Below, piece by piece: positions 1 to 64,000 of a stretch of 64,000 nt of DNA (positions are counted from its first letter, which is position 1; each line of letters opens with the position of its first letter). The stretch is from Desulforegula conservatrix Mb1Pa (GTDB lineage Bacteria > Desulfobacterota > Desulfobacteria > Desulfobacterales > Desulforegulaceae), in contig NZ_AUEY01000011.1 of the NCBI RefSeq assembly GCF_000426225.1, positions 1 to 64,000 of the forward strand, given 5' to 3'. Both the position numbers and the translations under genes were made by a program. Under the pieces are notes generated by a model, which was given only the letters and a program-made list of their open reading frames with translations, had not been told where the DNA came from and did not search any database.

Positions 1-191
1 TCATTCCTTTTTCCACGATCAAACAGTTCTGAGGCATTCTGTTCAAGCTCTTTCTTCCAGGCTGATATCTGATTGGAATGCACACCAAACTGATCGGATA
101 ATTCCGAGAGGGTTTTGTCTCCCTTCAAAGCCGCTAACGCCACTTTAGCCTTGAATGCTGGTCCGTGATTTCTTCTGATTCCTTTTGCCAT
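1..191 (-). CDS. IS3-family transposase OrfA, partial (runs off window start)
   Basis: The minus strand from 191 to the window edge reads as an open frame beginning MAKGIRRNHGPAFKAKVALA and continuing through a helix-turn-helix with the segment HSNQISAWKKEL. This is the usual N-terminus of the IS3-family OrfA, the small DNA-binding half of the transposase that is joined to OrfB by programmed -1 frameshifting. An AGGAG-type ribosome site lies directly upstream of the ATG. The first 63 codons are visible and the rest, including OrfB, is outside the window, so intactness cannot be judged. The element borders the AT-rich cassette at 411-3601, which suggests this flank has been a site of insertion. 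Confidence 0.85.
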   Translation of the reverse strand, partial: MAKGIRRNHGPAFKAKVALAALKGDKTLSELSDQFGVHSNQISAWKKELEQNASELFDRGKRN

Positions 192-265
192 TCTTCTGCT
201 CCTTTTTTTTGATGTTCTAATAAAGCAGATTTTCACTTAAATGGCTGTCCAATTTTTCCAGACCA
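192..265 (-). mobile_element. Left end of the IS3-family element (non-coding terminus)
   Basis: Upstream of the OrfA start the minus strand ends in TGGTCTGGAAAAATTGGAC, which begins with the TG typical of IS3-family terminal inverted repeats. I place the element boundary near 265. The matching right end and any target duplication are outside the window, so the exact end is approximate. Confidence 0.6.
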
Positions 266-340
266 GCTCTTTATGTATACATGTCTATTGCTAAGAGACA
301 CAAGTTGACTGTTATTGGAATCTTTCTGTGTTGTTTTCAG

Positions 341-368
341 TTGCTAATAATCTTTAGTTTTTTAATAT
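341..368 (+). promoter_or_regulatory. Weak sigma-70 promoter candidate for the 411-3601 cassette
   Basis: TTGCTA at 341-346 and TAATAT at 363-368 are 16 bp apart, about 45 bases before the first ATG of the cassette. The rest of 266-410 is plain AT-rich sequence with no other gene or structure that I could see. Confidence 0.3.
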
Positions 369-410
369 TTTATCATTAAAACCACAACCATCATAAGGAC
401 AGGTATCATA

Positions 411-1364
411 ATGAATGCTTTCATAGATGAAGCAACCATAGAGATAACTCAGAACTGTCCGAATAAGTGCCTTCACTGTTCGTCCAAAGCTGTTCGGAAG
501 TCAAAGAATACCTTTAGCAAAGAGCTTATTTTCGGTCTGCTCAGAGAATGTTCTGACATGAATTGCCAGAAAGTCTGTATTTCTGGTGGCGAGCCTCTTT
601 GGCATGATGATTTTTCTGCAATAATGGCGGAGGCAAACAAATATGAGTTTGCGACCAATATCTATACATGCGGTATTGATAAAAAAGGTGGTTTCATTGG
701 TTGGTCTAACCTTGCATCCAAGACAAAAAACAAAATAATATTCAGCATATATTCTATTGATAAAAATATTCATGAGGAGATAACCGGCAATCCCGGCTCT
801 CTTCAGATGACACTTACTTCTCTTCAGGCAGCATTGTCTCAAGACTTTGAGGTTGAAGTTCATATTGTCCCGATGAAAACAAATTTTTCATCCCTTAAAG
901 AGACCATCCATGATCTCGATTCTATGGGCGTAAAAAAAGTAAGTCTTCTGAGGCTTGTCCCTCAAGGATATGCAAAACAGAATCATGACAAAATCTGGAT
1001 AGACTCAAACCAGGCTAAGGAGTTAGAGAAAGAACTAATCAAATTAGCTGACACAAAATTTAATAAAACAGATCTAAGGTTTGGAATTCCATTTTCAGGG
1101 ACTATCAATCAGCCCAAAATATGCAATGCCGCTGACAGCAAATTGGTTGTTCGCTACGACGGCAAGGTTCTTCCATGTGAAGCATTCAAGGATGAAGATC
1201 TGTCAGATAATTATGTTTTAGGTGACGTATTAAATTCATCATTGTCGAAGATCTATGGTGAAAAAAAATTATGCATAGAATTAAGCAAATTCAGATCACT
1301 AATACATTCTAATAAATGTAGTGAGACTTGCCCTGCACAGCTTTATTATTCTTCAATGAAATAG
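411..1364 (+). CDS. Radical SAM protein with SPASM-like C-terminus
   Basis: A 317-residue cytosolic radical SAM enzyme. The 4Fe-4S/SAM motif CPNKCLHC (C16, C20, C23) sits near the N-terminus, followed by the glycine-rich SGGEP motif that contacts SAM. The last 85 or so residues carry further cysteines (around KICNAAD, LPCEAF and CSETCPAQ) in a SPASM/twitch-like arrangement, which in this superfamily usually binds auxiliary clusters. Proteins with this layout commonly modify peptides or other macromolecules; the substrate here is unknown. It is the first of three tightly spaced genes, 7 bases before the HD protein. A Shine-Dalgarno-like AAGGACAGG precedes the ATG. Codon and base use are AT-rich compared with most of the window, which hints at transfer. 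Confidence 0.85.
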   Translation: MNAFIDEATIEITQNCPNKCLHCSSKAVRKSKNTFSKELIFGLLRECSDMNCQKVCISGGEPLWHDDFSAIMAEANKYEFATNIYTCGIDKKGGFIGWSNLASKTKNKIIFSIYSIDKNIHEEITGNPGSLQMTLTSLQAALSQDFEVEVHIVPMKTNFSSLKETIHDLDSMGVKKVSLLRLVPQGYAKQNHDKIWIDSNQAKELEKELIKLADTKFNKTDLRFGIPFSGTINQPKICNAADSKLVVRYDGKVLPCEAFKDEDLSDNYVLGDVLNSSLSKIYGEKKLCIELSKFRSLIHSNKCSETCPAQLYYSSMK

Positions 1365-1371
1365 GGGTTAT

Positions 1372-3003
1372 ATGTCAGCAGAAAGTCTTTCTTTACTCTT
1401 TGCAGAAGATGGTGATAGCGCACCTGAGTTTTACCAAATTTTTAATACTTTTTCCGAGGATTCTTCCGACGTCAATACTCTTTTTTTTAAATTCCTTTCT
1501 GACACAACAAAACGACAAATTAAAAGTGTTTTCAGGTTAGACGATCTTAGGGATTACAAGAAGTCGCCCTCTGTCCATAAAGGTATTTTAGCTAATAAAA
1601 TAGGTGGCTTATGGAAGGAGATACTAATTGATGCTATATATTTTTTAAGAATAAATGACTCAAGAGAGCGTCTTTTCTACAAAGACAAAAATACAAAATC
1701 AGATATGAAACAAAGTGTAGTAGAGGCTGTAAGAAGAGCTAATACTTTTGGGATAGATGACTTATATGCATACTTTAACCAGTTCACAGAGTTTGAATCT
1801 ATCCTATATGGCACTGACAAATTTTATAGAGACCATATAATTCATCCCATAAATGTTTGGATTATTGGCTTACATATTATCAAAAAGTTTGGAAGCTCTT
1901 TTAAAATTCTATCATGTGAAAAAATAGAAGTTGCAAAGAACGATAGCGGAGATAATGGCCAAAGCAAAATGCATTTATCGATCGCAGAGTTATCGGCAAT
2001 GTGGACAGTTATTTCTTTAACACATGACATAGGGTATCCATTAGAAAAAGTAGAAAAAATCAATGATCAGTTAGAAAAAATGTTAGGACAATTTGGCAAA
2101 ATAAAGTTTAACCGTTCAAATTTTGCCTTTGAAAATCGTCATGATAATTTAGTAAATTTTTTGATTAACTTTATTAGCTCTGTTGCAAAGCCAGACTCAA
2201 ACAACCCACACAGTTTGACGAATCATAAACAATGGAAATTTTGGACAAAAAAATCAAAAATAGCTAAACACAAAAAGGATAGTAAAGAGAATAACTGGTT
2301 TATTCATAAACGTTGGAAATATTGGTCAAAGTTCTCAAAATCTTGGGAAGCATATGATCATGGAATAGTCAGCAGCTTAATTTTGTTAAAAAGTCTTACC
2401 TTTTTTATAGAAGCAGATTATGCAGATAGCTCTCCTCTAACAAAAAATGAGGACGCCAGACAATTTGCAATTAGAAGTGAAATACTTCATTCAATTGCCG
2501 CCCATACAACCCCCAAAATATATCATTTACTTACCAACAACCTACCGTTTCTACTAATTTTATGTGACGAGATGCAAGAATGGTCAAGGCCTACTTTTTC
2601 AGACATCCGAGCTGGTGCAAGGGGAAGAGCTCGCAGAGTCGAGCTAACTGAATTGAGTATTGATAAAATGAATAGCAAAATAGAGTTTAAGGCTGATTAT
2701 GAAGACCTACCTTATGATTCGCAGTTGATTTTAGCTGAAAAAATTTTTTCTGGGTGGTATGAACGATTAAGATATGCTCTTGATGATGCAGAACGAAATC
2801 TTACTTTTCACTGGACATTATCATTTGGAGAGGAGGCGAAGTTCGTCTGGGAGTTTATTTTTAATTCATCAAATCCAACTTTTGAAATTGTAGAGTTAAT
2901 GATTCCTGAAGGTGAAAACGACAATTGTCAAAAAAGAAAAACAATTGAAGATTTAAAAGCATTAAGAGAGAAACTCAACAATCGACACTCAAGTAAAAAG
3001 TAA
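1372..3003 (+). CDS. HD-domain (putative phosphohydrolase) protein, cassette gene 2
   Basis: 543 residues with a plausible HD-superfamily metal site: H155 (RDHIIHP), H218-D219 (SLTHDIGYP), H330 (DHGIVSS), H373/H378 (LHSIAAHT) and D399 (LCDEMQEW). HD proteins hydrolyse phosphomonoesters, phosphodiesters or dNTPs; nothing here fixes the substrate. The domain is interrupted between H218 and H330 by a basic, aromatic insertion holding two related copies (HKQWKFWTKKSK and HKRWKYWSKFSK). The N-terminal 140 and C-terminal 130 residues match no family I recognise. AGGGGT precedes the ATG. The gene lies between a radical SAM gene and a DUF2284 gene with almost no spacing, so the three are probably one transcript. 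The gene is strongly AT-rich. Confidence 0.75.
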   Translation: MSAESLSLLFAEDGDSAPEFYQIFNTFSEDSSDVNTLFFKFLSDTTKRQIKSVFRLDDLRDYKKSPSVHKGILANKIGGLWKEILIDAIYFLRINDSRERLFYKDKNTKSDMKQSVVEAVRRANTFGIDDLYAYFNQFTEFESILYGTDKFYRDHIIHPINVWIIGLHIIKKFGSSFKILSCEKIEVAKNDSGDNGQSKMHLSIAELSAMWTVISLTHDIGYPLEKVEKINDQLEKMLGQFGKIKFNRSNFAFENRHDNLVNFLINFISSVAKPDSNNPHSLTNHKQWKFWTKKSKIAKHKKDSKENNWFIHKRWKYWSKFSKSWEAYDHGIVSSLILLKSLTFFIEADYADSSPLTKNEDARQFAIRSEILHSIAAHTTPKIYHLLTNNLPFLLILCDEMQEWSRPTFSDIRAGARGRARRVELTELSIDKMNSKIEFKADYEDLPYDSQLILAEKIFSGWYERLRYALDDAERNLTFHWTLSFGEEAKFVWEFIFNSSNPTFEIVELMIPEGENDNCQKRKTIEDLKALREKLNNRHSSKK

Positions 3004-3004
3004 A

Positions 3005-3601
3005 ATGCTCCTTATTGAACACAAAACGTCCAATAAGTTGATATCAATAGAGAAATATACTATAAAAATAAATTCAGATAGCCTCGATATACGAAAAAAA
3101 TATTTCGATTCGCTCTGCCAAATGGGATGTATCAATTTCGGTAAAAAATTTTCCTGCCCTCCATTTTCCCCGTCCTTCGATGAATATAAAAAAAACTTTC
3201 CTTACTTAATGGTTATTTGTTTAAGACTTGATCTGTCCTACTACAAAGAGCTTAAGCCTCATATGAGGATCAAAGCAGGCAACTCCATACTCAAGGGCAT
3301 GATAGACAGAATTCTTAAGGGTTATAAGAATAAAGGCTTCAGAGTTGTAGGTTCAGGATCATGCAGACTCTGCAAGCCTTGCGGGGCAAAAGAAGGGGTA
3401 AAGTGCAAAAAGCCTGACGAAAGAATTTACAGTCTTGAATCTTTAGGAGTAGACGTATCTCAATTGGTACGAGGTTGTTTCGGTTTTGACCTTGAATGGT
3501 ACTCCAAGGAAAACAAAGAGCCTTCGTATACTTGCACTGTAGGCGGAGTTCTTTTATCAGAAAACAAAAGTCCTGATGCTGAAACAAGCCCTTTAATCTG
3601 A
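3005..3601 (+). CDS. DUF2284 predicted metal-binding protein
   Basis: 198 residues with the conserved cysteine pattern of DUF2284. An early block, CQMGCINFGKKFSCPPFSPS, is followed by a central cluster around SCRLCKPCGAKEGVKC and then a conserved SLESLGVDV segment. The family is predicted to bind metal, probably an iron-sulfur cluster, and has no firmly established reaction that I know of. The ATG comes one base after the stop of the HD gene, with no separate ribosome site, which suggests translational coupling. It ends the cassette and is followed by a REP-like palindrome and a hairpin. Confidence 0.8.
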   Translation: MLLIEHKTSNKLISIEKYTIKINSDSLDIRKKYFDSLCQMGCINFGKKFSCPPFSPSFDEYKKNFPYLMVICLRLDLSYYKELKPHMRIKAGNSILKGMIDRILKGYKNKGFRVVGSGSCRLCKPCGAKEGVKCKKPDERIYSLESLGVDVSQLVRGCFGFDLEWYSKENKEPSYTCTVGGVLLSENKSPDAETSPLI

Positions 3602-3673
3602 TCTCTTATGATTTTCCTCAAATCCAACCAAATTAGAATCCATAATCGTGGGTATTGAATTATAGGCTTGTCA

Positions 3674-3707
3674 TGGTGCGCAAGCCTTCCGGCTTGAGCA
3701 CCCTACG
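3674..3707. repeat. REP-like palindrome, GGTGCG...GCACCCTA family
   Basis: A short imperfect palindrome (TGGTGCGCAAGCC / GGCTTGAGCACCCTA). Related copies are at 10025, 36285 (double) and 53763. Confidence 0.7.
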
Positions 3708-3743
3708 CAAAGCATCAAAATCAGGAATTTCTTGGGGGCGAAA

Positions 3744-3768
3744 GGGAACTTTTTTTAAAAAAGTTCCC
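3744..3768. terminator. Hairpin between convergent genes
   Basis: GGGAACTTTTTT pairs with AAAAAAGTTCCC around a single base. It lies between the ends of the DUF2284 gene (+) and the VWA gene (-). The poly-T/poly-A stem could serve both strands, but there is no separate T-run after it. Confidence 0.5.
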
Positions 3769-3788
3769 CATGCTTTTCTTCAAATTAG

Positions 3789-6700
3789 CTATCTTCCAGC
3801 CTTTGCCTTGCTAAAATAATAGGCGACTCCTGCCTTGTATCCATCGCTAAATTTTCCGAAGCTTGCGTCCCTGCCGTCGTCGAATTCTATGCCGCTGAGA
3901 CTTACCTTTGCGTGGGTTCCCTCAATGGAGTATTCGGGCGCGCCTCCTATGCCGTTCATGGATTCGAGAACCGAGCCTGCGAGTTCCTCGGCTTTATCAA
4001 GGATCTGGTCTGATGAGATCCCTGTAAGCGTGAAATCCGCCACAGACCAGATGGATGTGGAGACTCCCACGAGAAAGCCTGCCGCAAATGAATTCAAGGT
4101 CATGAGGGAATCAAGCGATACAGCCTCTGTGGCTCCCCTGTATCCGCTTCCGAGCACGAATATGGTTTCATAGGTCTTGGGATCGACCTCGAACCAGAAG
4201 GCTGAAAGCTTGTCGCCCTTTTTGGGCAGGGCCTTGGGGAAAAGAATCATGTTTCTTGTATCCTTCATCCTTGCAACAACTGATGCAGGGATTCCCTGAT
4301 CCTCTAAGGATTTCATGCCTTCTTTTTTGATTTTTGAAGGACTTATTATTCCAAATGGAGTTCCTTTCTTCCACAGATTGACTCCGCCTGTTCCGCCAAT
4401 TGCAGCTTGCTCGCAGGATGATGCCGATATGCCGGACATTATGGCAAAGGATTTTCCGGCTGCTTCATCGCCGGATGCAATGAATGGAGCAGTTCTAACA
4501 AGGTCTATGGATGATGTGAGTTTTCCATCCCTTTTTATCATGTTCATGGCGATTATTCTGCCCCTGTCAGCCCTTTCTATTTTAACGCCCAATTTTTCTG
4601 AAAGTTTTTTGTCAGATGAAGACTGGGCCGCGATGAATTTATAGATTACAGACCGTGAATACCACTTGAGAGAAGATAAATCGTCAGGGCTTTTTTCAGG
4701 TTTTGCCTTTTTCCAGGCATCAGCAAGCCAGACTGAGGCCTTTTCACCAAGATCAGGAAGATAGATTCCCATTGTGATGAATATGTCAGAAAGCCCTGTC
4801 TTTGAATCAAACAATATAAAATGAGATTTTGCCTTGTCCCTGTCAAAGGCTTCCACACGAATTTCAAGTCTGCTGCATTTTTCGTCTTTTCTTACAATAT
4901 CTTTTCCTGCGGTCTTTCCGAAAATGCCGTCAATCACCGCTGTTCTTCCGTCACCTGATTCAGGGAAATAGATGTCAAAGGCATCAAGGCTTGCCTGCTC
5001 AAGCGGAATCTTTTCTTCAAGGATGGTTTTGCCCTTTTCCTTTTTACCTCCTCCACCGAGGGCAGAGGCTGCGTCACCTGTTTTTGCCGCCGCGTCTCCT
5101 CCTCCGTCGGTGTATGCGATCACGCTGATTTTTGCCTCTGTTCCTGCTTTTCCTGATTTATAAAGCTCTGCTGCAAGATTCTGAAGCTCAGGAACAGATG
5201 GGAATACCTTCACTTTTCCTTCTGATTCTATGGCTGGATATAATTTCTGTTTTTTCTTTGATGCCAGTTCAGCGGATGGATCCGGACTCCAATCAGATTT
5301 TACGGTCTTTCTTGCGGATTTCAGGCCGTTTCTGCTCAAGAAAAGTTCATACATCCTCGCAATATCTGCGGGTCTTCCCCAGCCCTGGGTGAGAACGGCC
5401 TCAGGAGCAAACGCAGTATCAAAGGGGCCTTCCTCGCTTATCTGACAGGAAATGGCCGATAACTTTGCGTCAAAGGCCGAAGCGTCCAGTTTAAGCATTG
5501 CCTCCCATTCCGACGCTCCAAAACCTGTTATTGAAGGATGGGGCAAAGTACCTGCTGATTCAGGCGCGGCTTGTTTTACCGATCCTTCTGCTCCTGATCC
5601 TTCATTCTGGTTGATGACCGCCATTTTTCCAGATCCTGGCCTTGTCCATCCCGAAGCCTTTCTTTTTAGCATCAGATCTTTTATAGCGTCTTTTACAGCT
5701 TTTGAGTCCCCTGATTTTTCAGAAGGCCGCTTCACGTCATTTACCGCAAGCAGTAGCCCTGAATCAGGATATTTGTCCTCCACCGAAACAGGCAGAACAA
5801 GTTCTGGGATGATCTCGGACTTAAGCTCGTATTTTTTGTCCTTTGGCGGCATTTTGAAAAGAACCGCCACCCTTCTCGATGTTCCGTCATGGATTACAGT
5901 GTCATTTTTAAGGCCAAAAATGAGTTTTTCGGTTTTTGGATCAATATGTATGGAGTCGGTGGTTTCTGACTCGGAAAAACTCGAAAGCCCTTTGGATTCT
6001 GCCTTATTGTCTATCTGTTTAAGTTTTCTCACGCCCTGTGATTGTTCCTTTCCTTCAGGCTCGAGCATAAATGCGTGTTTCAGCCTTGTGGCCTTGCCGT
6101 CCTTTTCATCCGAAAGATTCATATCTGCGGCAAGAAGACCATCGGTCGTCTTGAAAAACCCGTTCACCTTCACGGATATTCCAGGGCCTTTTATGGCGTC
6201 CTGAGGAGCATCCGCTATCTTTTCAGGTTCCCCTGCCTTTATGATTACATCATTATCCCTAAGATCAATTAAAGCATAGCAGGGCTTATCTTTCAAAACG
6301 GCAGGAACAAGATAGGCCTGTCTGAGCCTGTTGAACGAACCTGGTGCAAATGCCGTAGATCCGTAAAATCCGAAGGGGATCTCATCCGTTACAGGATCAG
6401 GCCTTGTCATTAGAAGACCTTTTTGAGTCGGGAAGGCAAGATACATGAGACTCGACGCGTCGAAATCAAGCAGAGCCTGAACCTTTGATTCAACGCTCAT
6501 GTCAAGCATTCTCCAGATTGCGCTTTTATCCTGGGTGCAGCCGTTTACAGGAGCTTCAGAATCAGAAAATCCGTCAACAGAAAGATCAAAGGCATCCGAA
6601 AGCTTTTCTGGGGTTTTCCTCGGCAGATCCTTTATTTCAGTGGTTCTTGGCTCTATTTTTCCAATTAGTGGGATGTCTGAATGGCCGTATGCTGTATCGT

Positions 6701-9416
6701 AAAAATGAAGGGAAAGGGTTTTGATCGGCTTGTCGCTTATTTCAAAAAGAAGGGTTCCTTCCACAGCTTTTCCTGATTGAACTAATATGCTGCTCTCGCG
6801 CGGAACGATCATTGCCTTTTCAGTTAAAGCCGTCAGATCGGACGGAGCGATTTGGCCTTCTGAATTCGCATTTATGAAAATATGGTTTTTGATGTTCGGA
6901 ACAAGATAAGGAGGTATCTTTTTGACTATTTTTGCATTGGCGTTGCGTTCTTTAAGCCATGAAGAAGGATGTTCTGTCCCGTCCTCTTTTACGACCACAT
7001 CCTGCTCAGGAAGAATATTTTCAAGTGTAAGCCTAAGCACGGCAAACTGCCTGCCCCTTGGAGCCTGGATGCCCGCCATCTTCTTCATGAGAAAAACATC
7101 CTGGATCTTTATTTTTGCGGCCTTGTTTTCTGCCTCTGCATTAAGCGGAATATGCTTTGTTATCTGGACATCCCTGAAAGGCGCTGCGTTTCCGTAAATC
7201 CATGTCGCAGCCTCAGGAGTGTACTTGTTGGGCATGTCAGAGAAAGAATACTCCAGCTTTTTCATTTCCTCTTTTTTATCAGAAACAGGAGCTGGCGGAA
7301 GCTTGGCAAGTATGGTGTCCGATGCCGCGGCCGCTTCCCCGCTTATGTTCCTTGCCCTTATCACTGCCCTTACAGGCATCTTGTCCGAAGCTGGCATGGA
7401 CTTGATCTTGGTTGTAATTTCAGCCATTGCCTTTTCAATCGCAGCGGTATCAGGGGAAACCACATGGATTCCATCCGAGAGCCTTGCAGCTTCGGCAAAT
7501 GGCTTTTCCTGGCTTATGTCCACCATGCCTGTCCAGACAGAAAAAATGCCTTTGTCCTTTATTCTTCCGAGAAGGGCGGCAAATTTTTCGTTTCTTTTTT
7601 CATCAACACGAAGAGCTGCATCGGTTATGAAAAGCATGATTTTCTTGGATGTCGGAACATTTTCAAGGCTTGAGAATCCGTATTCAGAGGCTTCAAGAAT
7701 TTCGGTTCCGCCCTGGGAATACAGCTCTGACACGCCCCTTAAAAGAGCCTGTCTGTCAGTCGTCATTATCTGTGTGACATAAACGTCGCTCGAAAAACCC
7801 GCAAGCTGGACAGGGATTTCAGGAGGAAGGCCAAGTATGAAATTTCTGACAAGATCCTTGGCCTTCTGCATCTTGTAGCCGCATTCCTTGCATTCCTTTG
7901 GCGCTGTTTCCATTGATCCGCTTGTATCAATTATAATTGAGATCGCAGGCGCGTCTCCCATGCCTTTTACCTCAGGACGAGCATAATCTATTTCAAGCTC
8001 CTGGGATAGAATAGAGCTGATCTTGCCAAAGACTTCATCAATAGATTTTTCGTCAGCAGGATAATATGCGCCTCCTGTCGAAGATGATATTCTTGAAAGC
8101 GTTACTTCGTCCGGCGTCTGTCCGTATCCAATGGAAAAGACAGGAACCGTGGAAGATGCGGCCTTTGCGAGCATTTCATCGCCAGTTGCCTTGCTTCCAG
8201 GGCCAGTGTCGTTGTTGTTGGCGTCTTTCCCGTCTGTGAAAAGAACAATTGCCCTCCTCGATGTTTTTGGTTCGAGGGAAAGGCCCATAATGATAGAATC
8301 ATTCAAGGCTGTGGCGCCGTTTGGCTTGATCAAGGCAAGTTTAGAAAGAAGCTCGGCCCTGTTTTTTGCTTCAACAGGAACAGATTTTGTATCGAAATCT
8401 ATGAGTCTTATATTTGCGTTTTCAGGAAGATTTTTTATGAATTTTGAAGCAGCGTCTGCAACGGCCTTCATGTCTTTTTTCATGGAACCGGATGAATCAA
8501 GGAGAATAACCACATCGAGCGGTTCTTCGGGGATTTTTATGGCAGTGACTTCGCCTTTTCTGCCTGATTCGAATATTTCCGTGCTTTCCTTTGTTATGCT
8601 TCTTACATCTATGCCGTTTTTGGCAGCCACCCTTAAAGTCCCGGCTTTAGCATCTGCGCTCGCCTTTCTTATTCTTATGTTAGCGGATATTTCCTTTTCA
8701 TCGGCAGCCGCGACCTCCATCACTGGCCATTCTATTTCTGTAATTTTACTCTGGCTCACAGGAACGAGATTTGACTGGACGAATTTTACGCCTTTCTGGC
8801 CGCTACCCGTAATTCTGACTGTCCAGAGGCCCGGAGGTGCCCATGCAAGGCCGTCGCCTTCAGGTGTCATGTCTGCCTCGGGTGATGTGTCATAATCAGG
8901 ATGCTTTAACTGAAGATTAGCGTCGGGAATCAGGCTTATGCTTCCGCCTCCCGCATTTTTTATCTTCATGCCTCCGGTTTTCTCGCCCATGTTTATTTCA
9001 GGCAAAGCTCCCATTTCCTTGAGCTCGACTGTGATCTCAGCCGGTGCTGACTGGCCGTTTGTCCTTAAAGTCCATTTTATGTTTCCCTCAATCTGGGGAA
9101 TGTCATCCAGAAGCCATGATCTGCTGATCAATCCGGACAAATTCTTTTCATATTTTTTAAAGGCTTTGTATTCACCCCATTTTGCCTCGTAAATTCCTTC
9201 AAGCCTTATATTTCCTGTCTCAGGGAGATCAATCTTGAGGGCCGTATAATTCCTGATATTCTGATTTATGGAAAATGAGACCCCAGGTTTATCGACTGTG
9301 AAGCTTGCAGGTTTGCCAGGTTCTATGGTGGCAGGTAAATCTGCTGAAAATGACAGACCTGAAAAAACAGAAACCGCAAATAAAAGACAAAAAACAAAAA
9401 TGGGCAGGCGGCGCAT
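3789..9416 (-). CDS. Large secreted protein with two von Willebrand A domains
   Basis: 1875 residues with an N-terminal signal peptide (FVFCLLFAVSVFSGLSFSA), so it is exported. Two VWA domains follow a beta-rich N-terminal region. The first starts near residue 300 with the MIDAS motif DSSGSM. The second starts near residue 490 with DTSGSM and carries an extra CKECGYK segment that may add a disulfide. VWA domains bind divalent metal and mediate protein contacts or assembly. The remaining 1200 residues are mostly unrecognised; near residue 1470 there is a low-complexity Gly/Ala/Lys linker. There is no obvious C-terminal anchor or sorting signal. It stands alone on its strand, 20 bases after the stop side of the pRiA4b-like gene, which is transcribed in the same direction upstream. 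The function is probably surface or periplasmic, but this is inference. Confidence 0.8.
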   Translation of the reverse strand: MRRLPIFVFCLLFAVSVFSGLSFSADLPATIEPGKPASFTVDKPGVSFSINQNIRNYTALKIDLPETGNIRLEGIYEAKWGEYKAFKKYEKNLSGLISRSWLLDDIPQIEGNIKWTLRTNGQSAPAEITVELKEMGALPEINMGEKTGGMKIKNAGGGSISLIPDANLQLKHPDYDTSPEADMTPEGDGLAWAPPGLWTVRITGSGQKGVKFVQSNLVPVSQSKITEIEWPVMEVAAADEKEISANIRIRKASADAKAGTLRVAAKNGIDVRSITKESTEIFESGRKGEVTAIKIPEEPLDVVILLDSSGSMKKDMKAVADAASKFIKNLPENANIRLIDFDTKSVPVEAKNRAELLSKLALIKPNGATALNDSIIMGLSLEPKTSRRAIVLFTDGKDANNNDTGPGSKATGDEMLAKAASSTVPVFSIGYGQTPDEVTLSRISSSTGGAYYPADEKSIDEVFGKISSILSQELEIDYARPEVKGMGDAPAISIIIDTSGSMETAPKECKECGYKMQKAKDLVRNFILGLPPEIPVQLAGFSSDVYVTQIMTTDRQALLRGVSELYSQGGTEILEASEYGFSSLENVPTSKKIMLFITDAALRVDEKRNEKFAALLGRIKDKGIFSVWTGMVDISQEKPFAEAARLSDGIHVVSPDTAAIEKAMAEITTKIKSMPASDKMPVRAVIRARNISGEAAAASDTILAKLPPAPVSDKKEEMKKLEYSFSDMPNKYTPEAATWIYGNAAPFRDVQITKHIPLNAEAENKAAKIKIQDVFLMKKMAGIQAPRGRQFAVLRLTLENILPEQDVVVKEDGTEHPSSWLKERNANAKIVKKIPPYLVPNIKNHIFINANSEGQIAPSDLTALTEKAMIVPRESSILVQSGKAVEGTLLFEISDKPIKTLSLHFYDTAYGHSDIPLIGKIEPRTTEIKDLPRKTPEKLSDAFDLSVDGFSDSEAPVNGCTQDKSAIWRMLDMSVESKVQALLDFDASSLMYLAFPTQKGLLMTRPDPVTDEIPFGFYGSTAFAPGSFNRLRQAYLVPAVLKDKPCYALIDLRDNDVIIKAGEPEKIADAPQDAIKGPGISVKVNGFFKTTDGLLAADMNLSDEKDGKATRLKHAFMLEPEGKEQSQGVRKLKQIDNKAESKGLSSFSESETTDSIHIDPKTEKLIFGLKNDTVIHDGTSRRVAVLFKMPPKDKKYELKSEIIPELVLPVSVEDKYPDSGLLLAVNDVKRPSEKSGDSKAVKDAIKDLMLKRKASGWTRPGSGKMAVINQNEGSGAEGSVKQAAPESAGTLPHPSITGFGASEWEAMLKLDASAFDAKLSAISCQISEEGPFDTAFAPEAVLTQGWGRPADIARMYELFLSRNGLKSARKTVKSDWSPDPSAELASKKKQKLYPAIESEGKVKVFPSVPELQNLAAELYKSGKAGTEAKISVIAYTDGGGDAAAKTGDAASALGGGGKKEKGKTILEEKIPLEQASLDAFDIYFPESGDGRTAVIDGIFGKTAGKDIVRKDEKCSRLEIRVEAFDRDKAKSHFILFDSKTGLSDIFITMGIYLPDLGEKASVWLADAWKKAKPEKSPDDLSSLKWYSRSVIYKFIAAQSSSDKKLSEKLGVKIERADRGRIIAMNMIKRDGKLTSSIDLVRTAPFIASGDEAAGKSFAIMSGISASSCEQAAIGGTGGVNLWKKGTPFGIISPSKIKKEGMKSLEDQGIPASVVARMKDTRNMILFPKALPKKGDKLSAFWFEVDPKTYETIFVLGSGYRGATEAVSLDSLMTLNSFAAGFLVGVSTSIWSVADFTLTGISSDQILDKAEELAGSVLESMNGIGGAPEYSIEGTHAKVSLSGIEFDDGRDASFGKFSDGYKAGVAYYFSKAKAGR

Positions 9417-9436
9417 GGTTTTATCCTTTGAAGTTT

Positions 9437-10003
9437 TTAAGTGAACATGGCTTTCAAAGCTTTGTTGATCTCATTTATGTCAAAAAAATCAGGATTGAAA
9501 TCTTCTCCGAGCCATTCCCTGATTTCCTCAATATTTTCGTTGGCTCCGTCCTTAAGCTCATCGAGCATGCCGTAATAGCCATCCACGCCTCCGCAATTTT
9601 CAGGAGGACAGGCTTTTTTCCCTGCGATACAAACTGGCAGAAACGTTTCCTTGCAGTCGGTTTCAATATCTTCAAAGGTTACCACATGCTCCCAGTTGTC
9701 TCCGAAATCATAGGTATAAGTCATCTTGTCCTTGGGTTTTTTCAGAAGGCTGCCGATCTTGTAACGATTTTCATTTTTCATCTCATCTCCAAAATCAAAT
9801 TCAGGATCAGGAGTACCGTATTCCTCGCCTCTATATATGAAAGAATGCAGATGTGAATCTGTCCAACCCATTGCTATCTGAATGATTTCATGCAGACTTC
9901 CAAGTGTTGTGGACTCCTTTACAAAAATCCTTCTCCATATTGGAGGTTTTGACCCTCTAAGCTGAATCTTGAGCTGGAGTATTTTTTCTTTAGGCTTTGC
10001 CAT
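9437..10003 (-). CDS. Plasmid pRiA4b ORF-3 family protein
   Basis: 188 residues matching the pRiA4b ORF-3-like family: an early LKIQLRGSKPPIWRRI segment, then MGWTDSHLHSF, YTYDFGDNWEH and a C-terminal CPPENCGG block. The family is widespread in bacteria, often on mobile DNA, and has no established biochemical role; the conserved HLHSF and YDFGDNWEH segments are its signature. I chose the ATG at 10003 because an AGGAG site precedes it. The longer in-frame start at 10054 would read through a REP-like palindrome. It lies 20 bases before the VWA gene and could be cotranscribed with it. Confidence 0.85.
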   Translation of the reverse strand: MAKPKEKILQLKIQLRGSKPPIWRRIFVKESTTLGSLHEIIQIAMGWTDSHLHSFIYRGEEYGTPDPEFDFGDEMKNENRYKIGSLLKKPKDKMTYTYDFGDNWEHVVTFEDIETDCKETFLPVCIAGKKACPPENCGGVDGYYGMLDELKDGANENIEEIREWLGEDFNPDFFDINEINKALKAMFT

Positions 10004-10024
10004 GATTTTTCTCCTGAACTTTCT

Positions 10025-10060
10025 GATGGTGCGCAAGCCTTGCGGCTTGCGCACCCTACA
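10025..10060. repeat. REP-like palindrome
   Basis: A near-perfect palindrome, GGTGCGCAAGCC / GGCTTGCGCACC followed by CTACA. It lies between the radical SAM gene (ends 10056, overlapping slightly) and the pRiA4b-like gene. It is the same family as the copy at 3674. Confidence 0.75.
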
Positions 10061-11378
10061 TTTTTATTTTTTCCCCATGTTCAGCTATGGCCTTGAACCT
10101 CTCCTTCGGAGGATTGAAATACCCGTGGCCCACATGCGGAAATTTTGCCCTCACCATTGCAACAACTTTGTCCATGCCTATGGGCAGCCCACCGTCATCG
10201 ATATTTTTCATCATTTTATAATATCTCTGGGGATCAAAATTGAGATTTCTCCACTGAATAAAGTTGACCGGATGATTGGAAAGAAAACTCATTAAAGCTT
10301 CAGCCTCTTTTTCAGAATCAGTCACCCCTGGACAGTTAAGATAGTTAAGGGATATGAAGCCGCCGTTTCCGCCGAATATATCAATGGATTTTTTAACATC
10401 ATCGAAGGTGTATGAAACAGGTCTGAAATAAGCATCATAACATTTCTCCCTGGCGCTGTTCATGCTGACCCTTATGCTGTCGAGTCCTGCTTCTGAAAGC
10501 TTTTCAATAACATCGGGCAAACTGGCGTTGGTATTCATGTTGACAGTGCCTAAGTCGGTTTCCTTTTTTATGAATTTGACGGCCGGGATTATTACTTTGG
10601 CGGCAAAAAGAGGATCTCCCTCGCAGCCCTGCCCAAAACTGACCACAGCTTTTTTGACTTTTGCAATGTGGTGAAGGGCTATTTCAGATATTTCCTGGGC
10701 AGTCGGGACAAAGGTGATTCGGTTCTGGCAGCTTCTTATTTCCGCTCCTGACTGGAGAGATATGCATCCGAGACACCTTGCATTGCACGTTGTTGATGTG
10801 GGTAGCGGAGCCTCGTATCTGGCAAGGAAAAAATTCTTTGCCGCAGGGCATCCGTATACAAGGGCGCAGTTTGTTATATGTTTGAAGAGACGGTTTTTCG
10901 GGAATTTCTTTTTAAGATTCGTGACGCCTTTCTGAACCTTTTCTATGGGCATGAGGCGCAGATCCTGGCGAGGTTCGTCATCCACCTGAAACGCTGCCGA
11001 AACATAGAAATCTCCGGCCCATCCAACCGCTCCATATGGAAAAAGAGGAAGGAATCCAGCGTCTTTTTTTTCTTCATAGGCAGATGTGTAAGTATTCACA
11101 AAACCGGGAGAATTGAAAACAGCGACCGGATAAATAGGTTCGCCAGGCGCGAAAGGGTTTTCATCAAGGGTTTCTATTCTGTTATCTAAGACATTATAAA
11201 GGACGGGTTTCCTGTCAGGCAGGAACATGACTTCGCTACCAAAGGGTGTTTTTATCATGTCCTTTTCTTCGAGCACGCTCATGATTCCACCCCGCCATCC
11301 GACAGCGGCGTAGCCCTCAAGATCGAAAACATTGCCATCGGCATCAGCAACAAGGGCGGTCACAAATTTTTTATTCAT
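10056..11378 (-). CDS. Radical SAM protein with long N-terminal domain
   Basis: 440 residues. The SAM-cluster motif is CNARCLGC (C198, C202, C205), preceded by about 190 residues of beta-rich sequence that belongs to no family I can name. After the motif come a glycine-containing segment (SFGQGCEGDP) and a typical half-barrel, including MNTNASLPD and RVSMNSA. It appears cytosolic. The substrate is not predictable. The stop codon lies inside the REP-like palindrome at 10025-10060. The upstream region holds a dispersed inverted-repeat element rather than a related gene, so it is probably transcribed alone. Confidence 0.8.
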   Translation of the reverse strand: MNKKFVTALVADADGNVFDLEGYAAVGWRGGIMSVLEEKDMIKTPFGSEVMFLPDRKPVLYNVLDNRIETLDENPFAPGEPIYPVAVFNSPGFVNTYTSAYEEKKDAGFLPLFPYGAVGWAGDFYVSAAFQVDDEPRQDLRLMPIEKVQKGVTNLKKKFPKNRLFKHITNCALVYGCPAAKNFFLARYEAPLPTSTTCNARCLGCISLQSGAEIRSCQNRITFVPTAQEISEIALHHIAKVKKAVVSFGQGCEGDPLFAAKVIIPAVKFIKKETDLGTVNMNTNASLPDVIEKLSEAGLDSIRVSMNSAREKCYDAYFRPVSYTFDDVKKSIDIFGGNGGFISLNYLNCPGVTDSEKEAEALMSFLSNHPVNFIQWRNLNFDPQRYYKMMKNIDDGGLPIGMDKVVAMVRAKFPHVGHGYFNPPKERFKAIAEHGEKIKM

Positions 11379-11420
11379 TATATTCCACCAGATTCTTCAT
11401 TTTATAATTTAGCAATTTGG

Positions 11421-11544
11421 GCAAGGTCGCAAAAAGTCTGATTCTCGTCATTCCGGTGAAGGCCGGGATCCAGAAATAACTTGAAATACTGGATCCCGGA
11501 TCAAGTTCGGCAAGATGCCGCCGCCTTTTTTGACTTTTTGCGGG
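11421..11544. repeat. Dispersed inverted-repeat (MITE-like) element, copy 1
   Basis: Bounded by CGCAAAAAGTC and GACTTTTTGCG, with internal GGATCC/CCGGATC dyads. This is the family found at about thirteen places in the window; see the findings for the description. The rest of 11379-11811 is AT-rich with no gene seen. Confidence 0.8.
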
Positions 11545-11811
11545 ATCAGCATTTTTAAGTCTTTAATTCATAAACGAAAAAAACAGGATAAAATCCATAA
11601 AAAATATTATTTTTGTTTCCATGTTTGGGGCAACTGCAATAGAATAGCCTGAAATTTTATTCCTGTAAGCATTCAATCAACGGCTGTTTTTTTATTTCTG
11701 GCCCGTAAATGTAATAAATATCGTCACAGATTGGCCATTATTGCCATTTTGGATGCAATATGAGATTAATTCAGAACAAATAAATCCACATGAATATTTC
11801 GGACATATCCC

Positions 11812-12387
11812 ATGCAATCTGATCAATCAGAAAATAAAATCCCAGGTTTTTTTACCCTCGCTTTTCACAGGGATTTTTTTCTTCCATTTATAATCAATGC
11901 CTATAACACACGGAAAACAGAGACCAGCACTCATTTTGCGGATCATTTCCCATTCGAGTATGTTGTTCTTTTTATTATTACAATGACCGCAGTTATAACA
12001 GGCATATATGCTTATCTTTCAGAAGGCTCGGTTTTCGGTGGAATTACCGGACTGATAGCTTCAGCCGGATTTGCGGCTCTAATTGTTTTCAGCATAAGAT
12101 CAAAATCTGACAGGGAAATACTCTGGCGAAGATTCATGATTACCACTTTCATGTTTTTCATACTTGCAGGACTTAGCATTGGGCTTTATACAGGAATGCT
12201 GATCTGGAATTCGTATATAGCAAAACTTTTTTGTGGAATAATTGGTCTTGCTTTAGGCTATTTTGTGGGAATCGTCGCAGGACTTTATATGCAATGCCTC
12301 GGATGGACCGGCCAGATCATTAATATAATTATGATTCCTGTAATGATAGGACTCAGTATTATTGATATTATTGTCATGATAATCTGA
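11812..12387 (+). CDS. Hypothetical five-TM integral membrane protein
   Basis: 191 residues with about five hydrophobic segments, starting near residues 49 (FEYVVLFIITMTAVITGIYA), 73, 103, 129 and 163, after a soluble N-terminal stretch of 45 residues. The glycine-rich fourth segment (GIIGLALGYFVGIVAG) resembles a transporter or small-channel helix, but I do not recognise a family. The ATG has only a weak upstream GGA. It is flanked on both sides by copies of the dispersed inverted repeat and stands alone between unrelated genes. The frame is open and the hydrophobic periodicity is convincing, so it is probably a real gene. Confidence 0.6.
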   Translation: MQSDQSENKIPGFFTLAFHRDFFLPFIINAYNTRKTETSTHFADHFPFEYVVLFIITMTAVITGIYAYLSEGSVFGGITGLIASAGFAALIVFSIRSKSDREILWRRFMITTFMFFILAGLSIGLYTGMLIWNSYIAKLFCGIIGLALGYFVGIVAGLYMQCLGWTGQIINIIMIPVMIGLSIIDIIVMII

Positions 12388-12440
12388 TCAGGTTCTTTTT
12401 CAATAAGCGTCTGAGCCGTGTTGGTATTAGCCGTAATCTT

Positions 12441-12570
12441 GACAAGGTCTTAAAAGGTCCTGTTACAGTCATTCCGGCGCAGCCCGGAATCCAGAAATGG
12501 CTGAAATTACAAAGATGCCGGATCAAATCAGGCATTACGATTAAACCATTTTTAGACTTTTTGCGACTTC
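12441..12570. repeat. Dispersed inverted-repeat element, copy 2
   Basis: A diverged copy with the internal core CATTCCGGCGCAGCCCGGAA and the terminal TAGACTTTTTGCGAC. Confidence 0.75.
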
Positions 12571-12613
12571 ATTAATCTTGAATGCAAACGGATTTTTCCT
12601 GGAAATATTTTAA

Positions 12614-13951
12614 ATGAGCGATTTAACTTCTGAATTGACCATAATCTTTTTGCTTATTCTTGCAAACGGCTTTTTTTCCATGTCTGAGATGGCGATTGTC
12701 TCTTCCCGCAAAGCCCGTCTTCAGCAAAAAGCCGATGACGGTGACGAAGGCTCTAAAATAGCGCTTGAACTTGCCACAGAACCCACGGCCTTTCTGTCAA
12801 CAGTCCAGACAGGAATTACGCTGATTGGAATTCTTACAGGTGTTTACGGCGGTGCCGGCATACAGGAAAGGCTGTCAGGGTGGCTGAAAATGGTTCCGTG
12901 GGTTTCACCGTACAGCGATGCAGCAGCCATTGCCGCTGTGGTTATTGCCATAACATTTCTTACCCTTGTTATCGGAGAGCTGGTACCGAAAAGGGTAGCT
13001 CTAAGCAATCCTGAAAGGATTGCCGCCTTTGTGGCACCGATGATGAAACTCCTTGCAAAAATCGGCAGACCTGCTGTCCGGCTTCTTGGTTTTTCAACAG
13101 ACATTCTTTTGAGTCTGCTTCGAATCAGGCATTCTTCGGAATCTCCGGTGACAGAAGAAGAAATAAAACTTCTCATAGAGCAGGGAACCCAGGGCGGCGT
13201 TTTTCAGCAGTCTGAGCAGGACATGATAGCAAGGGTTTTCAGGCTTGATGATCTGATTGTAACTGCTTTGATGACCCCAAGGCCGGAAGTCGTGTGGCTT
13301 GATCTGGATCAGCCCGAAGAGGCGATTTTTAATACTCTTTCAGAGAGCAGACATTTTTGTTTTCCTGTGTCAAAAAGTAATCTGGATAATGTCGCAGGAG
13401 TTGTTTATGCCAAGGACCTTCTTGCCCAGAGCCTCGGGCGCATGAAGTTTGACATCACGACTGTGATGCAGCCCCCGCTTTTTGTTCCTGAAAGCATGCC
13501 GGCAATGATTGTGCTGGAAAAACTAAAGGCAGCGAGATCCCATATTGCCATAGTTATTGACGAATACGGTGGCTTCCATGGCCTTGTAACCCTTAATGAT
13601 TTTCTTGAGGCCATAGTGGGTGACATTCCTCTTCTCGACGAAGAAGGAGAGGCTGACATCATCGTCAGGGAAGACGGATCGTGGCTGCTTGACGGACGTC
13701 TCATAATCGATGATTTCAAAGATCTTTTCCAGCTCGACAAGCTGCCCGGAGAAGACGTCGGCGGATATCAGACTCTTGGCGGGTTTATTGTCACTTATAT
13801 GGGATGCATCCCGTCCAGCGGTGATCATTTCATATGGAACGGGCTCAGGATCGAAGTGGTTGATATGGATTCACGACGTGTTGACAAGGTACTCGTATCC
13901 CTCGTATCTTCTGCCTCTGAAGACACAAAGGTCAATGACAAAACCGCATAA
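12614..13951 (+). CDS. CNNM/CBS/CorC-domain membrane protein (HlyC/CorC family)
   Basis: 445 residues with the standard three-part layout. A CNNM (DUF21) transmembrane domain spans residues 1-190, with the family hallmark GELVPKR. A CBS pair follows at about 205-335 (LDDLIVTALMTPRPEV, then IAIVIDEYGGFHGLVT). A CorC_HlyC domain closes the protein at about 350-430 (DGRLIIDDF). This family is linked to Mg2+/Co2+ export or resistance; the older 'hemolysin' name is misleading. The length matches the family. No partner gene is adjacent. An inverted repeat lies 40 bases after the stop. Confidence 0.9.
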   Translation: MSDLTSELTIIFLLILANGFFSMSEMAIVSSRKARLQQKADDGDEGSKIALELATEPTAFLSTVQTGITLIGILTGVYGGAGIQERLSGWLKMVPWVSPYSDAAAIAAVVIAITFLTLVIGELVPKRVALSNPERIAAFVAPMMKLLAKIGRPAVRLLGFSTDILLSLLRIRHSSESPVTEEEIKLLIEQGTQGGVFQQSEQDMIARVFRLDDLIVTALMTPRPEVVWLDLDQPEEAIFNTLSESRHFCFPVSKSNLDNVAGVVYAKDLLAQSLGRMKFDITTVMQPPLFVPESMPAMIVLEKLKAARSHIAIVIDEYGGFHGLVTLNDFLEAIVGDIPLLDEEGEADIIVREDGSWLLDGRLIIDDFKDLFQLDKLPGEDVGGYQTLGGFIVTYMGCIPSSGDHFIWNGLRIEVVDMDSRRVDKVLVSLVSSASEDTKVNDKTA

Positions 13952-13993
13952 TTAATTGGAATTGCATCCATCAATCGGTATTTCATAAGCCCC

Positions 13994-14026
13994 ATGCCCG
14001 AACGGATTATTTTAAAGTTCGGGCAT
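13994..14026. terminator. Stem-loop after the CNNM gene
   Basis: ATGCCCGAAC pairs perfectly with GTTCGGGCAT around a 13-base loop. The plus strand continues with AAAAAA rather than a T-run, so termination is uncertain, but the position fits the end of the preceding gene. Confidence 0.45.
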
Positions 14027-14118
14027 AAAAAACTTCCGCCACTACCCATCCAAACGAATCAACATCAAATCCCTTTTTCATGATATTTTTTAAACCCAAT
14101 CCTGATTATTTTTCTTTC

Positions 14119-14147
14119 TTGACTAAATTTATGCGTGGAAATATAAC
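14119..14147 (+). promoter_or_regulatory. Sigma-70 promoter of the first glycyl radical operon
   Basis: TTGACT at 14119-14124 and TATAAC at 14142-14147, separated by exactly 17 bp. The predicted start near 14154 would give a leader of about 55 bases before the GTG at 14209. Confidence 0.65.
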
Positions 14148-14176
14148 TGGTAATACCAGATGAGATATGACCAGTT
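14145..14176 (+). promoter_or_regulatory. Operator candidate overlapping the -10 and start site
   Basis: CTGGTAATACCAG (14147-14159) is a perfect 13-base palindrome. A further GACCAGTT half-site at 14169-14176 pairs with AACTGGT at 14145-14151. Overlap with the -10 and transcription start suggests repressor binding. No regulator gene is adjacent. Confidence 0.5.
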
Positions 14177-14208
14177 TGCTTTTTCGGCCACAGTTTTAGG
14201 AGGAGTCC

Positions 14209-16650
14209 GTGAAAAAAACCGCGCTAAAAGAATCCTCAAATAATAACGATCAGTCTGAAACAATTATTCCAACTCTTAGAATCTCGGGTATCAGGGCTCT
14301 TCTTGTAAAGGAAGCTGTGAGTATCTGTCTTGAGCGGCCAAGGCTCATGAGAAAAAGCAGATGCGCCATGGAATATATCAGGGAAACGAACCTTTCAGTT
14401 AAAAGGGCCATCACCCTCGCCTTTGTCATGGCAAACCGAAAGCCTGTAATCTATGATGGTGAATTAATAGCAGGCAACATGACTTCAAAAAGAATAGCCG
14501 CAAATTATTATCCTGAAGGTGGTTCGTCCCAGATTCTGGAGGACATTTTCTGTCTTGGCAGCAGAAAAACCGTTCCCATCAAACTCTCTTTGCTGGAAAA
14601 AGCATCCCTGATTTACACAGGCGCGAGGCATTATTTTGAATCCATCGGCTGGCATGCTTTTGGACGCCCTGACAGAATTCTCTCCCTGTGGAAATATGTT
14701 TTCGACGCAAAAAGATTCATTGTAACCGAGGCTGCCGGGGTTTCCCACCAGATTCCTGATTACGAGACAGTGGTTAATCATGGCCTGAAAAAGGCTGATC
14801 AGACAGCTCTTATTGCCATTGAATCTGGCATTACTCCAACAGGAAGTCCTCTGAATGAAAATCAGACCGCATTTTACAGAAGCGTTAGAATTGTGATTCA
14901 GGGAATAAGGGAGATGGCGAGGAATCTTGCTATGGAAGCCCTCAACATTTCAAATCTGTCCTCAACTTCTGCCGAAAGAAAAAACGAACTTAAAATAATG
15001 GCAGAAGGTCTTGCTCGTGTTCCTTACGAGCCTGCCAGAAGCTTTCAGGAAGGATTGCAGGCATGCTGGCTTCTACATGTATGTCTTAATCTTGAGGATT
15101 TTGAACAGGGTATTTCATTCGGCAGGCTTGACCAGATTCTGTATCCTCTTTTCAGGGCTGATATTGATTCCGGAAAGATTGATCATAAAACCGCAGCAGA
15201 ACTTATTGCGTCATTCCAGCTCAAGGCTTGCGAGACCGTCCCTCTCTTCTCAAGGCGTCTTGACGCTTATTTTAGCGGAAACACTGTTGGTCAGGGAATA
15301 ACCCTCGGCGGTGTCGATGAAAACGGCAATGACTGCACGAATGAACTTTCAGGTCTGTTTCTGGATGCTTTCAGGCAGATAAAAACAAGGGAGCCGAATC
15401 TGCATGTCAGAATCCACGAAAACACGCCATCCTGGTTCATGGAAAAATGCGTGGAAATGCTCCAGGATGGCTGCGGATCTCCAGCATTTTTCGGTGATCC
15501 TGCAATCATAAACGCACTTCAAAAAGCAGGAATGACTGAAAAGCACGCCAGGAATTACGCCGTAATCGGTTGCGTGGAACTTGGAAGCCAGGGTCGAACC
15601 TATCATTCATCTGACGCAGCTCTTTGCAATCTTCCTCTTTGTCTTGAAATGGCATTGAATCAGGGGCGTTCTTTCGGTTCGATTAAGCGGGAAGGCGCAA
15701 AAACTCCGGCTCCTGAAAATATGAAATGCTTTGAAGATGTTCTATCCGCTTACAGAAAACAGGTCAGAGCAATGACTGATGATGTGGTGCGGGTAATCGG
15801 CTGGCTTGAAAAAGCTTATGCAGTTCATAGGACAACTCCGGTTAATTCCATGCTTACAAACGGAACTCTTGCTCAAGGGTATGACGTCACGTGGGGTGGC
15901 GGAGAATATGATTATACCTCTATTCAGATAGTCGGGCTTGCAGATACTGGTGATGCCCTTTATGCGATAAAGAAGCTTGTTTTTGATAAAAAAAGAATGA
16001 CCCTTCCTGAGCTGGTCTGCATCCTGAAAAATGATTTCAAGGATAATGAGATTCTTTCAACAGAACTAAAGCGGAAATTCTCAAAATTTGGAAACGGCGA
16101 TTCAGAGGTGGACTCCATGACCCAGCTTGCTGCGGATGCCTTTACAGACGCTGTTAAAGGCCGCAGAAACACACGGGACGGAAAATATCTGAGCGGAGTG
16201 TATTCCATGACCTGTCACACCGCTTTTGGCAGAGTTACAGGCGCAATGGCAAGTGGCAGAAGAAGAGGCGCAATGCTTTCAAATGGGCTTTCCCCAGCCA
16301 CAGGAGCTGATGTGAATGGCCCGACCGCAGTTTTCAGATCCGCAGCCTCCATAGACAATTCGAATTTTGCAAACTGCGTTGCACTAAATATCAGATTTGA
16401 CACCTCCTTCATGGACGGGCCGCTGGGGAAAAGGCTGGCGGCAGGTCTTTTGTCCTCATATCTGGTTGATCAGAAAGGCATGCAGGTACAGGTCAATGTA
16501 GTTGATGTTGAAACTCTGATGGCTGCGAAAAGGAATCCTGAAGCCTACCCGGGACTTCTTGTTCGTGTGGCCGGTTATTGTGCATATTTCAATGATCTTG
16601 AACCATCTGCCCAGGACGAGATAATCCAGAGGACTGCCCATGCAAAATAA
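14209..16650 (+). CDS. Glycyl radical enzyme, PFL2/dehydratase-type, substrate unassigned
   Basis: 813 residues. The predicted glycyl radical is G789 in RVAGYCAYF, 24 residues from the end. The thiyl-radical cysteine is C455 in VIGCVELGS, followed by E457. The GCVE form, rather than the CC pair of pyruvate formate-lyase, points to the large dehydratase/lyase branch (glycerol, choline and related substrates), but residues outside these motifs do not let me name the substrate. The GTG start is preceded by AGGAGG. The activase overlaps the last 11 bases, so the two are coupled. No microcompartment, aldehyde dehydrogenase or transporter genes accompany it, which argues against the common BMC-encapsulated types. 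Confidence 0.9.
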   Translation: MKKTALKESSNNNDQSETIIPTLRISGIRALLVKEAVSICLERPRLMRKSRCAMEYIRETNLSVKRAITLAFVMANRKPVIYDGELIAGNMTSKRIAANYYPEGGSSQILEDIFCLGSRKTVPIKLSLLEKASLIYTGARHYFESIGWHAFGRPDRILSLWKYVFDAKRFIVTEAAGVSHQIPDYETVVNHGLKKADQTALIAIESGITPTGSPLNENQTAFYRSVRIVIQGIREMARNLAMEALNISNLSSTSAERKNELKIMAEGLARVPYEPARSFQEGLQACWLLHVCLNLEDFEQGISFGRLDQILYPLFRADIDSGKIDHKTAAELIASFQLKACETVPLFSRRLDAYFSGNTVGQGITLGGVDENGNDCTNELSGLFLDAFRQIKTREPNLHVRIHENTPSWFMEKCVEMLQDGCGSPAFFGDPAIINALQKAGMTEKHARNYAVIGCVELGSQGRTYHSSDAALCNLPLCLEMALNQGRSFGSIKREGAKTPAPENMKCFEDVLSAYRKQVRAMTDDVVRVIGWLEKAYAVHRTTPVNSMLTNGTLAQGYDVTWGGGEYDYTSIQIVGLADTGDALYAIKKLVFDKKRMTLPELVCILKNDFKDNEILSTELKRKFSKFGNGDSEVDSMTQLAADAFTDAVKGRRNTRDGKYLSGVYSMTCHTAFGRVTGAMASGRRRGAMLSNGLSPATGADVNGPTAVFRSAASIDNSNFANCVALNIRFDTSFMDGPLGKRLAAGLLSSYLVDQKGMQVQVNVVDVETLMAAKRNPEAYPGLLVRVAGYCAYFNDLEPSAQDEIIQRTAHAK

Positions 16651-17614
16651 TTTAAAAACACCTGCTATTTTCAATATCCAGCATTGTTGCACCCAGGACG
16701 GGCCAGGTCTCAGATCCATCGTGTTTGTAAAAGGATGTCCTTTGCGCTGCCAGTGGTGCCAAAACCCTGAATCGTGGATGTCTGAACCTGAAATCGGTTT
16801 CAAGGCGGACAAATGCCTGGGATGCGGACAATGCGTGAAACTATGCCCTTCAGGATCGATTTCAAAGCCAGGACAAAAGACTAATGAAAAATGCTCAGGA
16901 TGCGGTATCTGTTCGGACGTCTGTCCCTCAGGCGCAATTGTGAAATTCGGCGAATATTTGTCTCCAAAGGAACTTGTTGCAAAACTTGCTCCGGAATTTC
17001 CATATTTCAGGAGAACAGGCGGAGGCGTTACTTTTTCAGGAGGTGAGGCCGGACTATATTCCGAATTCATAGCAGAAACTGCTTCTCTTCTGAAATCTCA
17101 AGGAATTCATACAGCAATGGAAACCTGCGGACTTTGGGCATGCAAGAATGGCTCTGATATTTTCAATGGAATGGTTTCAAATCTTGATATGATTCTTTTC
17201 GACATCAAGCTTTTTGATGACGAGGCACACAGGAAATACTGCGGATCTTCAAACATTTCAATTAAGGACAGATTTATCCTTTTGTCTGATCTCGAAAATA
17301 AAGGAGATGGCCCGATGCTCTGGCCCAGGTTGCCTCTTATTCCCGGAGTTACAGATTCCTGCGCCAATATTGCGGGCTGGGCAGGATTTCTCGAGGCGTG
17401 CGGCATAAACAGAATTTCCATTGTGCCCTATCATGAACTTGGAAATTCCAAGAGAAAATGGATGAATCCTGAGTCTTCAGCTTCCACTGAAGCTCCGGTT
17501 TTTACCGAAGTAACTGAAGAGAATATTGAACGGGTAAAGGATCTTTTCGAATCCTCAGGCATCGAAGCATATCTTCCCGGATTCGAGGTTTTTGAAGAGG
17601 AATTCGCTGCTTAA
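16640..17614 (+). CDS. Glycyl radical enzyme activating enzyme
   Basis: 324-residue radical SAM activase that abstracts hydrogen from the partner GRE's glycine. The SAM cluster motif is GCPLRCQWC, preceded by QDGPGLRS. It is followed by a ferredoxin-like insert with two 4Fe-4S sites (CLGCGQCVKLC and CSGCGICSDVC). This insert is typical of activases for dehydratase-type GREs and absent from the short PflA form. The gene overlaps the GRE by 11 bases in a different frame, leaving little doubt that they are partners. The length is normal for the class. Confidence 0.93.
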   Translation: MQNNLKTPAIFNIQHCCTQDGPGLRSIVFVKGCPLRCQWCQNPESWMSEPEIGFKADKCLGCGQCVKLCPSGSISKPGQKTNEKCSGCGICSDVCPSGAIVKFGEYLSPKELVAKLAPEFPYFRRTGGGVTFSGGEAGLYSEFIAETASLLKSQGIHTAMETCGLWACKNGSDIFNGMVSNLDMILFDIKLFDDEAHRKYCGSSNISIKDRFILLSDLENKGDGPMLWPRLPLIPGVTDSCANIAGWAGFLEACGINRISIVPYHELGNSKRKWMNPESSASTEAPVFTEVTEENIERVKDLFESSGIEAYLPGFEVFEEEFAA

Positions 17615-17680
17615 AATTTATTGTCGGGACGCTTTTTTGTAAAAAAAATTTGGCAAAAAAATTCATCCTTTAACTTTGAT

Positions 17681-17810
17681 GGTCTCGCTAAAAATCAAAA
17701 AAGGGGGGTGTCGTCATGCCGAACCTGATCCGGCATCTTTGTCTTTTCATCTGCTTCTGGATTCCGGCCTGCGCCGGAATGACGGAAATAGGTCTTTTTG
17801 CGAGTTTATC
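17681..17810. repeat. Dispersed inverted-repeat element, copy 3
   Basis: Contains CGTCATGCCGAACCTGATCC and the core ATTCCGGCCTGCGCCGGAAT, and ends in TCTTTTTGCGAG. It lies between the activase and sodA; the remainder of the gap shows nothing else. Confidence 0.8.
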
Positions 17811-17968
17811 AACTTTAAAGTAATTCTAAAGTTGTTAAGTTTTCTTGGTGCGCCTAAAAAAGTTGTGAAAACTCTTGCGCTGATACACTAAATGCTTAAT
17901 TTCAGTTGAAACAGGGGCTTGTGAAAAGCTTCTGATAATCAATGAATTTGCAAAAAAGGAGCAGAATC

Positions 17969-18574
17969 ATGAAACATATACTACCTGAACTGCCCTATGA
18001 ATATAACAGCCTGGAACCTTTTATTGACGAAACAACAATGAGGATTCATCACACTAAACATCATCAGACTTACGTGGATAAGCTGAATGCAGGGATTGAC
18101 GGATATCCCGAACTTCATGGAAAGCCTGTGGAAGAACTTGTCCGTGACCTTGACAAAATACCTGAGGCCATAAGGGGGATAGTAAGAAATCATGGCGGAG
18201 GACATTTAAATCACAGCATTTTCTGGAAGCTTCTGAAAAAAGAAGCGCCTGTAAAAGGCCCTGCGGTTGAGGCCATAATCAGGGAATTCGGCGGGATCGA
18301 AGTGTTCAGGGAAAAATTCGCGGCCGTTGCTGCCGGAGTTTTTGGAAGCGGATGGACATGGCTGACACTTAAAGAAGGCAAGCTTGAAATTGTTCCGACC
18401 CCGAATCAGGATAATCCCCTGACATCAGGCAAAATTCCTATTCTCGGCATAGACGTTTGGGAACACGCTTATTATCTCAAATACCAGAACCGCAGGCCCG
18501 AATATATTGATGCCTTTTTCAAGGTAATAAACTGGGAAAGGGTTAATGAACTATATGAGCTTGGATTGAAGTGA
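17969..18574 (+). CDS. sodA: Superoxide dismutase, Fe/Mn family (Mn-like signature)
   Basis: 201 residues from the ATG at 17969, chosen because AAAAAAGGAG precedes it and the family starts here. Metal ligands are visible: H27 in [10 protein letters not shown], a His in [11 protein letters not shown], and Asp/His in [15 protein letters not shown]. The GGGHLNHS block and NQDNPL are the forms usual in Mn-SODs, though cambialistic enzymes share them. It disproportionates superoxide in the cytosol, which fits oxygen defence in an otherwise anaerobic organism. There is no signal peptide. It is monocistronic, with its own terminator. Confidence 0.92.
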
Positions 18575-18596
18575 CATCAACTTGAAAATATAAAAA

Positions 18597-18624
18597 GGAG
18601 AGGCGTTTTCGGCCTCTCCCTTTA
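18597..18624 (+). terminator. Rho-independent terminator of sodA
   Basis: GGAGAGGC pairs with GCCTCTCC around a 7-base loop and is followed by CTTTAT, 23 bases after the sodA stop. Confidence 0.75.
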
Positions 18625-18661
18625 TGTAGATAATGAATAAATTAAATAGAATCAGGAAGGG

Positions 18662-18815
18662 TGGACTCGCAAAAAGTCAAAAAATGCATCGGCGTCATGC
18701 CTGAATTGATCCGGTATCCTTGATTTTCAGACATTTACGGATTCCGGCTCCCGTTTTTTCACAGGGGCAGGCCTTAGCCGGAATGCCATAAATCGGACTT
18801 TTGCGACCTTGTCAG
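18662..18815. repeat. Dispersed inverted-repeat element, copy 4 (long form)
   Basis: Starts GACTCGCAAAAAGTC and ends GGACTTTTGCGACC. It contains the longer middle with CACAGGGGCAGGCCTTAGCC. It touches the 3' end of the HD-GYP gene. Confidence 0.8.
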
Positions 18816-20134
18816 TATTCAAGATCATCCATATTTTCCACAAAATATTTATTAACAATGCCTTCAACCTCTTTCACTGCCTCTTCTTCACGCCCGGCAA
18901 ATTTTTCATACAGGGAAGCAGCAATTCTTTTGAAAGCTTTTATAACATCAGGGTCAAAATGTGTTCCCGAGTCTTCTTCAAGAATGCTCATTGTCTTTTC
19001 AAAGGTAAAAGGTTTTTTGTATGGGCGTTCCGATGTAAGGGCGTCAAATACGTCTGCAATGGCAAATATTCTCGCTGTAATGGGTATGCTGTCCCCCCAT
19101 GCTTCGTTGGGATAGCCCTTGCCATTAACTTTTTCGTGATGGCCGGTCACAACTTCAAGGGCATCCCTAAGCCAGGCAGAGCGAAGAACAATCTGTGCGC
19201 CCTGATTAACATGGGTTTTCATGACCGAGAATTCATCTTCATCGAGTTTTCCCGGCTTGAGAAGAATATTGTCAGGTATGCCTATTTTGCCGACATCGTG
19301 GAGAAAAGCTCCCTTTATTAGAGTCCTTATGGTGGATGCTCCAAGAGCAAGGGCTTCCGCTGTTCTGACTGCATAGATAGTAACCCTGTAATTGTGAGCA
19401 TTGGTGTCGCTGTCCCTTAAAGCGATGGCGTTGCCCAGCGTCATCAGCGTTTCTATATTTGCCTCAAGAAGTTTCCCTGAAAATTCTGAAAGCCTTCTGG
19501 TGAGATTGAGTATGACAGGATAGAGAAGAGCTGTTGCGAAAAGAATAATGGCGGCGGCTATCAGCATTGTCCTGATTCCCCTCCATCTCATTTCAGAAAC
19601 CGTAGCGTCTGAAATCTCAAAAATAGCTGCTACCATTCCGACTTTATTTCCGTCAGAAGCATTAAGGCTTCCTGTAATATAGATATACGGCCTGTTATCA
19701 TACCTGAATATTTCTGAGAAAACCCCGGTCCTGTTTTCACTGATCTTGTCATTGAGTATTTTTTTAAATTCTTCAATCCTTGCGGACGCTGGAGCAGATC
19801 GCTCTGTTATGACAGATCCGTCCGGGCGGTACAGCTTTGTAACAACGAATTGACCTGTTTTATAAGGATATTTTTTCTGGGCTGCAAAGGCGTCAAGCTG
19901 GTTTGAAATGGCGTCAGTATTCTTAAGACCGGGAACATCAAAAAGAGCGGTATTTTGTCTGTTGAATAGCTCGAGATAAAAATACGCCTGTGATTCAACT
20001 GATTTTGCGATTCTGTCCCTTTCCAGAAAAATGGCTGAAATACCAATTACAAGGGCCAATATAGCCCCAAAAAAGCCAAGCCTTAAGATAAGGGTGCGAT
20101 GAATAAAATTATGCAGAGGATATTTCTTTTTCAC
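18812..20134 (-). CDS. Membrane HD-GYP domain protein (cyclic-di-GMP phosphodiesterase candidate)
   Basis: 440 residues. Two transmembrane helices (about residues 15-36 and 186-208) bracket a periplasmic sensor-like region of about 150 residues. A C-terminal HD-GYP domain begins near residue 235. The catalytic HD is H279-D280 in LHDVGKIGIPD; later come GHHEKVNGKGYP (the GYP motif, intact) and ADVFDALTSERPYKK. Such domains degrade cyclic-di-GMP, here probably in response to a periplasmic signal. No receiver domain is present. It is flanked on both sides by dispersed repeats and seems monocistronic. Confidence 0.88.
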   Translation of the reverse strand: MKKKYPLHNFIHRTLILRLGFFGAILALVIGISAIFLERDRIAKSVESQAYFYLELFNRQNTALFDVPGLKNTDAISNQLDAFAAQKKYPYKTGQFVVTKLYRPDGSVITERSAPASARIEEFKKILNDKISENRTGVFSEIFRYDNRPYIYITGSLNASDGNKVGMVAAIFEISDATVSEMRWRGIRTMLIAAAIILFATALLYPVILNLTRRLSEFSGKLLEANIETLMTLGNAIALRDSDTNAHNYRVTIYAVRTAEALALGASTIRTLIKGAFLHDVGKIGIPDNILLKPGKLDEDEFSVMKTHVNQGAQIVLRSAWLRDALEVVTGHHEKVNGKGYPNEAWGDSIPITARIFAIADVFDALTSERPYKKPFTFEKTMSILEEDSGTHFDPDVIKAFKRIAASLYEKFAGREEEAVKEVEGIVNKYFVENMDDLEY

Positions 20135-20204
20135 TTTTTACCTCAACGGGTGTTTTAGAAAAAATTTTGAATACGTTATGGGCGTGTCAGTGAGTAACGC
20201 TTTA

Positions 20205-20360
20205 TGGACTCGCAAAAAGCCAGAAAATGGCTTCAGCGTCATGCCGGACTTGATCCGGCATCTTTGTATTTTCATGTACTTCTGGATTCCGGCTCCCGGT
20301 TTTCACCTATACAGGTCTTAGCCGGAATGACGGGAATCGGATTTTTTGCTACTTTGTCAT
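20205..20360. repeat. Dispersed inverted-repeat element, copy 5 (long form)
   Basis: Starts GGACTCGCAAAAAGC. It contains ATGCCGGACTTGATCCGGCA and ATTCCGGCTCCCGGTTTTCA and ends near TTTTTTGCTAC. The surrounding gap, 20135-20450, holds nothing else recognisable. Confidence 0.8.
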
Positions 20361-20450
20361 TCTTAGTCTGTGGATGAATGTTTGCCGTTAAGGCATATAA
20401 ATTTCAAGGTTTTTTTAGTGTATGTCTAATATCTGCCTTATTGTTCGGAA

Positions 20451-21206
20451 TTATTTATAGGTCTTGTATATTTTATAAAGCTCTTTTGGCGCCAAAATAT
20501 AATGATTCAGCCTTAAATGGGAAAAAGCCTTGTCTTCCCATTTCTTCAGAGGATGCTCATATACTGACTTACATATCCCTTCTTTCAAAAAACCGGCTGC
20601 TCTTGCCAGGATTTCAACATCAAATATCCATTTTGTCAAAAAAGGATTCCGAAATAATTCCTCTGCAAGTTCAGCCTTAAACATCTTGGCTCCGCACTGG
20701 GTATCGTAAACAGGCATTTTGAGCATAATGCTTGAGATGGTCGCAAAAACCCTGCCTAGATAATGACGATACCATTTTCTTTGAATATCTGCACCCAGGC
20801 GTCTTATTCTTGAGCCTAAAACAATTTTCAAATCCTCATTATTCAAAAAAACTCCAAGAAAATCATGGATTTCATCAAAGGAAGTTGCTTCATCAGCATC
20901 CCAGTATCCCACAAAGCCAAATGTTTTATCTTCGCAAAGATTCAATATTCCTCTTCTGACAGCTTCTGCCTTGCCCATATTCCGGGAGAGATGAACCGTT
21001 GATATATGATCATGTTTTGCTGCTATCTGTTCAATAAGATTTGCTGTATCATCATAACTGCCGTCATTAACAAGACAGAAATGAATATCAGGCGATTTTT
21101 CCAGAAAAGACAGTATGGAATCACCCGAAAGACGAAGTTCTTCATTAAAGCAAGGAATCACGATTCCTGTTTTTGGCCGTTCTGTTTTTTTCCGATCAGA
21201 TAGCAT
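20451..21206 (-). CDS. Glycosyltransferase family 2, polyprenyl-phosphate sugar transferase-like
   Basis: 251 residues with a GT2 fold: VIPCFNEE near the N-terminus, LVNDGSYDDT, a LSRNMGKAEAVRRG loop, and the metal/nucleotide motif YWDADEATSF. Further on, YDTQCGAKMF matches the conserved acceptor-side motif of dolichyl/polyprenyl-phosphate glucosyl- or mannosyltransferases. There is no C-terminal transmembrane helix. It probably charges a lipid carrier with a sugar at the inner face of the membrane. It overlaps the preceding methyltransferase gene by 49 bases, which indicates a coupled operon with the DUF6311 gene. Confidence 0.85.
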   Translation of the reverse strand: MLSDRKKTERPKTGIVIPCFNEELRLSGDSILSFLEKSPDIHFCLVNDGSYDDTANLIEQIAAKHDHISTVHLSRNMGKAEAVRRGILNLCEDKTFGFVGYWDADEATSFDEIHDFLGVFLNNEDLKIVLGSRIRRLGADIQRKWYRHYLGRVFATISSIMLKMPVYDTQCGAKMFKAELAEELFRNPFLTKWIFDVEILARAAGFLKEGICKSVYEHPLKKWEDKAFSHLRLNHYILAPKELYKIYKTYK

Positions 21207-21967
21207 GATAATCCTGGTAAAAGTATTTTTGATTTTTTGAGTCTTTCTGAAAATTTGAAATCAGAAATCAGGATTTTTTTCACAATGGATGTAAAAAAAA
21301 GCCCGTGTTCCCAGCCCGCCACCCCAATTTTTTTTGTATTCGAAGCTAAATTTGTCTTGTCAATGAAGATTTCAAATATCCTCTGAAGTATCGGCAGGAA
21401 AAAAAAATTGCCCGCGCTTATGATCGAAATCCCGGCTTTTCCTGAAAGATTTTTTAATTCATCGAGACTGTATCTGCGGTAATGGCAAAGCTGAGTATCG
21501 TGCCTGGAAAAAAGAGCCTGATGTGCAGGGACTGTCAAAAAGAATAAAGTGTCAGCATTAAAGATATTGCCTGACATAATATCCCCAAGGAAAGACTCAT
21601 CGTCTTCAATATGCTCGAGAACATCAAGCATCATTACGAGATCAGCCTGTTTTATGGTTGAATCTATCTGTTTGACCGATTTGTGGAATTCAAGGTTAGG
21701 GATTTTCTGATCGTCTTTGCAGCCATTTTTTTTATCGTATTTGGTATCGATTCCAATCACCCTGTAACTTGGAAATCTAAGCGCAACCTCCCTGGCTACA
21801 AAGCCATCGCCGCATCCGATATCAAGAATAACGCCTTCTTCGGAGAAGCGGCCATTTAAGCCGGGCTTGATCAGATTGATCAGATTCATCACAATATCCA
21901 GCCTGGCAAGTTCCCAGGGATGCCGGTTTATTATCTGCCCGGCCGCATTTTGTTCGATTATGTCCAT
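21158..21967 (-). CDS. Class I SAM-dependent methyltransferase
   Basis: 269 residues with the SAM-binding motif VILDIGCGDGF near residue 45, an acidic loop GIDTKYDKK, and MMLDVLEHIEDDESF, as in UbiG/class I O- or N-methyltransferases. The context, between a membrane GT-C-like protein and a GT2, suggests a glycan or lipid-linked substrate, but that is inference. It starts 6 bases after the DUF6311 gene ends and overlaps the GT2 gene. Confidence 0.82.
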   Translation of the reverse strand: MDIIEQNAAGQIINRHPWELARLDIVMNLINLIKPGLNGRFSEEGVILDIGCGDGFVAREVALRFPSYRVIGIDTKYDKKNGCKDDQKIPNLEFHKSVKQIDSTIKQADLVMMLDVLEHIEDDESFLGDIMSGNIFNADTLFFLTVPAHQALFSRHDTQLCHYRRYSLDELKNLSGKAGISIISAGNFFFLPILQRIFEIFIDKTNLASNTKKIGVAGWEHGLFFTSIVKKILISDFKFSERLKKSKILLPGLSCYLIGKKQNGQKQES

Positions 21968-21972
21968 ATAAA

Positions 21973-23646
21973 TTAATTTTTCAGGGTTGCCACAGAGAAT
22001 CCGTCAATCTTTCTGATTAAAACCGAGTCAAATCCGTTTAAAAGATTAATATGCTCGTCATCGATCACATAAACCGAATCAGAGGATAGTCTACCGCTTG
22101 AAATTTCACCAAGAAGTTTTTTCGTATATAAATTGTCCATGACAACATCGTGCCTTGCCGTGTAGCTTGTGTTTACTGTCATTCCCTGGGATGCGGCAAT
22201 ATAGGAGAAAGCTAAATATTGCCATTTGTTATGATCAGGAGGCACAAGCACAAGATGTTTATATTTGCCGTGCAACGTCCCCCAGAATTCATTTTTCAGC
22301 GGATTTTCCCAGTTAATCGATTTTATTGACTGATGAATGTAACGGTATTGTGCCATAGAATCAGCTATTTGAAAAAAAAGACATACTGAAAGTATGGCAA
22401 TGGCCGTGTTTCTATTAAAATTTTTAATGACAGACTTAAGCACAATAAAGAATATCGTGTAATAAACCGGCCAGAAAAATCTTCCTGACGAGTGAAATAT
22501 TGAAAAAATATTGTATAGCTTTTGTGGCAGAGGGATTTCAAATAAAATATGTCTGCCGAAGGTGATTTTATTGCTTGCCGCAAAAATTATTAAAAACAGA
22601 CATATAACTCCGAGCGGCAGAAAAAAGGCGATGGATTTCAGCTCCGGAGGTGAAACTGCAAGAAGGCAAAAAGCTAAAACAGATAGGATTATCACGCCTA
22701 TTCCAAGATAGGCGAACCCGTCGCACTGGGTCCATGAAACCATTCCCATTCCCTTGATGATACCAGACCATGAAACCGGCCAGAGATCAATTCCGACTTC
22801 AGGGTTTATGGGCGCAGCAAGGTTCATTGACCAGTCTCCGTATCCTTCTGCTCCGTAATTATGAATCTGGCCGAATTCAAAATATCCGATAATCCACCAC
22901 ATTACAAAAACAGCGCACAAAATTAATGAAAAATTCATTATCATCATTTTCAGGGATATTTTTTTGTCAACCAACCACACCCTCAGATAGAATGCGGCGG
23001 CAATGCCCATTGACATGGCTGTTATGTAAGGGTGGATGGCCGCGCTTATGGCAGCCAAAATAGTCCAGTTTCGCAAGGACTTTAGGCTGTAGGGCTCTTT
23101 TCGAAAATAGAGCCACAAGGCGGCTATTATAATCCAGTGCGAGCACAATGCAGGATGTCCGGTTCTTATGAGAAGAATAGGGCTCGTAATGAAAAAGGCC
23201 GCAGAAATCAGTCTGGTAAAAAAATCATCGGTAACTGTTCTCACAAGGAGAATGCTGAAAACGCCCTGGAGAAAGAAGCATACATAAAGCCAGATCCCGA
23301 TGTATTGAAATGTTTCTGGCAGAAGCCCCGAAAAAAGCTTGAACAATATGGCAAAAACAGGAATCGAATCTGTGAAAGCAATGGATGAGCCAGCAGGCCA
23401 GCCATAATTCAGAAACTTTCCGATGGGAAAGCGCCACGGTTCGTCACGGAAAAAATGCCACCCCATGAAATGGGTGCCAATATCTCCGTGCATCAGCCAG
23501 CTAATATTTGTAGGAAAAAGCATTTGAACGCCGTTGACCGATGCAAAAAATAAAACGCTGATAAAACCGGCCAGAAATAACAGGTAGGATCTTGATATAA
23601 TATTAAAGATGATCTTCAAAAAAACTCCTGAAAATGGATGATTCAA
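21973..23646 (-). CDS. DUF6311-like polytopic membrane protein (GT-C type glycosyltransferase candidate)
   Basis: 557 residues with ten or more hydrophobic segments. The first extracytoplasmic region after TM1 reads NISWLMHGDIGTHFMGWHFF, with acidic residues placed as in GT-C enzymes, and is followed by FLNYGWPAGSSIAFTDSIP. The C-terminal 110 residues are soluble and would sit in the periplasm. It resembles the DUF6311 family of putative lipid-linked sugar transferases. As the first gene of a three-gene operon with a methyltransferase and a polyprenyl-phosphate-type GT2, it is the likely acceptor of the GT2's product. The sugar and target are unknown. Confidence 0.7.
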   Translation of the reverse strand: MNHPFSGVFLKIIFNIISRSYLLFLAGFISVLFFASVNGVQMLFPTNISWLMHGDIGTHFMGWHFFRDEPWRFPIGKFLNYGWPAGSSIAFTDSIPVFAILFKLFSGLLPETFQYIGIWLYVCFFLQGVFSILLVRTVTDDFFTRLISAAFFITSPILLIRTGHPALCSHWIIIAALWLYFRKEPYSLKSLRNWTILAAISAAIHPYITAMSMGIAAAFYLRVWLVDKKISLKMMIMNFSLILCAVFVMWWIIGYFEFGQIHNYGAEGYGDWSMNLAAPINPEVGIDLWPVSWSGIIKGMGMVSWTQCDGFAYLGIGVIILSVLAFCLLAVSPPELKSIAFFLPLGVICLFLIIFAASNKITFGRHILFEIPLPQKLYNIFSIFHSSGRFFWPVYYTIFFIVLKSVIKNFNRNTAIAILSVCLFFQIADSMAQYRYIHQSIKSINWENPLKNEFWGTLHGKYKHLVLVPPDHNKWQYLAFSYIAASQGMTVNTSYTARHDVVMDNLYTKKLLGEISSGRLSSDSVYVIDDEHINLLNGFDSVLIRKIDGFSVATLKN

Positions 23647-23650
23647 AATC

Positions 23651-23763
23651 TGCTTTTCACCGGACAGACCCCGCCGGAATCCAGAGGTGTCTGAAAATGC
23701 AAGGATGCCGGATCACGTCCTGCATAATACCACCGCCTTTTTTGATTTTTTGCGACTCCATCA
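23651..23763. repeat. Dispersed inverted-repeat element, copy 6
   Basis: A shortened copy containing CGCCGGAATCCAGAGGTGTC and ending GATTTTTTGCGACTCC. No other feature was seen in 23764-23910. Confidence 0.75.
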
Positions 23764-23910
23764 ATATATAAGCTTCTGTATTTTAGCAACGGATAAAGCT
23801 ATTGCGGCGGTTTGTGATAGGTTGCCATGGAGCTCATCTCCAGTCTTTTAAATTAAGGGTGGGCGTGTCGGCATTGATGTCATATGTCTCTATTATCTTC
23901 ATGCGCGACT

Positions 23911-24240
23911 TTATTTGTTTTCTATATAATCCTTCCTGACAGGAGAAAAAACCTCTATTGCAACCGAGTCTTCGAGAGCCTCTGCATAGTGTTCGACATC
24001 GCCAGAGATGCACCAGCTGTCTCCTGGTTCAATTCTACAGGTGTTGCCACCTATGGTCAAATCCATGCATCCCGAAACCATATAGCCGGTCTGTTCATGG
24101 GGATGGCTGTGTGCTGGAAGTTTTGCGCCTTTTTCAAGCCTGAATTCCGCCATAAGTGTCTTTTCACCATAAATCAGGGTTTTCTGACGGATTTTATCGA
24201 GGACGTTTTTATAGTTTTTTTCATCTTTTTTGCCGAACAT
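23911..24240 (-). CDS. Single-domain cupin protein
   Basis: 109 residues forming one small beta-barrel cupin. Motif 1 is HSHPHEQTGYMVSG, giving the His/His/Glu metal ligands; motif 2 is PGDSWCISGDVEHY, giving the last His. Proteins this size act as metal-dependent isomerases or dioxygenases, or simply as small-molecule sensors; nothing identifies the ligand here. It is preceded by a 13-bp perfect inverted repeat in its upstream region, which may be its operator or the terminator of the neighbouring gene. Confidence 0.85.
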   Translation of the reverse strand: MFGKKDEKNYKNVLDKIRQKTLIYGEKTLMAEFRLEKGAKLPAHSHPHEQTGYMVSGCMDLTIGGNTCRIEPGDSWCISGDVEHYAEALEDSVAIEVFSPVRKDYIENK

Positions 24241-24301
24241 ACGAATTTCCTTGATTAAAAAGAGACTAATAAAACAATTTTTGCAAAGGGAAACGGTTTG
24301 T

Positions 24302-24338
24302 ATGATTAAAGCGCGCAGAGTTTGAGCGCTTTAATCAT
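24302..24338. promoter_or_regulatory. 13-bp perfect inverted repeat (operator or terminator)
   Basis: ATGATTAAAGCGC pairs with GCGCTTTAATCAT around an 11-base loop. It lies 60 bases upstream of the cupin start and 40 bases after the secreted-protein gene. No T-run follows on the minus strand, so an operator role is at least as likely as termination. Confidence 0.5.
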
Positions 24339-24377
24339 AAAGATAGGCGTAATAGCAGGGTGCCTTGGTTTAAATCA

Positions 24378-25250
24378 TCAGTCGATTTGAACCGACCATC
24401 CAATTATAGGAACCCCGGTTGGATTGCTGTTTGCAGTATCTTTCACGACCCATACTACTACAATATAATCACCTGCCTGGGAGAATTTGTAGGCAAGGGA
24501 GTTTGATGAAACGTATTCCGTTGAAGTCATGCTCGACCAGTGGGTTCCGTCATAACCGGCAGAGCCGTAATCAGGATGAACAGAAAACCTGTAATAGAGG
24601 GTGTCATTACATGCTGTAGAGGCGCTTACAGAGAAAGTAACATCCTGGTTGACGGCGCGTGTTCCGGTAACTGTAAGCCCATCAATTTTTATGTTGCAGT
24701 TTGCCGGTGTCTGGGTGCAGCTTGTTATCTGGCACGCACCATTGCACCAGAATTTACCTGCTGCTTCGCACTGCGTCTGGGTTATATCAGTACCACAGGG
24801 ATTTATCTGGCAGTCACCGTTGCACCAGTATCTTCCTGCTGCTTCGCATTCTGTCTGGGTATATCCTGTCGCACCTTCCTTTAAGGTTCCTGTCCATCCG
24901 CTTCCATTGGGGTCAAGAGAATTTATGTCAGTCGAGCAATATCCCCATGATCCTGTAAAGGATTTACCATCGTCAGAAAAGCGGAGAACCACAGGGCCGC
25001 TCCATTCATTGCTAGGGCCGCATTGTTTAGCGTTATTGGCTTCTCTCCAGTATCCCCTGAAATTTTTGCCATCCATGGTTCCTGAAATTACTCCGTCGTC
25101 ATAAATATACTCGCCAGAAACAGAGTTGCCATCCTGCCATAATGTCATTACGTTCCAGTTCGTACTCCAGACTGTTTTGGTCGCTGCCAATGCATATGAA
25201 AATGATCCAAGCAAAATAAACAGAAACAAACAAAATAAAGACTTTCTCAT
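24378..25250 (-). CDS. Secreted protein with Cys-rich tandem repeats
   Basis: 290 residues from the ATG at 25250, where the signal peptide SLFCLFLFILLGSFSYALAA begins just after MRK and a GAGGGG site precedes. A longer in-frame start exists but would translate the structured leader of the divergent gene, so I reject it. After a beta-rich domain with alternating G/W motifs (FRGYWREANN, SFTGSWGYC), two tandem copies of CEAAGxxWCNGxCQI occur around residues 145-185. A C-terminal beta-sandwich-like domain follows. It is probably an exported binding or surface protein. I do not recognise a family for the whole. Confidence 0.65.
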   Translation of the reverse strand: MRKSLFCLFLFILLGSFSYALAATKTVWSTNWNVMTLWQDGNSVSGEYIYDDGVISGTMDGKNFRGYWREANNAKQCGPSNEWSGPVVLRFSDDGKSFTGSWGYCSTDINSLDPNGSGWTGTLKEGATGYTQTECEAAGRYWCNGDCQINPCGTDITQTQCEAAGKFWCNGACQITSCTQTPANCNIKIDGLTVTGTRAVNQDVTFSVSASTACNDTLYYRFSVHPDYGSAGYDGTHWSSMTSTEYVSSNSLAYKFSQAGDYIVVVWVVKDTANSNPTGVPIIGWSVQID

Positions 25251-25451
25251 CCTGAGCACCCCTCTCTGCCAATAAAGATAAATTGATCGCACAAAATAAT
25301 TGATTATTAAACAATGCCTAATAAAAATCGTATGTTTGATCAAATTGTTTTTTATCGCAAGCAATATGTTTTCAAGAATAAGTGAATTTTTTTTGCATGT
25401 ATACTTACAGGTGCGGATATTAACTTGCTCGTTACATTTCATTTTAAGACA

Positions 25452-25481
25452 TTGACAATAATGCCGGGCGTACAGTATATT
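25452..25481 (+). promoter_or_regulatory. Sigma-70 promoter for the DUF2087 gene
   Basis: TTGACA at 25452-25457 and TATATT at 25476-25481, 18 bp apart. Transcription from here would include the structured leader at 25486-25625. Confidence 0.55.
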
Positions 25482-25485
25482 CCCT

Positions 25486-25625
25486 TCCGGTCGGCAGTTC
25501 ACCCAGGCGTCGCCGCCCCGTTAGGGGAGCTAAACCTGCCTAAATTCTCAATTCGACCGGACAACTTATTTTGTGCCGCGTCGGAAGACGGCGACCACCG
25601 ACTCATCCAGTCAGGATAGGCACAC
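25486..25625 (+). ncRNA. Structured 5' leader upstream of the DUF2087 gene (candidate cis-regulatory RNA)
   Basis: TCCGGTCG (25486-25493) pairs with CGACCGGA (25554-25561) as a closing helix. Inside it, GGCAG (about 25493-25497) pairs with CTGCC (25536-25540), and CCCC-GTTA-GGGG (25516-25527) forms a tight hairpin. Downstream, CGTC-GGAA-GACG has a GNRA loop and GACT-CATCC-AGTC makes another short stem. The block is clearly more GC-rich than its surroundings. It matches no riboswitch class I could recall. Confidence 0.45.
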
Positions 25626-25641
25626 TTTGAGAGGATAAGTG

Positions 25642-26184
25642 ATGTCCAGAATGTTATTACATTTCCATTCGGAAGATATTTCCGCCCTGGCCCGTTCGTT
25701 AAAAGGCCAGCTCACCAACTGCGAACCCAAGCCGAGTCATCTCGAACTTTTAAACATGCTGGTGCGCGCCAACGGTTACCGCAATTTTCAGCATTACAGG
25801 GCTCAAATCACAGCACAGAATCAGTTGGAAAAACTACCGATCACACCAGAGCCTGACTCTTTTGATAGAATAAAGCGTTTGTTGCGGTTTTTCGACTCCG
25901 GAGGACGGCTTATGCGCTGGCCATCAAAGCGCAGCCAGCAGGAAATCTGTCTGTGGGTCATTTGGTCCAGGCTGCCAGCCAGACAGGTTCTCACTGAGAA
26001 AGAGGTTGACCAGCTTCTGAAAGACAATCATCTTTTCGGAGATCATACGCTTCTTCGCAGATGGCTTTGCGACTACGGCATGATGAACAGGACAGCGGAC
26101 TGCCGGGAATACAGGCGGGTTGAAAAACGGCCGCCTACCGAGGCGCTTGAGTTGATTCGCCGTATTGAGTCTGCCAGATTCTGA
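25642..26184 (+). CDS. DUF2087 domain protein
   Basis: 180 residues from the ATG at 25642, with GAGAGGA seven bases upstream. A GTG three bases earlier is also possible. The N-terminal 60 residues contain SHLELLNMLVRANGYRNFQH, a helical segment that commonly precedes this domain. The C-terminal DUF2087 domain spans about 75-150 with FFDSGGRLMRWPSKRSQQ and LFGDHTLLRRWLCDYGMM. DUF2087 is thought to bind nucleic acid or act in transcription control, often fused to other domains, but has no settled function. Codon use is more GC-rich than the neighbours, which together with the leader suggests an acquired unit. Confidence 0.8.
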   Translation: MSRMLLHFHSEDISALARSLKGQLTNCEPKPSHLELLNMLVRANGYRNFQHYRAQITAQNQLEKLPITPEPDSFDRIKRLLRFFDSGGRLMRWPSKRSQQEICLWVIWSRLPARQVLTEKEVDQLLKDNHLFGDHTLLRRWLCDYGMMNRTADCREYRRVEKRPPTEALELIRRIESARF

Positions 26185-26267
26185 CAAGCCCCATACAAAA
26201 AGAGGGGGGCGTGGAAGTAATTCCCCGTCTCCCGACTTATATGCGTTTTTAAATTCATTATTGTCAA

Positions 26268-26395
26268 CGCCGCAAAAAGTCTGATTTTCGTCATTCAGGC
26301 GTAGGCCGGAATCCAGAAGTATCTGAAAATACAAAAATGCCGGATCAAGTCCGGCATGACGTAGATGCCTTTTTTTGACTTTTTGCGAGTCCATC
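26268..26395. repeat. Dispersed inverted-repeat element, copy 7
   Basis: A nearly complete copy: CGCAAAAAGTCTGATTTTCG ... GACTTTTTGCGAG, with GGATCAAGTCCGGCATGACG inside. Confidence 0.85.
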
Positions 26396-26420
26396 AGGAT
26401 TAATGATCTCGCAAATATAT

Positions 26421-29400
26421 TTAGATGCCCCTGGCCTGTTTCGTCAGATAATAAAGATGGGGAATGATTCTCGTATTCGGTTTGTTTGTTCCGTCATAAA
26501 ACAGATCTATGACAGGAATTCTTGTCTCCTCCTGAAGGCGCTTGAATATCGCGGAAGATACGACTCCTGGGCAGCAGAAAACAGGATTGACATGGATGAT
26601 TGCGCTGACCAGGCCTTTTTCAGCATAATACAGGGTTCTGCCGACGCTTATGGCTGTCTCGCCTGGTATGGGCTGATCCATTCCATATTTTTGTAACAGT
26701 TCGTGGCATTCTTCAGGTGTGGGTTCGAACTGGTCATCGAGCAGGCCTTTGAAAACAGCCTCGAATCTTTGCTCGAATTTTACCATTGTGGACACGGATT
26801 TTGTGTCTGCTCCTTTTTCAAGGGCGTCTGCATAAATTCCGTGGATCAGCATTTCATTGTAGGAAGGCACAAAAATTTCACCTCCCAGACTTTCAGCAAG
26901 ATCCCATACTCTTTCGTTGAGCACATCATTATATTTGGCATAAAGATCCCCAAGAACAGCAATGCGGGGTTTTCGTTCGGTTGGAAGCGGAAGTTTTTCC
27001 ACAATTTCACGAACCGCTTTTGCCGCGTTCAGCATGGATTTGCCATTCATGATGTGATCTATGACAGCTTCTTCAGCTTCGGCAAGGGCCTTATCTGTGG
27101 CTCCAGGCTCTGTTTCGTAAGGCCTGTATCTGAATGTCAGCTTATGGAGAATTGAGCCGATATTTGTAGCAGCCAGAAGATTGGCGTTTGCCCTCATGGA
27201 AAGCCCAGGGACTGATTCGAGTCCGCTTGGAGAAATAATTCCTGCTCCGCCAAGACCCGCATGCTCCAGTCCGTTCATGATCATTGCTCCATACTGGGGA
27301 AAATTGCAGGCAAAGCAGATTGACGGCAGATAAAGCATGGTTTTTGAAGGATCAAGATTTTCCTTTTTTATGAAGTCTATCATTGAACCGAGAATAGCCA
27401 CATTGGGCAGGCATTCGCCTCCGGACGCATATCTGTAACCAAGATGAATCTGGTCAGAGGTAAGGGGCATAACCCTCGCGTCATATCCTGCATTTCTGAA
27501 AATCGCCTGTTGCAGCCTGTTTATTCTGCCATCTGTATATGGAATGAGAAGGGTGTCTCCTTCTTTCAATTCGCCTTTCACGGATCTTGGAAGAGATTTT
27601 TCTGAAACTATTTTTCCGCCTGTTCCAAAATGGGTGGCAAAGGTTTCGATCGCAGCTTCAATTCTTGTCTGGTAGCCGACATCGCTTCCATGCTCGTCGA
27701 GCTGGAGTATGAGATAGGGCTTGCCCATTTTATCCATCTGAGCCTTGAATTCTGTCATAAGATAGGCGTCAGGGCTGCATCTGAAACATGAAATAAAAAC
27801 AGGATAAATATGCGGATTTGTCCGAACTGCCTCAAGAGCCGACATCATCTGCTGGCCGTAATGCCAGTGCATAAGATTATCCTGGTCTTCCGGCGCATGG
27901 GTCATGCTTTGAATCATGAGATCAAAACCCATGGATTCGAGCTTTGCAGGAATTCCCTGATTAAGCCTGCGGTCGAAAAGAACATAAGGTCTTGCCATTA
28001 ACATTATGGAAATTTTATCAGGAGAAGCATTAAGCTTTTCTTTTCCAAGATGCTGCCAGATATGTTTTCTTGTCTCAAAACCCTTCCATGCATCCACGAA
28101 AGCTTCTTTCACATGATCAGGATCAAGTTTCATGGAGTCTCTCAGATCTTTAGCAAGACGTTCCGCCACTTCATTTATGGACATTCTGAAAAAACTGATC
28201 TTCGGAGATATCAGCCTGTCTCTTTGTTCCGAAGGAGCAGCTGATGCAAGAATTGTCGGAGCATAAGCAGAATAATAGCAGAAATAGCGGTCTTCGGTTT
28301 TTTCAGACAAGGGTTTAGGATGAATCAGATTTTCAGACTCGTGCGGTGCGTTTATGACTGTCGGGAAGAAAACGTATTCACAATCACTCTGGAGAGCATT
28401 CAGAATCACACCATGAACCATTGCCATGGGCGCGCAGAAATCGGCCTGGATGCGTCTGCTTCCATCTTTAAGAGCCTTGTCTGATCCTGAAATCATTTTG
28501 ACCCTGAATCCAATATTCATCAGAAAAGACTCAAACAATGGGCCGTACTCGGACATGTAAACCACTTGAGGAAGGGCGACAGCAGGGCCTCCCGCTTCTT
28601 TTTCAGCATCAGGCCTCATGATTTGTCTGAAAGCGGCTTCAAGATCAGAGAATGTCTTTTGCTTGCCTCTTCCGGTATCGCTAAAATCTCTTCCGCATTT
28701 CATTCCCCATGCTGTCTTTCTTCCGTTTATATCGTAAACCGAAAGATCGCATTTATTGGCACATAGCTCGCAGACCTCCATATTTACGGTGTATGTAATG
28801 TCTGTTCCGGCAAAATCGGAAGCGCTCAGGCCTGCCTCCCGCAGAGCAACAGCACAACCAAGCGCTCCAGTTAAATGGCAGAATCTGGAGACCTTCACGT
28901 TTGTGCCGAGTTCCGCAGCGAATGCCGCCACAAGAGCCTTGTTTCTGGCTGTGGCGCCCTGAAAATAAATGCATTTGCCAAAAGGAGTCTTTCCCACAAC
29001 CTTGGAGAGATAATTGTCTCTCACGCTGAAAAGAACTGCTGCCATTGTTCCTGCCTTGTCCCAGCCCTCCGATAGAAGGGTATTCAGGTCTCTTTCCATG
29101 TAGACTGTGCATCTGTCAGACGTGAATGGCGCGGTTTTCCCAAGAGTCAAAGCCGGAATCTCATCAAGTGTGATGTCAAGGCGCATGGCCTGTTCTTCTA
29201 TGAAGGAACCTGTTCCGGCAGCACATACATAATTCATGGTGGCAAGGGTTACGGCTCCGTTCTTGAGTCTTGTAAATTTGGAATCCTGGCCGCCTATTTC
29301 AATAATGGTGTCAACGTCTGAATCTATGAATGTGGCGCCTTTTGCGTGGGCCGTTATCTCGTTTATGGCCATGTCTGCGCCAAAAACTGATTTTATGAGT

Positions 29401-30533
29401 TCTCTGCCCGAGCCAGTTGTCGCAACCCCTGCTATGGCGGAGCCGGTTTTCGAAAATATGGCGTGAATTCTTGCAAGGATTTCTGACACGGCTTTTACAG
29501 GATTTCCACGAGTTCTGGTATAAACCCCGAGCAAGACCATGCCGGTTTTATCTGTCACGACGGCCTTTGTGCTTGTGGAGCCAACATCTATGCCAAGATA
29601 GATATCTTCTCCGTTGAATGATTCAGATGGAGCGTATGTTGTAACTTCAACATCATTAATTATTTCAGTCCTGTCTGCGGAAAAATCAGGATAGTCAATG
29701 TCTGCGGCGGAAAGCGGCGCGCGCGTATTTCTTTTTGTGGCTGAATTATCAGTAAGGGACGAAAGATCGCTGAAAGGCCGATCCGCCATGATCGCAGCAC
29801 CCATGGCATTCCAGAACACACCGTTTTCAGGAACATCTATTTCCTGTTCAAAAAGATCTGACAAAGCCTGAACAATCGCCCTGTTTTTAGCGACTCCTCC
29901 GACAAAGACAAGGCTTCCGTCCAGCTCTCTGCCCTGGGTTGTGCTTGCTACAATGCTTCTGGCCATGCCTTTGCAGAGCCCGGCAGCGATTCCTGAAGGA
30001 GAATATCCTGCTGCCTGGGCATGAATAATGTCTGATTTTGCAAATACCGCGCATCTTGTGGCAATGGTCGGAACAGGGCCGTCATATTTTTCAGCCATTT
30101 CAGCCAAGCCTTCCGGATCGACTCCGAGTCTGTAAGCCTGCTGGTCAATGAAACCTCCGGTTCCGGCGGCGCAGTCGCTCTGGGCAGAATGTCCGGTATA
30201 ATTGCCTTTTTCATCCATATTTATAAGAAAGCTTCGTTCGCAGCCCACAGAGAGAATGTGTCTGTGGATGTTTCCTGTGATTCTTGCAGCTTCTATATTT
30301 GCGAGCACGGAGTCGATAAGGGGAATGTCATCCCGCCCAATGCTGCCTGTGATGCCGGTTTTGACAAACTCTGGGTTTGGAATTTTTCCGGAAATATGAT
30401 GGATGAGCTGTTTTACAGTTTCGGGAATATTCCCCTGATGCTGCATTGAAAAATAACCTGAAAATTTTCCGTTTCTGAGAATTACGGAATAAATGTTCTG
30501 GGAGCCTATGTCCACGCCGATATTGTAAATCAT
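26421..30533 (-). CDS. Double BadF/HgdC-type acyl-CoA dehydratase activase with DUF2229-like region
   Basis: 1370 residues. Two ASKHA ATPase modules are in tandem. The first starts at residue 3 (NIGVDIGSQN) and has CAAGTGGFIDQQAYRLG. The second starts near 310 (YLGIDVGSTSTKA) and has CAAGTGSFIEEQAMRLD; the cysteines match those holding the bridging 4Fe-4S cluster in 2-hydroxyglutaryl-CoA dehydratase activators. A CELCANKCDLSVY cluster motif follows near 575. The remaining 750 residues resemble the DUF2229/HgdB-like region fused in large members of this family. Such proteins couple ATP hydrolysis to low-potential electron transfer. No separate dehydratase alpha/beta genes are adjacent, so its partner is unknown. 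The length is normal for the giant form. Confidence 0.88.
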   Translation of the reverse strand: MIYNIGVDIGSQNIYSVILRNGKFSGYFSMQHQGNIPETVKQLIHHISGKIPNPEFVKTGITGSIGRDDIPLIDSVLANIEAARITGNIHRHILSVGCERSFLINMDEKGNYTGHSAQSDCAAGTGGFIDQQAYRLGVDPEGLAEMAEKYDGPVPTIATRCAVFAKSDIIHAQAAGYSPSGIAAGLCKGMARSIVASTTQGRELDGSLVFVGGVAKNRAIVQALSDLFEQEIDVPENGVFWNAMGAAIMADRPFSDLSSLTDNSATKRNTRAPLSAADIDYPDFSADRTEIINDVEVTTYAPSESFNGEDIYLGIDVGSTSTKAVVTDKTGMVLLGVYTRTRGNPVKAVSEILARIHAIFSKTGSAIAGVATTGSGRELIKSVFGADMAINEITAHAKGATFIDSDVDTIIEIGGQDSKFTRLKNGAVTLATMNYVCAAGTGSFIEEQAMRLDITLDEIPALTLGKTAPFTSDRCTVYMERDLNTLLSEGWDKAGTMAAVLFSVRDNYLSKVVGKTPFGKCIYFQGATARNKALVAAFAAELGTNVKVSRFCHLTGALGCAVALREAGLSASDFAGTDITYTVNMEVCELCANKCDLSVYDINGRKTAWGMKCGRDFSDTGRGKQKTFSDLEAAFRQIMRPDAEKEAGGPAVALPQVVYMSEYGPLFESFLMNIGFRVKMISGSDKALKDGSRRIQADFCAPMAMVHGVILNALQSDCEYVFFPTVINAPHESENLIHPKPLSEKTEDRYFCYYSAYAPTILASAAPSEQRDRLISPKISFFRMSINEVAERLAKDLRDSMKLDPDHVKEAFVDAWKGFETRKHIWQHLGKEKLNASPDKISIMLMARPYVLFDRRLNQGIPAKLESMGFDLMIQSMTHAPEDQDNLMHWHYGQQMMSALEAVRTNPHIYPVFISCFRCSPDAYLMTEFKAQMDKMGKPYLILQLDEHGSDVGYQTRIEAAIETFATHFGTGGKIVSEKSLPRSVKGELKEGDTLLIPYTDGRINRLQQAIFRNAGYDARVMPLTSDQIHLGYRYASGGECLPNVAILGSMIDFIKKENLDPSKTMLYLPSICFACNFPQYGAMIMNGLEHAGLGGAGIISPSGLESVPGLSMRANANLLAATNIGSILHKLTFRYRPYETEPGATDKALAEAEEAVIDHIMNGKSMLNAAKAVREIVEKLPLPTERKPRIAVLGDLYAKYNDVLNERVWDLAESLGGEIFVPSYNEMLIHGIYADALEKGADTKSVSTMVKFEQRFEAVFKGLLDDQFEPTPEECHELLQKYGMDQPIPGETAISVGRTLYYAEKGLVSAIIHVNPVFCCPGVVSSAIFKRLQEETRIPVIDLFYDGTNKPNTRIIPHLYYLTKQARGI

Positions 30534-30889
30534 ATATTAAATCCGTCCGAAGATTCTATTATTTGAAAAACCGGAAACTTGTTGTTTTTCCAATGCCTCC
30601 GGCAGGTCGGTTTTTTACAAAAAAGCTTGACAACAAACCTTATGGTTGTTGTTCAGATTAATCATTATTGAATAATTTGATCTGCAATTTCCGCGCTTTC
30701 CCGGAAGCAGGTTTTGAATATCTGAATTTTGTTTCTTGATGTCAAGCTTTGGAGGTGTTTTTTTTCAATCAAATCAAATAAATAAAGTTTTATGGATAGA
30801 TCTTTGTCAGAAAAGAAGGGATTTGTTCAATATGTGTGAAAAGCAATCTTATTATTGAACTTTGTTATTTTCGTTGGCTGATAAACAGA
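30534..30889. other. Intergenic region, no gene seen
   Basis: 356 bases of AT-rich sequence between the double activase start and the hairpin after the FTR-like gene. The promoter of the activase should lie here, but no convincing -35/-10 pair or dyad stood out. Confidence 0.5.
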
Positions 30890-30914
30890 CTCTCCCCTGT
30901 TTAATCGGGGAGAG
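30890..30914 (-). terminator. Hairpin after the FTR-like gene
   Basis: CTCTCCCC pairs with GGGGAGAG around a 9-base loop, 9 bases after the gene. The following minus-strand T-run is weak (TCTGTTTAT). Confidence 0.6.
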
Positions 30915-30922
30915 CCAAAAAT

Positions 30923-31255
30923 CTAAAAGAATAATTTTTCAGGTGGTCTTCTCTCCGGGACATAAGCGTTTTCAACTTTTCCGGTGTTCCAGTCTTCAGA
31001 AACATAAAGGGCGCAATAGCAGCTTCCAAATTCTGCGACATCAGGTTCGCGGTATACACACGGACAGAAAATGTCTTTGTCGTGTTCCCGGTCTCCTGAT
31101 GCCAGCCGACAAGGACAGGCCATGTAACCGTATCTTTCCTTGTTCAGAAGAAGGGACTCAAGAAGATCATTGACCTTTTCCCTGTCAGAGTTAAAAAAAT
31201 AACCTTTGGGTTCCTGAATTTTTTTCAGGTTTTCATAAAGCTGATTTATGTCCAT
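30923..31255 (-). CDS. Ferredoxin-thioredoxin reductase catalytic-chain-like protein
   Basis: 110 residues with the three paired-cysteine motifs of the FTR catalytic subunit: CPC (C47, C49), CPC (C64, C66) and CYC (C79, C81). In the plant and cyanobacterial enzyme the last motif is CHC and its histidine is important near the active disulfide; here it is Tyr80. The fold supplies a 4Fe-4S cluster next to a redox-active disulfide and passes ferredoxin electrons to thiol proteins. The ATG overlaps the stop of the glutaredoxin gene (TGATG), so the glutaredoxin is the probable partner. No FTR variable subunit is present, as is usual outside phototrophs. Confidence 0.88.
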   Translation of the reverse strand: MDINQLYENLKKIQEPKGYFFNSDREKVNDLLESLLLNKERYGYMACPCRLASGDREHDKDIFCPCVYREPDVAEFGSCYCALYVSEDWNTGKVENAYVPERRPPEKLFF

Positions 31256-31644
31256 CAGAGTCCCAGTGCCTCCTTTATCTGATCTTCCCTGAAACCAACC
31301 ACCACCTTGTCGCCAATTACAATGGTGGGGAAGGAGCAGCGAGGATTGACTTTTCTTACGTCCTCAAGAATTGCCATGCGCTCTTCACGGTCAAGCATGT
31401 CAACATCTATGAATTCATATTTTACGGCACAATCTCCGATGAATTTTTTGGCTGCCTTGCAATGGCTGCAAGTGCTGAGGGAGTATATGGTTACATCTGA
31501 ATTTTTGTTTTCTTCGCCCATAATATTTTCTTCCTTTTTCAAGGGGCTGGCCGCGATTCCATGATTTTTAGGATCTGGTTTTCCCCCGCCTGTTTTGCTG
31601 GAAAAGAAGCCGTGAATCATATTTTTAATATTTGATATTCTCAT
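31255..31644 (-). CDS. Glutaredoxin-family protein with N-terminal extension
   Basis: 129 residues from the ATG at 31644, chosen because GGGAG precedes it. After about 45 residues of basic, low-complexity sequence comes a glutaredoxin fold with active site STCSHCKAAK, the cis-proline SFPTIVIGD and a GFREDQIKEAL end. The CxxC is intact, so dithiol chemistry is likely. It may be reduced by the downstream FTR-like protein rather than glutathione, given their coupled translation. The N-terminal extension has no clear signal peptide or membrane helix. Confidence 0.85.
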   Translation of the reverse strand: MRISNIKNMIHGFFSSKTGGGKPDPKNHGIAASPLKKEENIMGEENKNSDVTIYSLSTCSHCKAAKKFIGDCAVKYEFIDVDMLDREERMAILEDVRKVNPRCSFPTIVIGDKVVVGFREDQIKEALGL

Positions 31645-31711
31645 AACCCATACTCCCATAAATGTCAAAACAGGCCGGTTTTTGATGTATTTTTGAGATG
31701 CCGCTCTTTTA

Positions 31712-32341
31712 TCAGAAACGAACCATTATATCTTCGTACTTTTTTCTCCATTTGTAAGGAGGCATTGGTGAACCTTCCTTGAAATATCCCACAGACATTA
31801 TCAGGGGAACCCAGTAGTTTTCAGGTATTTTGAATTCCTTTATGACTCCGTCCAGATCAAAACCGTCCATTGGATGTGTATCAAGGCCGAGACTTTTTGC
31901 CGCGAGCATGAATATTCCTGTAAAAAAACCTGTGTTTTTGCAGGCAAACGCAAGAGATCTCGCATCAGAAATTCCATACAGATTTCTGCATGAACCAGCC
32001 AGCCATTCCCTCTGCTCTTCCTTCATTATCCCTGCTTTTTTGAATTCCTCGAAATTCTTTTCAAAGACATGGCTGCTTGCATTCCATCCTTCCATGTCAG
32101 CAAGAAAAATAAGAACAACAGGAGCGTCTGTAATTTTGGGCTGATCCCAGGCGAGTTTTCTGAGCTTTTCCTTTTTAGAAGCATCCCTGATTTCAATAAT
32201 ACTCCAGGGCTGGAGATTGAAACTTGAAGGAGAATTCGCAGCAAGCTCGACTGCCTGCTTGAGAAGTTCGGGAGAAACATCCTTGTCAGGGTCAAAAAAA
32301 TTGACTGATCTTCTTTGTTTGACTAATTCACTGAATTCCAT
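31712..32341 (-). CDS. Nitroreductase-family FMN protein
   Basis: 209 residues from the ATG at 32341, where AGGAGG precedes. The N-terminal EFSELVKQRRSVNFF segment is the FMN-phosphate-binding Arg motif of the family, and ANSPSSFNLQPW provides the flavin-contacting Ser/Asn/Gln block. Members reduce nitroaromatics, quinones or enones using NAD(P)H. It ends 67 bases before the glutaredoxin start and could be the first gene of that run. The substrate is not predictable. Confidence 0.88.
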   Translation of the reverse strand: MEFSELVKQRRSVNFFDPDKDVSPELLKQAVELAANSPSSFNLQPWSIIEIRDASKKEKLRKLAWDQPKITDAPVVLIFLADMEGWNASSHVFEKNFEEFKKAGIMKEEQREWLAGSCRNLYGISDARSLAFACKNTGFFTGIFMLAAKSLGLDTHPMDGFDLDGVIKEFKIPENYWVPLIMSVGYFKEGSPMPPYKWRKKYEDIMVRF

Positions 32342-32588
32342 GGTAAGCCTCCTGGATATGATATTGGGGAATATATAATCGGCCGCTTTTTTTTGTGTTA
32401 ATGCAAAAAAATAAATCAAATGCTTGTTGAGTTAATAAATAAGCATTTGTGGTTTTATAATCAACCTGAAAATAGATTTTATGATGCGGTGCGTAGCCGG
32501 TGCGATTGTGATTTTAATTTCTGATATATTGTGGACATCCCTGGCTTTGCAGCCAGCTCCTTTGGAGGAGATTTTGATTATTAGTTTT

Positions 32589-33950
32589 TCAGGTGTTTTC
32601 CTGATCCATGACCTCCGGATTTGACTCCATGAACCTGTAAAGAGTCGCCCTTCCAACGCCCATGGCCTTTGCAGCCTTTGACTTATTGCCTCCGCTTCTT
32701 GCAAGGGCTTCTTTTACGAGTTTAAGATCAAGCTTTAATCCCTGGGTAGATTTTGAAAGCCTGAGATCCATGTCCTTTTTCAGCTCCATTGGAAGGTGCT
32801 CTGGCCTTATGATATGTCCGCCGCATTTTACTATGGAATACTGTACAGCGTTCTGGAGTTCCCTTACATTTCCGGGCCAGGCATAGTCCATCATTAGGGA
32901 TATTGTCTGGTCAGAAATTTTTTTGACGGGCGATCCGTATCTCTCGGAAGCCTGTCTGAGAAAATGCTGAACAAGAAGCGGGATATCTGTTTTTCTCTGT
33001 CTTAGAGGCGGAAGTACAACCGGTACAACATTAAGGCGGTAGTAAAGATCTTCCCTGAAATTTCCGCTGGCCACCTCCTGCTTAAGGTCTTTGTTGGTGG
33101 CGCTTATTATCCTTACATTGACTTTTAAGGTTTTTTCTCCGCCAACCCTTTCAAATGTGCTTTCCTGAAGAAAACGGAGAAGTTTCACCTGCATGTACTT
33201 TGAAAGTTCAGCGACCTCGTCCAGAAAAATAGTGCCTCCGTCCGCAAGTTCGAATCTTCCCTTTTTGTCTTTTATGGCTCCTGAAAAAGAACCCTTTACA
33301 TGTCCGAAGAGCTCACTTTCAATAAGACCTTCTGGCAGAGCCCCGCAGTTTATGGGAACAAAAGGCGCCGGCTTTCTGTTGCTTTCGTTATGGATGGCTG
33401 CGGCAACGAGTTCTTTTCCTGTCCCGGTTTCTCCGAATACATGAACAGGGTAATCAAATGCTGCGACATCCCTTATCTGCTGAAAAACCTGGAGCATCCT
33501 CGAATCTGAGCCGATTATGTTGCTGAAGCTGAAAAGCTCGCCCACCTTTATCTGTAGTCTGAGTATTTCGGTTATGTCCCTGAAAGACCCAAGAACGCCC
33601 ACGACCTCCCCGTTTTCGTTTGTCATGGGTGTAACCGTCATTTCAAGGCGTATCACATCACCGTTTCTTGCAGATAGATTGACATAGTATTTTTTTGGGA
33701 AAATGCCAAAAGCGTCCCTGTCATTGCAGAAAGAACAGTTTTCCCCGCAGAATGGTCCGCCCATTATCTCATGGCAGTCTTTTCCGATCACTTCTGATCT
33801 TGAAAAACCTGTGATTCTCTCTGCTTCACGGTTGAATGCGAAAATTCTTCTGTCCAGATCATGCGCCATTATGCCTTCGCTAAGATTATCCAGAACCCTT
33901 TCAAGATTACCTTTAACAGCTATCAGATTTTCGAGGCTCAGCTTTTCCAT
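32589..33950 (-). CDS. PAS / sigma-54 interaction / Fis transcriptional activator
   Basis: 453 residues. A PAS domain (about 14-130) contains the cysteine run PFCGENCSFC (C68, C72, C75, with C59 nearby), which could bind a metal or cluster. The AAA+ domain has Walker A GETGTGKE and Walker B GGTIFLDEVAEL. The loop that contacts sigma-54 reads GSFSGA (residues 220-225) instead of GAFTGA. A C-terminal Fis-type helix-turn-helix carries NKSKAAKAMGVGRATLYRFM. It should activate sigma-54 promoters in response to a redox or small-molecule signal. It lies beside the second GRE cluster and diverges from a 55-codon gene. The size is normal. Confidence 0.9.
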   Translation of the reverse strand: MEKLSLENLIAVKGNLERVLDNLSEGIMAHDLDRRIFAFNREAERITGFSRSEVIGKDCHEIMGGPFCGENCSFCNDRDAFGIFPKKYYVNLSARNGDVIRLEMTVTPMTNENGEVVGVLGSFRDITEILRLQIKVGELFSFSNIIGSDSRMLQVFQQIRDVAAFDYPVHVFGETGTGKELVAAAIHNESNRKPAPFVPINCGALPEGLIESELFGHVKGSFSGAIKDKKGRFELADGGTIFLDEVAELSKYMQVKLLRFLQESTFERVGGEKTLKVNVRIISATNKDLKQEVASGNFREDLYYRLNVVPVVLPPLRQRKTDIPLLVQHFLRQASERYGSPVKKISDQTISLMMDYAWPGNVRELQNAVQYSIVKCGGHIIRPEHLPMELKKDMDLRLSKSTQGLKLDLKLVKEALARSGGNKSKAAKAMGVGRATLYRFMESNPEVMDQENT

Positions 33951-34117
33951 TTTCTGGTGTCCGGTGAATTCAGGTTAATGAACAAGTCTTTACAGATGGT
34001 TTGTATAAATTGATAAGAGGTTAATGTCAAACCGTGAGATTTTTCTAAAGGGAATGACAATGGGGCCGATAATAAAACAAATAGCGCATTGATTCTTAAA
34101 AAAAAGGAGGACTTGCC

Positions 34118-34285
34118 ATGAAAACATACGGAAAAATTCACTGGAAGGTTGAAAGCATCACATGTTTTGTAAAACAAGGCAAGACAGTTATGAGAAGCGA
34201 GACCGACGAAGCCCACGCAGATCTTGTGAGGGATGACAAGACCGCAACCCGCATGATTTCCTTCAAGGAAATATCATCAATATGA
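34118..34285 (+). CDS. Small protein, 55 residues, unknown function
   Basis: An ATG at 34118 follows a very strong AAAAAGGAGG site and opens a 55-codon frame (MKTYGKIHWKVESITCFVKQ at the start, ending FKEISSI). The peptide is soluble and charged, with one Cys and a predicted beta/alpha pattern. It is encoded opposite to both neighbours, the sigma-54 regulator and the epimerase-SDR fusion. The ribosome site and the codon composition, similar to its neighbours, argue that it is translated. I do not recognise a family. Confidence 0.55.
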   Translation: MKTYGKIHWKVESITCFVKQGKTVMRSETDEAHADLVRDDKTATRMISFKEISSI

Positions 34286-34379
34286 TTAACCGCCGGCCAT
34301 GATCATTGACTGGCCGAGTGGCCGACGGTTAAAATTTTCTTTTGATTTTGCTGAATACTTGAATGACCGAACGATTCTT

Positions 34380-36254
34380 TTAAGATTTTGCTTCCATTTC
34401 TTCAGTTTTACCATTTTCCCAGGCCGCAAAGGATACGATCCAGTCCGAAGGAAGTCTCGTGAGAAGTCCGTTGCTGATTCTGTGCCAGAAATACAGAAAA
34501 TTTGCCTCAATGCCTGGAATGACCATGAATTTCTTCTTTTTGATTCCATTGACGATTGCATCTGCAACTGTCTCAGGTTCAAGAAGTCCGGCCAGATTCT
34601 TGACCATGCGGCTTTCAGCCGGAAGAGAGCCGGCCTCCTCTTCGAGAAAAGGCGTATTTACCTCAGGCGGACAGATAAGGGTAACGCCAATATCGAAGCG
34701 CTTCAGTTCGCTTCTTAAGCCTTCGCTCATGCCAATCAGCGCATATTTCGAGCTGCTGTAAATGCTGTAACCGTACATTCCGATCAGTCCGGCCACTGAC
34801 GAGAGATTTACAATGTGTCCGCCCTTTTTTTCCTTCATATACGGAAGGATTGCGCTTGTGGTGTTCCTGACTCCATAAACATTGGTTTTCATTACACGGT
34901 CAAACTGCTCAAAGGAAATGTTCTCGAAAAGATCCCCGCAGCCTATTCCTGCGGCGTTTATCAGGAAATCAGGCACTCCGTACTGACTTACGGCCAAATC
35001 TATCTTCTTTTGCACGTCATCATTATCAGAGGCATCCATTGATATCGAATGAACAGGAATCGAAGCTCCCGTGCGAACCATGATATCATGGCAGGCCCTA
35101 TTAAGCTTTTCATGACCCCTTGCAAAAAGAACAACTCCGCATCCTTTTGAAGCAAGACGGAAAGCGGTGGCAAGACCTATTCCGCTGGAGCCTCCTGTGA
35201 TAAAGGCCAGTTTTCCGTTAAAAAAAGGATCTGATTTTTTCTTTAAACCGGTAAATTCGTTTTCAATATATTCCCTCGTCCGTTTCAGGCCTTCTGAATA
35301 TGAAATCTGAGGCTCATATCCAAGCTCGATTTTTACCCTGTCATTCGGTATCCTGTTTTCAGACGCCACAAGATTGAGCGCTTCTATCGTTGCCGGAGGT
35401 CTTTTCTTTATTCCTAGTTTCTTCCAGATCCATTCGCAGACATAAGCACTTCCAAGGGCCAGAGGTCTTGGAACAGATCCCGGATTTTTTGCGCCTATCA
35501 TAAATGCTATGTCAGAAAAATATTCCTTCCATGTGACAGAAAGACCGTCGCAGGCGTTAAAGGCCCGTCCGAGGGCTTCGTCTTTCGATGCCGCAAGAAT
35601 TATGATATCAGCGACATTATCCACATAAACGAGCCCCGCGTTCATTTTGCCTCCTGATACAAGACCAGGCGAACCGCTTTGAAGTACGCCAACTACATCA
35701 TGAAGCCAGGGGCCTGATCCTGGCCCAAATACATTGGCAGGTCTCACCACGCTAAGCTTCATACCTTGGTTTCTGTGATATTCCCACGCCAGATCTTCCT
35801 GGGCCTGTTTGGTTCTGCTGTATGGCCCGAGGCTTTTTCCTCGTTCTGTTTCTTCAGGGCAGGACTGACTGTAAATTTTGTCCCCGTAATAAACAATGCT
35901 CGACACCAGCACTACCCGCGCTCCTGTTTTCACGGCCTGATCAAAAACCCTGCGGCTGCCTTCCACAGTGAATTCCCAGAAAAGCTTTTCATCGCCCCAG
36001 TCAGACACAACCGCTGCAAGATGAATAATTGTGGCAGCGCCTTCAGTAGCCTTTTCCACAGAAGCGGTATCAGAAAGATTGCCGCAAACCACTTCGACGG
36101 AATCTGTCCATGATGAAGGAATTTGCTCGCCCTGAAGCACCAGCGCCCGAACCTTTACTCCTTCATTAATAAGCTTTTCCACGACGCGCCTTCCTATGAA
36201 TCCATTGGCACCTGTGACAAGAACAGGTTGTGCGATTTGTGTCATTCCATTCAT
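34380..36254 (-). CDS. Fusion of NAD-dependent epimerase and short-chain dehydrogenase
   Basis: 624 residues made of two complete Rossmann enzymes. Residues 10-330 are an extended SDR (epimerase/3-beta-HSD-like) with VTGANGFIGRR and the YSRTK active-site YxxxK. Residues 345-605 are a classical SDR with FITGGSSGIG, INAAGIG and YSSSK. Both catalytic YxxxK motifs are intact, so two successive NAD(P)-dependent steps on one substrate are plausible. AAGGAG precedes the ATG. It is transcribed downstream of the GRE activase, separated by a double REP-like palindrome, and probably belongs to the same pathway. Similar fusions act on sterol-like or lipid substrates in some lineages, but I cannot assign one. 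Confidence 0.85.
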   Translation of the reverse strand: MNGMTQIAQPVLVTGANGFIGRRVVEKLINEGVKVRALVLQGEQIPSSWTDSVEVVCGNLSDTASVEKATEGAATIIHLAAVVSDWGDEKLFWEFTVEGSRRVFDQAVKTGARVVLVSSIVYYGDKIYSQSCPEETERGKSLGPYSRTKQAQEDLAWEYHRNQGMKLSVVRPANVFGPGSGPWLHDVVGVLQSGSPGLVSGGKMNAGLVYVDNVADIIILAASKDEALGRAFNACDGLSVTWKEYFSDIAFMIGAKNPGSVPRPLALGSAYVCEWIWKKLGIKKRPPATIEALNLVASENRIPNDRVKIELGYEPQISYSEGLKRTREYIENEFTGLKKKSDPFFNGKLAFITGGSSGIGLATAFRLASKGCGVVLFARGHEKLNRACHDIMVRTGASIPVHSISMDASDNDDVQKKIDLAVSQYGVPDFLINAAGIGCGDLFENISFEQFDRVMKTNVYGVRNTTSAILPYMKEKKGGHIVNLSSVAGLIGMYGYSIYSSSKYALIGMSEGLRSELKRFDIGVTLICPPEVNTPFLEEEAGSLPAESRMVKNLAGLLEPETVADAIVNGIKKKKFMVIPGIEANFLYFWHRISNGLLTRLPSDWIVSFAAWENGKTEEMEAKS

Positions 36255-36284
36255 TTTTTTCTCCTTGCCACCTGTTTTTTATTC

Positions 36285-36356
36285 GTAGGGTGCTCAAACC
36301 GGAAGGTTTGCGCACCAGCAAAATGGTGCGCAGGCCTTAGAGCCTGAGCACCCTAC
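36285..36356. repeat. Double REP-like palindrome
   Basis: Two head-to-head copies: GTAGGGTGCTCAAACC / GGTTTGCGCACC, then GGTGCGCAGGCC / GCCTGAGCACCCTAC. It lies between the activase and the epimerase-SDR gene and may act in mRNA processing. Confidence 0.75.
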
Positions 36357-36369
36357 AAAAACAAAAATT

Positions 36370-37305
36370 CTACTCAAATACTTTTATCCCCTTGTTTTCA
36401 AAAATTCGTCTGCATCTCTCCATGACCGTCTTATCCGAAAATGAAGTCATGGCAGTGTTGTTCACGTAAGGATTTTCCGCACCCATCTTCCGGCTTTTGT
36501 CGTGCCAGAGAGGATTATAGGAAAGAAGGGCAGCCTCGGTTATTCCTGTTTCATTATAAAATGCGGCCACAGCTTTGATATTTGCTTCCGTGTCCGTGAT
36601 ATCCGGGACAAGGGGAGTTCTTGGCAAAAAAGCCTTTCCATCGAGTCTGGCAGTTCTTGCAATCTGTCTGAAATTATCCAGAATCCTTTCATTGGGCAGT
36701 CCGCAGAATTTTTTGTGATCCATGCTGTCCATAATTTTCACATCAAAAAAGATCGAGTCTGTATATGGATAAACAAGTTCCATGAACCTTTCATGATCAA
36801 AGAATCCGCAGGTTTCGAGCAGGCTGTGGATTCCATTTTTCTTCAAAGATTTCAGGAGTTCGGAAAGAAATTCCATGTGAAGGGTCGCCTCACCTCCTGA
36901 GAGAGTCACCCCGCCACTCGAAACATCAAAAAACGGCTTGTCAGGAAGGATTTTTGCGAGGATTTCATCAATATTCATGGGCTTTCCGACCATCTCAAGG
37001 GCTGCCGAAGGGCAGGAATCCGCACATTTGAAGCAGAGCTTGCATGCTTTCCGGTCAACGTAAAAAGCATTCTTTTGGGAAAGAGCCTTTTCAGTGCAAA
37101 GATCCCTGCATGATCCGCAGTCAATGCACTTCTCAGTATCAAAAGCGATTTCAGGAGAGGCTTTTCTGCTCTCGGGATTGTGGCACCAGACGCAGGAAAG
37201 CGGGCAGCCTTTAAAGAAAACAACAGAGCGGATTCCTGGGCCGTCGTCGAGAGAGTTGGCCTTAATGTCGAGGATCAGTGGCAATTTATCATTATTTTCA
37301 CTCAT
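36370..37305 (-). CDS. Glycyl radical enzyme activating enzyme (second system)
   Basis: 311 residues from the ATG at 37305, where family similarity begins. An in-frame ATG at 37359 is also possible, and neither has a strong ribosome site. The SAM-cluster motif is GCPLSCVWC after LDDGPGIRS. The inserted ferredoxin-like region has CIDCGSCRDLC and CKLCFKCADSC, two 4Fe-4S sites as in activases of large GREs. SGGEATLH is the SAM-binding glycine motif. It lies 180 bases downstream of the SCP2-GRE gene and is its evident partner; the spacer contains a hairpin. It differs clearly in sequence from the activase at 16640, so the two systems are probably not interchangeable. Confidence 0.9.
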   Translation of the reverse strand: MSENNDKLPLILDIKANSLDDGPGIRSVVFFKGCPLSCVWCHNPESRKASPEIAFDTEKCIDCGSCRDLCTEKALSQKNAFYVDRKACKLCFKCADSCPSAALEMVGKPMNIDEILAKILPDKPFFDVSSGGVTLSGGEATLHMEFLSELLKSLKKNGIHSLLETCGFFDHERFMELVYPYTDSIFFDVKIMDSMDHKKFCGLPNERILDNFRQIARTARLDGKAFLPRTPLVPDITDTEANIKAVAAFYNETGITEAALLSYNPLWHDKSRKMGAENPYVNNTAMTSFSDKTVMERCRRIFENKGIKVFE

Positions 37306-37370
37306 TAATTTCGGTCTCGGCAGAGCATATTTCTTAAGAGCGCTCTGCAAATGAAACATGGATTTTTTCT

Positions 37371-37402
37371 TGGAAAACCCTTTTTGTAAAAAGTGTTTTC
37401 CA
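37371..37402. repeat. Hairpin in the GRE-activase spacer
   Basis: TTGGAAAACCCTTTTT pairs with AAAAAGTGTTTTCCAA with one mismatch around GT. It may tune the ratio of the GRE to its activase. Confidence 0.55.
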
Positions 37403-37537
37403 AACCTTTCCCAAAAACTTTCAGGTCTTGATGTTGATGAACTTTCAATAAACGAGCTTCAAAACCATAAGTTTTTTGCCAAGCTTTTTCAAAAAAGCGG
37501 ATCATTTATCATTTTTAATATTATTCGATGAATAGAG

Positions 37538-40513
37538 CTACAGGCCAAATTCAGCCCTCTCAATAAGCTCCATCTGCATATCCCTGTTCAGGGTCACGAA
37601 ATAGGCATTGTATCCTGAAATTCTAACAAGCAGATTCTGGTAATTTTCGGGATTCTCCATCGCGTCCCGCAAAGTTTCCGAGGAAACCACATTGAGCTGC
37701 ATCTGCATGCCTCCGAGATCGCTGTATGCCTTTACGTAAGCAGCTACATTGTCCACGGTCTTCTGGTGGCTGTCGTTTGAAGATGGCACGACCTTTAAAT
37801 TAAAGGCTATGTTGTTGCTCATGTTTTTCGGATCAAGCCCTGCAACGTCGCGTATGTTTGCGAGCATGCTCCTCGATGCATGGGCTTCAGGTGTGAGTCC
37901 GGGAGTAAAGGCCTTTCCCGCTAGCCTGCCAGAGGGAAGCGCACCTGTGAGGGTTCCGAAGGCCACATGATTGGACATTGACCAGAATCCGGCAGCATAT
38001 TTCCCGCCCCTGTAATTGGTGTGGCTTTCAAAACAGTCGTGGGCGAGCTTTGTTACCCTGTTTGCGGTGGCAAGGGCTTCTGCGTCTCCGGAACCGAAAA
38101 GAGGAACCTTTGTTTTTATCATAGCAAGAAGGGCTGAGTGATTTTGAAAATTGGTGTTTACAGCTTCGAGCATTTCAGGAAAAGTCACCTTTTTTTCATC
38201 AAAAACCAGCTTTTTGATGGCCATGAGAGAATCTGTAATGTCTGCAAGGCCTATGCATGCCGTTCCCGAAGAATTGTATAGAGCTCCGCCTTTTGTGACA
38301 TCCATGCCGCTCTTGATGGAGCCTCCGATCATGGATGATATATAAGGAGTAGGCCTTAAAGCCTGATGAGCCTCTCCGAGATAATTATTATACTGGCATG
38401 TGAGGCTTGCGAGAAAACGGAGCTGGGTTGCAAATGCGTCAAAGAATGATTCATAGTCTTTGAAATCGCCTTTGCTTATATCTCCGGTTTTTGGGCCAAG
38501 ATTCCAGCGCATCAGGGGATGAAGCCCGTTATTGAGAGCCATTTCAAATGCTGCCACCATATTGAACATCATGCAGTTGGTGTGTCCCATGTGTTTTCCG
38601 CAAATAGTTGCCTCGACGCATCCTGTGGCGGCCCAGTCCCGCATATGCTCAAGCTTGTATCCTTTTGATTCAAGAGAGGACATGACAACCTCGTCCGTAT
38701 GAATCGAAGGAGTGGCAGCTGTATTGACATTCACCTCGCACAGCCGTTTCAGGTAGGTCATGCTGTTCTTTTCCCTGCTGTATCTGGCATTTACATTTGG
38801 ATCTCGGATACTGAGCATCTCTGTAACTTTTAGAAAGACATAGGTCATGTCATTGACCGCATCCTTTCCTTCAGGTGTTAAGCCTCCAAGGGTTATGGCC
38901 TGATCTGACGAGCTTCCTCCGAACAGGTAATTGCCAATGTCAGGTATGAGCGGAAGATGGTCGGTACAGCGCATATAAAAGCATCCGATCAGCTCTATGG
39001 CGTGCTTCACGTATGCTTCGCGTTCAGTTTGATTCGTGATTTTCTCCAAGTCAGATACAAAATAGGGTTGAAGCCACTGATCCAGACGTCCGAGGGAAAA
39101 ACCGGCGTTTGTGTTTTCCATGTGAATACCAACCCATATTATCCACATGGCATTAACTGCTTCATCAAGAGTTGTGCATGGATTTTCAGGAACCTTTGAG
39201 CAGATATCCGAAATAAGCGTAAGCTCTTGTCTGCGTTCTTTGTTGCCTTCGGAATCAGCAAGCTTTTTTGCTTCTTTCGAAAGATTTCTTGCGTAGCTTA
39301 CAAGCCCTTCAAGGCAGATTTCCATGGCGAGCAGGCTGTCTCTTTTCTGTTTATTGGATTCATTGGTTTCAACCATCTCCTTTTCGATCTCTGAGATTAT
39401 GCCCCTTGTGCCAAGTTTCAGTATTTTTGGAAAATCTATTATCGTGTGGGAAAGTGCCACTGTCTTCCAGAGGAAGCAGGCAGCGAACCTCTCGTCCAGC
39501 TTCTGGCACACAGGATATCCCTTTTTCTCCCTCACCCATTCCCTGAAATTACGTTTCACCCAGAAAGGAAAAACCTTGTCGTGAAGAATATTTATGGTTT
39601 CAGGATCGACATCATAGGGATTTAAAGGACGGTGAGGAGTTGTCAGAAGCTCCCCCCAGATCATGGTTCCGTGGGCATCTGGATAAAGCACGACACCAAT
39701 TTCCTTTGTTGTGGTCGTGCCTGCGATGAGGTCATTTTTTCTGATAATGGGTTTTCTGTTTTCCATGAGATAACGTAACCCCATGGCCTGACGGAGTTCA
39801 GGAACAATGGCTGCTCCGCTTCGGTCTTTTTCGAATCCGTTCTCCCTGTACCATCTTGTCAGAATCTCAGGACGTTCATGGCAGATGGAGGGTCTTGTCT
39901 TAAGATGGATTGCAAGAAATTCCTTAAGTCTTGGAAAATCATCGAGACTGTATTCAGAAAGATATGAATCCTTGAGAAAAAGGACTCCTATATCTTGTGA
40001 CCCAGCCTTGAGCTGCGGAGTTTTTCGTCTTTCAAGACTCAATTCCGAAGCCTTTTGCTGATCAAAATTTCTTTTTCCGATAGAAGCTTCTTTTTTAAGC
40101 TTTGAGATCTGAACAGGCTTTAAAACAAGAGAAAGATAAAAATTCATAAGCTGGAGATAGCCAATGTTTCCGACGGTGTGCATCCTGTTTTCCATGAGGG
40201 CCATCATCAGCTTGTTCGGAGGATTTACAGCAGCCTCCTTGACAGCCTCTTCATCAACGAATACCAGCATGGCGTCCGGCTTTTCAGAAATTCCGGCGAT
40301 CACATGCACTCGCCCGTTCTTAAAAAAGATGCTCTGCTCCACGCTGCCATTTTCTGTTTTTATAGCAAATGTGAAGTTCAGCCATCCGTCTTCAGATTTC
40401 AGATATCTCTTCAAAGACTTTCTGGCATTGAAGTTCATGGCTATGAATCTGAAAAACAGATGAGCCATTTTGTCCGTAAAACTCTTTTTTCCTGGCTGGC
40501 TTACTACAGGCAT
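37538..40513 (-). CDS. SCP2-domain/glycyl radical enzyme fusion
   Basis: 991 residues, about 180 longer than a typical GRE. Residues 30-135 resemble an SCP2 sterol/lipid-carrier domain (ending NPPNKLMMALMENRMHTVGN). The GRE core follows. The thiyl cysteine is C632 in TGCVEATICGK with E634, and the glycyl site is G967 in RISGYNAYF, 24 residues from the end. The substrate is unknown, but a lipid-binding front domain suggests a hydrophobic molecule, perhaps presented by SCP2 to the radical site. GAGGT precedes the ATG. It lies 73 bases downstream of a TetR gene, with an activase and an epimerase-SDR fusion downstream. I know of no characterised GRE with this fusion. Confidence 0.88.
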   Translation of the reverse strand: MPVVSQPGKKSFTDKMAHLFFRFIAMNFNARKSLKRYLKSEDGWLNFTFAIKTENGSVEQSIFFKNGRVHVIAGISEKPDAMLVFVDEEAVKEAAVNPPNKLMMALMENRMHTVGNIGYLQLMNFYLSLVLKPVQISKLKKEASIGKRNFDQQKASELSLERRKTPQLKAGSQDIGVLFLKDSYLSEYSLDDFPRLKEFLAIHLKTRPSICHERPEILTRWYRENGFEKDRSGAAIVPELRQAMGLRYLMENRKPIIRKNDLIAGTTTTKEIGVVLYPDAHGTMIWGELLTTPHRPLNPYDVDPETINILHDKVFPFWVKRNFREWVREKKGYPVCQKLDERFAACFLWKTVALSHTIIDFPKILKLGTRGIISEIEKEMVETNESNKQKRDSLLAMEICLEGLVSYARNLSKEAKKLADSEGNKERRQELTLISDICSKVPENPCTTLDEAVNAMWIIWVGIHMENTNAGFSLGRLDQWLQPYFVSDLEKITNQTEREAYVKHAIELIGCFYMRCTDHLPLIPDIGNYLFGGSSSDQAITLGGLTPEGKDAVNDMTYVFLKVTEMLSIRDPNVNARYSREKNSMTYLKRLCEVNVNTAATPSIHTDEVVMSSLESKGYKLEHMRDWAATGCVEATICGKHMGHTNCMMFNMVAAFEMALNNGLHPLMRWNLGPKTGDISKGDFKDYESFFDAFATQLRFLASLTCQYNNYLGEAHQALRPTPYISSMIGGSIKSGMDVTKGGALYNSSGTACIGLADITDSLMAIKKLVFDEKKVTFPEMLEAVNTNFQNHSALLAMIKTKVPLFGSGDAEALATANRVTKLAHDCFESHTNYRGGKYAAGFWSMSNHVAFGTLTGALPSGRLAGKAFTPGLTPEAHASRSMLANIRDVAGLDPKNMSNNIAFNLKVVPSSNDSHQKTVDNVAAYVKAYSDLGGMQMQLNVVSSETLRDAMENPENYQNLLVRISGYNAYFVTLNRDMQMELIERAEFGL

Positions 40514-40540
40514 GATTCACCTCGGGGAAATTTTTGATTC

Positions 40541-40579
40541 GTAGGTCAGATTAGAGCGCCCTTTGCTCGTAATCCGACG
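40541..40579. repeat. GTAGGTC/GATTAC palindromic repeat
   Basis: GTAGGTCAGATTAGAGC ... GCTCGTAATCCGACG, an imperfect palindrome of a type common in bacterial genomes. It lies between the TetR gene and the SCP2-GRE gene and overlaps the likely ribosome-upstream leader. Confidence 0.6.
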
Positions 40580-40586
40580 TTGAGCC

Positions 40587-41258
40587 TCAATAACTCAACT
40601 CACCCATATCAATACGCTTCTTCATGACCATCACACGTTCGATCAGCTCGTCTGTCCTTGTTTCAACAAAAGCATCAACATCATCCATGACTTCATGGAA
40701 AAGCCTGCTGTTGTAAAGAGTGACTATCCCATGAAGTTCCGGCCAAATTCTCACAATCTGATGAAGAACAAAGCGGTCTTTCGATTCCCCGTCACCTGGC
40801 AGCCATGCGTTAACAGGCTCTATGAAAAGAGCCAGACATTTGAGGGCGTTTTCTTTTTCCCGAAAAGCCACTGGCTCTATGTCTGTTCCCACATAATCAA
40901 GATATTTGGGCGTATGGAGATTGAACATTATGTCGTAATAGCTCGGGAAATTGCGCCCAAACTCGACATAAGCCTTTACCATGGCCTTGAGACGATCCAA
41001 GTGATCTTCAAACTGACCTGCCCTTGAGGTAAGAAGATCATGAAGTTTTTCAAATCCCCTCATCCTGATCATCAGGTTAAGCTCATCTTTGTTCTTGTAA
41101 TAATTATATATTGTTGTGGCCGTGATTCCGAGTCTTGAGGCTATTTTCCTTACGCTCAGGCTCTTGAATCCTTCTTCTATAATAATTTCCAGGGCAGTAT
41201 CCAGGATCCTGGCCCTTATCTGTTCGACCTCTTCCTGGGCCATCGGCGCTTTTGGCAT
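40587..41258 (-). CDS. TetR/AcrR-family transcriptional regulator
   Basis: 223 residues. The N-terminal helix-turn-helix (about residues 10-58) has the TetR pattern ILDTALEIIIEEGFKSLSVR followed by IASRLGITATTIYNYYKNKDE. The C-terminal ligand domain is unremarkable. Such proteins usually repress until a small, often hydrophobic, effector binds. It is the first gene before the SCP2-GRE and activase, and two tandem palindromes lie directly upstream of it. It therefore probably represses itself and the GRE operon. Confidence 0.9.
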   Translation of the reverse strand: MPKAPMAQEEVEQIRARILDTALEIIIEEGFKSLSVRKIASRLGITATTIYNYYKNKDELNLMIRMRGFEKLHDLLTSRAGQFEDHLDRLKAMVKAYVEFGRNFPSYYDIMFNLHTPKYLDYVGTDIEPVAFREKENALKCLALFIEPVNAWLPGDGESKDRFVLHQIVRIWPELHGIVTLYNSRLFHEVMDDVDAFVETRTDELIERVMVMKKRIDMGELSY

Positions 41259-41276
41259 TTTGATCTCCGGTTAAAA

Positions 41277-41301
41277 TAACGATGTTAAAATAACAGCGTT
41301 A
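41277..41301 (-). promoter_or_regulatory. Tandem TAAC-N3-GTTA operators upstream of the TetR gene
   Basis: TAACGATGTTA (41277-41287) and TAACAGCGTTA (41291-41301) are two palindromes with centres 14 bp apart. They begin 19 bp upstream of the TetR start. A TTGATT -35 candidate (41314-41309, minus) would place the -10 region inside them. Confidence 0.6.
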
Positions 41302-41428
41302 TATTTAAAATCAAGGTTTTTTATGAGCGTGTATTTTGTTTGATTGATAATATTTTTTGATTTTCAGGCAGGGCGGTTCTATTTTAATTATGAATGCATT
41401 CTCATAGTGAACATAAAATAGTTAGAAA

Positions 41429-42475
41429 TCAATCGGGTACTTTTGGGGTTTCCACCCTTTCTCCTTTAATGAATATTTCTCTGAATGTGTTCTCATATAT
41501 TGTGTCTTTACAATCTTCGGTGTGTGATGTGCTTTCCCAAAAATAAAGAGTCAGTTCGTTAGCACCGGATATTAAACACGCTGTTTTAACTTTGGGATTG
41601 TATCTGGAAACATTAAATCCTTCCCGTGCATACATCGAATCAAAGCTCTTCTGTCTGATTGTTTTGGCGCTTTCGGGACAAGGAGAAAGATTTTGCAGAT
41701 CATTAAATGCCCTCGAAATTGTATTAGCATATGCTGAACTTCCTAAAGTCGGGCTGTTTATAATAGCTCCTTGTCCAACATCAGTAATAGGTAAGGCGCA
41801 AAGACCAACAAATGCTCCGGAAAACAAAAAATGGGACGCATTTACAGATGGAATATATCTTTGGGAAAAGCTCTGAGAATCAATCTTAACCGCATCTTTA
41901 GCCCAATAATCCATTCTTGGCAAAGGTGGTATGGGACCGATTAGACCAGTAAAATCAATTAAAGTAAGTCTGGAAAAGATATTATAAACAAGTCCGTAGG
42001 AGCTTGAAACTTCTGTATCAATGTTTTTTTCTTCAGACCCAGAAATTTTTTCCCATTCAAGGTTAACAACAGATTCATCTATAAATTCCTCAGGAAGTCT
42101 GTGGTAGGCAATCATCTTCTTTTTGTGAAAGATCAGATAAGGGGCAAGCGTATGTTTTTTTGCAATATAACATGATTTAGGCTTGCTCATGAATGCTGTG
42201 TCTGAGTCATAAAACACTGTGGCTGCATCGGCATCATATGCAGAAATAACTATATAAGCTTCGGGGTATGATTGAGAAAGCAGGAAGACAATTTCCTGGT
42301 TTGGTACTTTCTTGAGCATGAATGTTATGCCTGCGAAACGGTTTTTTTCGGGCAGATCAACTCTGGTGATACTTTTCTCTCCTATCGGTCGGATATTTGT
42401 TGTTGCACATCCGCACAATAAAAAGAATAAGGTCCTTATCATAATAGCCCTGATCGATTTAATGATATCTGTCAT
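41429..42475 (-). CDS. Putative lipoprotein, unknown function
   Basis: 348 residues with a short signal-like start (RTLFFLLCGCATT) that fits a lipobox ending at the second cysteine, so outer- or inner-membrane anchoring is likely. The rest is a beta-rich region with no family I recognise; a segment RMDYWAKDAVKIDSQSFSQR lies in the middle. GAGGG precedes the ATG at suitable spacing. It stands alone between the TetR gene and the glnA terminator and is somewhat AT-rich. Confidence 0.6.
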   Translation of the reverse strand: MTDIIKSIRAIMIRTLFFLLCGCATTNIRPIGEKSITRVDLPEKNRFAGITFMLKKVPNQEIVFLLSQSYPEAYIVISAYDADAATVFYDSDTAFMSKPKSCYIAKKHTLAPYLIFHKKKMIAYHRLPEEFIDESVVNLEWEKISGSEEKNIDTEVSSSYGLVYNIFSRLTLIDFTGLIGPIPPLPRMDYWAKDAVKIDSQSFSQRYIPSVNASHFLFSGAFVGLCALPITDVGQGAIINSPTLGSSAYANTISRAFNDLQNLSPCPESAKTIRQKSFDSMYAREGFNVSRYNPKVKTACLISGANELTLYFWESTSHTEDCKDTIYENTFREIFIKGERVETPKVPD

Positions 42476-42624
42476 TGTCTTGCCCTCAAGTTTGATTACC
42501 GCAGAAAAACATTAATTAACATAAAATCTTTAATTCTCGAGATGTTTGAGAACTTCTGTAGCCTTTTATAGTTTTATCTATAGGCGATGCGAACTGCTGG
42601 GTGATTAACTGGGCGTAAAACAAA

Positions 42625-42652
42625 AAAACCGGCCCCTTTCGGAGCCGGTTTT
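42625..42652 (-). terminator. Rho-independent terminator of glnA
   Basis: On the minus strand AAAACCGGC pairs with GCCGGTTTT and is followed by more Ts, 25 bases after the glnA stop. Confidence 0.85.
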
Positions 42653-42676
42653 CCAGTTTATTCTGCGTATGACAGA

Positions 42677-44089
42677 TTAGATGTCATAGTACAGGAAGAA
42701 TTCGTGCGGATGAGGACGGCTTCTGACAGCCGAAACTTCTTTTTCCATCTTGTAGGAAATCCAGGTGTCAATAACTTCTTTTGTGAAAACATCACCCTTG
42801 AGAAGGAATTCATGATCTGCCTTAAGAGCATTAAGAGCTTCCTCAAGATCGCCCGGAGCCGAAGGAATAAGCGCAAGCTCTTCTGGTGGAAGATCATAGA
42901 TGTTCTTGTCCATTGGCTGACCAGGATCAATCTTGTTCTGGATACCGTCAAGCATGGCCATAAGGATCGCAGAGAATGCGAGATATCCGTTGCAAGAAGG
43001 GTCAGGAGTTCTGAACTCAAGACGTTTTGCCTTTGGAGAAGAGTTATACATTGGAATACGAATTGAAGCACTGCGGTTACGGCTTGAATAAGCAAGGTTG
43101 ATTGGTGCTTCATAGCCAGGTACAAGGCGCTTGTAAGAGTTGGTGATAGGGTTGGTGAAAGCACAGATCGCTCTGGCGTGCTTAAGAATACCACCGATTG
43201 CGTAAAGACCCATTTCTGACATGCCTGCGTATTTGTCGCCGGCAAAGAGAGGCTTGCCGTCTTTCCAAATACTTGCATGAACGTGCATACCGCTGCCGTT
43301 ATCGCCGAAAAGCGGCTTAGGCATGAAGGTTACGCTGTAACCGTGCTTGTATGCAACATTTTTGAGAACATATTTGTACCAGCAGAGCTGATCAGCCATT
43401 TCGAGAAGGGTGTTGAACTGCATGTCGATTTCGCACTGACCCGCAGTAGCAACTTCATGATGCTGGCATTCCATAACTATGCCGAGACTTTCGAGGGTCA
43501 TCATCATTTCGTTACGGATATCCTGGAACTTGTCCGCAGGAGGAAGCGGGAAGTAGCCTTCTTTATGACGGATCTTGTATCCGAGGTTCGGATTTTCTTC
43601 TCTTCCGCTGTTCCAAGCCGCTTCACAAGAATCAAGCTGATAGAATGCAAAGTTAGGGCCTGAGTTGAAGCGAACGTCATCAAAAATGAAGAATTCCGGT
43701 TCTGGGCCAAAGAAAGAGGTGTCGCCGATGCCGGTGCTCTTGAGATAAGCTTCAGCCTTCATTGCAATGTAGCGTGGATCCTTGTTGTACTTTCCGCCGG
43801 TGATAGGATCTGCAACGTCAGCAAGAACTACAAGGGTTTTGTCTTTGAAGAATGGGTCGATCTTCGCGGTCTTTGCATCCGGAATGATTATCATGTCACT
43901 GGCTTCGATATTCTGCCATCCACGAATACTGGATCCGTCAAAACCACGACCTGCTTCAAAGAAATCTTCTGTAAGATCGCTGGCAGGAACAGTGAAATGC
44001 TGCCAGGTACCCATGAAGTCTGTAAAGCGGACATCAACTACCTTAACGTCATTGTCCTTAGCAAATTTGATTACTTCTTGTGGTGTCAC
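42677..44089 (-). CDS. glnA: Glutamine synthetase type I, adenylylatable
   Basis: 470 residues, the normal length for a GSI-beta dodecameric enzyme. It makes glutamine from glutamate, ammonia and ATP. Visible motifs are [53 protein letters not shown] and RFRTPDPS-like [11 protein letters not shown]. The adenylylation tyrosine is Y398 in NIYDLPPEE, and a glnE gene is present at 49229, so covalent control should operate. The start is GTG at 44089 with AAGGAG upstream. A strong terminator hairpin lies only 30 bases upstream of the start, inside the leader, which suggests attenuation. It is the last gene of the glnD-amt-glnB-glnA run. Confidence 0.97.
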
Positions 44090-44125
44090 GTGACTAACTC
44101 CTTTTTACTGGTTTTATTTCAAAAA

Positions 44126-44160
44126 CCCTTCTGCCCGGAGCCCGGGTCCGGGCAGAAGGG
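44126..44160 (-). terminator. Terminator hairpin in the glnA leader
   Basis: CCCTTCTGCCCGGA pairs perfectly over 14 bp with TCCGGGCAGAAGGG around a 7-base loop; the minus strand continues TTTTTG. It lies 36 bases upstream of the glnA GTG, with the ribosome site in between, leaving no room for a promoter. Transcripts reaching glnA must pass it. Confidence 0.85.
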
Positions 44161-44184
44161 CGTTACAAACAGATCTGTCTTCGA

Positions 44185-44203
44185 TAGCTGTTTCTGGGCC
44201 AGG
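44185..44203 (-). promoter_or_regulatory. Weak sigma-54 promoter candidate for glnA
   Basis: The minus strand reads TGGCCCAGAAACAGCT, with the required GG and GC ten bases apart, but only about 8 of 12 consensus positions match. It lies between glnB and the leader hairpin. Confidence 0.3.
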
Positions 44204-44316
44204 ATTTATTCAGACTTCTTTCGATCATTCATAAGTATGAGCGGATACCTCTTCATGACCACTTCAGATAAACTGTTCTATAGTCCTGACTTTAGAAATT
44301 TTACAGTCAGTTAAAA

Positions 44317-44706
<390 letters not shown>

Positions 44707-44711
44707 TCATA

Positions 44712-45926
44712 TTAAATGATATACCCGACTTCGCTGTGCTGGGATAAGTCCAGACCTTGAACCTCGTCTTCTTCGCTTACACGGAGTCCTGTTGTGACGC
44801 TTACAATTTTAAGCAGTATCCAGGACACTATCAGAGAAAAGGCAATAACCGCAACATTTGATATAAACTGGATCCACAGCTGCTCTGGATTTCCGTATAA
44901 AAGGCCATTTTTGCCGCCAACAGCCTCGACCGCAAAGATACCTGTCGCAAGAGATCCCCAGAATCCACCTACTCCATGAACCGCAACTACATCCAGAGCA
45001 TCGTCGTATCCGAACTTGGTCTTAAGTCCTATTGCAAGGCAGCAAATTACACCTGCCACTATGCCTATTATGGCTGCACCCATGGGGTCGACAAAGCCGG
45101 CTCCGGGAGTTATGGCAACAAGGCCTGCAACCGCGCCTGAAGCTGCGCCGAGGGTGGTTGGCTTGCCATGCTTTAACCATTCAATGACTATCCACGAGAA
45201 GGCCGCGCATCCTGCCGCAAGATGTGTTGTCATGAGAGCCATGGAAGCCGCTCCGTTGGCAGCTAAGGCGCTTCCTGCGTTGAATCCGAACCAGCCAACC
45301 CAGAGAATTCCCGCACCAAGAACACTCATTCCTATATTATGTGGAATAATAGGTTCTGTTCCCCAGCCCTTGCGCTTTCCAATTACAATCGCCGACACAA
45401 GCGCCGCGCATGCAGAGTTGATATGGATTACTGTGCCACCCGCAAAGTCAAGAGCGCCCATTGCTCCGATCCAGCCTCCGCCCCATACCCAGTGGCATAC
45501 GGGCAGGTAAACGAATGTCACCCAAAGTCCTGTAAAAAGCAGATATCCAGAAAATTTTATTCGCTCTGCAAATGCTCCTGTGATAAGAGCTGGAGTTATG
45601 ATGGCGAACATGAGCTGAAACGCGCAAAACAGAATATGTGGGATAGTCTGTGTATCAACCATGGGAGCCGTCATACTCACTCCTTTAAGAAACAGGTAGT
45701 CAAGCTTTCCTATGAAACCCGACACATCCGGCCCGAATGCAAGTGTATATCCATAAACGAGCCAGATAATTGAAACCAGTCCAAGGCATATGAAGCTCTG
45801 GAGAATGGTTGAAAGAACATTTTTTGATCTTACAAGTCCACCGTAAAATAAAGCCAGACCCGGTGTCATGAACATGACAAGGGCAGCCGAAATAAGCATG
45901 AACGCGGTATCTCCGGAATTGATCAT
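44712..45926 (-). CDS. amt: Ammonium transporter Amt/AmtB
   Basis: 404 residues with eleven hydrophobic segments and the family motifs: ALFYGGLVRSKNVLS near the start, an FAERIKF loop, HINSACAALV, GFNAGSALAANG and AVHGVGGFWGSLATG with the pore histidine. There is no long N-terminal signal; the protein begins directly at the first helix. It conducts ammonium across the inner membrane and is blocked by PII when nitrogen is ample. It is second in the glnD-amt-glnB-glnA run, 48 bases after glnD. Confidence 0.96.
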   Translation of the reverse strand: MINSGDTAFMLISAALVMFMTPGLALFYGGLVRSKNVLSTILQSFICLGLVSIIWLVYGYTLAFGPDVSGFIGKLDYLFLKGVSMTAPMVDTQTIPHILFCAFQLMFAIITPALITGAFAERIKFSGYLLFTGLWVTFVYLPVCHWVWGGGWIGAMGALDFAGGTVIHINSACAALVSAIVIGKRKGWGTEPIIPHNIGMSVLGAGILWVGWFGFNAGSALAANGAASMALMTTHLAAGCAAFSWIVIEWLKHGKPTTLGAASGAVAGLVAITPGAGFVDPMGAAIIGIVAGVICCLAIGLKTKFGYDDALDVVAVHGVGGFWGSLATGIFAVEAVGGKNGLLYGNPEQLWIQFISNVAVIAFSLIVSWILLKIVSVTTGLRVSEEDEVQGLDLSQHSEVGYII

Positions 45927-45974
45927 GATTGCACCCCCAAATAATAGGTTTTAAAAATGAAACACATTGTAGCC

Positions 45975-48602
45975 CTAACTCCCGATTTCAAAAAAATTAT
46001 CAAGCGCAAGGCCTATTTCACTGCGTATCTTCTCCTGGGTTTCTGAATCAGCCACTTTTCCTCCGGAAGGTTCACGAACATAAAAAATGTCCATTACCTG
46101 GTCGACCCTGGTGGCAATTTTGGCTACCGCAACATCGAGTCCGCAAATATGAAGCGCACGCGTGATGCAGAATAGAAGCCCAGGAGCATCATGGGCAGTT
46201 ACTTCAATAATTGTGAAAAAACTGGACCACTCGCTGTCAATTCTTACGCTCCAGTTTTTTCCTGAAGAGCCGTTGATTTTGAGGGCGGGCTTTTTACGCT
46301 TTGCAAGCTCCTCCTCAATATTTTTTTCTCCGGCAAGAACGGCTCTTAGATTTTCCCTGGCCTTGTCCCATCTTTCGGACTCAAAAATTATGTCCGGCGG
46401 GGCCTTTACCGTAAAGATGCTCAGACCTGTGTTTTTAGGCCAGGGATAGGCCTGGGCATCGAGAATGTCTATTCCGTTAAGAGTGAAAACACCTGAAACA
46501 CTTGAAAGATGGCCCGGACGGTCTTCTGCCATTATTGTAACCGTTCTGACTTCAGATCCTTCCTTAATATCAACATCCCAGAGAAAATCCCCCTGGGGCC
46601 TTTCGGAATAAAGATTCAGGTGTTTCATTATATTTTCGACAGGCGTGCTGATCAGGTATCTTGTGGATATCTGATTTATGAAAGATTCCGGATTTATGTC
46701 CGGTCCTCCGAGATTTTGCCACGCCTCGAGTATTGTCAGCTTTTTTGCATCCAGGTTCTTGATCGCCCTTGCAGAGATCACTTCGCCCGTTTTTATTGTG
46801 TTCATGACCTTGAAGAAAAGCTCCCTGAGAAGGCTTGCCGTCCAGGTGTTCCATGCCTTCGGCCCGGTCGCCATGGAATCTGCTACAGACAGAAGGTAGA
46901 GCATCTTGAGTCTCTCCGGGTCTCTTATCTTCATGGCGCAGAACACAGCCGTTTCCTCATCGTTTATGTCTCTTCTGGTGGCGGCCTGTATAAGAAACAG
47001 ATGCATTTCAATGAGAAAGGTAACTGTTTCTATAAAGGATGTTCTGTATCCGATTCTTGTCAGAATCTTTTTTGCAATTTCAGCCCCCTCCACACAATGG
47101 GTCGGAGACGCCACTCCTTTTCCTATGTCGTGCAGGAAAGCTGCCCAGAAAAGAGCAGGCCTACTTTTGAGGGTCTTGAAAATATCTGATTTCAGGTTGC
47201 TTTCCTTGTCTTCACCAAAGGATGCCAGGATATTAACCGTATTTACCGAATGTCTGTCCACAGGATGTATGTGATACTGATTGTATTGAATCCTGTGTCT
47301 TATGGTTTTCAGCTCTGGTACTATCCTTTCAAGAAAACCTGTGCTGAGCATATCATTCAGCACGCTGAATCCTTTTGCCGGAACAGATAATATTTTCTCG
47401 AACATCTTCATTCTTACAGGATCGGCAAGGTAAAACTGATCAGCCAGATATCCGAACTCCCTGATGATTCTTTTGGCTTCTGTTCCTATCTGGATCTTTG
47501 AAACAGCGCTTTCATGAAAAATCTGGATCAGAAGCTCCTTGTTTCTGAGTACATCCTCAGAAGACGCAAATCCTAAGGTTTCCCTGTTTATAACAAGATC
47601 AGGGCATTTGCATTTCTTTGGAAAAGTCCTTCTAAGGCTTAAGCGTTTTGAAGGAACAGATTCCGAAACAATCATCAGGTAAAGTTGCTTTACTGTGTCC
47701 ATCGCAGAGTGGAGCTCACCAAGAAATCTCTCCACCGCCTTTTCTCCCGCTTTTGGCTTAAAGCCCATGGCTTCGGCCAGTCTTTCCTGGTGCTCAAAAT
47801 AAAGCTGGTCACATTTCCGGCCTGTAATTATGTGAAGATTGTTTCTGACCTTCCATATGAATTCCAGGACTGCACCGAGTCTTTCAAATTCTTCATTCGA
47901 AAGATGTCCGTAATATTCGAGATCTCTCTGAAGCTTGAGTCCGAATCTGATTTTCCCAAGCCACATTATGGAGTGATAATCCCTGAGTCCGCCTACACCG
48001 TTCTTGAGATTTGGCTCAAGCACTCCTTCCGAATCCCCCGCCTGAAGATGTCTTGCAGCAGCAGAGTCTATTAGTCTTGTGAGATACGTCTTCTGCTGAG
48101 GCCTCACGCATTTCTCATGAATTTTTTCCATCACCTCCGTAAAGAGAGGGGACATGCCGCATATGAATCTGGCGTCCAATATTGATGTAAGAAATTCAAG
48201 ATCCTGCTGGGCCATATTGATGCTTTCTTTTATGGATCTTGTGGAATGGCCGACTTCCATTCCCATGTCCCAGAGCGGATAAATCATTTCCCTGATCAGC
48301 TCTACAGCTTCCTTTGGCACTTCATTTCTGAAAAGAAAAAGGACATCAACATCCGAACGGACGCATTGCTCTGCGCGGCCGTAACCACCAAGGGCTATTA
48401 TGGCGTAGGGCCTTTTGCTTATGCCCATGTTCATGCCAGCCAGGCTTTTTTCGAAGCATTCCATGAAGTAGCTGTCTATCAGCTCTGTGTGCTTCATGAG
48501 AAACTCTGAGGAAGGAATTCTGCTGAAACGGGAAATCAGCTTTTCCCGGTCTTCCTTGAGTCTGCCCGCTGCTTTTGCATGTATGTTTACTTTTACGTCC
48601 AT
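45975..48602 (-). CDS. glnD: PII uridylyltransferase / uridylyl-removing enzyme
   Basis: 875 residues with the normal GlnD layout. The N-terminal nucleotidyltransferase has GGYGRAEQCVRSDVDVLF near residue 70. The central HD domain has FLHDIGKGVASPTHCVEGA, which removes UMP. Two C-terminal ACT domains (AEDRPGHLSSVSGVF and THDAPGLLFCITRAL-like AHDAPGLLFCI) sense glutamine. It controls the uridylylation of PII and so the adenylylation of GS and nitrogen transcription. It is first in the run and lies directly behind a near-consensus sigma-54 promoter, an unusual position since glnD is often expressed constitutively. Confidence 0.96.
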   Translation of the reverse strand: MDVKVNIHAKAAGRLKEDREKLISRFSRIPSSEFLMKHTELIDSYFMECFEKSLAGMNMGISKRPYAIIALGGYGRAEQCVRSDVDVLFLFRNEVPKEAVELIREMIYPLWDMGMEVGHSTRSIKESINMAQQDLEFLTSILDARFICGMSPLFTEVMEKIHEKCVRPQQKTYLTRLIDSAAARHLQAGDSEGVLEPNLKNGVGGLRDYHSIMWLGKIRFGLKLQRDLEYYGHLSNEEFERLGAVLEFIWKVRNNLHIITGRKCDQLYFEHQERLAEAMGFKPKAGEKAVERFLGELHSAMDTVKQLYLMIVSESVPSKRLSLRRTFPKKCKCPDLVINRETLGFASSEDVLRNKELLIQIFHESAVSKIQIGTEAKRIIREFGYLADQFYLADPVRMKMFEKILSVPAKGFSVLNDMLSTGFLERIVPELKTIRHRIQYNQYHIHPVDRHSVNTVNILASFGEDKESNLKSDIFKTLKSRPALFWAAFLHDIGKGVASPTHCVEGAEIAKKILTRIGYRTSFIETVTFLIEMHLFLIQAATRRDINDEETAVFCAMKIRDPERLKMLYLLSVADSMATGPKAWNTWTASLLRELFFKVMNTIKTGEVISARAIKNLDAKKLTILEAWQNLGGPDINPESFINQISTRYLISTPVENIMKHLNLYSERPQGDFLWDVDIKEGSEVRTVTIMAEDRPGHLSSVSGVFTLNGIDILDAQAYPWPKNTGLSIFTVKAPPDIIFESERWDKARENLRAVLAGEKNIEEELAKRKKPALKINGSSGKNWSVRIDSEWSSFFTIIEVTAHDAPGLLFCITRALHICGLDVAVAKIATRVDQVMDIFYVREPSGGKVADSETQEKIRSEIGLALDNFFEIGS

Positions 48603-48631
48603 AGCCCCGTCCTTTTTCTGTATATCTTAAA

Positions 48632-48647
48632 AGCAATTAGCGTGCCC
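48632..48647 (-). promoter_or_regulatory. Sigma-54 promoter of the glnD-amt-glnB run
   Basis: The minus strand reads GGGCACGCTAATTGCT against the consensus TGGCACG-N4-TTGCW; only the first base differs. Transcription would start near 48622, about 20 bases before the glnD ATG. Confidence 0.75.
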
Positions 48648-48975
48648 TTTGCTTTGGTATTATGATATTTAATATGTAACATGCTTAATTAATAAAAAAT
48701 AAAATTTTTAAAGTCGACTTTATTATCTGTGATAAATATGAATTATGCCGGTGCTTCGAGTGTGTCATCAACAAATTTGTAATAAATTAATTTAAAAAAA
48801 TACAAATATGGGAGTCCTGGGCATAAAAGCGTTCTCAAAAACATAAAAAAAATTTTCAGAAGCTATTATTCATAAATCCAATAAACAACCATGCAATGTG
48901 CCAGTCTTTAATCTTTTTTATAATATACTGAATTTAAATGATTTTGACTGTTATGTTTTGTGGGGGGTAAGAGTC
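48648..48975. other. AT-rich intergenic region upstream of glnD
   Basis: About 330 bases with long A/T runs. Binding sites for an NtrC-type activator would be expected 80-150 bp upstream of the sigma-54 promoter, but I could not single out a convincing pair of dyads. No gene was seen apart from the tiny frame at 48976. Confidence 0.4.
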
Positions 48976-49053
48976 TTGAAAAATACAGTTACATTTTTGT
49001 TGTTTTTAGACCTGTTTTTATCCTCTTGTGTAAGTCAGGGGGCTTTACCATGA
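48976..49053 (+). pseudogene. Tiny lipoprotein-like frame, possibly a remnant
   Basis: A TTG codon after GGGGGGTAAGAG opens 25 codons: KNTVTFLLFLDLFLSSC and then eight more residues. The hydrophobic stretch and LSSC form a good lipobox, so it looks like a lipoprotein signal peptide. It stops after only a few mature residues, just before a dispersed repeat copy at 49069. It may be a gene truncated by that insertion, or a real micro-lipoprotein. Confidence 0.3.
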
Positions 49054-49068
49054 GAGATTGCCAACGTG

Positions 49069-49182
49069 AAACCTGGATTTCGGCTTGTGCCGAAATCCAG
49101 GGAACAGGAAGCAAATGAAAGTACTGGATGCAGGATCAAGTCCGGCATGACTCTGAAACCTTTTTTTGCGAGACCATCATTA
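49069..49182. repeat. Dispersed inverted-repeat element, copy 8
   Basis: Contains CTGGATTTCGGCTTGTGCCG and ATCAAGTCCGGCATGACTC, ending TTTTTTTGCGAGACC. Its left terminus is lost. Confidence 0.75.
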
Positions 49183-49228
49183 TAAAAAGGCCGGAAAAAG
49201 CACAGCCGCTACTTTTCTTATTGTGAAG

Positions 49229-52144
49229 CTACAAATATTCATTCCAGGTTTTAATGACAAATGCTCTATGTTCCGAGAAAATGTCTTCCTCGACTTCGTG
49301 ATCAAGACCGAGCAGGTCTCTTTTATGCACTTCAATTCTGTAAGAAAGGTAAGCCTTCTTGAGACAGAGGGAAGTTTCTTCTGATATGATGCCTGTTTTT
49401 GCAGCTGTTTCGAGAATTCTTACATTGTCCGTCCAGATAGACATTTCAGGATAGGCGTTTGAATATGCGAGAACGAGATACTGAACAAAGAATTCTATGT
49501 CCACTATCCCTCCTTTATCATATTTAAGATGAAAACCAGAGACCGGCTTTTTTCTGTTATGGGTTCTGATTTTTTCACTCATTTCCGTAATTTCTTTTTT
49601 AAGGCTTGGAACATCTCTTTTTATGCAGAGAATTCGTTTTCTTATGTCATTGAATCTTTCGGAAATGTCTTTTCCTCCGACAATAACCCTCGCCCTGACA
49701 ATGGCCTGATGTTCCCACGTCCATGCCTGGTTCAGAAGATAGTCCTCAAAGCCGTTGATATGACTTACGAGCACGCCCGCACTTCCGCTTGGCCTGAGCC
49801 TTGTGTCAACTTCGTACAGGGTGCCTGCATTGGAGTGAGTCGTAAGAAAATGAATCATTATCTGGGCAACGCGGGTGAAAAAATAAGAGGTGTCTATTCC
49901 GTCGAATCCCTTGGAGTACTCTCCTTCGCCTTGATGCAGAAAAACGATATCAAGATCCGAACCATATCCGAGCTCTAATCCTCCGAGCTTTCCGTATCCA
50001 ATTATGGCAAAGGAATTTATGGCAGGTTCGACAATGGCAAGAGATTCAGGAGCAGCGAGCCTTTTTGCAATCTGCCTGAAAGACAGTTCTAAAACCGTTT
50101 CAAGAAGGGTTTCAGCAATTTCAGTCAGATGGTCACTGACCCTCATCAGGGGATAGGACGCTGTTATATCTGCCGCTGCCACTCTGAGTATTCTGGACTG
50201 CTTGAAAACACATAATGTCTCCATTTGAAGTTCCATATTCTCGTCATCTATCTGACCGAGTCTGTAGCCAAGATCTTCCCTGAGCTCTTCTTTTGACGGC
50301 GGAGAATAAAGAGTTCTCGGATCAAGCAGTTCATCAAGAAGAACTGGATGCCTGCTCAGGAAATTTACAATCCAGGGGCTTGCACTGGCCAGCTTGATGA
50401 GGTTGTCCACAGAGACCAGGTTTTCCTGAAGAAGGGCAATATAACAGGTTCTCTGCATGATGGCCTTTAGCAGATCCGCTATTCGTGAAAGAGCCGTATC
50501 AGGGAAATCTGATTCTGATATTTTTTTCAAAAGAGTCGGCATGAGCCTGTCAAGTTTGAGCTTCCCCTTTTCCCCGGCCTGCTTTAATGAAAGTTCCCTT
50601 ATATATATGATGTTGGAGAATGAATTTTCAGGGTCTTTAAAGCCTGTATTTCCGAGGATTTCCATGGTTGCGTCCCTGTTTTCGGGATGCTGCCATATGC
50701 CTTCGAATATTTCTGTTTTAGCGCAGATGTCTGATTCTTCCCCGTTTTCTCCGCCGAGAAGGCATCTGAAATGATTGTGTACCTTTGCCTGATGAATTTC
50801 GAGAACTTCGGAAAAATCCCCGTAATCTGAAAAGCCCATGCCAATGCATATTCTCAGCTTTTCAAGCTCGTTTTCAGGAAGATCATGGGTCTGACGGTCT
50901 TCCACCTGCTGGATCCTGTGTTCAAGGTTTCTGAAAAAATAATACGCTGACTCAAGTTCCTGTCGTACTGAATCAGGAATATAGTTTCTTAAAGAAAGAA
51001 TTTTCAGGATTTTTAATATGCTTCTTTCCTGAAGCTCGGATTCCACACCACCCCTTAAAAGCTGGAATACCTGTCCGAAAAATTCGATCTCCCTGATTCC
51101 GCCAGCGCCTAATTTGATATTTCTGCTCAATTGCTTTCTCTGAACCTCTGAAGCAATGCTTTTCTTTAAATCACGGATGGCCTCGAAGGTACTGTAGTCA
51201 AAATATCGTCTGTAGACAAAAGGCCTGAGCATGTCCGTCAGCTCTTCACCATCATCGGGCTGGCCAGCAACTACCCTTGCCTTTATGAGTGCGTATCTTT
51301 CCCATTCCCGTCCCTGGGTTTGATAATAATCTTCCATGGATGAAAAGCTCATTACTATGGGGCCTGCGTCGCCATATGGCCGGAGTCTCATGTCAACCCT
51401 GAAAAGAAGACCTTCCGGGCTGTTTTCAGCAAAAACCTTGAGGAATGATCTGGCCAGCTTTGTGAAAAATTCGTCAGAGGTGATGTCTTCATTCACCCAT
51501 GTATTTTCAGGATAAGCAAAAATCAGGTCAATATCCGAAGAAAAATTAAGCTCCCTTGCACCAAGTTTGCCCATTCCAAGAACAAGCAGTTTCTGAATTC
51601 TTCCGTCTGATCTTTTGGGATATCCATATCTTAGGGCAAGCTCACCGAATATGAATTCGCAGACTTGATCCACGCAGGCTTCGGCAAGAAGAGACAGGTC
51701 CCTTAGGGTCTCGTCAAGATCCGCAAGACCGTTTATGTCCCGCCATGCTATCCGAACATATTCCCTTGCCCTTAGTTTTCTGAGATTTGAACCAAGATCA
51801 TCCTGGTTTTTTGAGCAGAGTCTGATCTTTTTGACCGTCTCAAAAAGTCTGTCAGTTTCGTAGCTTTGATCAAGATCTCTGCTTTCGACAAGGTCAGAGA
51901 TTATGGAAGGATGTCTTGCCAGGGTTCTTGCTATGAATCCGCTTGATGTAAAAGCCGCAGCCATTCTTTTTCTGAAATCAGGAGAATCAGGATAAAGTGC
52001 ATCTGATGTTTTTGCGGAGTCCTCAAAATTATGGATTCTTATTGAAAGCTCGCCCTCGAAAAAATCCATTATTGCACAGTCATCTTTAAAAAAATATTTA
52101 GGAACAGGCACGGGTACTAATCTCCTGATGATTGTATTTTTCAC
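49229..52144 (-). CDS. glnE: Glutamine synthetase adenylyltransferase / deadenylylase
   Basis: 971 residues, the usual length. Two nucleotidyltransferase halves are visible. The N-terminal half has LGMGKLGARELNFSSDIDLIF, which removes AMP in the family. The C-terminal half has IGYGKLGGLELGYGSDLDIVF, which adds AMP. Between them lies the regulatory linker that contacts PII. It modifies the tyrosine of GlnA (Y398 here) according to PII status. The start is GTG at 52144 with an AGGATC site, so the exact start is less certain. It is separate from the glnD run but on the same strand. Confidence 0.95.
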   Translation of the reverse strand: MKNTIIRRLVPVPVPKYFFKDDCAIMDFFEGELSIRIHNFEDSAKTSDALYPDSPDFRKRMAAAFTSSGFIARTLARHPSIISDLVESRDLDQSYETDRLFETVKKIRLCSKNQDDLGSNLRKLRAREYVRIAWRDINGLADLDETLRDLSLLAEACVDQVCEFIFGELALRYGYPKRSDGRIQKLLVLGMGKLGARELNFSSDIDLIFAYPENTWVNEDITSDEFFTKLARSFLKVFAENSPEGLLFRVDMRLRPYGDAGPIVMSFSSMEDYYQTQGREWERYALIKARVVAGQPDDGEELTDMLRPFVYRRYFDYSTFEAIRDLKKSIASEVQRKQLSRNIKLGAGGIREIEFFGQVFQLLRGGVESELQERSILKILKILSLRNYIPDSVRQELESAYYFFRNLEHRIQQVEDRQTHDLPENELEKLRICIGMGFSDYGDFSEVLEIHQAKVHNHFRCLLGGENGEESDICAKTEIFEGIWQHPENRDATMEILGNTGFKDPENSFSNIIYIRELSLKQAGEKGKLKLDRLMPTLLKKISESDFPDTALSRIADLLKAIMQRTCYIALLQENLVSVDNLIKLASASPWIVNFLSRHPVLLDELLDPRTLYSPPSKEELREDLGYRLGQIDDENMELQMETLCVFKQSRILRVAAADITASYPLMRVSDHLTEIAETLLETVLELSFRQIAKRLAAPESLAIVEPAINSFAIIGYGKLGGLELGYGSDLDIVFLHQGEGEYSKGFDGIDTSYFFTRVAQIMIHFLTTHSNAGTLYEVDTRLRPSGSAGVLVSHINGFEDYLLNQAWTWEHQAIVRARVIVGGKDISERFNDIRKRILCIKRDVPSLKKEITEMSEKIRTHNRKKPVSGFHLKYDKGGIVDIEFFVQYLVLAYSNAYPEMSIWTDNVRILETAAKTGIISEETSLCLKKAYLSYRIEVHKRDLLGLDHEVEEDIFSEHRAFVIKTWNEYL

Positions 52145-52274
52145 GGCAGGATCCTATTTTTTCATGAAGCCTGCCCATCCGAAACAAAGCTCAGAAATAT
52201 CAGATTTTTGCTGAAACTGGCAGTGTTTAATGGTTGTGACAAAATTTTCAGGAATTTCATTGATAACAAGATCG

Positions 52275-52400
52275 TAAAAAAGTCCGTTTTCTGTCATTTC
52301 GGTGCAGGCCGGAATTCATAAATATTTGAAAATACTCGGTGCAGGATCAAGTACGGTATGACGCTGAAGCCCTTTTCTGATTTTTTTGCGAGTCCGGCAT
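52275..52400. repeat. Dispersed inverted-repeat element, copy 9
   Basis: Contains TCATTTCGGTGCAGGCCGGA and GGATCAAGTACGGTATGACG and ends TTTTTTGCGAGTCC. Confidence 0.75.
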
Positions 52401-52469
52401 TGATATTGAACAGGAAAAAAGATAAAACCTCTCCGGAATCTGCAAGGCATAAACAGCAAGGAGAAAAAG

Positions 52470-53261
52470 ATGAAAACTGGTTTTACGTGGGAACATGCAC
52501 TGTTCATTTTATTAATCATCTGCATGTCAGGCTGCGCATCTGTGCATGGTCTGAATACAAGCGCGGACAGGGAGGCAGGAGACAGGGCCTTTGCGGCTAA
52601 AAATTACAAGGATGCGGCCGAAAAATATAGATCCGCTGCCGATGGCGGAGATGCCGCCGCCCAATACAGGCTGGGCCAGATGCTTGCCGAAGGCCAGGGC
52701 ATAGCCAAAAATGACAAGGAAGCCGCCAAGTACATTCTTCAGTCTGCGGATCATGATTTCGGCCCGGCCAGAATGACTGCCGCTGCATGGTATCTTTCAG
52801 GAAAAAGAGGTATTCCAAAGGACGAAAAAAAGGCTTTTGAATATCTTTCAAAAGAGGCCGAACAGAAAAATCCGGCTGCCATGTTTTCCCTCGGATGCCT
52901 TTACGCAAAGGGGCTGGGTGTTGAAAAGGACGCCAATCTTGCGACAAAATGGTTTAATGATGCAAAGACTGCCGGATATGCAGTTCCGGATGATATGCTT
53001 TATGAAGTAAATATAATGTATCCGAAGTCAACATCTTCAAAATCTTTCAAGATACCCACAGGTAACAGCACCCTTGTTAGAAGCGTTCAATCAGGTCTGC
53101 TTCAGCTTGGATACGATCCTGGAAAGGCGGATGGAAAGATCAGTAAAAAAACGATACAGGCAGTAAAAAAATTCCAGGCCAAGGCCAATATGCCGGTGAA
53201 TGGAAGAATTACACACTCGCTGCTCGAAAAAATTCAATATGAATTGAGAAAGAAAAGATAA
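52470..53261 (+). CDS. Lipoprotein with Sel1-like repeats and peptidoglycan-binding domain
   Basis: 263 residues. The signal peptide ends in the lipobox MSGC, giving a lipid-anchored protein. Residues 33-165 hold about three Sel1-like repeats (AAQYRLGQMLAEGQGIAKND, then MFSLGCLYAKGLGVEKDANL). Residues 205-260 form a PG_binding_1 domain (LQLGYDPGKADGKISKKTIQ). It probably tethers a protein-binding scaffold to the cell wall. It starts 13 bases before the next secreted protein ends its spacing, so the two likely form an operon. Confidence 0.85.
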   Translation: MKTGFTWEHALFILLIICMSGCASVHGLNTSADREAGDRAFAAKNYKDAAEKYRSAADGGDAAAQYRLGQMLAEGQGIAKNDKEAAKYILQSADHDFGPARMTAAAWYLSGKRGIPKDEKKAFEYLSKEAEQKNPAAMFSLGCLYAKGLGVEKDANLATKWFNDAKTAGYAVPDDMLYEVNIMYPKSTSSKSFKIPTGNSTLVRSVQSGLLQLGYDPGKADGKISKKTIQAVKKFQAKANMPVNGRITHSLLEKIQYELRKKR

Positions 53262-53273
53262 GAGGCTGTATTT

Positions 53274-53645
53274 ATGAAGATATCACACAGGATAATCGTT
53301 ATTTCCATGTTGTCGGTTCTGCTTGTTTCGACATCTGGCATATGTCTTGAAGAAAAAGGCAGCCAGTCTGATAAAAAAAAGAATCAGGCCGATTTTAACA
53401 GATCCCTGGAAGAAAACAAAAAGCAGCTAACATTTTACAAGCAGAGGAATGTGGCGGCAGGAAAGATGCTAATGGGCATGTCAAGCGACATAATTGACCA
53501 GACAAGCCCTTCCGGCGTGAAGCTTGAGGCTCTTAAACCTTCGACCGGTGCTGAAGAATTCTTTATTTCCATCGATAAAACAGGTTATTATGCTGATCAG
53601 GTCAATATGAATGAAGGAATGCTCCCAAGAAAAAAAACGAAATAG
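53274..53645 (+). CDS. Small secreted protein of unknown function
   Basis: 123 residues with an N-terminal signal peptide (RIIVISMLSVLLVSTSGICL). The rest is charged and probably helical early on (FNRSLEENKKQLTFYKQR), with no recognised domain. It follows the Sel1-repeat lipoprotein by 12 bases and is likely cotranscribed, so it may be its partner in the periplasm. Confidence 0.65.
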   Translation: MKISHRIIVISMLSVLLVSTSGICLEEKGSQSDKKKNQADFNRSLEENKKQLTFYKQRNVAAGKMLMGMSSDIIDQTSPSGVKLEALKPSTGAEEFFISIDKTGYYADQVNMNEGMLPRKKTK

Positions 53646-53762
53646 TAGTTTCTGATAAAAATGGAGTTCATTTTTGCAAAGCCCCTCAAGCATGATGGCT
53701 CAGCGAAAAAGGCAAGGCAGAAAGCCTGAATGACGGCAATGTTAATGAATTAGCGATTTTCT

Positions 53763-53837
53763 GTAGGGTGTGTGCCGTCCTTGCACGCACCATTTGCTTG
53801 ACGCAGACGGTGCGTGGAAAAGCGCCACGCTCCCTAC
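53763..53837. repeat. REP-like GTAGGGTG palindrome, compound
   Basis: GTAGGGTGTGTGCCG ... CGCCACGCTCCCTAC encloses GCACGCACC / GGTGCGTGG. It is a longer relative of the copies at 3674, 10025 and 36285. Confidence 0.65.
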
Positions 53838-53857
53838 GATTGCCTTATTTCAGCAAT

Positions 53858-53951
53858 ATTGCCGGAATCAGGATACACTCAAATACCGGGTGCTGGTTCA
53901 AGTCCGGCATGATTCTGTTTATATTCTCCGGCTTTTTGCGGTCTTGTCATT
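53858..53951. repeat. Dispersed inverted-repeat element, copy 10 (partial)
   Basis: Only the right part is clear: GGTTCAAGTCCGGCATGATT ... GCTTTTTGCGGTCTTG. Confidence 0.6.
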
Positions 53952-53991
53952 ACTCAGATACTTAAAAAACAGCTCATCATAAAGGTATGCC

Positions 53992-54690
53992 ATGGAAACC
54001 AGAGACAAATACATTAAGGCATTGATGGATATAAGCAGAGCCATAAACTCTGATCTCTACCTTGAGGATCTGTTGAAGCTTATTGTTATGGTTACCGCCC
54101 AGGTTGCAGGTCTTAAAATCTGCTCCCTGTGGATAGTGGATGAGTCGGAAAATTATCCCGTAATAAGGCTCAAGGCGACCCAGGCCATTGATCAGGAATA
54201 CGTCAAAGACAGGGCGATATTCATGAATGAAGGTGTTGTGGGCCATGTCGCCTCCACAAAAAAGCCCATGGTCATAAAAGATGTCCTGAACGAGCCTTTA
54301 TTCAAAGAAAAGGAAATGGCCAGAAAGCTGAATCTCATTTCTATGCTGGGCATTCCGCTAACAGTAAAAAATGATCATGTGGTTGGCGTACTCAACTGTT
54401 TCACGGAACAACCGCATGACTTTTCGGAAAATGAGATATACATGATCACTGCGGTCGCCAACCAGGCGGCTGTGGCAATATACAACCAGGAACTGATCGT
54501 CAAGACAAGGGTCATACAGGAAGAGCTTGAGACGAGAAAGCTAGTGGAAAAGGCCAAGGAAATCATCATGATGAGAAAAAACATTTCAGGCCAGGATGCT
54601 TACAGATCCATTCAGAAACACAGCATGAACACGAGAAAGCCCATAAGGGAAGTGGCTGAAGCCATAGTTCTTTCGGAAAAGCTTTATTAA
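53992..54690 (+). CDS. GAF-ANTAR domain transcription antiterminator
   Basis: 232 residues. A GAF domain (about 10-160) is followed by a short helical linker and a C-terminal ANTAR domain (about 178-230: LVEKAKEIIMMRKNISGQDA, then AYRSIQKHSMNTRKPIREVA). ANTAR domains bind paired RNA hairpins and prevent termination; known examples control nitrogen and ethanolamine genes. GAF suggests a small-molecule or redox signal, with no receiver domain. It stands alone, close to the nitrogen-control block. I found no certain ANTAR-type paired hexaloop in the glnA leader. Confidence 0.88.
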   Translation: METRDKYIKALMDISRAINSDLYLEDLLKLIVMVTAQVAGLKICSLWIVDESENYPVIRLKATQAIDQEYVKDRAIFMNEGVVGHVASTKKPMVIKDVLNEPLFKEKEMARKLNLISMLGIPLTVKNDHVVGVLNCFTEQPHDFSENEIYMITAVANQAAVAIYNQELIVKTRVIQEELETRKLVEKAKEIIMMRKNISGQDAYRSIQKHSMNTRKPIREVAEAIVLSEKLY

Positions 54691-54738
54691 TCGTTTGCAG
54701 GTTTTTGTAATTGCTATCAAAGGCCCGGGGTTTAATAA

Positions 54739-55437
54739 GTGCGCCTGACAAAAAACAAAAAGTTTCGTTTTTTTCTATTACTGGTTTTCCTCGTTTTCTC
54801 ATATCATTTCTGGATTTTTTCCAAGGTTCTGTGGTTCATCAAATTTAATCCCAAATCAAGCGCATTTATGGAAAACAGTCTTGATGAAATGCAGGAGAAA
54901 AATACCCGGGCTGAATTGAAACACACCTGGATTTCCTACGAAAAAATATCTCAGAACATCAAAAAGGCCGTGATTGCCGCCGAAGACGCCAAATTCCTTT
55001 CCCATGAAGGGTTTGACTGGGATGCAATTCAGACGGCTTTCGAAAAAAACCTGAAAAAAGGCAGAATAGTCGCTGGGGGCTCCACAATCTCCCAGCAGCT
55101 TGCAAAGAATCTTTTCCTTTCAAAAAGCAGAAATCCGCTTCGCAAAATTGAGGAAGCAATCATCACATTCATGATAGAAAAAATGATGGCTAAAAGAAGG
55201 ATCCTCGAAATTTACCTTAATATTATAGAATGGGGAGAAGGGATTTTCGGGATTGAGGCAGCATCCCAGTATTATTTCAGACAGTCGTCATCAAATATAG
55301 ATGCGTTCCAGGCTGCGACCCTTGCGGCAATCATACCCAACCCAGTATATTTTCAGAGCAGGATCAACTCCACAAGGATCAAGAGAAAAACAGGCATTCT
55401 CTTGTTCAGGATGAAATCTGCCAGACCGCCTGAATAA
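54739..55437 (+). CDS. mtgA: Monofunctional peptidoglycan glycosyltransferase
   Basis: 232 residues with one N-terminal membrane helix (FFLLLVFLVFSYHFWIF) and a GT51 domain. Conserved motifs are IAAEDAKFLSHEGFD, with the catalytic Glu; GGSTISQQLAKNLFLS; and ILEIYLNIIEWGEGIFG. It polymerises lipid II into glycan strands without a transpeptidase domain. The start is GTG at 54739 with a weak GGGG site. It ends with standard family sequence and appears monocistronic. Confidence 0.93.
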   Translation: MRLTKNKKFRFFLLLVFLVFSYHFWIFSKVLWFIKFNPKSSAFMENSLDEMQEKNTRAELKHTWISYEKISQNIKKAVIAAEDAKFLSHEGFDWDAIQTAFEKNLKKGRIVAGGSTISQQLAKNLFLSKSRNPLRKIEEAIITFMIEKMMAKRRILEIYLNIIEWGEGIFGIEAASQYYFRQSSSNIDAFQAATLAAIIPNPVYFQSRINSTRIKRKTGILLFRMKSARPPE

Positions 55438-55752
55438 TGAACATGGGAAATCATTTAGCTCTGTTTATTTCTGTATCCCAATATTTGATGGAGTCGCAGA
55501 ATGCACCTTGGCTTATCTTCGGCCAAACATTGACCTTCTTCAGCCATCAGAAGATCCAGATACCACCGTCTTTTTTTGTGGTCCAGCATTTGAGACGTTT
55601 TCAAAAATGAAATGAGGGAAAACGATTCTGCAGGCTTAGGATGATAAGGAAAACAAATCAAAGCCGATGCCAGACAAATTTATCTTTACAGATCAATCTG
55701 TACTTTTAGGCGTTTAAGGTGCTAATAAAAAAATGAATGACCAGTAAATAGT
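55438..55752. other. Intergenic region with a doubtful minus-strand frame
   Basis: A 68-codon minus-strand frame (55455-55661, TTG start) is open here but has no ribosome site and no family I recognise. I see nothing else. Confidence 0.4.
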
Positions 55753-55872
55753 ATGGACTCGCAAAAATGGTGTCATTTGATGCAGGACTTGATCCGGCAT
55801 CAATTCTTTCCAGTTAATGCTGAATCGGCTTTCTCTGGAATAACTGAAATCGGACTTTTTGAGCTTTATCAG
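55753..55872. repeat. Dispersed inverted-repeat element, copy 11 (degenerate)
   Basis: GGACTCGCAAAAATGGTGTC ... ATCGGACTTTTTGAGC retains the ends, with a diverged middle. Confidence 0.55.
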
Positions 55873-55930
55873 GTTGTTATTCAAAACTCACTAAGTTTAG
55901 AAGTGCCCTTTAGTTTGAAAGTCATACACT

Positions 55931-56632
55931 ATGATTAAAGATCTTTCTGAAATAGCTGATTATCTTGAAATTTCTAGGGCTACCCTTGAACGATGGATTT
56001 ATCAGGGAAAAATCCCGGTTTCTCTAAGGGACAACTCCTGTGAATTTGATCTAAGAATTCTTCAAAAGTGGGCAGCCAGCAGAAAAATAAATTTCAAATT
56101 AGATCATTATAAATCACCTTTTGCCAATGATTTGCAGAATAAACAAGACCGTTTCCTTTCCGATTCCGTAAGGATAGGCGGGATTTTTTATAATGTTGAA
56201 GCAGACAGCCTTGAGTCAGTTCTTAAAAAAATATCTGGTCTGGCTCCTGTTTCAGGAATCGAGGCCAGAGATATACTTGCACAGTCGATCATGGAAAGAG
56301 AGATGATTCGATCAACGGGTGTGGGGATGGGAATTGCTATTCCACACATACAAAAACCAATGCCTGATATATTCCCTCAGTCATTTGTAACTGTATGCTT
56401 TTTAAAAAATCCCATAGATTTTTTAGCTACAGACGGCAAACTAGTAACTGTAATTTTTCTTCTGGTTGCTTCCTCACCCCAGAAGCATTTACAGCTTTTG
56501 TCAAGATTGTCATTTTGCCTTAAAAACAAGGACTTCATGGATTTAATAGCAAAATGCCCAAATGTCGAAGAATTCATCTCGGTACTAACTTCCCTGGAAC
56601 TTCAGTTAACCAATCAAAAAAAATCATCATGA
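55931..56632 (+). CDS. HTH plus PTS EIIA(Fru/Mtl)-type protein
   Basis: 233 residues. Residues 1-50 resemble an excisionase/MerR-like DNA-binding helix set (ADYLEISRATLERWIYQGKI). Residues 75-225 form a PTS EIIA type-2 domain with GIAIPHIQKP, whose histidine is the usual phosphorylation site. Such stand-alone EIIA (PtsN-like) proteins regulate rather than transport sugars, and PtsN is linked to potassium and nitrogen control. The last codon overlaps the ClC gene start (ATGA), so the two are translated together. It may regulate or sense for the channel. Confidence 0.82.
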   Translation: MIKDLSEIADYLEISRATLERWIYQGKIPVSLRDNSCEFDLRILQKWAASRKINFKLDHYKSPFANDLQNKQDRFLSDSVRIGGIFYNVEADSLESVLKKISGLAPVSGIEARDILAQSIMEREMIRSTGVGMGIAIPHIQKPMPDIFPQSFVTVCFLKNPIDFLATDGKLVTVIFLLVASSPQKHLQLLSRLSFCLKNKDFMDLIAKCPNVEEFISVLTSLELQLTNQKKSS

Positions 56633-58371
56633 ATAAAATATTCAAGTCATTTTTACGTTTTTTTTTATTTCCGCGATATGATGACCGTCTGATTCTCATA
56701 ATAGCCGGTGCTTTCACAGGAATTTGCAGTGGTATTGCCGCGGTCTTTCTTGCCAAATCCATTCATTTCATAACCGAGCTTCTTTATGGGGGAACATTTG
56801 GCTGGTACTCTGTTCTTTTTCCAGCTTGCGGAGCATTTCTTTCTGCTCTTGTTTTGTACAAAGTATTCAAGGATGAAGGCGCTCATGGAGTTCCCGATGT
56901 CATTTACAGCGTATCAAAGTTTGGAGGCGCATTAAAGCTCCGCAGCAGTCTTTCAAGACTTATTTCAAGTGCATTGACAATTGGAAGCGGAGGATCGGCA
57001 GGGCCTGAAGCGCCCGTGGTAATGAGCGGCGCGTCCATAGGCTCAAATATTGCGAAACTCTTCAAATTAAACAGCAGACAAAGAATCATTCTTGTTGGAT
57101 GTGGAACGGCAGGGGCCATATCAGCCATATTTAATGCCCCTATTTCAGGTATGATTTTCACGCTTGAGATCATAATAGGAGAATGGCACTCAAGAAATAT
57201 AATCCCCATAGCCGTAGCAGCTGTGACAGGAGCCCAGACCGGATGGTTTTTAAAGGGCAAAAAATCGGTTTTTATCATTGAAAATGCCTTCAATTTTGAA
57301 CTTCATGACATTGTATCCTGCATTGGCCTCGCAATTTTTACAGGTCTTGCCTCAATTCTGTTGACCAGACTAATGAGGGGAATGAGCCGATTAACTTCTC
57401 GAATAAAGCTGCCTGTATGGTGCAAGGCTCCCATAGGCGGCCTGATGGTCGGAGTTATAGGTCTCTTATATCCTTATATTCTGGGTGAAGGATATGAAGG
57501 CATTCAAATGATGATCGAGGGCAATTTTGACAGACCAGACTATATTATATGGTTTTTGTTTCTTCCTGCTTTTTATATTCTTCTTAAATCAATTGCTACG
57601 TCCCTTACAATTGAATGGGGAGGCAGCGGAGGAATATTTGCTCCAAGCCTCGTCATAGGAGCTTTTACCGGAGTTTTTTATTATCGCGTTCTTTCTTTTT
57701 TACTGCCTGGCTATATTTGGGCCGGAGAAGGCTGGTATGCGCTGATAGGAATGACGGGGCTTATTGCAGGTATCATGCAGGCCCCATTAACAGGTATTTT
57801 TCTTGTCGTTGAAATAACGGGTGGCTACGGAATTATAGTACCTCTTATTCTGGTTTCAGCAATATCATCCCATTTTTGCCGATTTTTTGAGCCAGCATCA
57901 ATTTACCTAAGGTCTTTGGTGGAAAATGGTAAACTATTAAGGCCAGGTACAGATGAAAGAGTCTTATCAGATCTAACTGTCATGGAACTTATCGAAAAAG
58001 ACTGTCAGGTTATTGGCCAGCATATGATTCTAAGAGAGCTTGTCTTAATGCTCAAAGAAACAAGAAGAAATTATTTTTCTGTAAAAGATGAGGTTTCGGG
58101 AAAATTTGTGGGGATGGTTCATTTGAATGATATAAGACCGTATCTTATGGATGATCTTATATATGATAATGTCTTTGTTTATCAGATAATGCATACAGAT
58201 GTTCAGACCATCGGCTTAGATGAGGATCTCACAAAGGTACTTGAACTAATGGACTACCATGGGCTGTTCAGTATCCCTGTCGTTGTAGACGGATATTTTG
58301 AAGGAATGATCTCAAAAGCTACTCTTCTTGACAGATACAGAAAGGAACTCAGGGTTCAGACAGCCTTCTGA
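56629..58371 (+). CDS. ClC-family chloride channel/antiporter with C-terminal CBS pair
   Basis: 580 residues from the ATG at 56629, overlapping the upstream stop; a longer in-frame start would extend into the EIIA gene. About ten to twelve membrane segments carry ClC motifs: GSGGSAGPEAPVVMSG, where the gating glutamate of the usual GREGP is kept as GPEAP; WGGSGGIFAPSLVIGA; and GLIAGIMQAPLTG. The C-terminus has two CBS repeats (VMELIEKDCQVIG and VFVYQIMHTDV-like). It moves chloride, possibly in exchange for protons. It is coupled to the EIIA-like gene and lies near YitT and nhaA. Confidence 0.88.
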   Translation: MNKIFKSFLRFFLFPRYDDRLILIIAGAFTGICSGIAAVFLAKSIHFITELLYGGTFGWYSVLFPACGAFLSALVLYKVFKDEGAHGVPDVIYSVSKFGGALKLRSSLSRLISSALTIGSGGSAGPEAPVVMSGASIGSNIAKLFKLNSRQRIILVGCGTAGAISAIFNAPISGMIFTLEIIIGEWHSRNIIPIAVAAVTGAQTGWFLKGKKSVFIIENAFNFELHDIVSCIGLAIFTGLASILLTRLMRGMSRLTSRIKLPVWCKAPIGGLMVGVIGLLYPYILGEGYEGIQMMIEGNFDRPDYIIWFLFLPAFYILLKSIATSLTIEWGGSGGIFAPSLVIGAFTGVFYYRVLSFLLPGYIWAGEGWYALIGMTGLIAGIMQAPLTGIFLVVEITGGYGIIVPLILVSAISSHFCRFFEPASIYLRSLVENGKLLRPGTDERVLSDLTVMELIEKDCQVIGQHMILRELVLMLKETRRNYFSVKDEVSGKFVGMVHLNDIRPYLMDDLIYDNVFVYQIMHTDVQTIGLDEDLTKVLELMDYHGLFSIPVVVDGYFEGMISKATLLDRYRKELRVQTAF

Positions 58372-58857
58372 TTCTATTGTTGGTATTAATATTGCTTTTA
58401 CTGATAAAATTATATTTTTTAAAAAAATATTAGTGCGTTGCAAATGCATGACATTGGCCTGTAGCCCAAACTAAATAAATCATATATATAAAAGGAGGTG
58501 GCGGAGATGCTTTGACAGGATCAATATAAGAATCAGCATTGCTCAATAACTGAAATATCATATTTGCTATATTAATAATCCTTTTAACGGATTATCCCTC
58601 TATTATAAATATTGTTGAACCTTGCCTATTATCTGGTTCTCAAACAAAAATTATAGATAAATCCCATCAATGCTGTCGGTGAAAACAAGATGAAGAATTC
58701 CTGCCAAGGAGTTACTCTTTATTATTTTATCAATCTGTTATCTCTGTTTTTAGAGTGTAACATATTGTAAATAAAGAAGATGTGAATTATTGTGGGTCTT
58801 TTATAACCAGTTGTATATTTTTTATACATATAATTTGCGTGCAGTGGATATTTTAGA
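58372..58857. other. Long AT-rich intergenic region
   Basis: About 490 bases without a gene. It holds a strong but isolated AAAGGAGG followed by ATG-CTT-TGA at 58507, a short dyad ATAATCC/GGATTAT (58575-58595), and TGTATA-TTTTT-TATACA (58812-58828) next to a TATAAT-like element. Confidence 0.45.
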
Positions 58858-58908
58858 AACCGGTGGCGTACAGACCCAGGCGCGTTTACGTGGCAACCGG
58901 TATTTTTT
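58858..58908 (+). promoter_or_regulatory. GC-rich leader hairpin with T-run upstream of the aminomutase gene
   Basis: ACCGGT (58859-58864) pairs with ACCGGT (58896-58901), with an inner CGTA/TACG pairing, and is followed by ATTTTTTAG. It resembles an attenuator, 62 bases before the ATG. A palindrome CTTATATTATAAG follows at 58919-58931. Confidence 0.45.
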
Positions 58909-58970
58909 AGCTTGTGACCTTATATTATAAGCATGAGCCTTATTGGAAATCCTGGGAAAAGGAGTAAAAA

Positions 58971-60758
58971 ATGACCTTAAACATATTCAATATGGAGGAA
59001 TGCCTTAGAGAAGGTAGAACAATACTTAGTAATATCAAAGACTGCATTGACCTTGAGTCGGTAAGATCAATCCTTTATGCCTCAGTAACAGGTATCCAGT
59101 ATGAAAGTTTCGGACAGAACAGAAACAGGTGCACCGATCATCAAAAAATTATAATTCGCGATTGTTCCAGGGCTTTCAGGGCTCTGCTATCCAGAAGATC
59201 AGACAGCTTGGTTGGTTTTAGTGTTACCCAGGTGCTGTGGGATCTGTCAAGAGGCATAGATCGAAGTGATTTATCAGAAGCTTTTTATGCTGAAATCATT
59301 CACCTTTTCAGGGGGCTAAAGGGGCTAGCCAATTCTTCTGAGCCAGACGAGTCTACCATGACAGGGCTGAAAGGCCGCGAAGCTGCTGTTGCAAGATCCA
59401 ACGAACTCGACAGAATATGGGGCAAAATTGAGCATGTTATGTCAAGATATCACGATGGTTTTTCTGAGGATGCAGTTAGCAGAAGAAACGAAAGGCGCGG
59501 GCATATCCTTGAAAAAACCCGAGGTTCTGAAAATGACTGGAACAACTGGCACTGGCAGGTCAAAAATATAATAACAGACTCTGACAGGCTTTCATCAATG
59601 GTGAATCTGAATGAATCTGAGTTTGAAGCAGTAAAAAAGGCTGTTGCAGCCCGTCTCCCATTTGGAGTCACTCCCTATTACGCATCACTTATGGACAATG
59701 ATCCTGAAAAAGGCAGGGACATGGCAATAAGGGCACAAGTAATCCCGACTCCTTACTATGTTGAAAAAATGGCGGCGCACGGAGATAACAGGGCCGCAGC
59801 ATTTGATTTTATGCTTGAGGCAGATACATCTCCGGTTGATCTTGTCACAAGAAGATATCCTGCGATTGTTATTTTGAAGCCTTTTAATACCTGTCCTCAG
59901 ATTTGTGTTTACTGTCAGAGAAACTGGGAAATAGATCAGGCAATGGCTCCCGGCTCAATGGCAGGTAAGAAAAAAATAGAAGAAGCCTGCAAATGGATTG
60001 AAGATCATCCTTCAATTAAGGAGGTTCTTGTTACTGGCGGAGATCCACTTGCAATGTCTGATCGGGCTATTGAGTCCATCCTTGAAAGACTATCCTTGAT
60101 CCGTCATGTGGAAATGATCCGAATCGGCTCAAGGACTCCTGTCACATTGCCAATGCGTATTACGGCAAAATTTGCTGAGATGCTTGGAAAATTTCGCAAA
60201 CCAGGGATAAGAGATATCTGCGTCGTCACCCATATAGAGCATGTTTATGAAGTCACCCCGGAACTAGTCACAGCGGTTGAACTCCTTAAAAGACAAGGAA
60301 TAGGAGTTTATAACCAGCATGTCTTTACTTTCCATGTTTCAAGGCGATTCGAGGCTTCGGCCCTTCGTAGGCTTTTGCGTAAATGCGGAATAGATCCTTA
60401 TTATACATTCGCTCCAAAGGCTAAGGAAGAAACCGATGAATACAGGGTTCCGCTTGCAAGAATCCTTCAGGAGCAAAAGGAAGAGTCTCGTCTTATGCCA
60501 GGCACAAGACGAACCGATGAGCCTGTATATAATGTTCCAGGACTCGGCAAGAATTATTTAAGGGCTCTTCAGCACAGGGATTTGATTTCTATCCTTCCAG
60601 ATGGCTCAAGGGTTTATGAATTCCATCCATGGGAAAAAAATATCATAAAAAGAGATTCATATTTAGGTTCAGATATTCCAATTCTCACATATCTTTCAAG
60701 ACTCAGGTCAATTGGCGAAAACCCAGATGACTATTCAAGTATCTGGTATTATTTCTGA
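58971..60758 (+). CDS. KamA-family radical SAM aminomutase, glutamate 2,3-aminomutase-like
   Basis: 595 residues. The SAM cluster motif is CPQICVYC (C308, C312, C315), and PLP should be held by K527 in VPGLGK. In lysine 2,3-aminomutase two aspartates (D293, D330) bind the substrate's side-chain amine. Aligning YYTFAPK with the LAM segment puts K483 at the first position, and YNVPG puts N521 at the second. Lys and Asn there are what characterises glutamate 2,3-aminomutase. The predicted reaction is L-glutamate to L-beta-glutamate. A 290-residue N-terminal extension is unrecognised. It is followed by a divergent glutamine synthetase after a dispersed repeat. GGAG precedes the ATG. Confidence 0.85.
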   Translation: MTLNIFNMEECLREGRTILSNIKDCIDLESVRSILYASVTGIQYESFGQNRNRCTDHQKIIIRDCSRAFRALLSRRSDSLVGFSVTQVLWDLSRGIDRSDLSEAFYAEIIHLFRGLKGLANSSEPDESTMTGLKGREAAVARSNELDRIWGKIEHVMSRYHDGFSEDAVSRRNERRGHILEKTRGSENDWNNWHWQVKNIITDSDRLSSMVNLNESEFEAVKKAVAARLPFGVTPYYASLMDNDPEKGRDMAIRAQVIPTPYYVEKMAAHGDNRAAAFDFMLEADTSPVDLVTRRYPAIVILKPFNTCPQICVYCQRNWEIDQAMAPGSMAGKKKIEEACKWIEDHPSIKEVLVTGGDPLAMSDRAIESILERLSLIRHVEMIRIGSRTPVTLPMRITAKFAEMLGKFRKPGIRDICVVTHIEHVYEVTPELVTAVELLKRQGIGVYNQHVFTFHVSRRFEASALRRLLRKCGIDPYYTFAPKAKEETDEYRVPLARILQEQKEESRLMPGTRRTDEPVYNVPGLGKNYLRALQHRDLISILPDGSRVYEFHPWEKNIIKRDSYLGSDIPILTYLSRLRSIGENPDDYSSIWYYF

Positions 60759-60772
60759 GATTTAAGCTTGGC

Positions 60773-60901
60773 AAGGTCGCAAAAAGTTCGCTTCTCGTCA
60801 TTTCGGCGCAGGCCGGAATCCAGAAGTATCTGAATATACTGGATGCCGGGCCAAGCCCAGCATGACGCCGATGCCTTTTTTTGACTTTTTGCGAGACCAC
60901 C
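60773..60901. repeat. Dispersed inverted-repeat element, copy 12, with target duplication
   Basis: A full copy, CGCAAAAAGTTCGCTTCTCG ... GACTTTTTGCGAG. It is flanked by the direct repeat AAGCTTGGC at 60764-60772 and 60902-60910, which looks like a 9-bp target-site duplication. Confidence 0.85.
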
Positions 60902-60978
60902 AAGCTTGGCTTATGATCAACGCTGACATGGACATAAAAGATTAAACCCATCTGACAATTAGACGACAGAGGACTATC

Positions 60979-62304
60979 ATGAATTATTCTGAAATGACAG
61001 ACCATGACATGGAACTCACCAAAATTTTCTTCTGTGATCTCAACGGAAGGACAATGAACCTTTCAGTAAATGGTATGGGATTAGATAACATAGAAAAAAA
61101 TGGAATAGGATTTGACGGAAGTTCAATTGCAGGCTTTGCAAGTGTCGAAAATAGCGACCGGCTTCTTTTTCCCTTGAAAGAAAGTTTTAAGAAGATCGAA
61201 TTCAAGGGAGAATCCATTAAATTTTTCATAGGCAAAATCTGCGATGAACAAGGTAAAAGATCAGATATAGATGCGAGAGCAATTCTTGAAAAAATTCTTG
61301 AAAAAGCAAGAAATAATTATGGATTTAGTTTTCTTGCAGGTCCTGAGCATGAATTCTTTTTGCTAAAAGGTAATGAATTTGAGCTGACAGGAGAGCCGGT
61401 AAATAAAAAGGCCCATTCTGACATGGCCGGATACTGTCATTCCCAGCCCCATGACAGGGGGGGACAAATAAGGCATCGGATAACCAAAATTCTGCAAGGC
61501 TGTGGAGTAAACTACGAAAAAACACATCATGAGGTGACTCCTTCCCAGCATGAAATTAACCTCGAATGTTGCGATCCTCTCGAGGCAGGAGACAGGACAG
61601 TCCTTTTTTCATATATTGCCAAAAAAGTTGCCATGAAAAACGGATTCTACGCCACATTCATGCCAAAACCCTTTGACAGTCTAAACAGAAGCGCACTCCA
61701 TATTCATCTGTCAATGATGGATAGCGAAGGGAATAACCTTTTTCACAGACAGGGTGCTGAATACAACCTGAGCGATGAAGCAAAATATTTCATGGGAGGA
61801 ATACTCAAATATGCAAGAGAAACCTCTGTGATAATGGCTTCTACCTATAATTCCTACAAGGCATATATCGCTGAAAAGGAAGCTCCTGTCCTTAGAAGCT
61901 GGGGGTTCAGGAATAGAAGTTCCATGATAAGGATTCCATACACAGTTAGTCCACAAAACACACGAATAGAACTTAGAAGTCCGGATCCTTCAGGAAATGT
62001 ATACCTTCAGCTTGCAGCCTTTATAGGGATGGGGTTAAAGGGGATAGAGGAAAAAACAGATTGCGGCAACCCTGATAGCGGGAGTGCATATGACAAATAC
62101 CGAAACTCGAGAAAAATATGGGATGAAAGATTTTTGCCCAAGAGCCTTTACGAGGCTCTTGTCGAGGCTGAAAAAAGTGATTTTCTCAAGGATTTCCTTG
62201 GGAAGACAATCTATGATAATTATATACGCCTCAAGACAGAGGAGTGGGAAGAGCACAGAACCCATATAACTCCGCGCGAGCACAAAAAATATCTTGACCT
62301 TTAA
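60979..62304 (+). CDS. Glutamine synthetase-like ligase with altered substrate site
   Basis: 441 residues of GSI fold. ATP- and metal-binding motifs are retained: GIGFDGSSIAG, GPEHEFFLL, HHEVTPSQHE, NRSSMIRIP and ELRSPDPSGN. The glutamate-binding loop differs: the canonical NGSGMH is NRSALH (R237 where Gly265 is expected), and the canonical [12 protein letters not shown] is SYKAYIAEKEAP (A295 where Arg321 is expected). The adenylylation tyrosine region is missing. It may ligate ammonia to a different acid; next to a glutamate-2,3-aminomutase-like gene, beta-glutamate is the natural guess. A polyamine- or other gamma-glutamyl ligase is the alternative. Confidence 0.85.
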   Translation: MNYSEMTDHDMELTKIFFCDLNGRTMNLSVNGMGLDNIEKNGIGFDGSSIAGFASVENSDRLLFPLKESFKKIEFKGESIKFFIGKICDEQGKRSDIDARAILEKILEKARNNYGFSFLAGPEHEFFLLKGNEFELTGEPVNKKAHSDMAGYCHSQPHDRGGQIRHRITKILQGCGVNYEKTHHEVTPSQHEINLECCDPLEAGDRTVLFSYIAKKVAMKNGFYATFMPKPFDSLNRSALHIHLSMMDSEGNNLFHRQGAEYNLSDEAKYFMGGILKYARETSVIMASTYNSYKAYIAEKEAPVLRSWGFRNRSSMIRIPYTVSPQNTRIELRSPDPSGNVYLQLAAFIGMGLKGIEEKTDCGNPDSGSAYDKYRNSRKIWDERFLPKSLYEALVEAEKSDFLKDFLGKTIYDNYIRLKTEEWEEHRTHITPREHKKYLDL

Positions 62305-62365
62305 ATGAGAATTCTGTCTGCGGCAAGCTTCCGGCGGGACAAAAAATACTGGAATGGAGGGACTG

Positions 62366-63244
62366 ATGTCCAGTGAAAAAAATCCTCAGATTATATTTGT
62401 TTCTTCAGAACATTTTTTAAAGAATCTATTTCTTATTGCAGCGGGTTCTGTAGTTTCTGCAATTGCAATAAATGGAATTCTTGTACCACATAGTTTTGTT
62501 GCTGGAGGAATAACAGGACTTGCACTTATCATTCATTCAGGCTTTTCTTCATTGAGGGTTGAATGGATATATATTGTTCTTAATATACCTCTTTTCGCTG
62601 CTGCATGGATGGCGGTTGGGCGACGGTTTTTCTTTTTCAGTGTTATTGGAGCTATCAGTCTGAGTCTTTCAATAGCTTTTGTTAATGTACATATAGATCT
62701 GAATGACAAGATTCTTAACGCTCTGCTAGCAGGTATTATTCTGGGCTCTGCTGTGGGTATAACCCTCAGATCGTCTGGTTCCCAGGGAGGGCTCGATATT
62801 CTTGCTGTCATGCTCCTTAAAAGATTTTCCATAAGCCTCGGAAACACAATTCTTTTCGTAAATTCGATTGTGCTGGTTCTTGTTGCTTATTTTTATTCCA
62901 TTGAATCATCTCTTTACACTTTGATAGTTATATACGTTACCTCCAAAGTTGTTAATCTAATAGTTACAGGACTCAGTCAGAGGAAGGCCGTCTTTATCAT
63001 ATCTCCTAAGTGGAAAGAAATTTCAGAAGAAATTCTCAGTGATATCAGGAGAGGCGTAACAATCATAGACGGCAGAGGTGGCTATAAAGGTAAGCAGGAG
63101 AGTATCGTCTATACTGTAATAACATTTCCTGAAATCGGGGAACTTAAAAAACTGATAAGAAAAATCGACCCTGAAGCTTTTGTTGTTATAAGCAATACCC
63201 TTGAAGTGATGAATTATCGCATAGGAAACCAGCCACACTGGTGA
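62366..63244 (+). CDS. YitT-family membrane protein (DUF161/DUF2179)
   Basis: 292 residues from the ATG at 62366, preceded by GGAGGG; an ATG at 62354 is in frame but has no site. About six membrane segments form the YitT domain (motifs NGILVPHSFVAGGITGLAL and SGSQGGLDILAVM). A C-terminal DUF2179 cytosolic domain contains GRGGYKGKQ and EAFVVISNTLEV. The family is thought to transport a small molecule, but the substrate is unknown. It is downstream of the GS-like gene by 61 bases and could be its product's exporter or importer. Confidence 0.85.
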   Translation: MSSEKNPQIIFVSSEHFLKNLFLIAAGSVVSAIAINGILVPHSFVAGGITGLALIIHSGFSSLRVEWIYIVLNIPLFAAAWMAVGRRFFFFSVIGAISLSLSIAFVNVHIDLNDKILNALLAGIILGSAVGITLRSSGSQGGLDILAVMLLKRFSISLGNTILFVNSIVLVLVAYFYSIESSLYTLIVIYVTSKVVNLIVTGLSQRKAVFIISPKWKEISEEILSDIRRGVTIIDGRGGYKGKQESIVYTVITFPEIGELKKLIRKIDPEAFVVISNTLEVMNYRIGNQPHW

Positions 63245-63264
63245 GCTGTTCGTGTGGGTTTAGC

Positions 63265-63415
63265 ACACTTGCAAATAGTCAAAAAAGGGCTTTGGCGTTA
63301 TGCCGAATTTGATTCTTAATATTTGTATTTTCAGATACTTATGGATTTCGCTACCCCGGTTTTTCACCGGGCAGGCCCCGACTGAATGACCGAAATAAAA
63401 TTTTTTGCGACCTTT
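63265..63415. repeat. Dispersed inverted-repeat element, copy 13 (long form)
   Basis: GCAAATAGTCAAAAAAGGGC ... ATTTTTTGCGACC, with the internal TTTTCACCGGGCAGGCC seen in the long copies. Confidence 0.7.
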
Positions 63416-63539
63416 TCAAAAATATGAAACCGTAAAAAATAATATTTTGTGATATTGGGGCCAAAGTTGGTCGAAAAACAGCCGTGGGACTTTTTGGTCA
63501 TTCAGCCCTGGCTGTAAATTAAAAAAATTTGAGGTTAAT

Positions 63540-64000
63540 ATGGTTAAAAAAACAGGTAAAAGTTTTCAGGATTTTTTTCATAATGAGACATCCGGCGGGA
63601 TAATACTTCTTTTTTTTACTTTTTTAGCCCTGCTTTGGGCAAATTCTCCGATTGCCCATACATACGACAAACTATGGCACACCTATGCAGGGTTTCAGAT
63701 AGGATCATTTGCTCTTTCAAAATCTCTTCTGCATTGGGTTAACGACGGCCTTATGGCAATTTTCTTTTTTGTTGTCGGGCTTGAAATCAAAAGGGAGATT
63801 GTCACAGGAGAGCTTTCTTCGCCCAAAAAAGCCATGCTTCCAATAGCAGCGGCCATTGGAGGTATGATTGTCCCTGCCGTTATCTATTTATCTCTTAATA
63901 AGGGCGGAGTCGGGCAGTCAGGATGGGGAATACCCATGGCAACAGATATTGCTTTTGCCATAGGAATACTTGCCCTTCTCGGAAACAGGGTTCCTTTATC
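63540..64000 (+). CDS. nhaA: Na+/H+ antiporter NhaA, partial (runs off window end)
   Basis: 153 codons are visible, from an ATG at 63540 with GAGGTT upstream. Motifs are GIILLFFTFLALLWANSP, NDGLMAIFFFVVGLEIKRE and MATDIAFAIGILALLGNRVP; the paired-helix ATDIAFA segment holds the ion-binding aspartate. It exchanges sodium for protons and gives salt and alkali tolerance. The C-terminal half is outside the window. Confidence 0.95.
   Translation, partial: MVKKTGKSFQDFFHNETSGGIILLFFTFLALLWANSPIAHTYDKLWHTYAGFQIGSFALSKSLLHWVNDGLMAIFFFVVGLEIKREIVTGELSSPKKAMLPIAAAIGGMIVPAVIYLSLNKGGVGQSGWGIPMATDIAFAIGILALLGNRVPL

Follow-up and report, generated by a model that had tools for sequence, protein, structure and literature searches.

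A KamA-family aminomutase gene beside a divergent glutamine synthetase gene in Desulforegula conservatrix Mb1Pa: a possible route to beta-glutamine

Gene content of the locus

The window analysed here is a stretch of 64,000 nucleotides from Desulforegula conservatrix Mb1Pa (contig NZ_AUEY01000011.1, positions 1 to 64,000), the relevant features of which are listed in Table 1. The first-pass annotation had described an open reading frame for a KamA-family radical SAM enzyme followed by one for a glutamine synthetase (GS), and both were recovered at the same positions on the forward strand. The transporter genes named as their neighbours, encoding a ClC protein, a YitT-family protein and NhaA, were likewise confirmed by profile scores, and a second cation/proton exchanger (CPA-type) with a TrkA_N domain was found just past the window end. 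Taken with the residue replacements described below, the observation is far beyond chance.

The KamA and GS genes are separated by 220 bp, and this gap holds a 144-bp palindromic repeat. In the closest relative, KamA, GS and YitT follow one another as they do in the window, and a gap of 23 bp separates the first two; for these two reasons, the pair probably forms an operon that is interrupted by insertion of the repeat. Elsewhere, genes for glutamate 2,3-aminomutase (eam) are associated with Na+ riboswitches. No known riboswitch was identified when the locus was scanned against Rfam at E values up to 1, and riboswitch control of the pair was rejected on this ground. A sigma-54 promoter was also discarded as a candidate, given that matches in the window did not exceed chance level and none was located directly upstream of KamA, and a search for viral relatives returned none. 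Two further elements were observed in the window: a short inverted repeat with AACCGGT (58848-58910), which lies inside the 600-bp gap upstream of KamA and has no Rfam match, and an Rfam COG3860 RNA motif (25488-25541) whose score of 76 bits exceeds the gathering score of 42.5.

Table 1. Position of genes, residues and sequence elements in the window
Feature	Position	Strand	Basis
Housekeeping GlnA (contrast; outside the module)	42677..44089	-	TIGR00653, 665 bits (cut-off 429)
ClC chloride channel/transporter with CBS domain	56638..58371	+	PF00654, 279 bits
KamA-family radical SAM aminomutase (K600; predicted glutamate 2,3-aminomutase)	58971..60758	+	595 aa; TIGR00238, 337 bits (cut-off 199)
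N-terminal helical extension, residues 1-135	58971..59375	+	common to clade; absent from LAM and EAM
Radical SAM CxxxCxxC motif, Cys308/312/315	59892..59915	+	invariant in clade
Lys483, site of LAM Asp293	60417..60419	+	alignment
Asn521, site of LAM Asp330	60531..60533	+	alignment
Lys527, predicted PLP-binding lysine (LAM Lys337)	60549..60551	+	invariant in clade; alignment
Palindromic MITE/REP-like repeat, 144 bp, between KamA and GS	60764..60907		at least 41 genomic copies (550 first-look candidates)
Divergent GS subfamily; predicted beta-glutamate--ammonia ligase	60979..62304	+	441 aa; PF00120, 332 bits
Arg237, replacing glutamate-site Gly (MtGS Gly246)	61687..61689	+	Arg in all subfamily rows; Gly in all control GS
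Ala295, replacing glutamate-site Arg (MtGS Arg303)	61861..61863	+	Ala/Thr in all subfamily rows; Arg in all controls
YitT-family membrane protein	62354..63244	+	PF02588, 185 bits
NhaA Na+/H+ antiporter, continuing past the window end	63540..64000	+	PF06965, 523 bits

The aminomutase and its clade

While the KamA protein clearly exceeds the cut-off of the KamA family model (Table 1), it scores 240 bits against the glutamate 2,3-aminomutase (EAM) model TIGR04368, with a cut-off of 650, and 191 bits against the lysine 2,3-aminomutase (LAM) model TIGR03820, with a cut-off of 525. By the NCBI criterion, the protein does not belong to the characterised EAM family and is part of a deep, separate clade, here referred to as K600.

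An AlphaFold model of the protein (mean pLDDT 87.5) was overlaid on LAM (AblA, PDB 2a5h) with a Z of 41.4 over 336 residues at an rmsd of 2.0 Å; the assignment of residues between the KamA protein and LAM is therefore considered sound. At the first substrate site, YYTFAPKAKEETDEYRVP (residues 477-494) aligns with LAM YYIYQCDLSLGLEHFRTP over 18 residues each and free of gaps, placing Lys483 on the LAM aspartate. At the second site, NVPG-LGK is one residue shorter than LAM DAPGGGGK, with Asn521 on the second aspartate and Lys527 on the PLP lysine. Both replacements had been noted from the sequence in the first-pass annotation, and the aspartate pair typical of LAM gives way to the lysine and asparagine of EAM. 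Ruzicka and Frey are said to have described in 2007 what the two LAM aspartates do in substrate binding and the presence of Lys and Asn in EAM at these positions. The value of this pair as a mark of EAM is supported here by L206, a protein over the NCBIfam EAM cut-off (716 bits) with Lys/Asn at both sites, whereas the LAMs carry Asp/Asp.

With EAM, the KamA protein therefore shares the residues at the LAM aspartate sites and the radical SAM and PLP residues, and its residues 136-185 align to an N-terminal stretch of the EAM model that LAM lacks. In contrast to EAM, it is about 180 residues longer, is one residue shorter between the asparagine and the PLP lysine, has a C-terminal end that falls off the EAM model, and belongs to a long-stemmed clade of its own. 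The fold, the radical SAM motif and the PLP lysine are common to LAM, which, however, carries Asp/Asp, lacks the N-terminal helical domain and is often paired with an AblB acetyltransferase rather than a GS. Modelled alone, the N-terminal domain had a pLDDT of 85, and no convincing match was found for it in the PDB (best Foldseek E 1.5; VIA Z at most 4.2), so that reading a function from this domain was rejected.

Members of the K600 clade are proteins of about 600 residues, all with the extra helical N-terminal domain, and are present in 29 of 297 genomes of the phylum. At least 578 loci were counted in a named genome collection, distributed over Desulfobacterota, Myxococcota, Acidobacteria, Zixibacteria, Planctomycetes, Spirochaetes and others. 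Lys483 and Asn521 are invariant in 44 clade sequences wherever the region is present, one sequence being truncated. In a tree built after removal of both trait columns, the clade is monophyletic (100/100) on a long stem and stands as its own clade on the EAM side of a 94/92 branch, with only one change required for the lysine at the first site. The tree holds one certified EAM, given that L206 was the single protein over the cut-off in a TIGR04368 survey of the phylum. An AU test, however, did not reject a grouping of K600 with LAM (p 0.148). The proposed glutamate specificity of the mutase gains from the two residues, which do not vary in the clade, but the model score does not place the protein in the EAM family. 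Three near-EAM proteins (L104, L207 and L180) were seen to carry Lys/Thr at the two sites; L104 and L207 are slightly under the EAM cut-off, and the L104 gene is adjoined by ATP-grasp-like and M20 peptidase-like ORFs.

The divergent synthetase and its mutase partners

The designation of the next gene as a divergent GS was borne out by its score of 361 bits against TIGR00653, below the cut-off of 429 for GlnA. Membership of the GS superfamily is clear from the PF00120 catalytic domain with its metal, ATP and flap residues. The positions that distinguish it from type I GS are located in the glutamate site, where MtGS Gly246 and Arg303 are named among the glutamate/Mg-binding residues (PMC10799026). 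In the KamA-linked GS these are Arg237 and Ala295, and the exchanges Gly246 to Arg and Arg303 to Ala or Thr were present in 37 of 37 subfamily rows, equal to 34 distinct loci. Glu137, Glu139, Glu194, His250, Glu309, Arg321, Arg336 and Arg340 (MtGS numbering) are kept in the subfamily, one row being unreadable at one position. The standard Gly and Arg were retained by 26 other GS of related genomes that served as control, and the GlnA encoded in the window also has the standard glutamate-site residues. With type I GlnA, the KamA-linked GS shares both Pfam domains as well as the residues for catalysis and for metal and ATP; unlike it, the subfamily combines two glutamate-site changes with linkage to an aminomutase. 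From its sequence, it looks like a GS in which catalysis is intact and the pocket for the amino acid is altered, and beta-glutamate would be the new substrate.

At E < 1e-125 the subfamily was detected in 34 of 242 genomes of the order and in 4 of 297 in the phylum sample. A search of the source genome found GlnA and the KamA-linked GS and no third GS. In another genome (G015, contig C48, 17937-20139), a third, remote GS-like gene with 191 bits to PF00120 lies beside a gene for a 361-aa KamA protein, possibly a further synthetase-mutase pair.

These residues also bear on the reading that an ordinary LAM merely neighbours an unrelated second GS for ammonium assimilation. The LAM-like fold and the AU test would be compatible with it, but both substrate aspartates are replaced across the whole K600 clade, the LAM model score is far under its cut-off, the Gly and Arg usual in the glutamate site are missing from the GS, and the window encodes a normal GlnA elsewhere; we consider this explanation very improbable. 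It is also conceivable that the mutase makes beta-glutamate while the GS relative ligates an amine other than ammonia or forms a gamma-glutamyl-type conjugate. The GS superfamily includes glutamate-methylamine ligase and gamma-glutamylputrescine synthetase, and the changed pocket as well as sub-cut-off scores to the models of gamma-glutamylputrescine synthetase and type III GS point in this direction. However, type I GlnA gives the best score, the catalytic and nucleotide residues are GS-like, and no amine-supplying gene recurs beside the pair, which makes such a ligase unlikely.

The preferred reading, a synthetase acting with ammonia on the product of the mutase, draws on the linkage of the two gene families. 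A KamA-family gene was located within 1.5 kb of the GS subfamily gene, always on the same strand, at 23 of 33 loci; after omission of five loci that had been found via the KamA search, 18 of 28 were linked, compared with about 0.1 expected by a rough estimate from gene density. The usual partner is a 358-aa KamA-family mutase whose two sites carry Glu/Ala; in G517 it is encoded 25 bp away, and several GS genomes without a neighbouring mutase have the 358-aa gene elsewhere in the genome. A K600 mutase adjoins the GS in four genomes (G000, the source of this window, G016, G041 and G167), and in the first three of these a search of the genomes found no 358-aa mutase. This points to a GS that can be supplied by one mutase or the other. 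Since the mutase partner is exchangeable, both mutases are best explained as feeding the GS, and the swap ties the synthetase to the mutase product. The earlier proposal that the GS acts on this product hence gains from the remodelled glutamate site and from the linkage to KamA mutases, but not from the identity of the usual partner with its Glu/Ala pair. The module of a subfamily GS gene followed by a 358-aa Glu/Ala KamA gene is the commoner two-gene arrangement (L246-L270, e.g. L250:369-3020).

Conversely, a GS is nearby in only about 6 of 123 K600 loci, and a constant presence of GS beside K600 was rejected as an argument. As a neighbouring GS is missing in most clade members, the two-step pathway would hold for part of the clade only. 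Where K600 stands without a GS, as it does in the majority of cases, the final product may be beta-glutamate or another compound.

Osmotic context and the proposed pathway

The genes around K600 loci are consistent with a role in osmoadaptation. Of 123 clade loci, 8 have a ClC gene at a distance of up to 3.1 kb and none has one at 3.2-8 kb. NhaA is encoded 30 bp from the K600 gene of a spirochaete (L185), and YitT follows KamA or GS not only in the window but also in two close relatives (L060 and L145). The list of near-neighbour Pfam domains is led by GS, Na+/H+ exchanger, TrkA and ClC, none of which tops the matched far-neighbour control, albeit at small counts. One operon (L063:328-8836) comprises K600, the amidotransferase and synthetase for NAGGN-amide (TIGR03104, 943 bits, and TIGR03103, 816 bits, both over cut-off), a GS of the divergent subfamily, a 147-aa protein and the 358-aa mutase. 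The nearby ion-transport genes and, in this one operon, the NAGGN-amide genes are supporting evidence for osmoadaptation. The osmolyte pathway suggested in the first-pass annotation is thus strengthened by the recurrence of such genes near the clade, but it stays a prediction and would concern only those K600 loci that have a GS.

The same neighbourhoods can be read differently: the mutase would use a different amino acid, for instance glutamine or aspartate, to provide a beta-amino acid for a peptide, a secondary metabolite or catabolism instead of an osmolyte. Some clade members have aminotransferase and AAA_26 genes as recurrent neighbours, the Lys/Thr relatives adjoin ATP-grasp and M20 peptidase-like ORFs, and the Glu/Ala pair of the 358-aa GS partner could fit glutamine. 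Since NRPS and PKS families are not among the leading near-neighbour domains, and the recurrent neighbours are ion-transport and NAGGN-amide genes instead, we judge this to be rather improbable.

The analysis established the order of the genes, which residues they encode at the key sites and how conserved these are, the fold, the position in the tree and the linkage of GS to mutase genes; from these, we infer substrates, products and an osmolyte role. The KamA protein, a radical SAM/PLP enzyme, would act on L-glutamate and shift its amino group from C2 to C3, giving beta-glutamate, with Lys483 and Asn521 binding the side-chain carboxylate where the LAM aspartates bind the lysine amine. The adjacent GS relative may be a dedicated beta-glutamate--ammonia ligase with beta-glutamine as its product, which would retain the metal, ATP and phosphoryl-transfer machinery and would be retuned from L-glutamate to the beta isomer by the exchange of Gly for Arg and of Arg for Ala in the pocket. 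Beta-glutamate and beta-glutamine would then serve as non-protein compatible solutes alongside the chloride, sodium/proton and cation/proton transporters.

A precedent for the second step is the GS of Methanohalophilus portucalensis, which reportedly uses beta-glutamate and makes beta-glutamine. The ablA-ablB operon for N-epsilon-acetyl-beta-lysine similarly combines a 2,3-aminomutase with a gene that removes charge from the beta-amino acid, whereas here the predicted substrate is glutamate rather than lysine, and amidation replaces acetylation.

Taken together, we lean slightly towards a conversion of glutamate via beta-glutamate to beta-glutamine by the KamA/GS pair, with the products as compatible solutes. 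Counting against it are the score of the KamA protein far under the EAM cut-off, the separation from LAM that the AU test leaves unforced, the small share of clade loci with a GS close by, the negative riboswitch scan, and the Glu/Ala pair of the usual GS partner, which has no obvious glutamate-mutase signature. The broader proposal is a dedicated bacterial beta-glutamine pathway, in which a GS was turned into a beta-glutamate ligase by moving the carboxylate-binding arginine and is fed interchangeably by two distantly related mutases, the K600 type with Lys/Asn or the 358-aa type with Glu/Ala; we rate its chances at a little under even.

Both beta-glutamine and beta-glutamate were recognised as osmolytes decades ago. 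In a review, beta-glutamate is listed in only a few bacteria (PMC1224877), and no paper describing a gene pair for beta-glutamine was found in the literature searched. If the proposed pathway is correct, it would assign genes to the synthesis of an osmolyte that for a long time had been recorded in a few methanogens only, and anaerobic bacteria with the beta-glutamine pathway could be recognised by a marker of two genes. For K600, a large and uncharacterised clade of aminomutases with at least 578 loci, there would be a testable substrate, and the KamA-linked GS would be a clear example of a substrate change in a GS via two residues.
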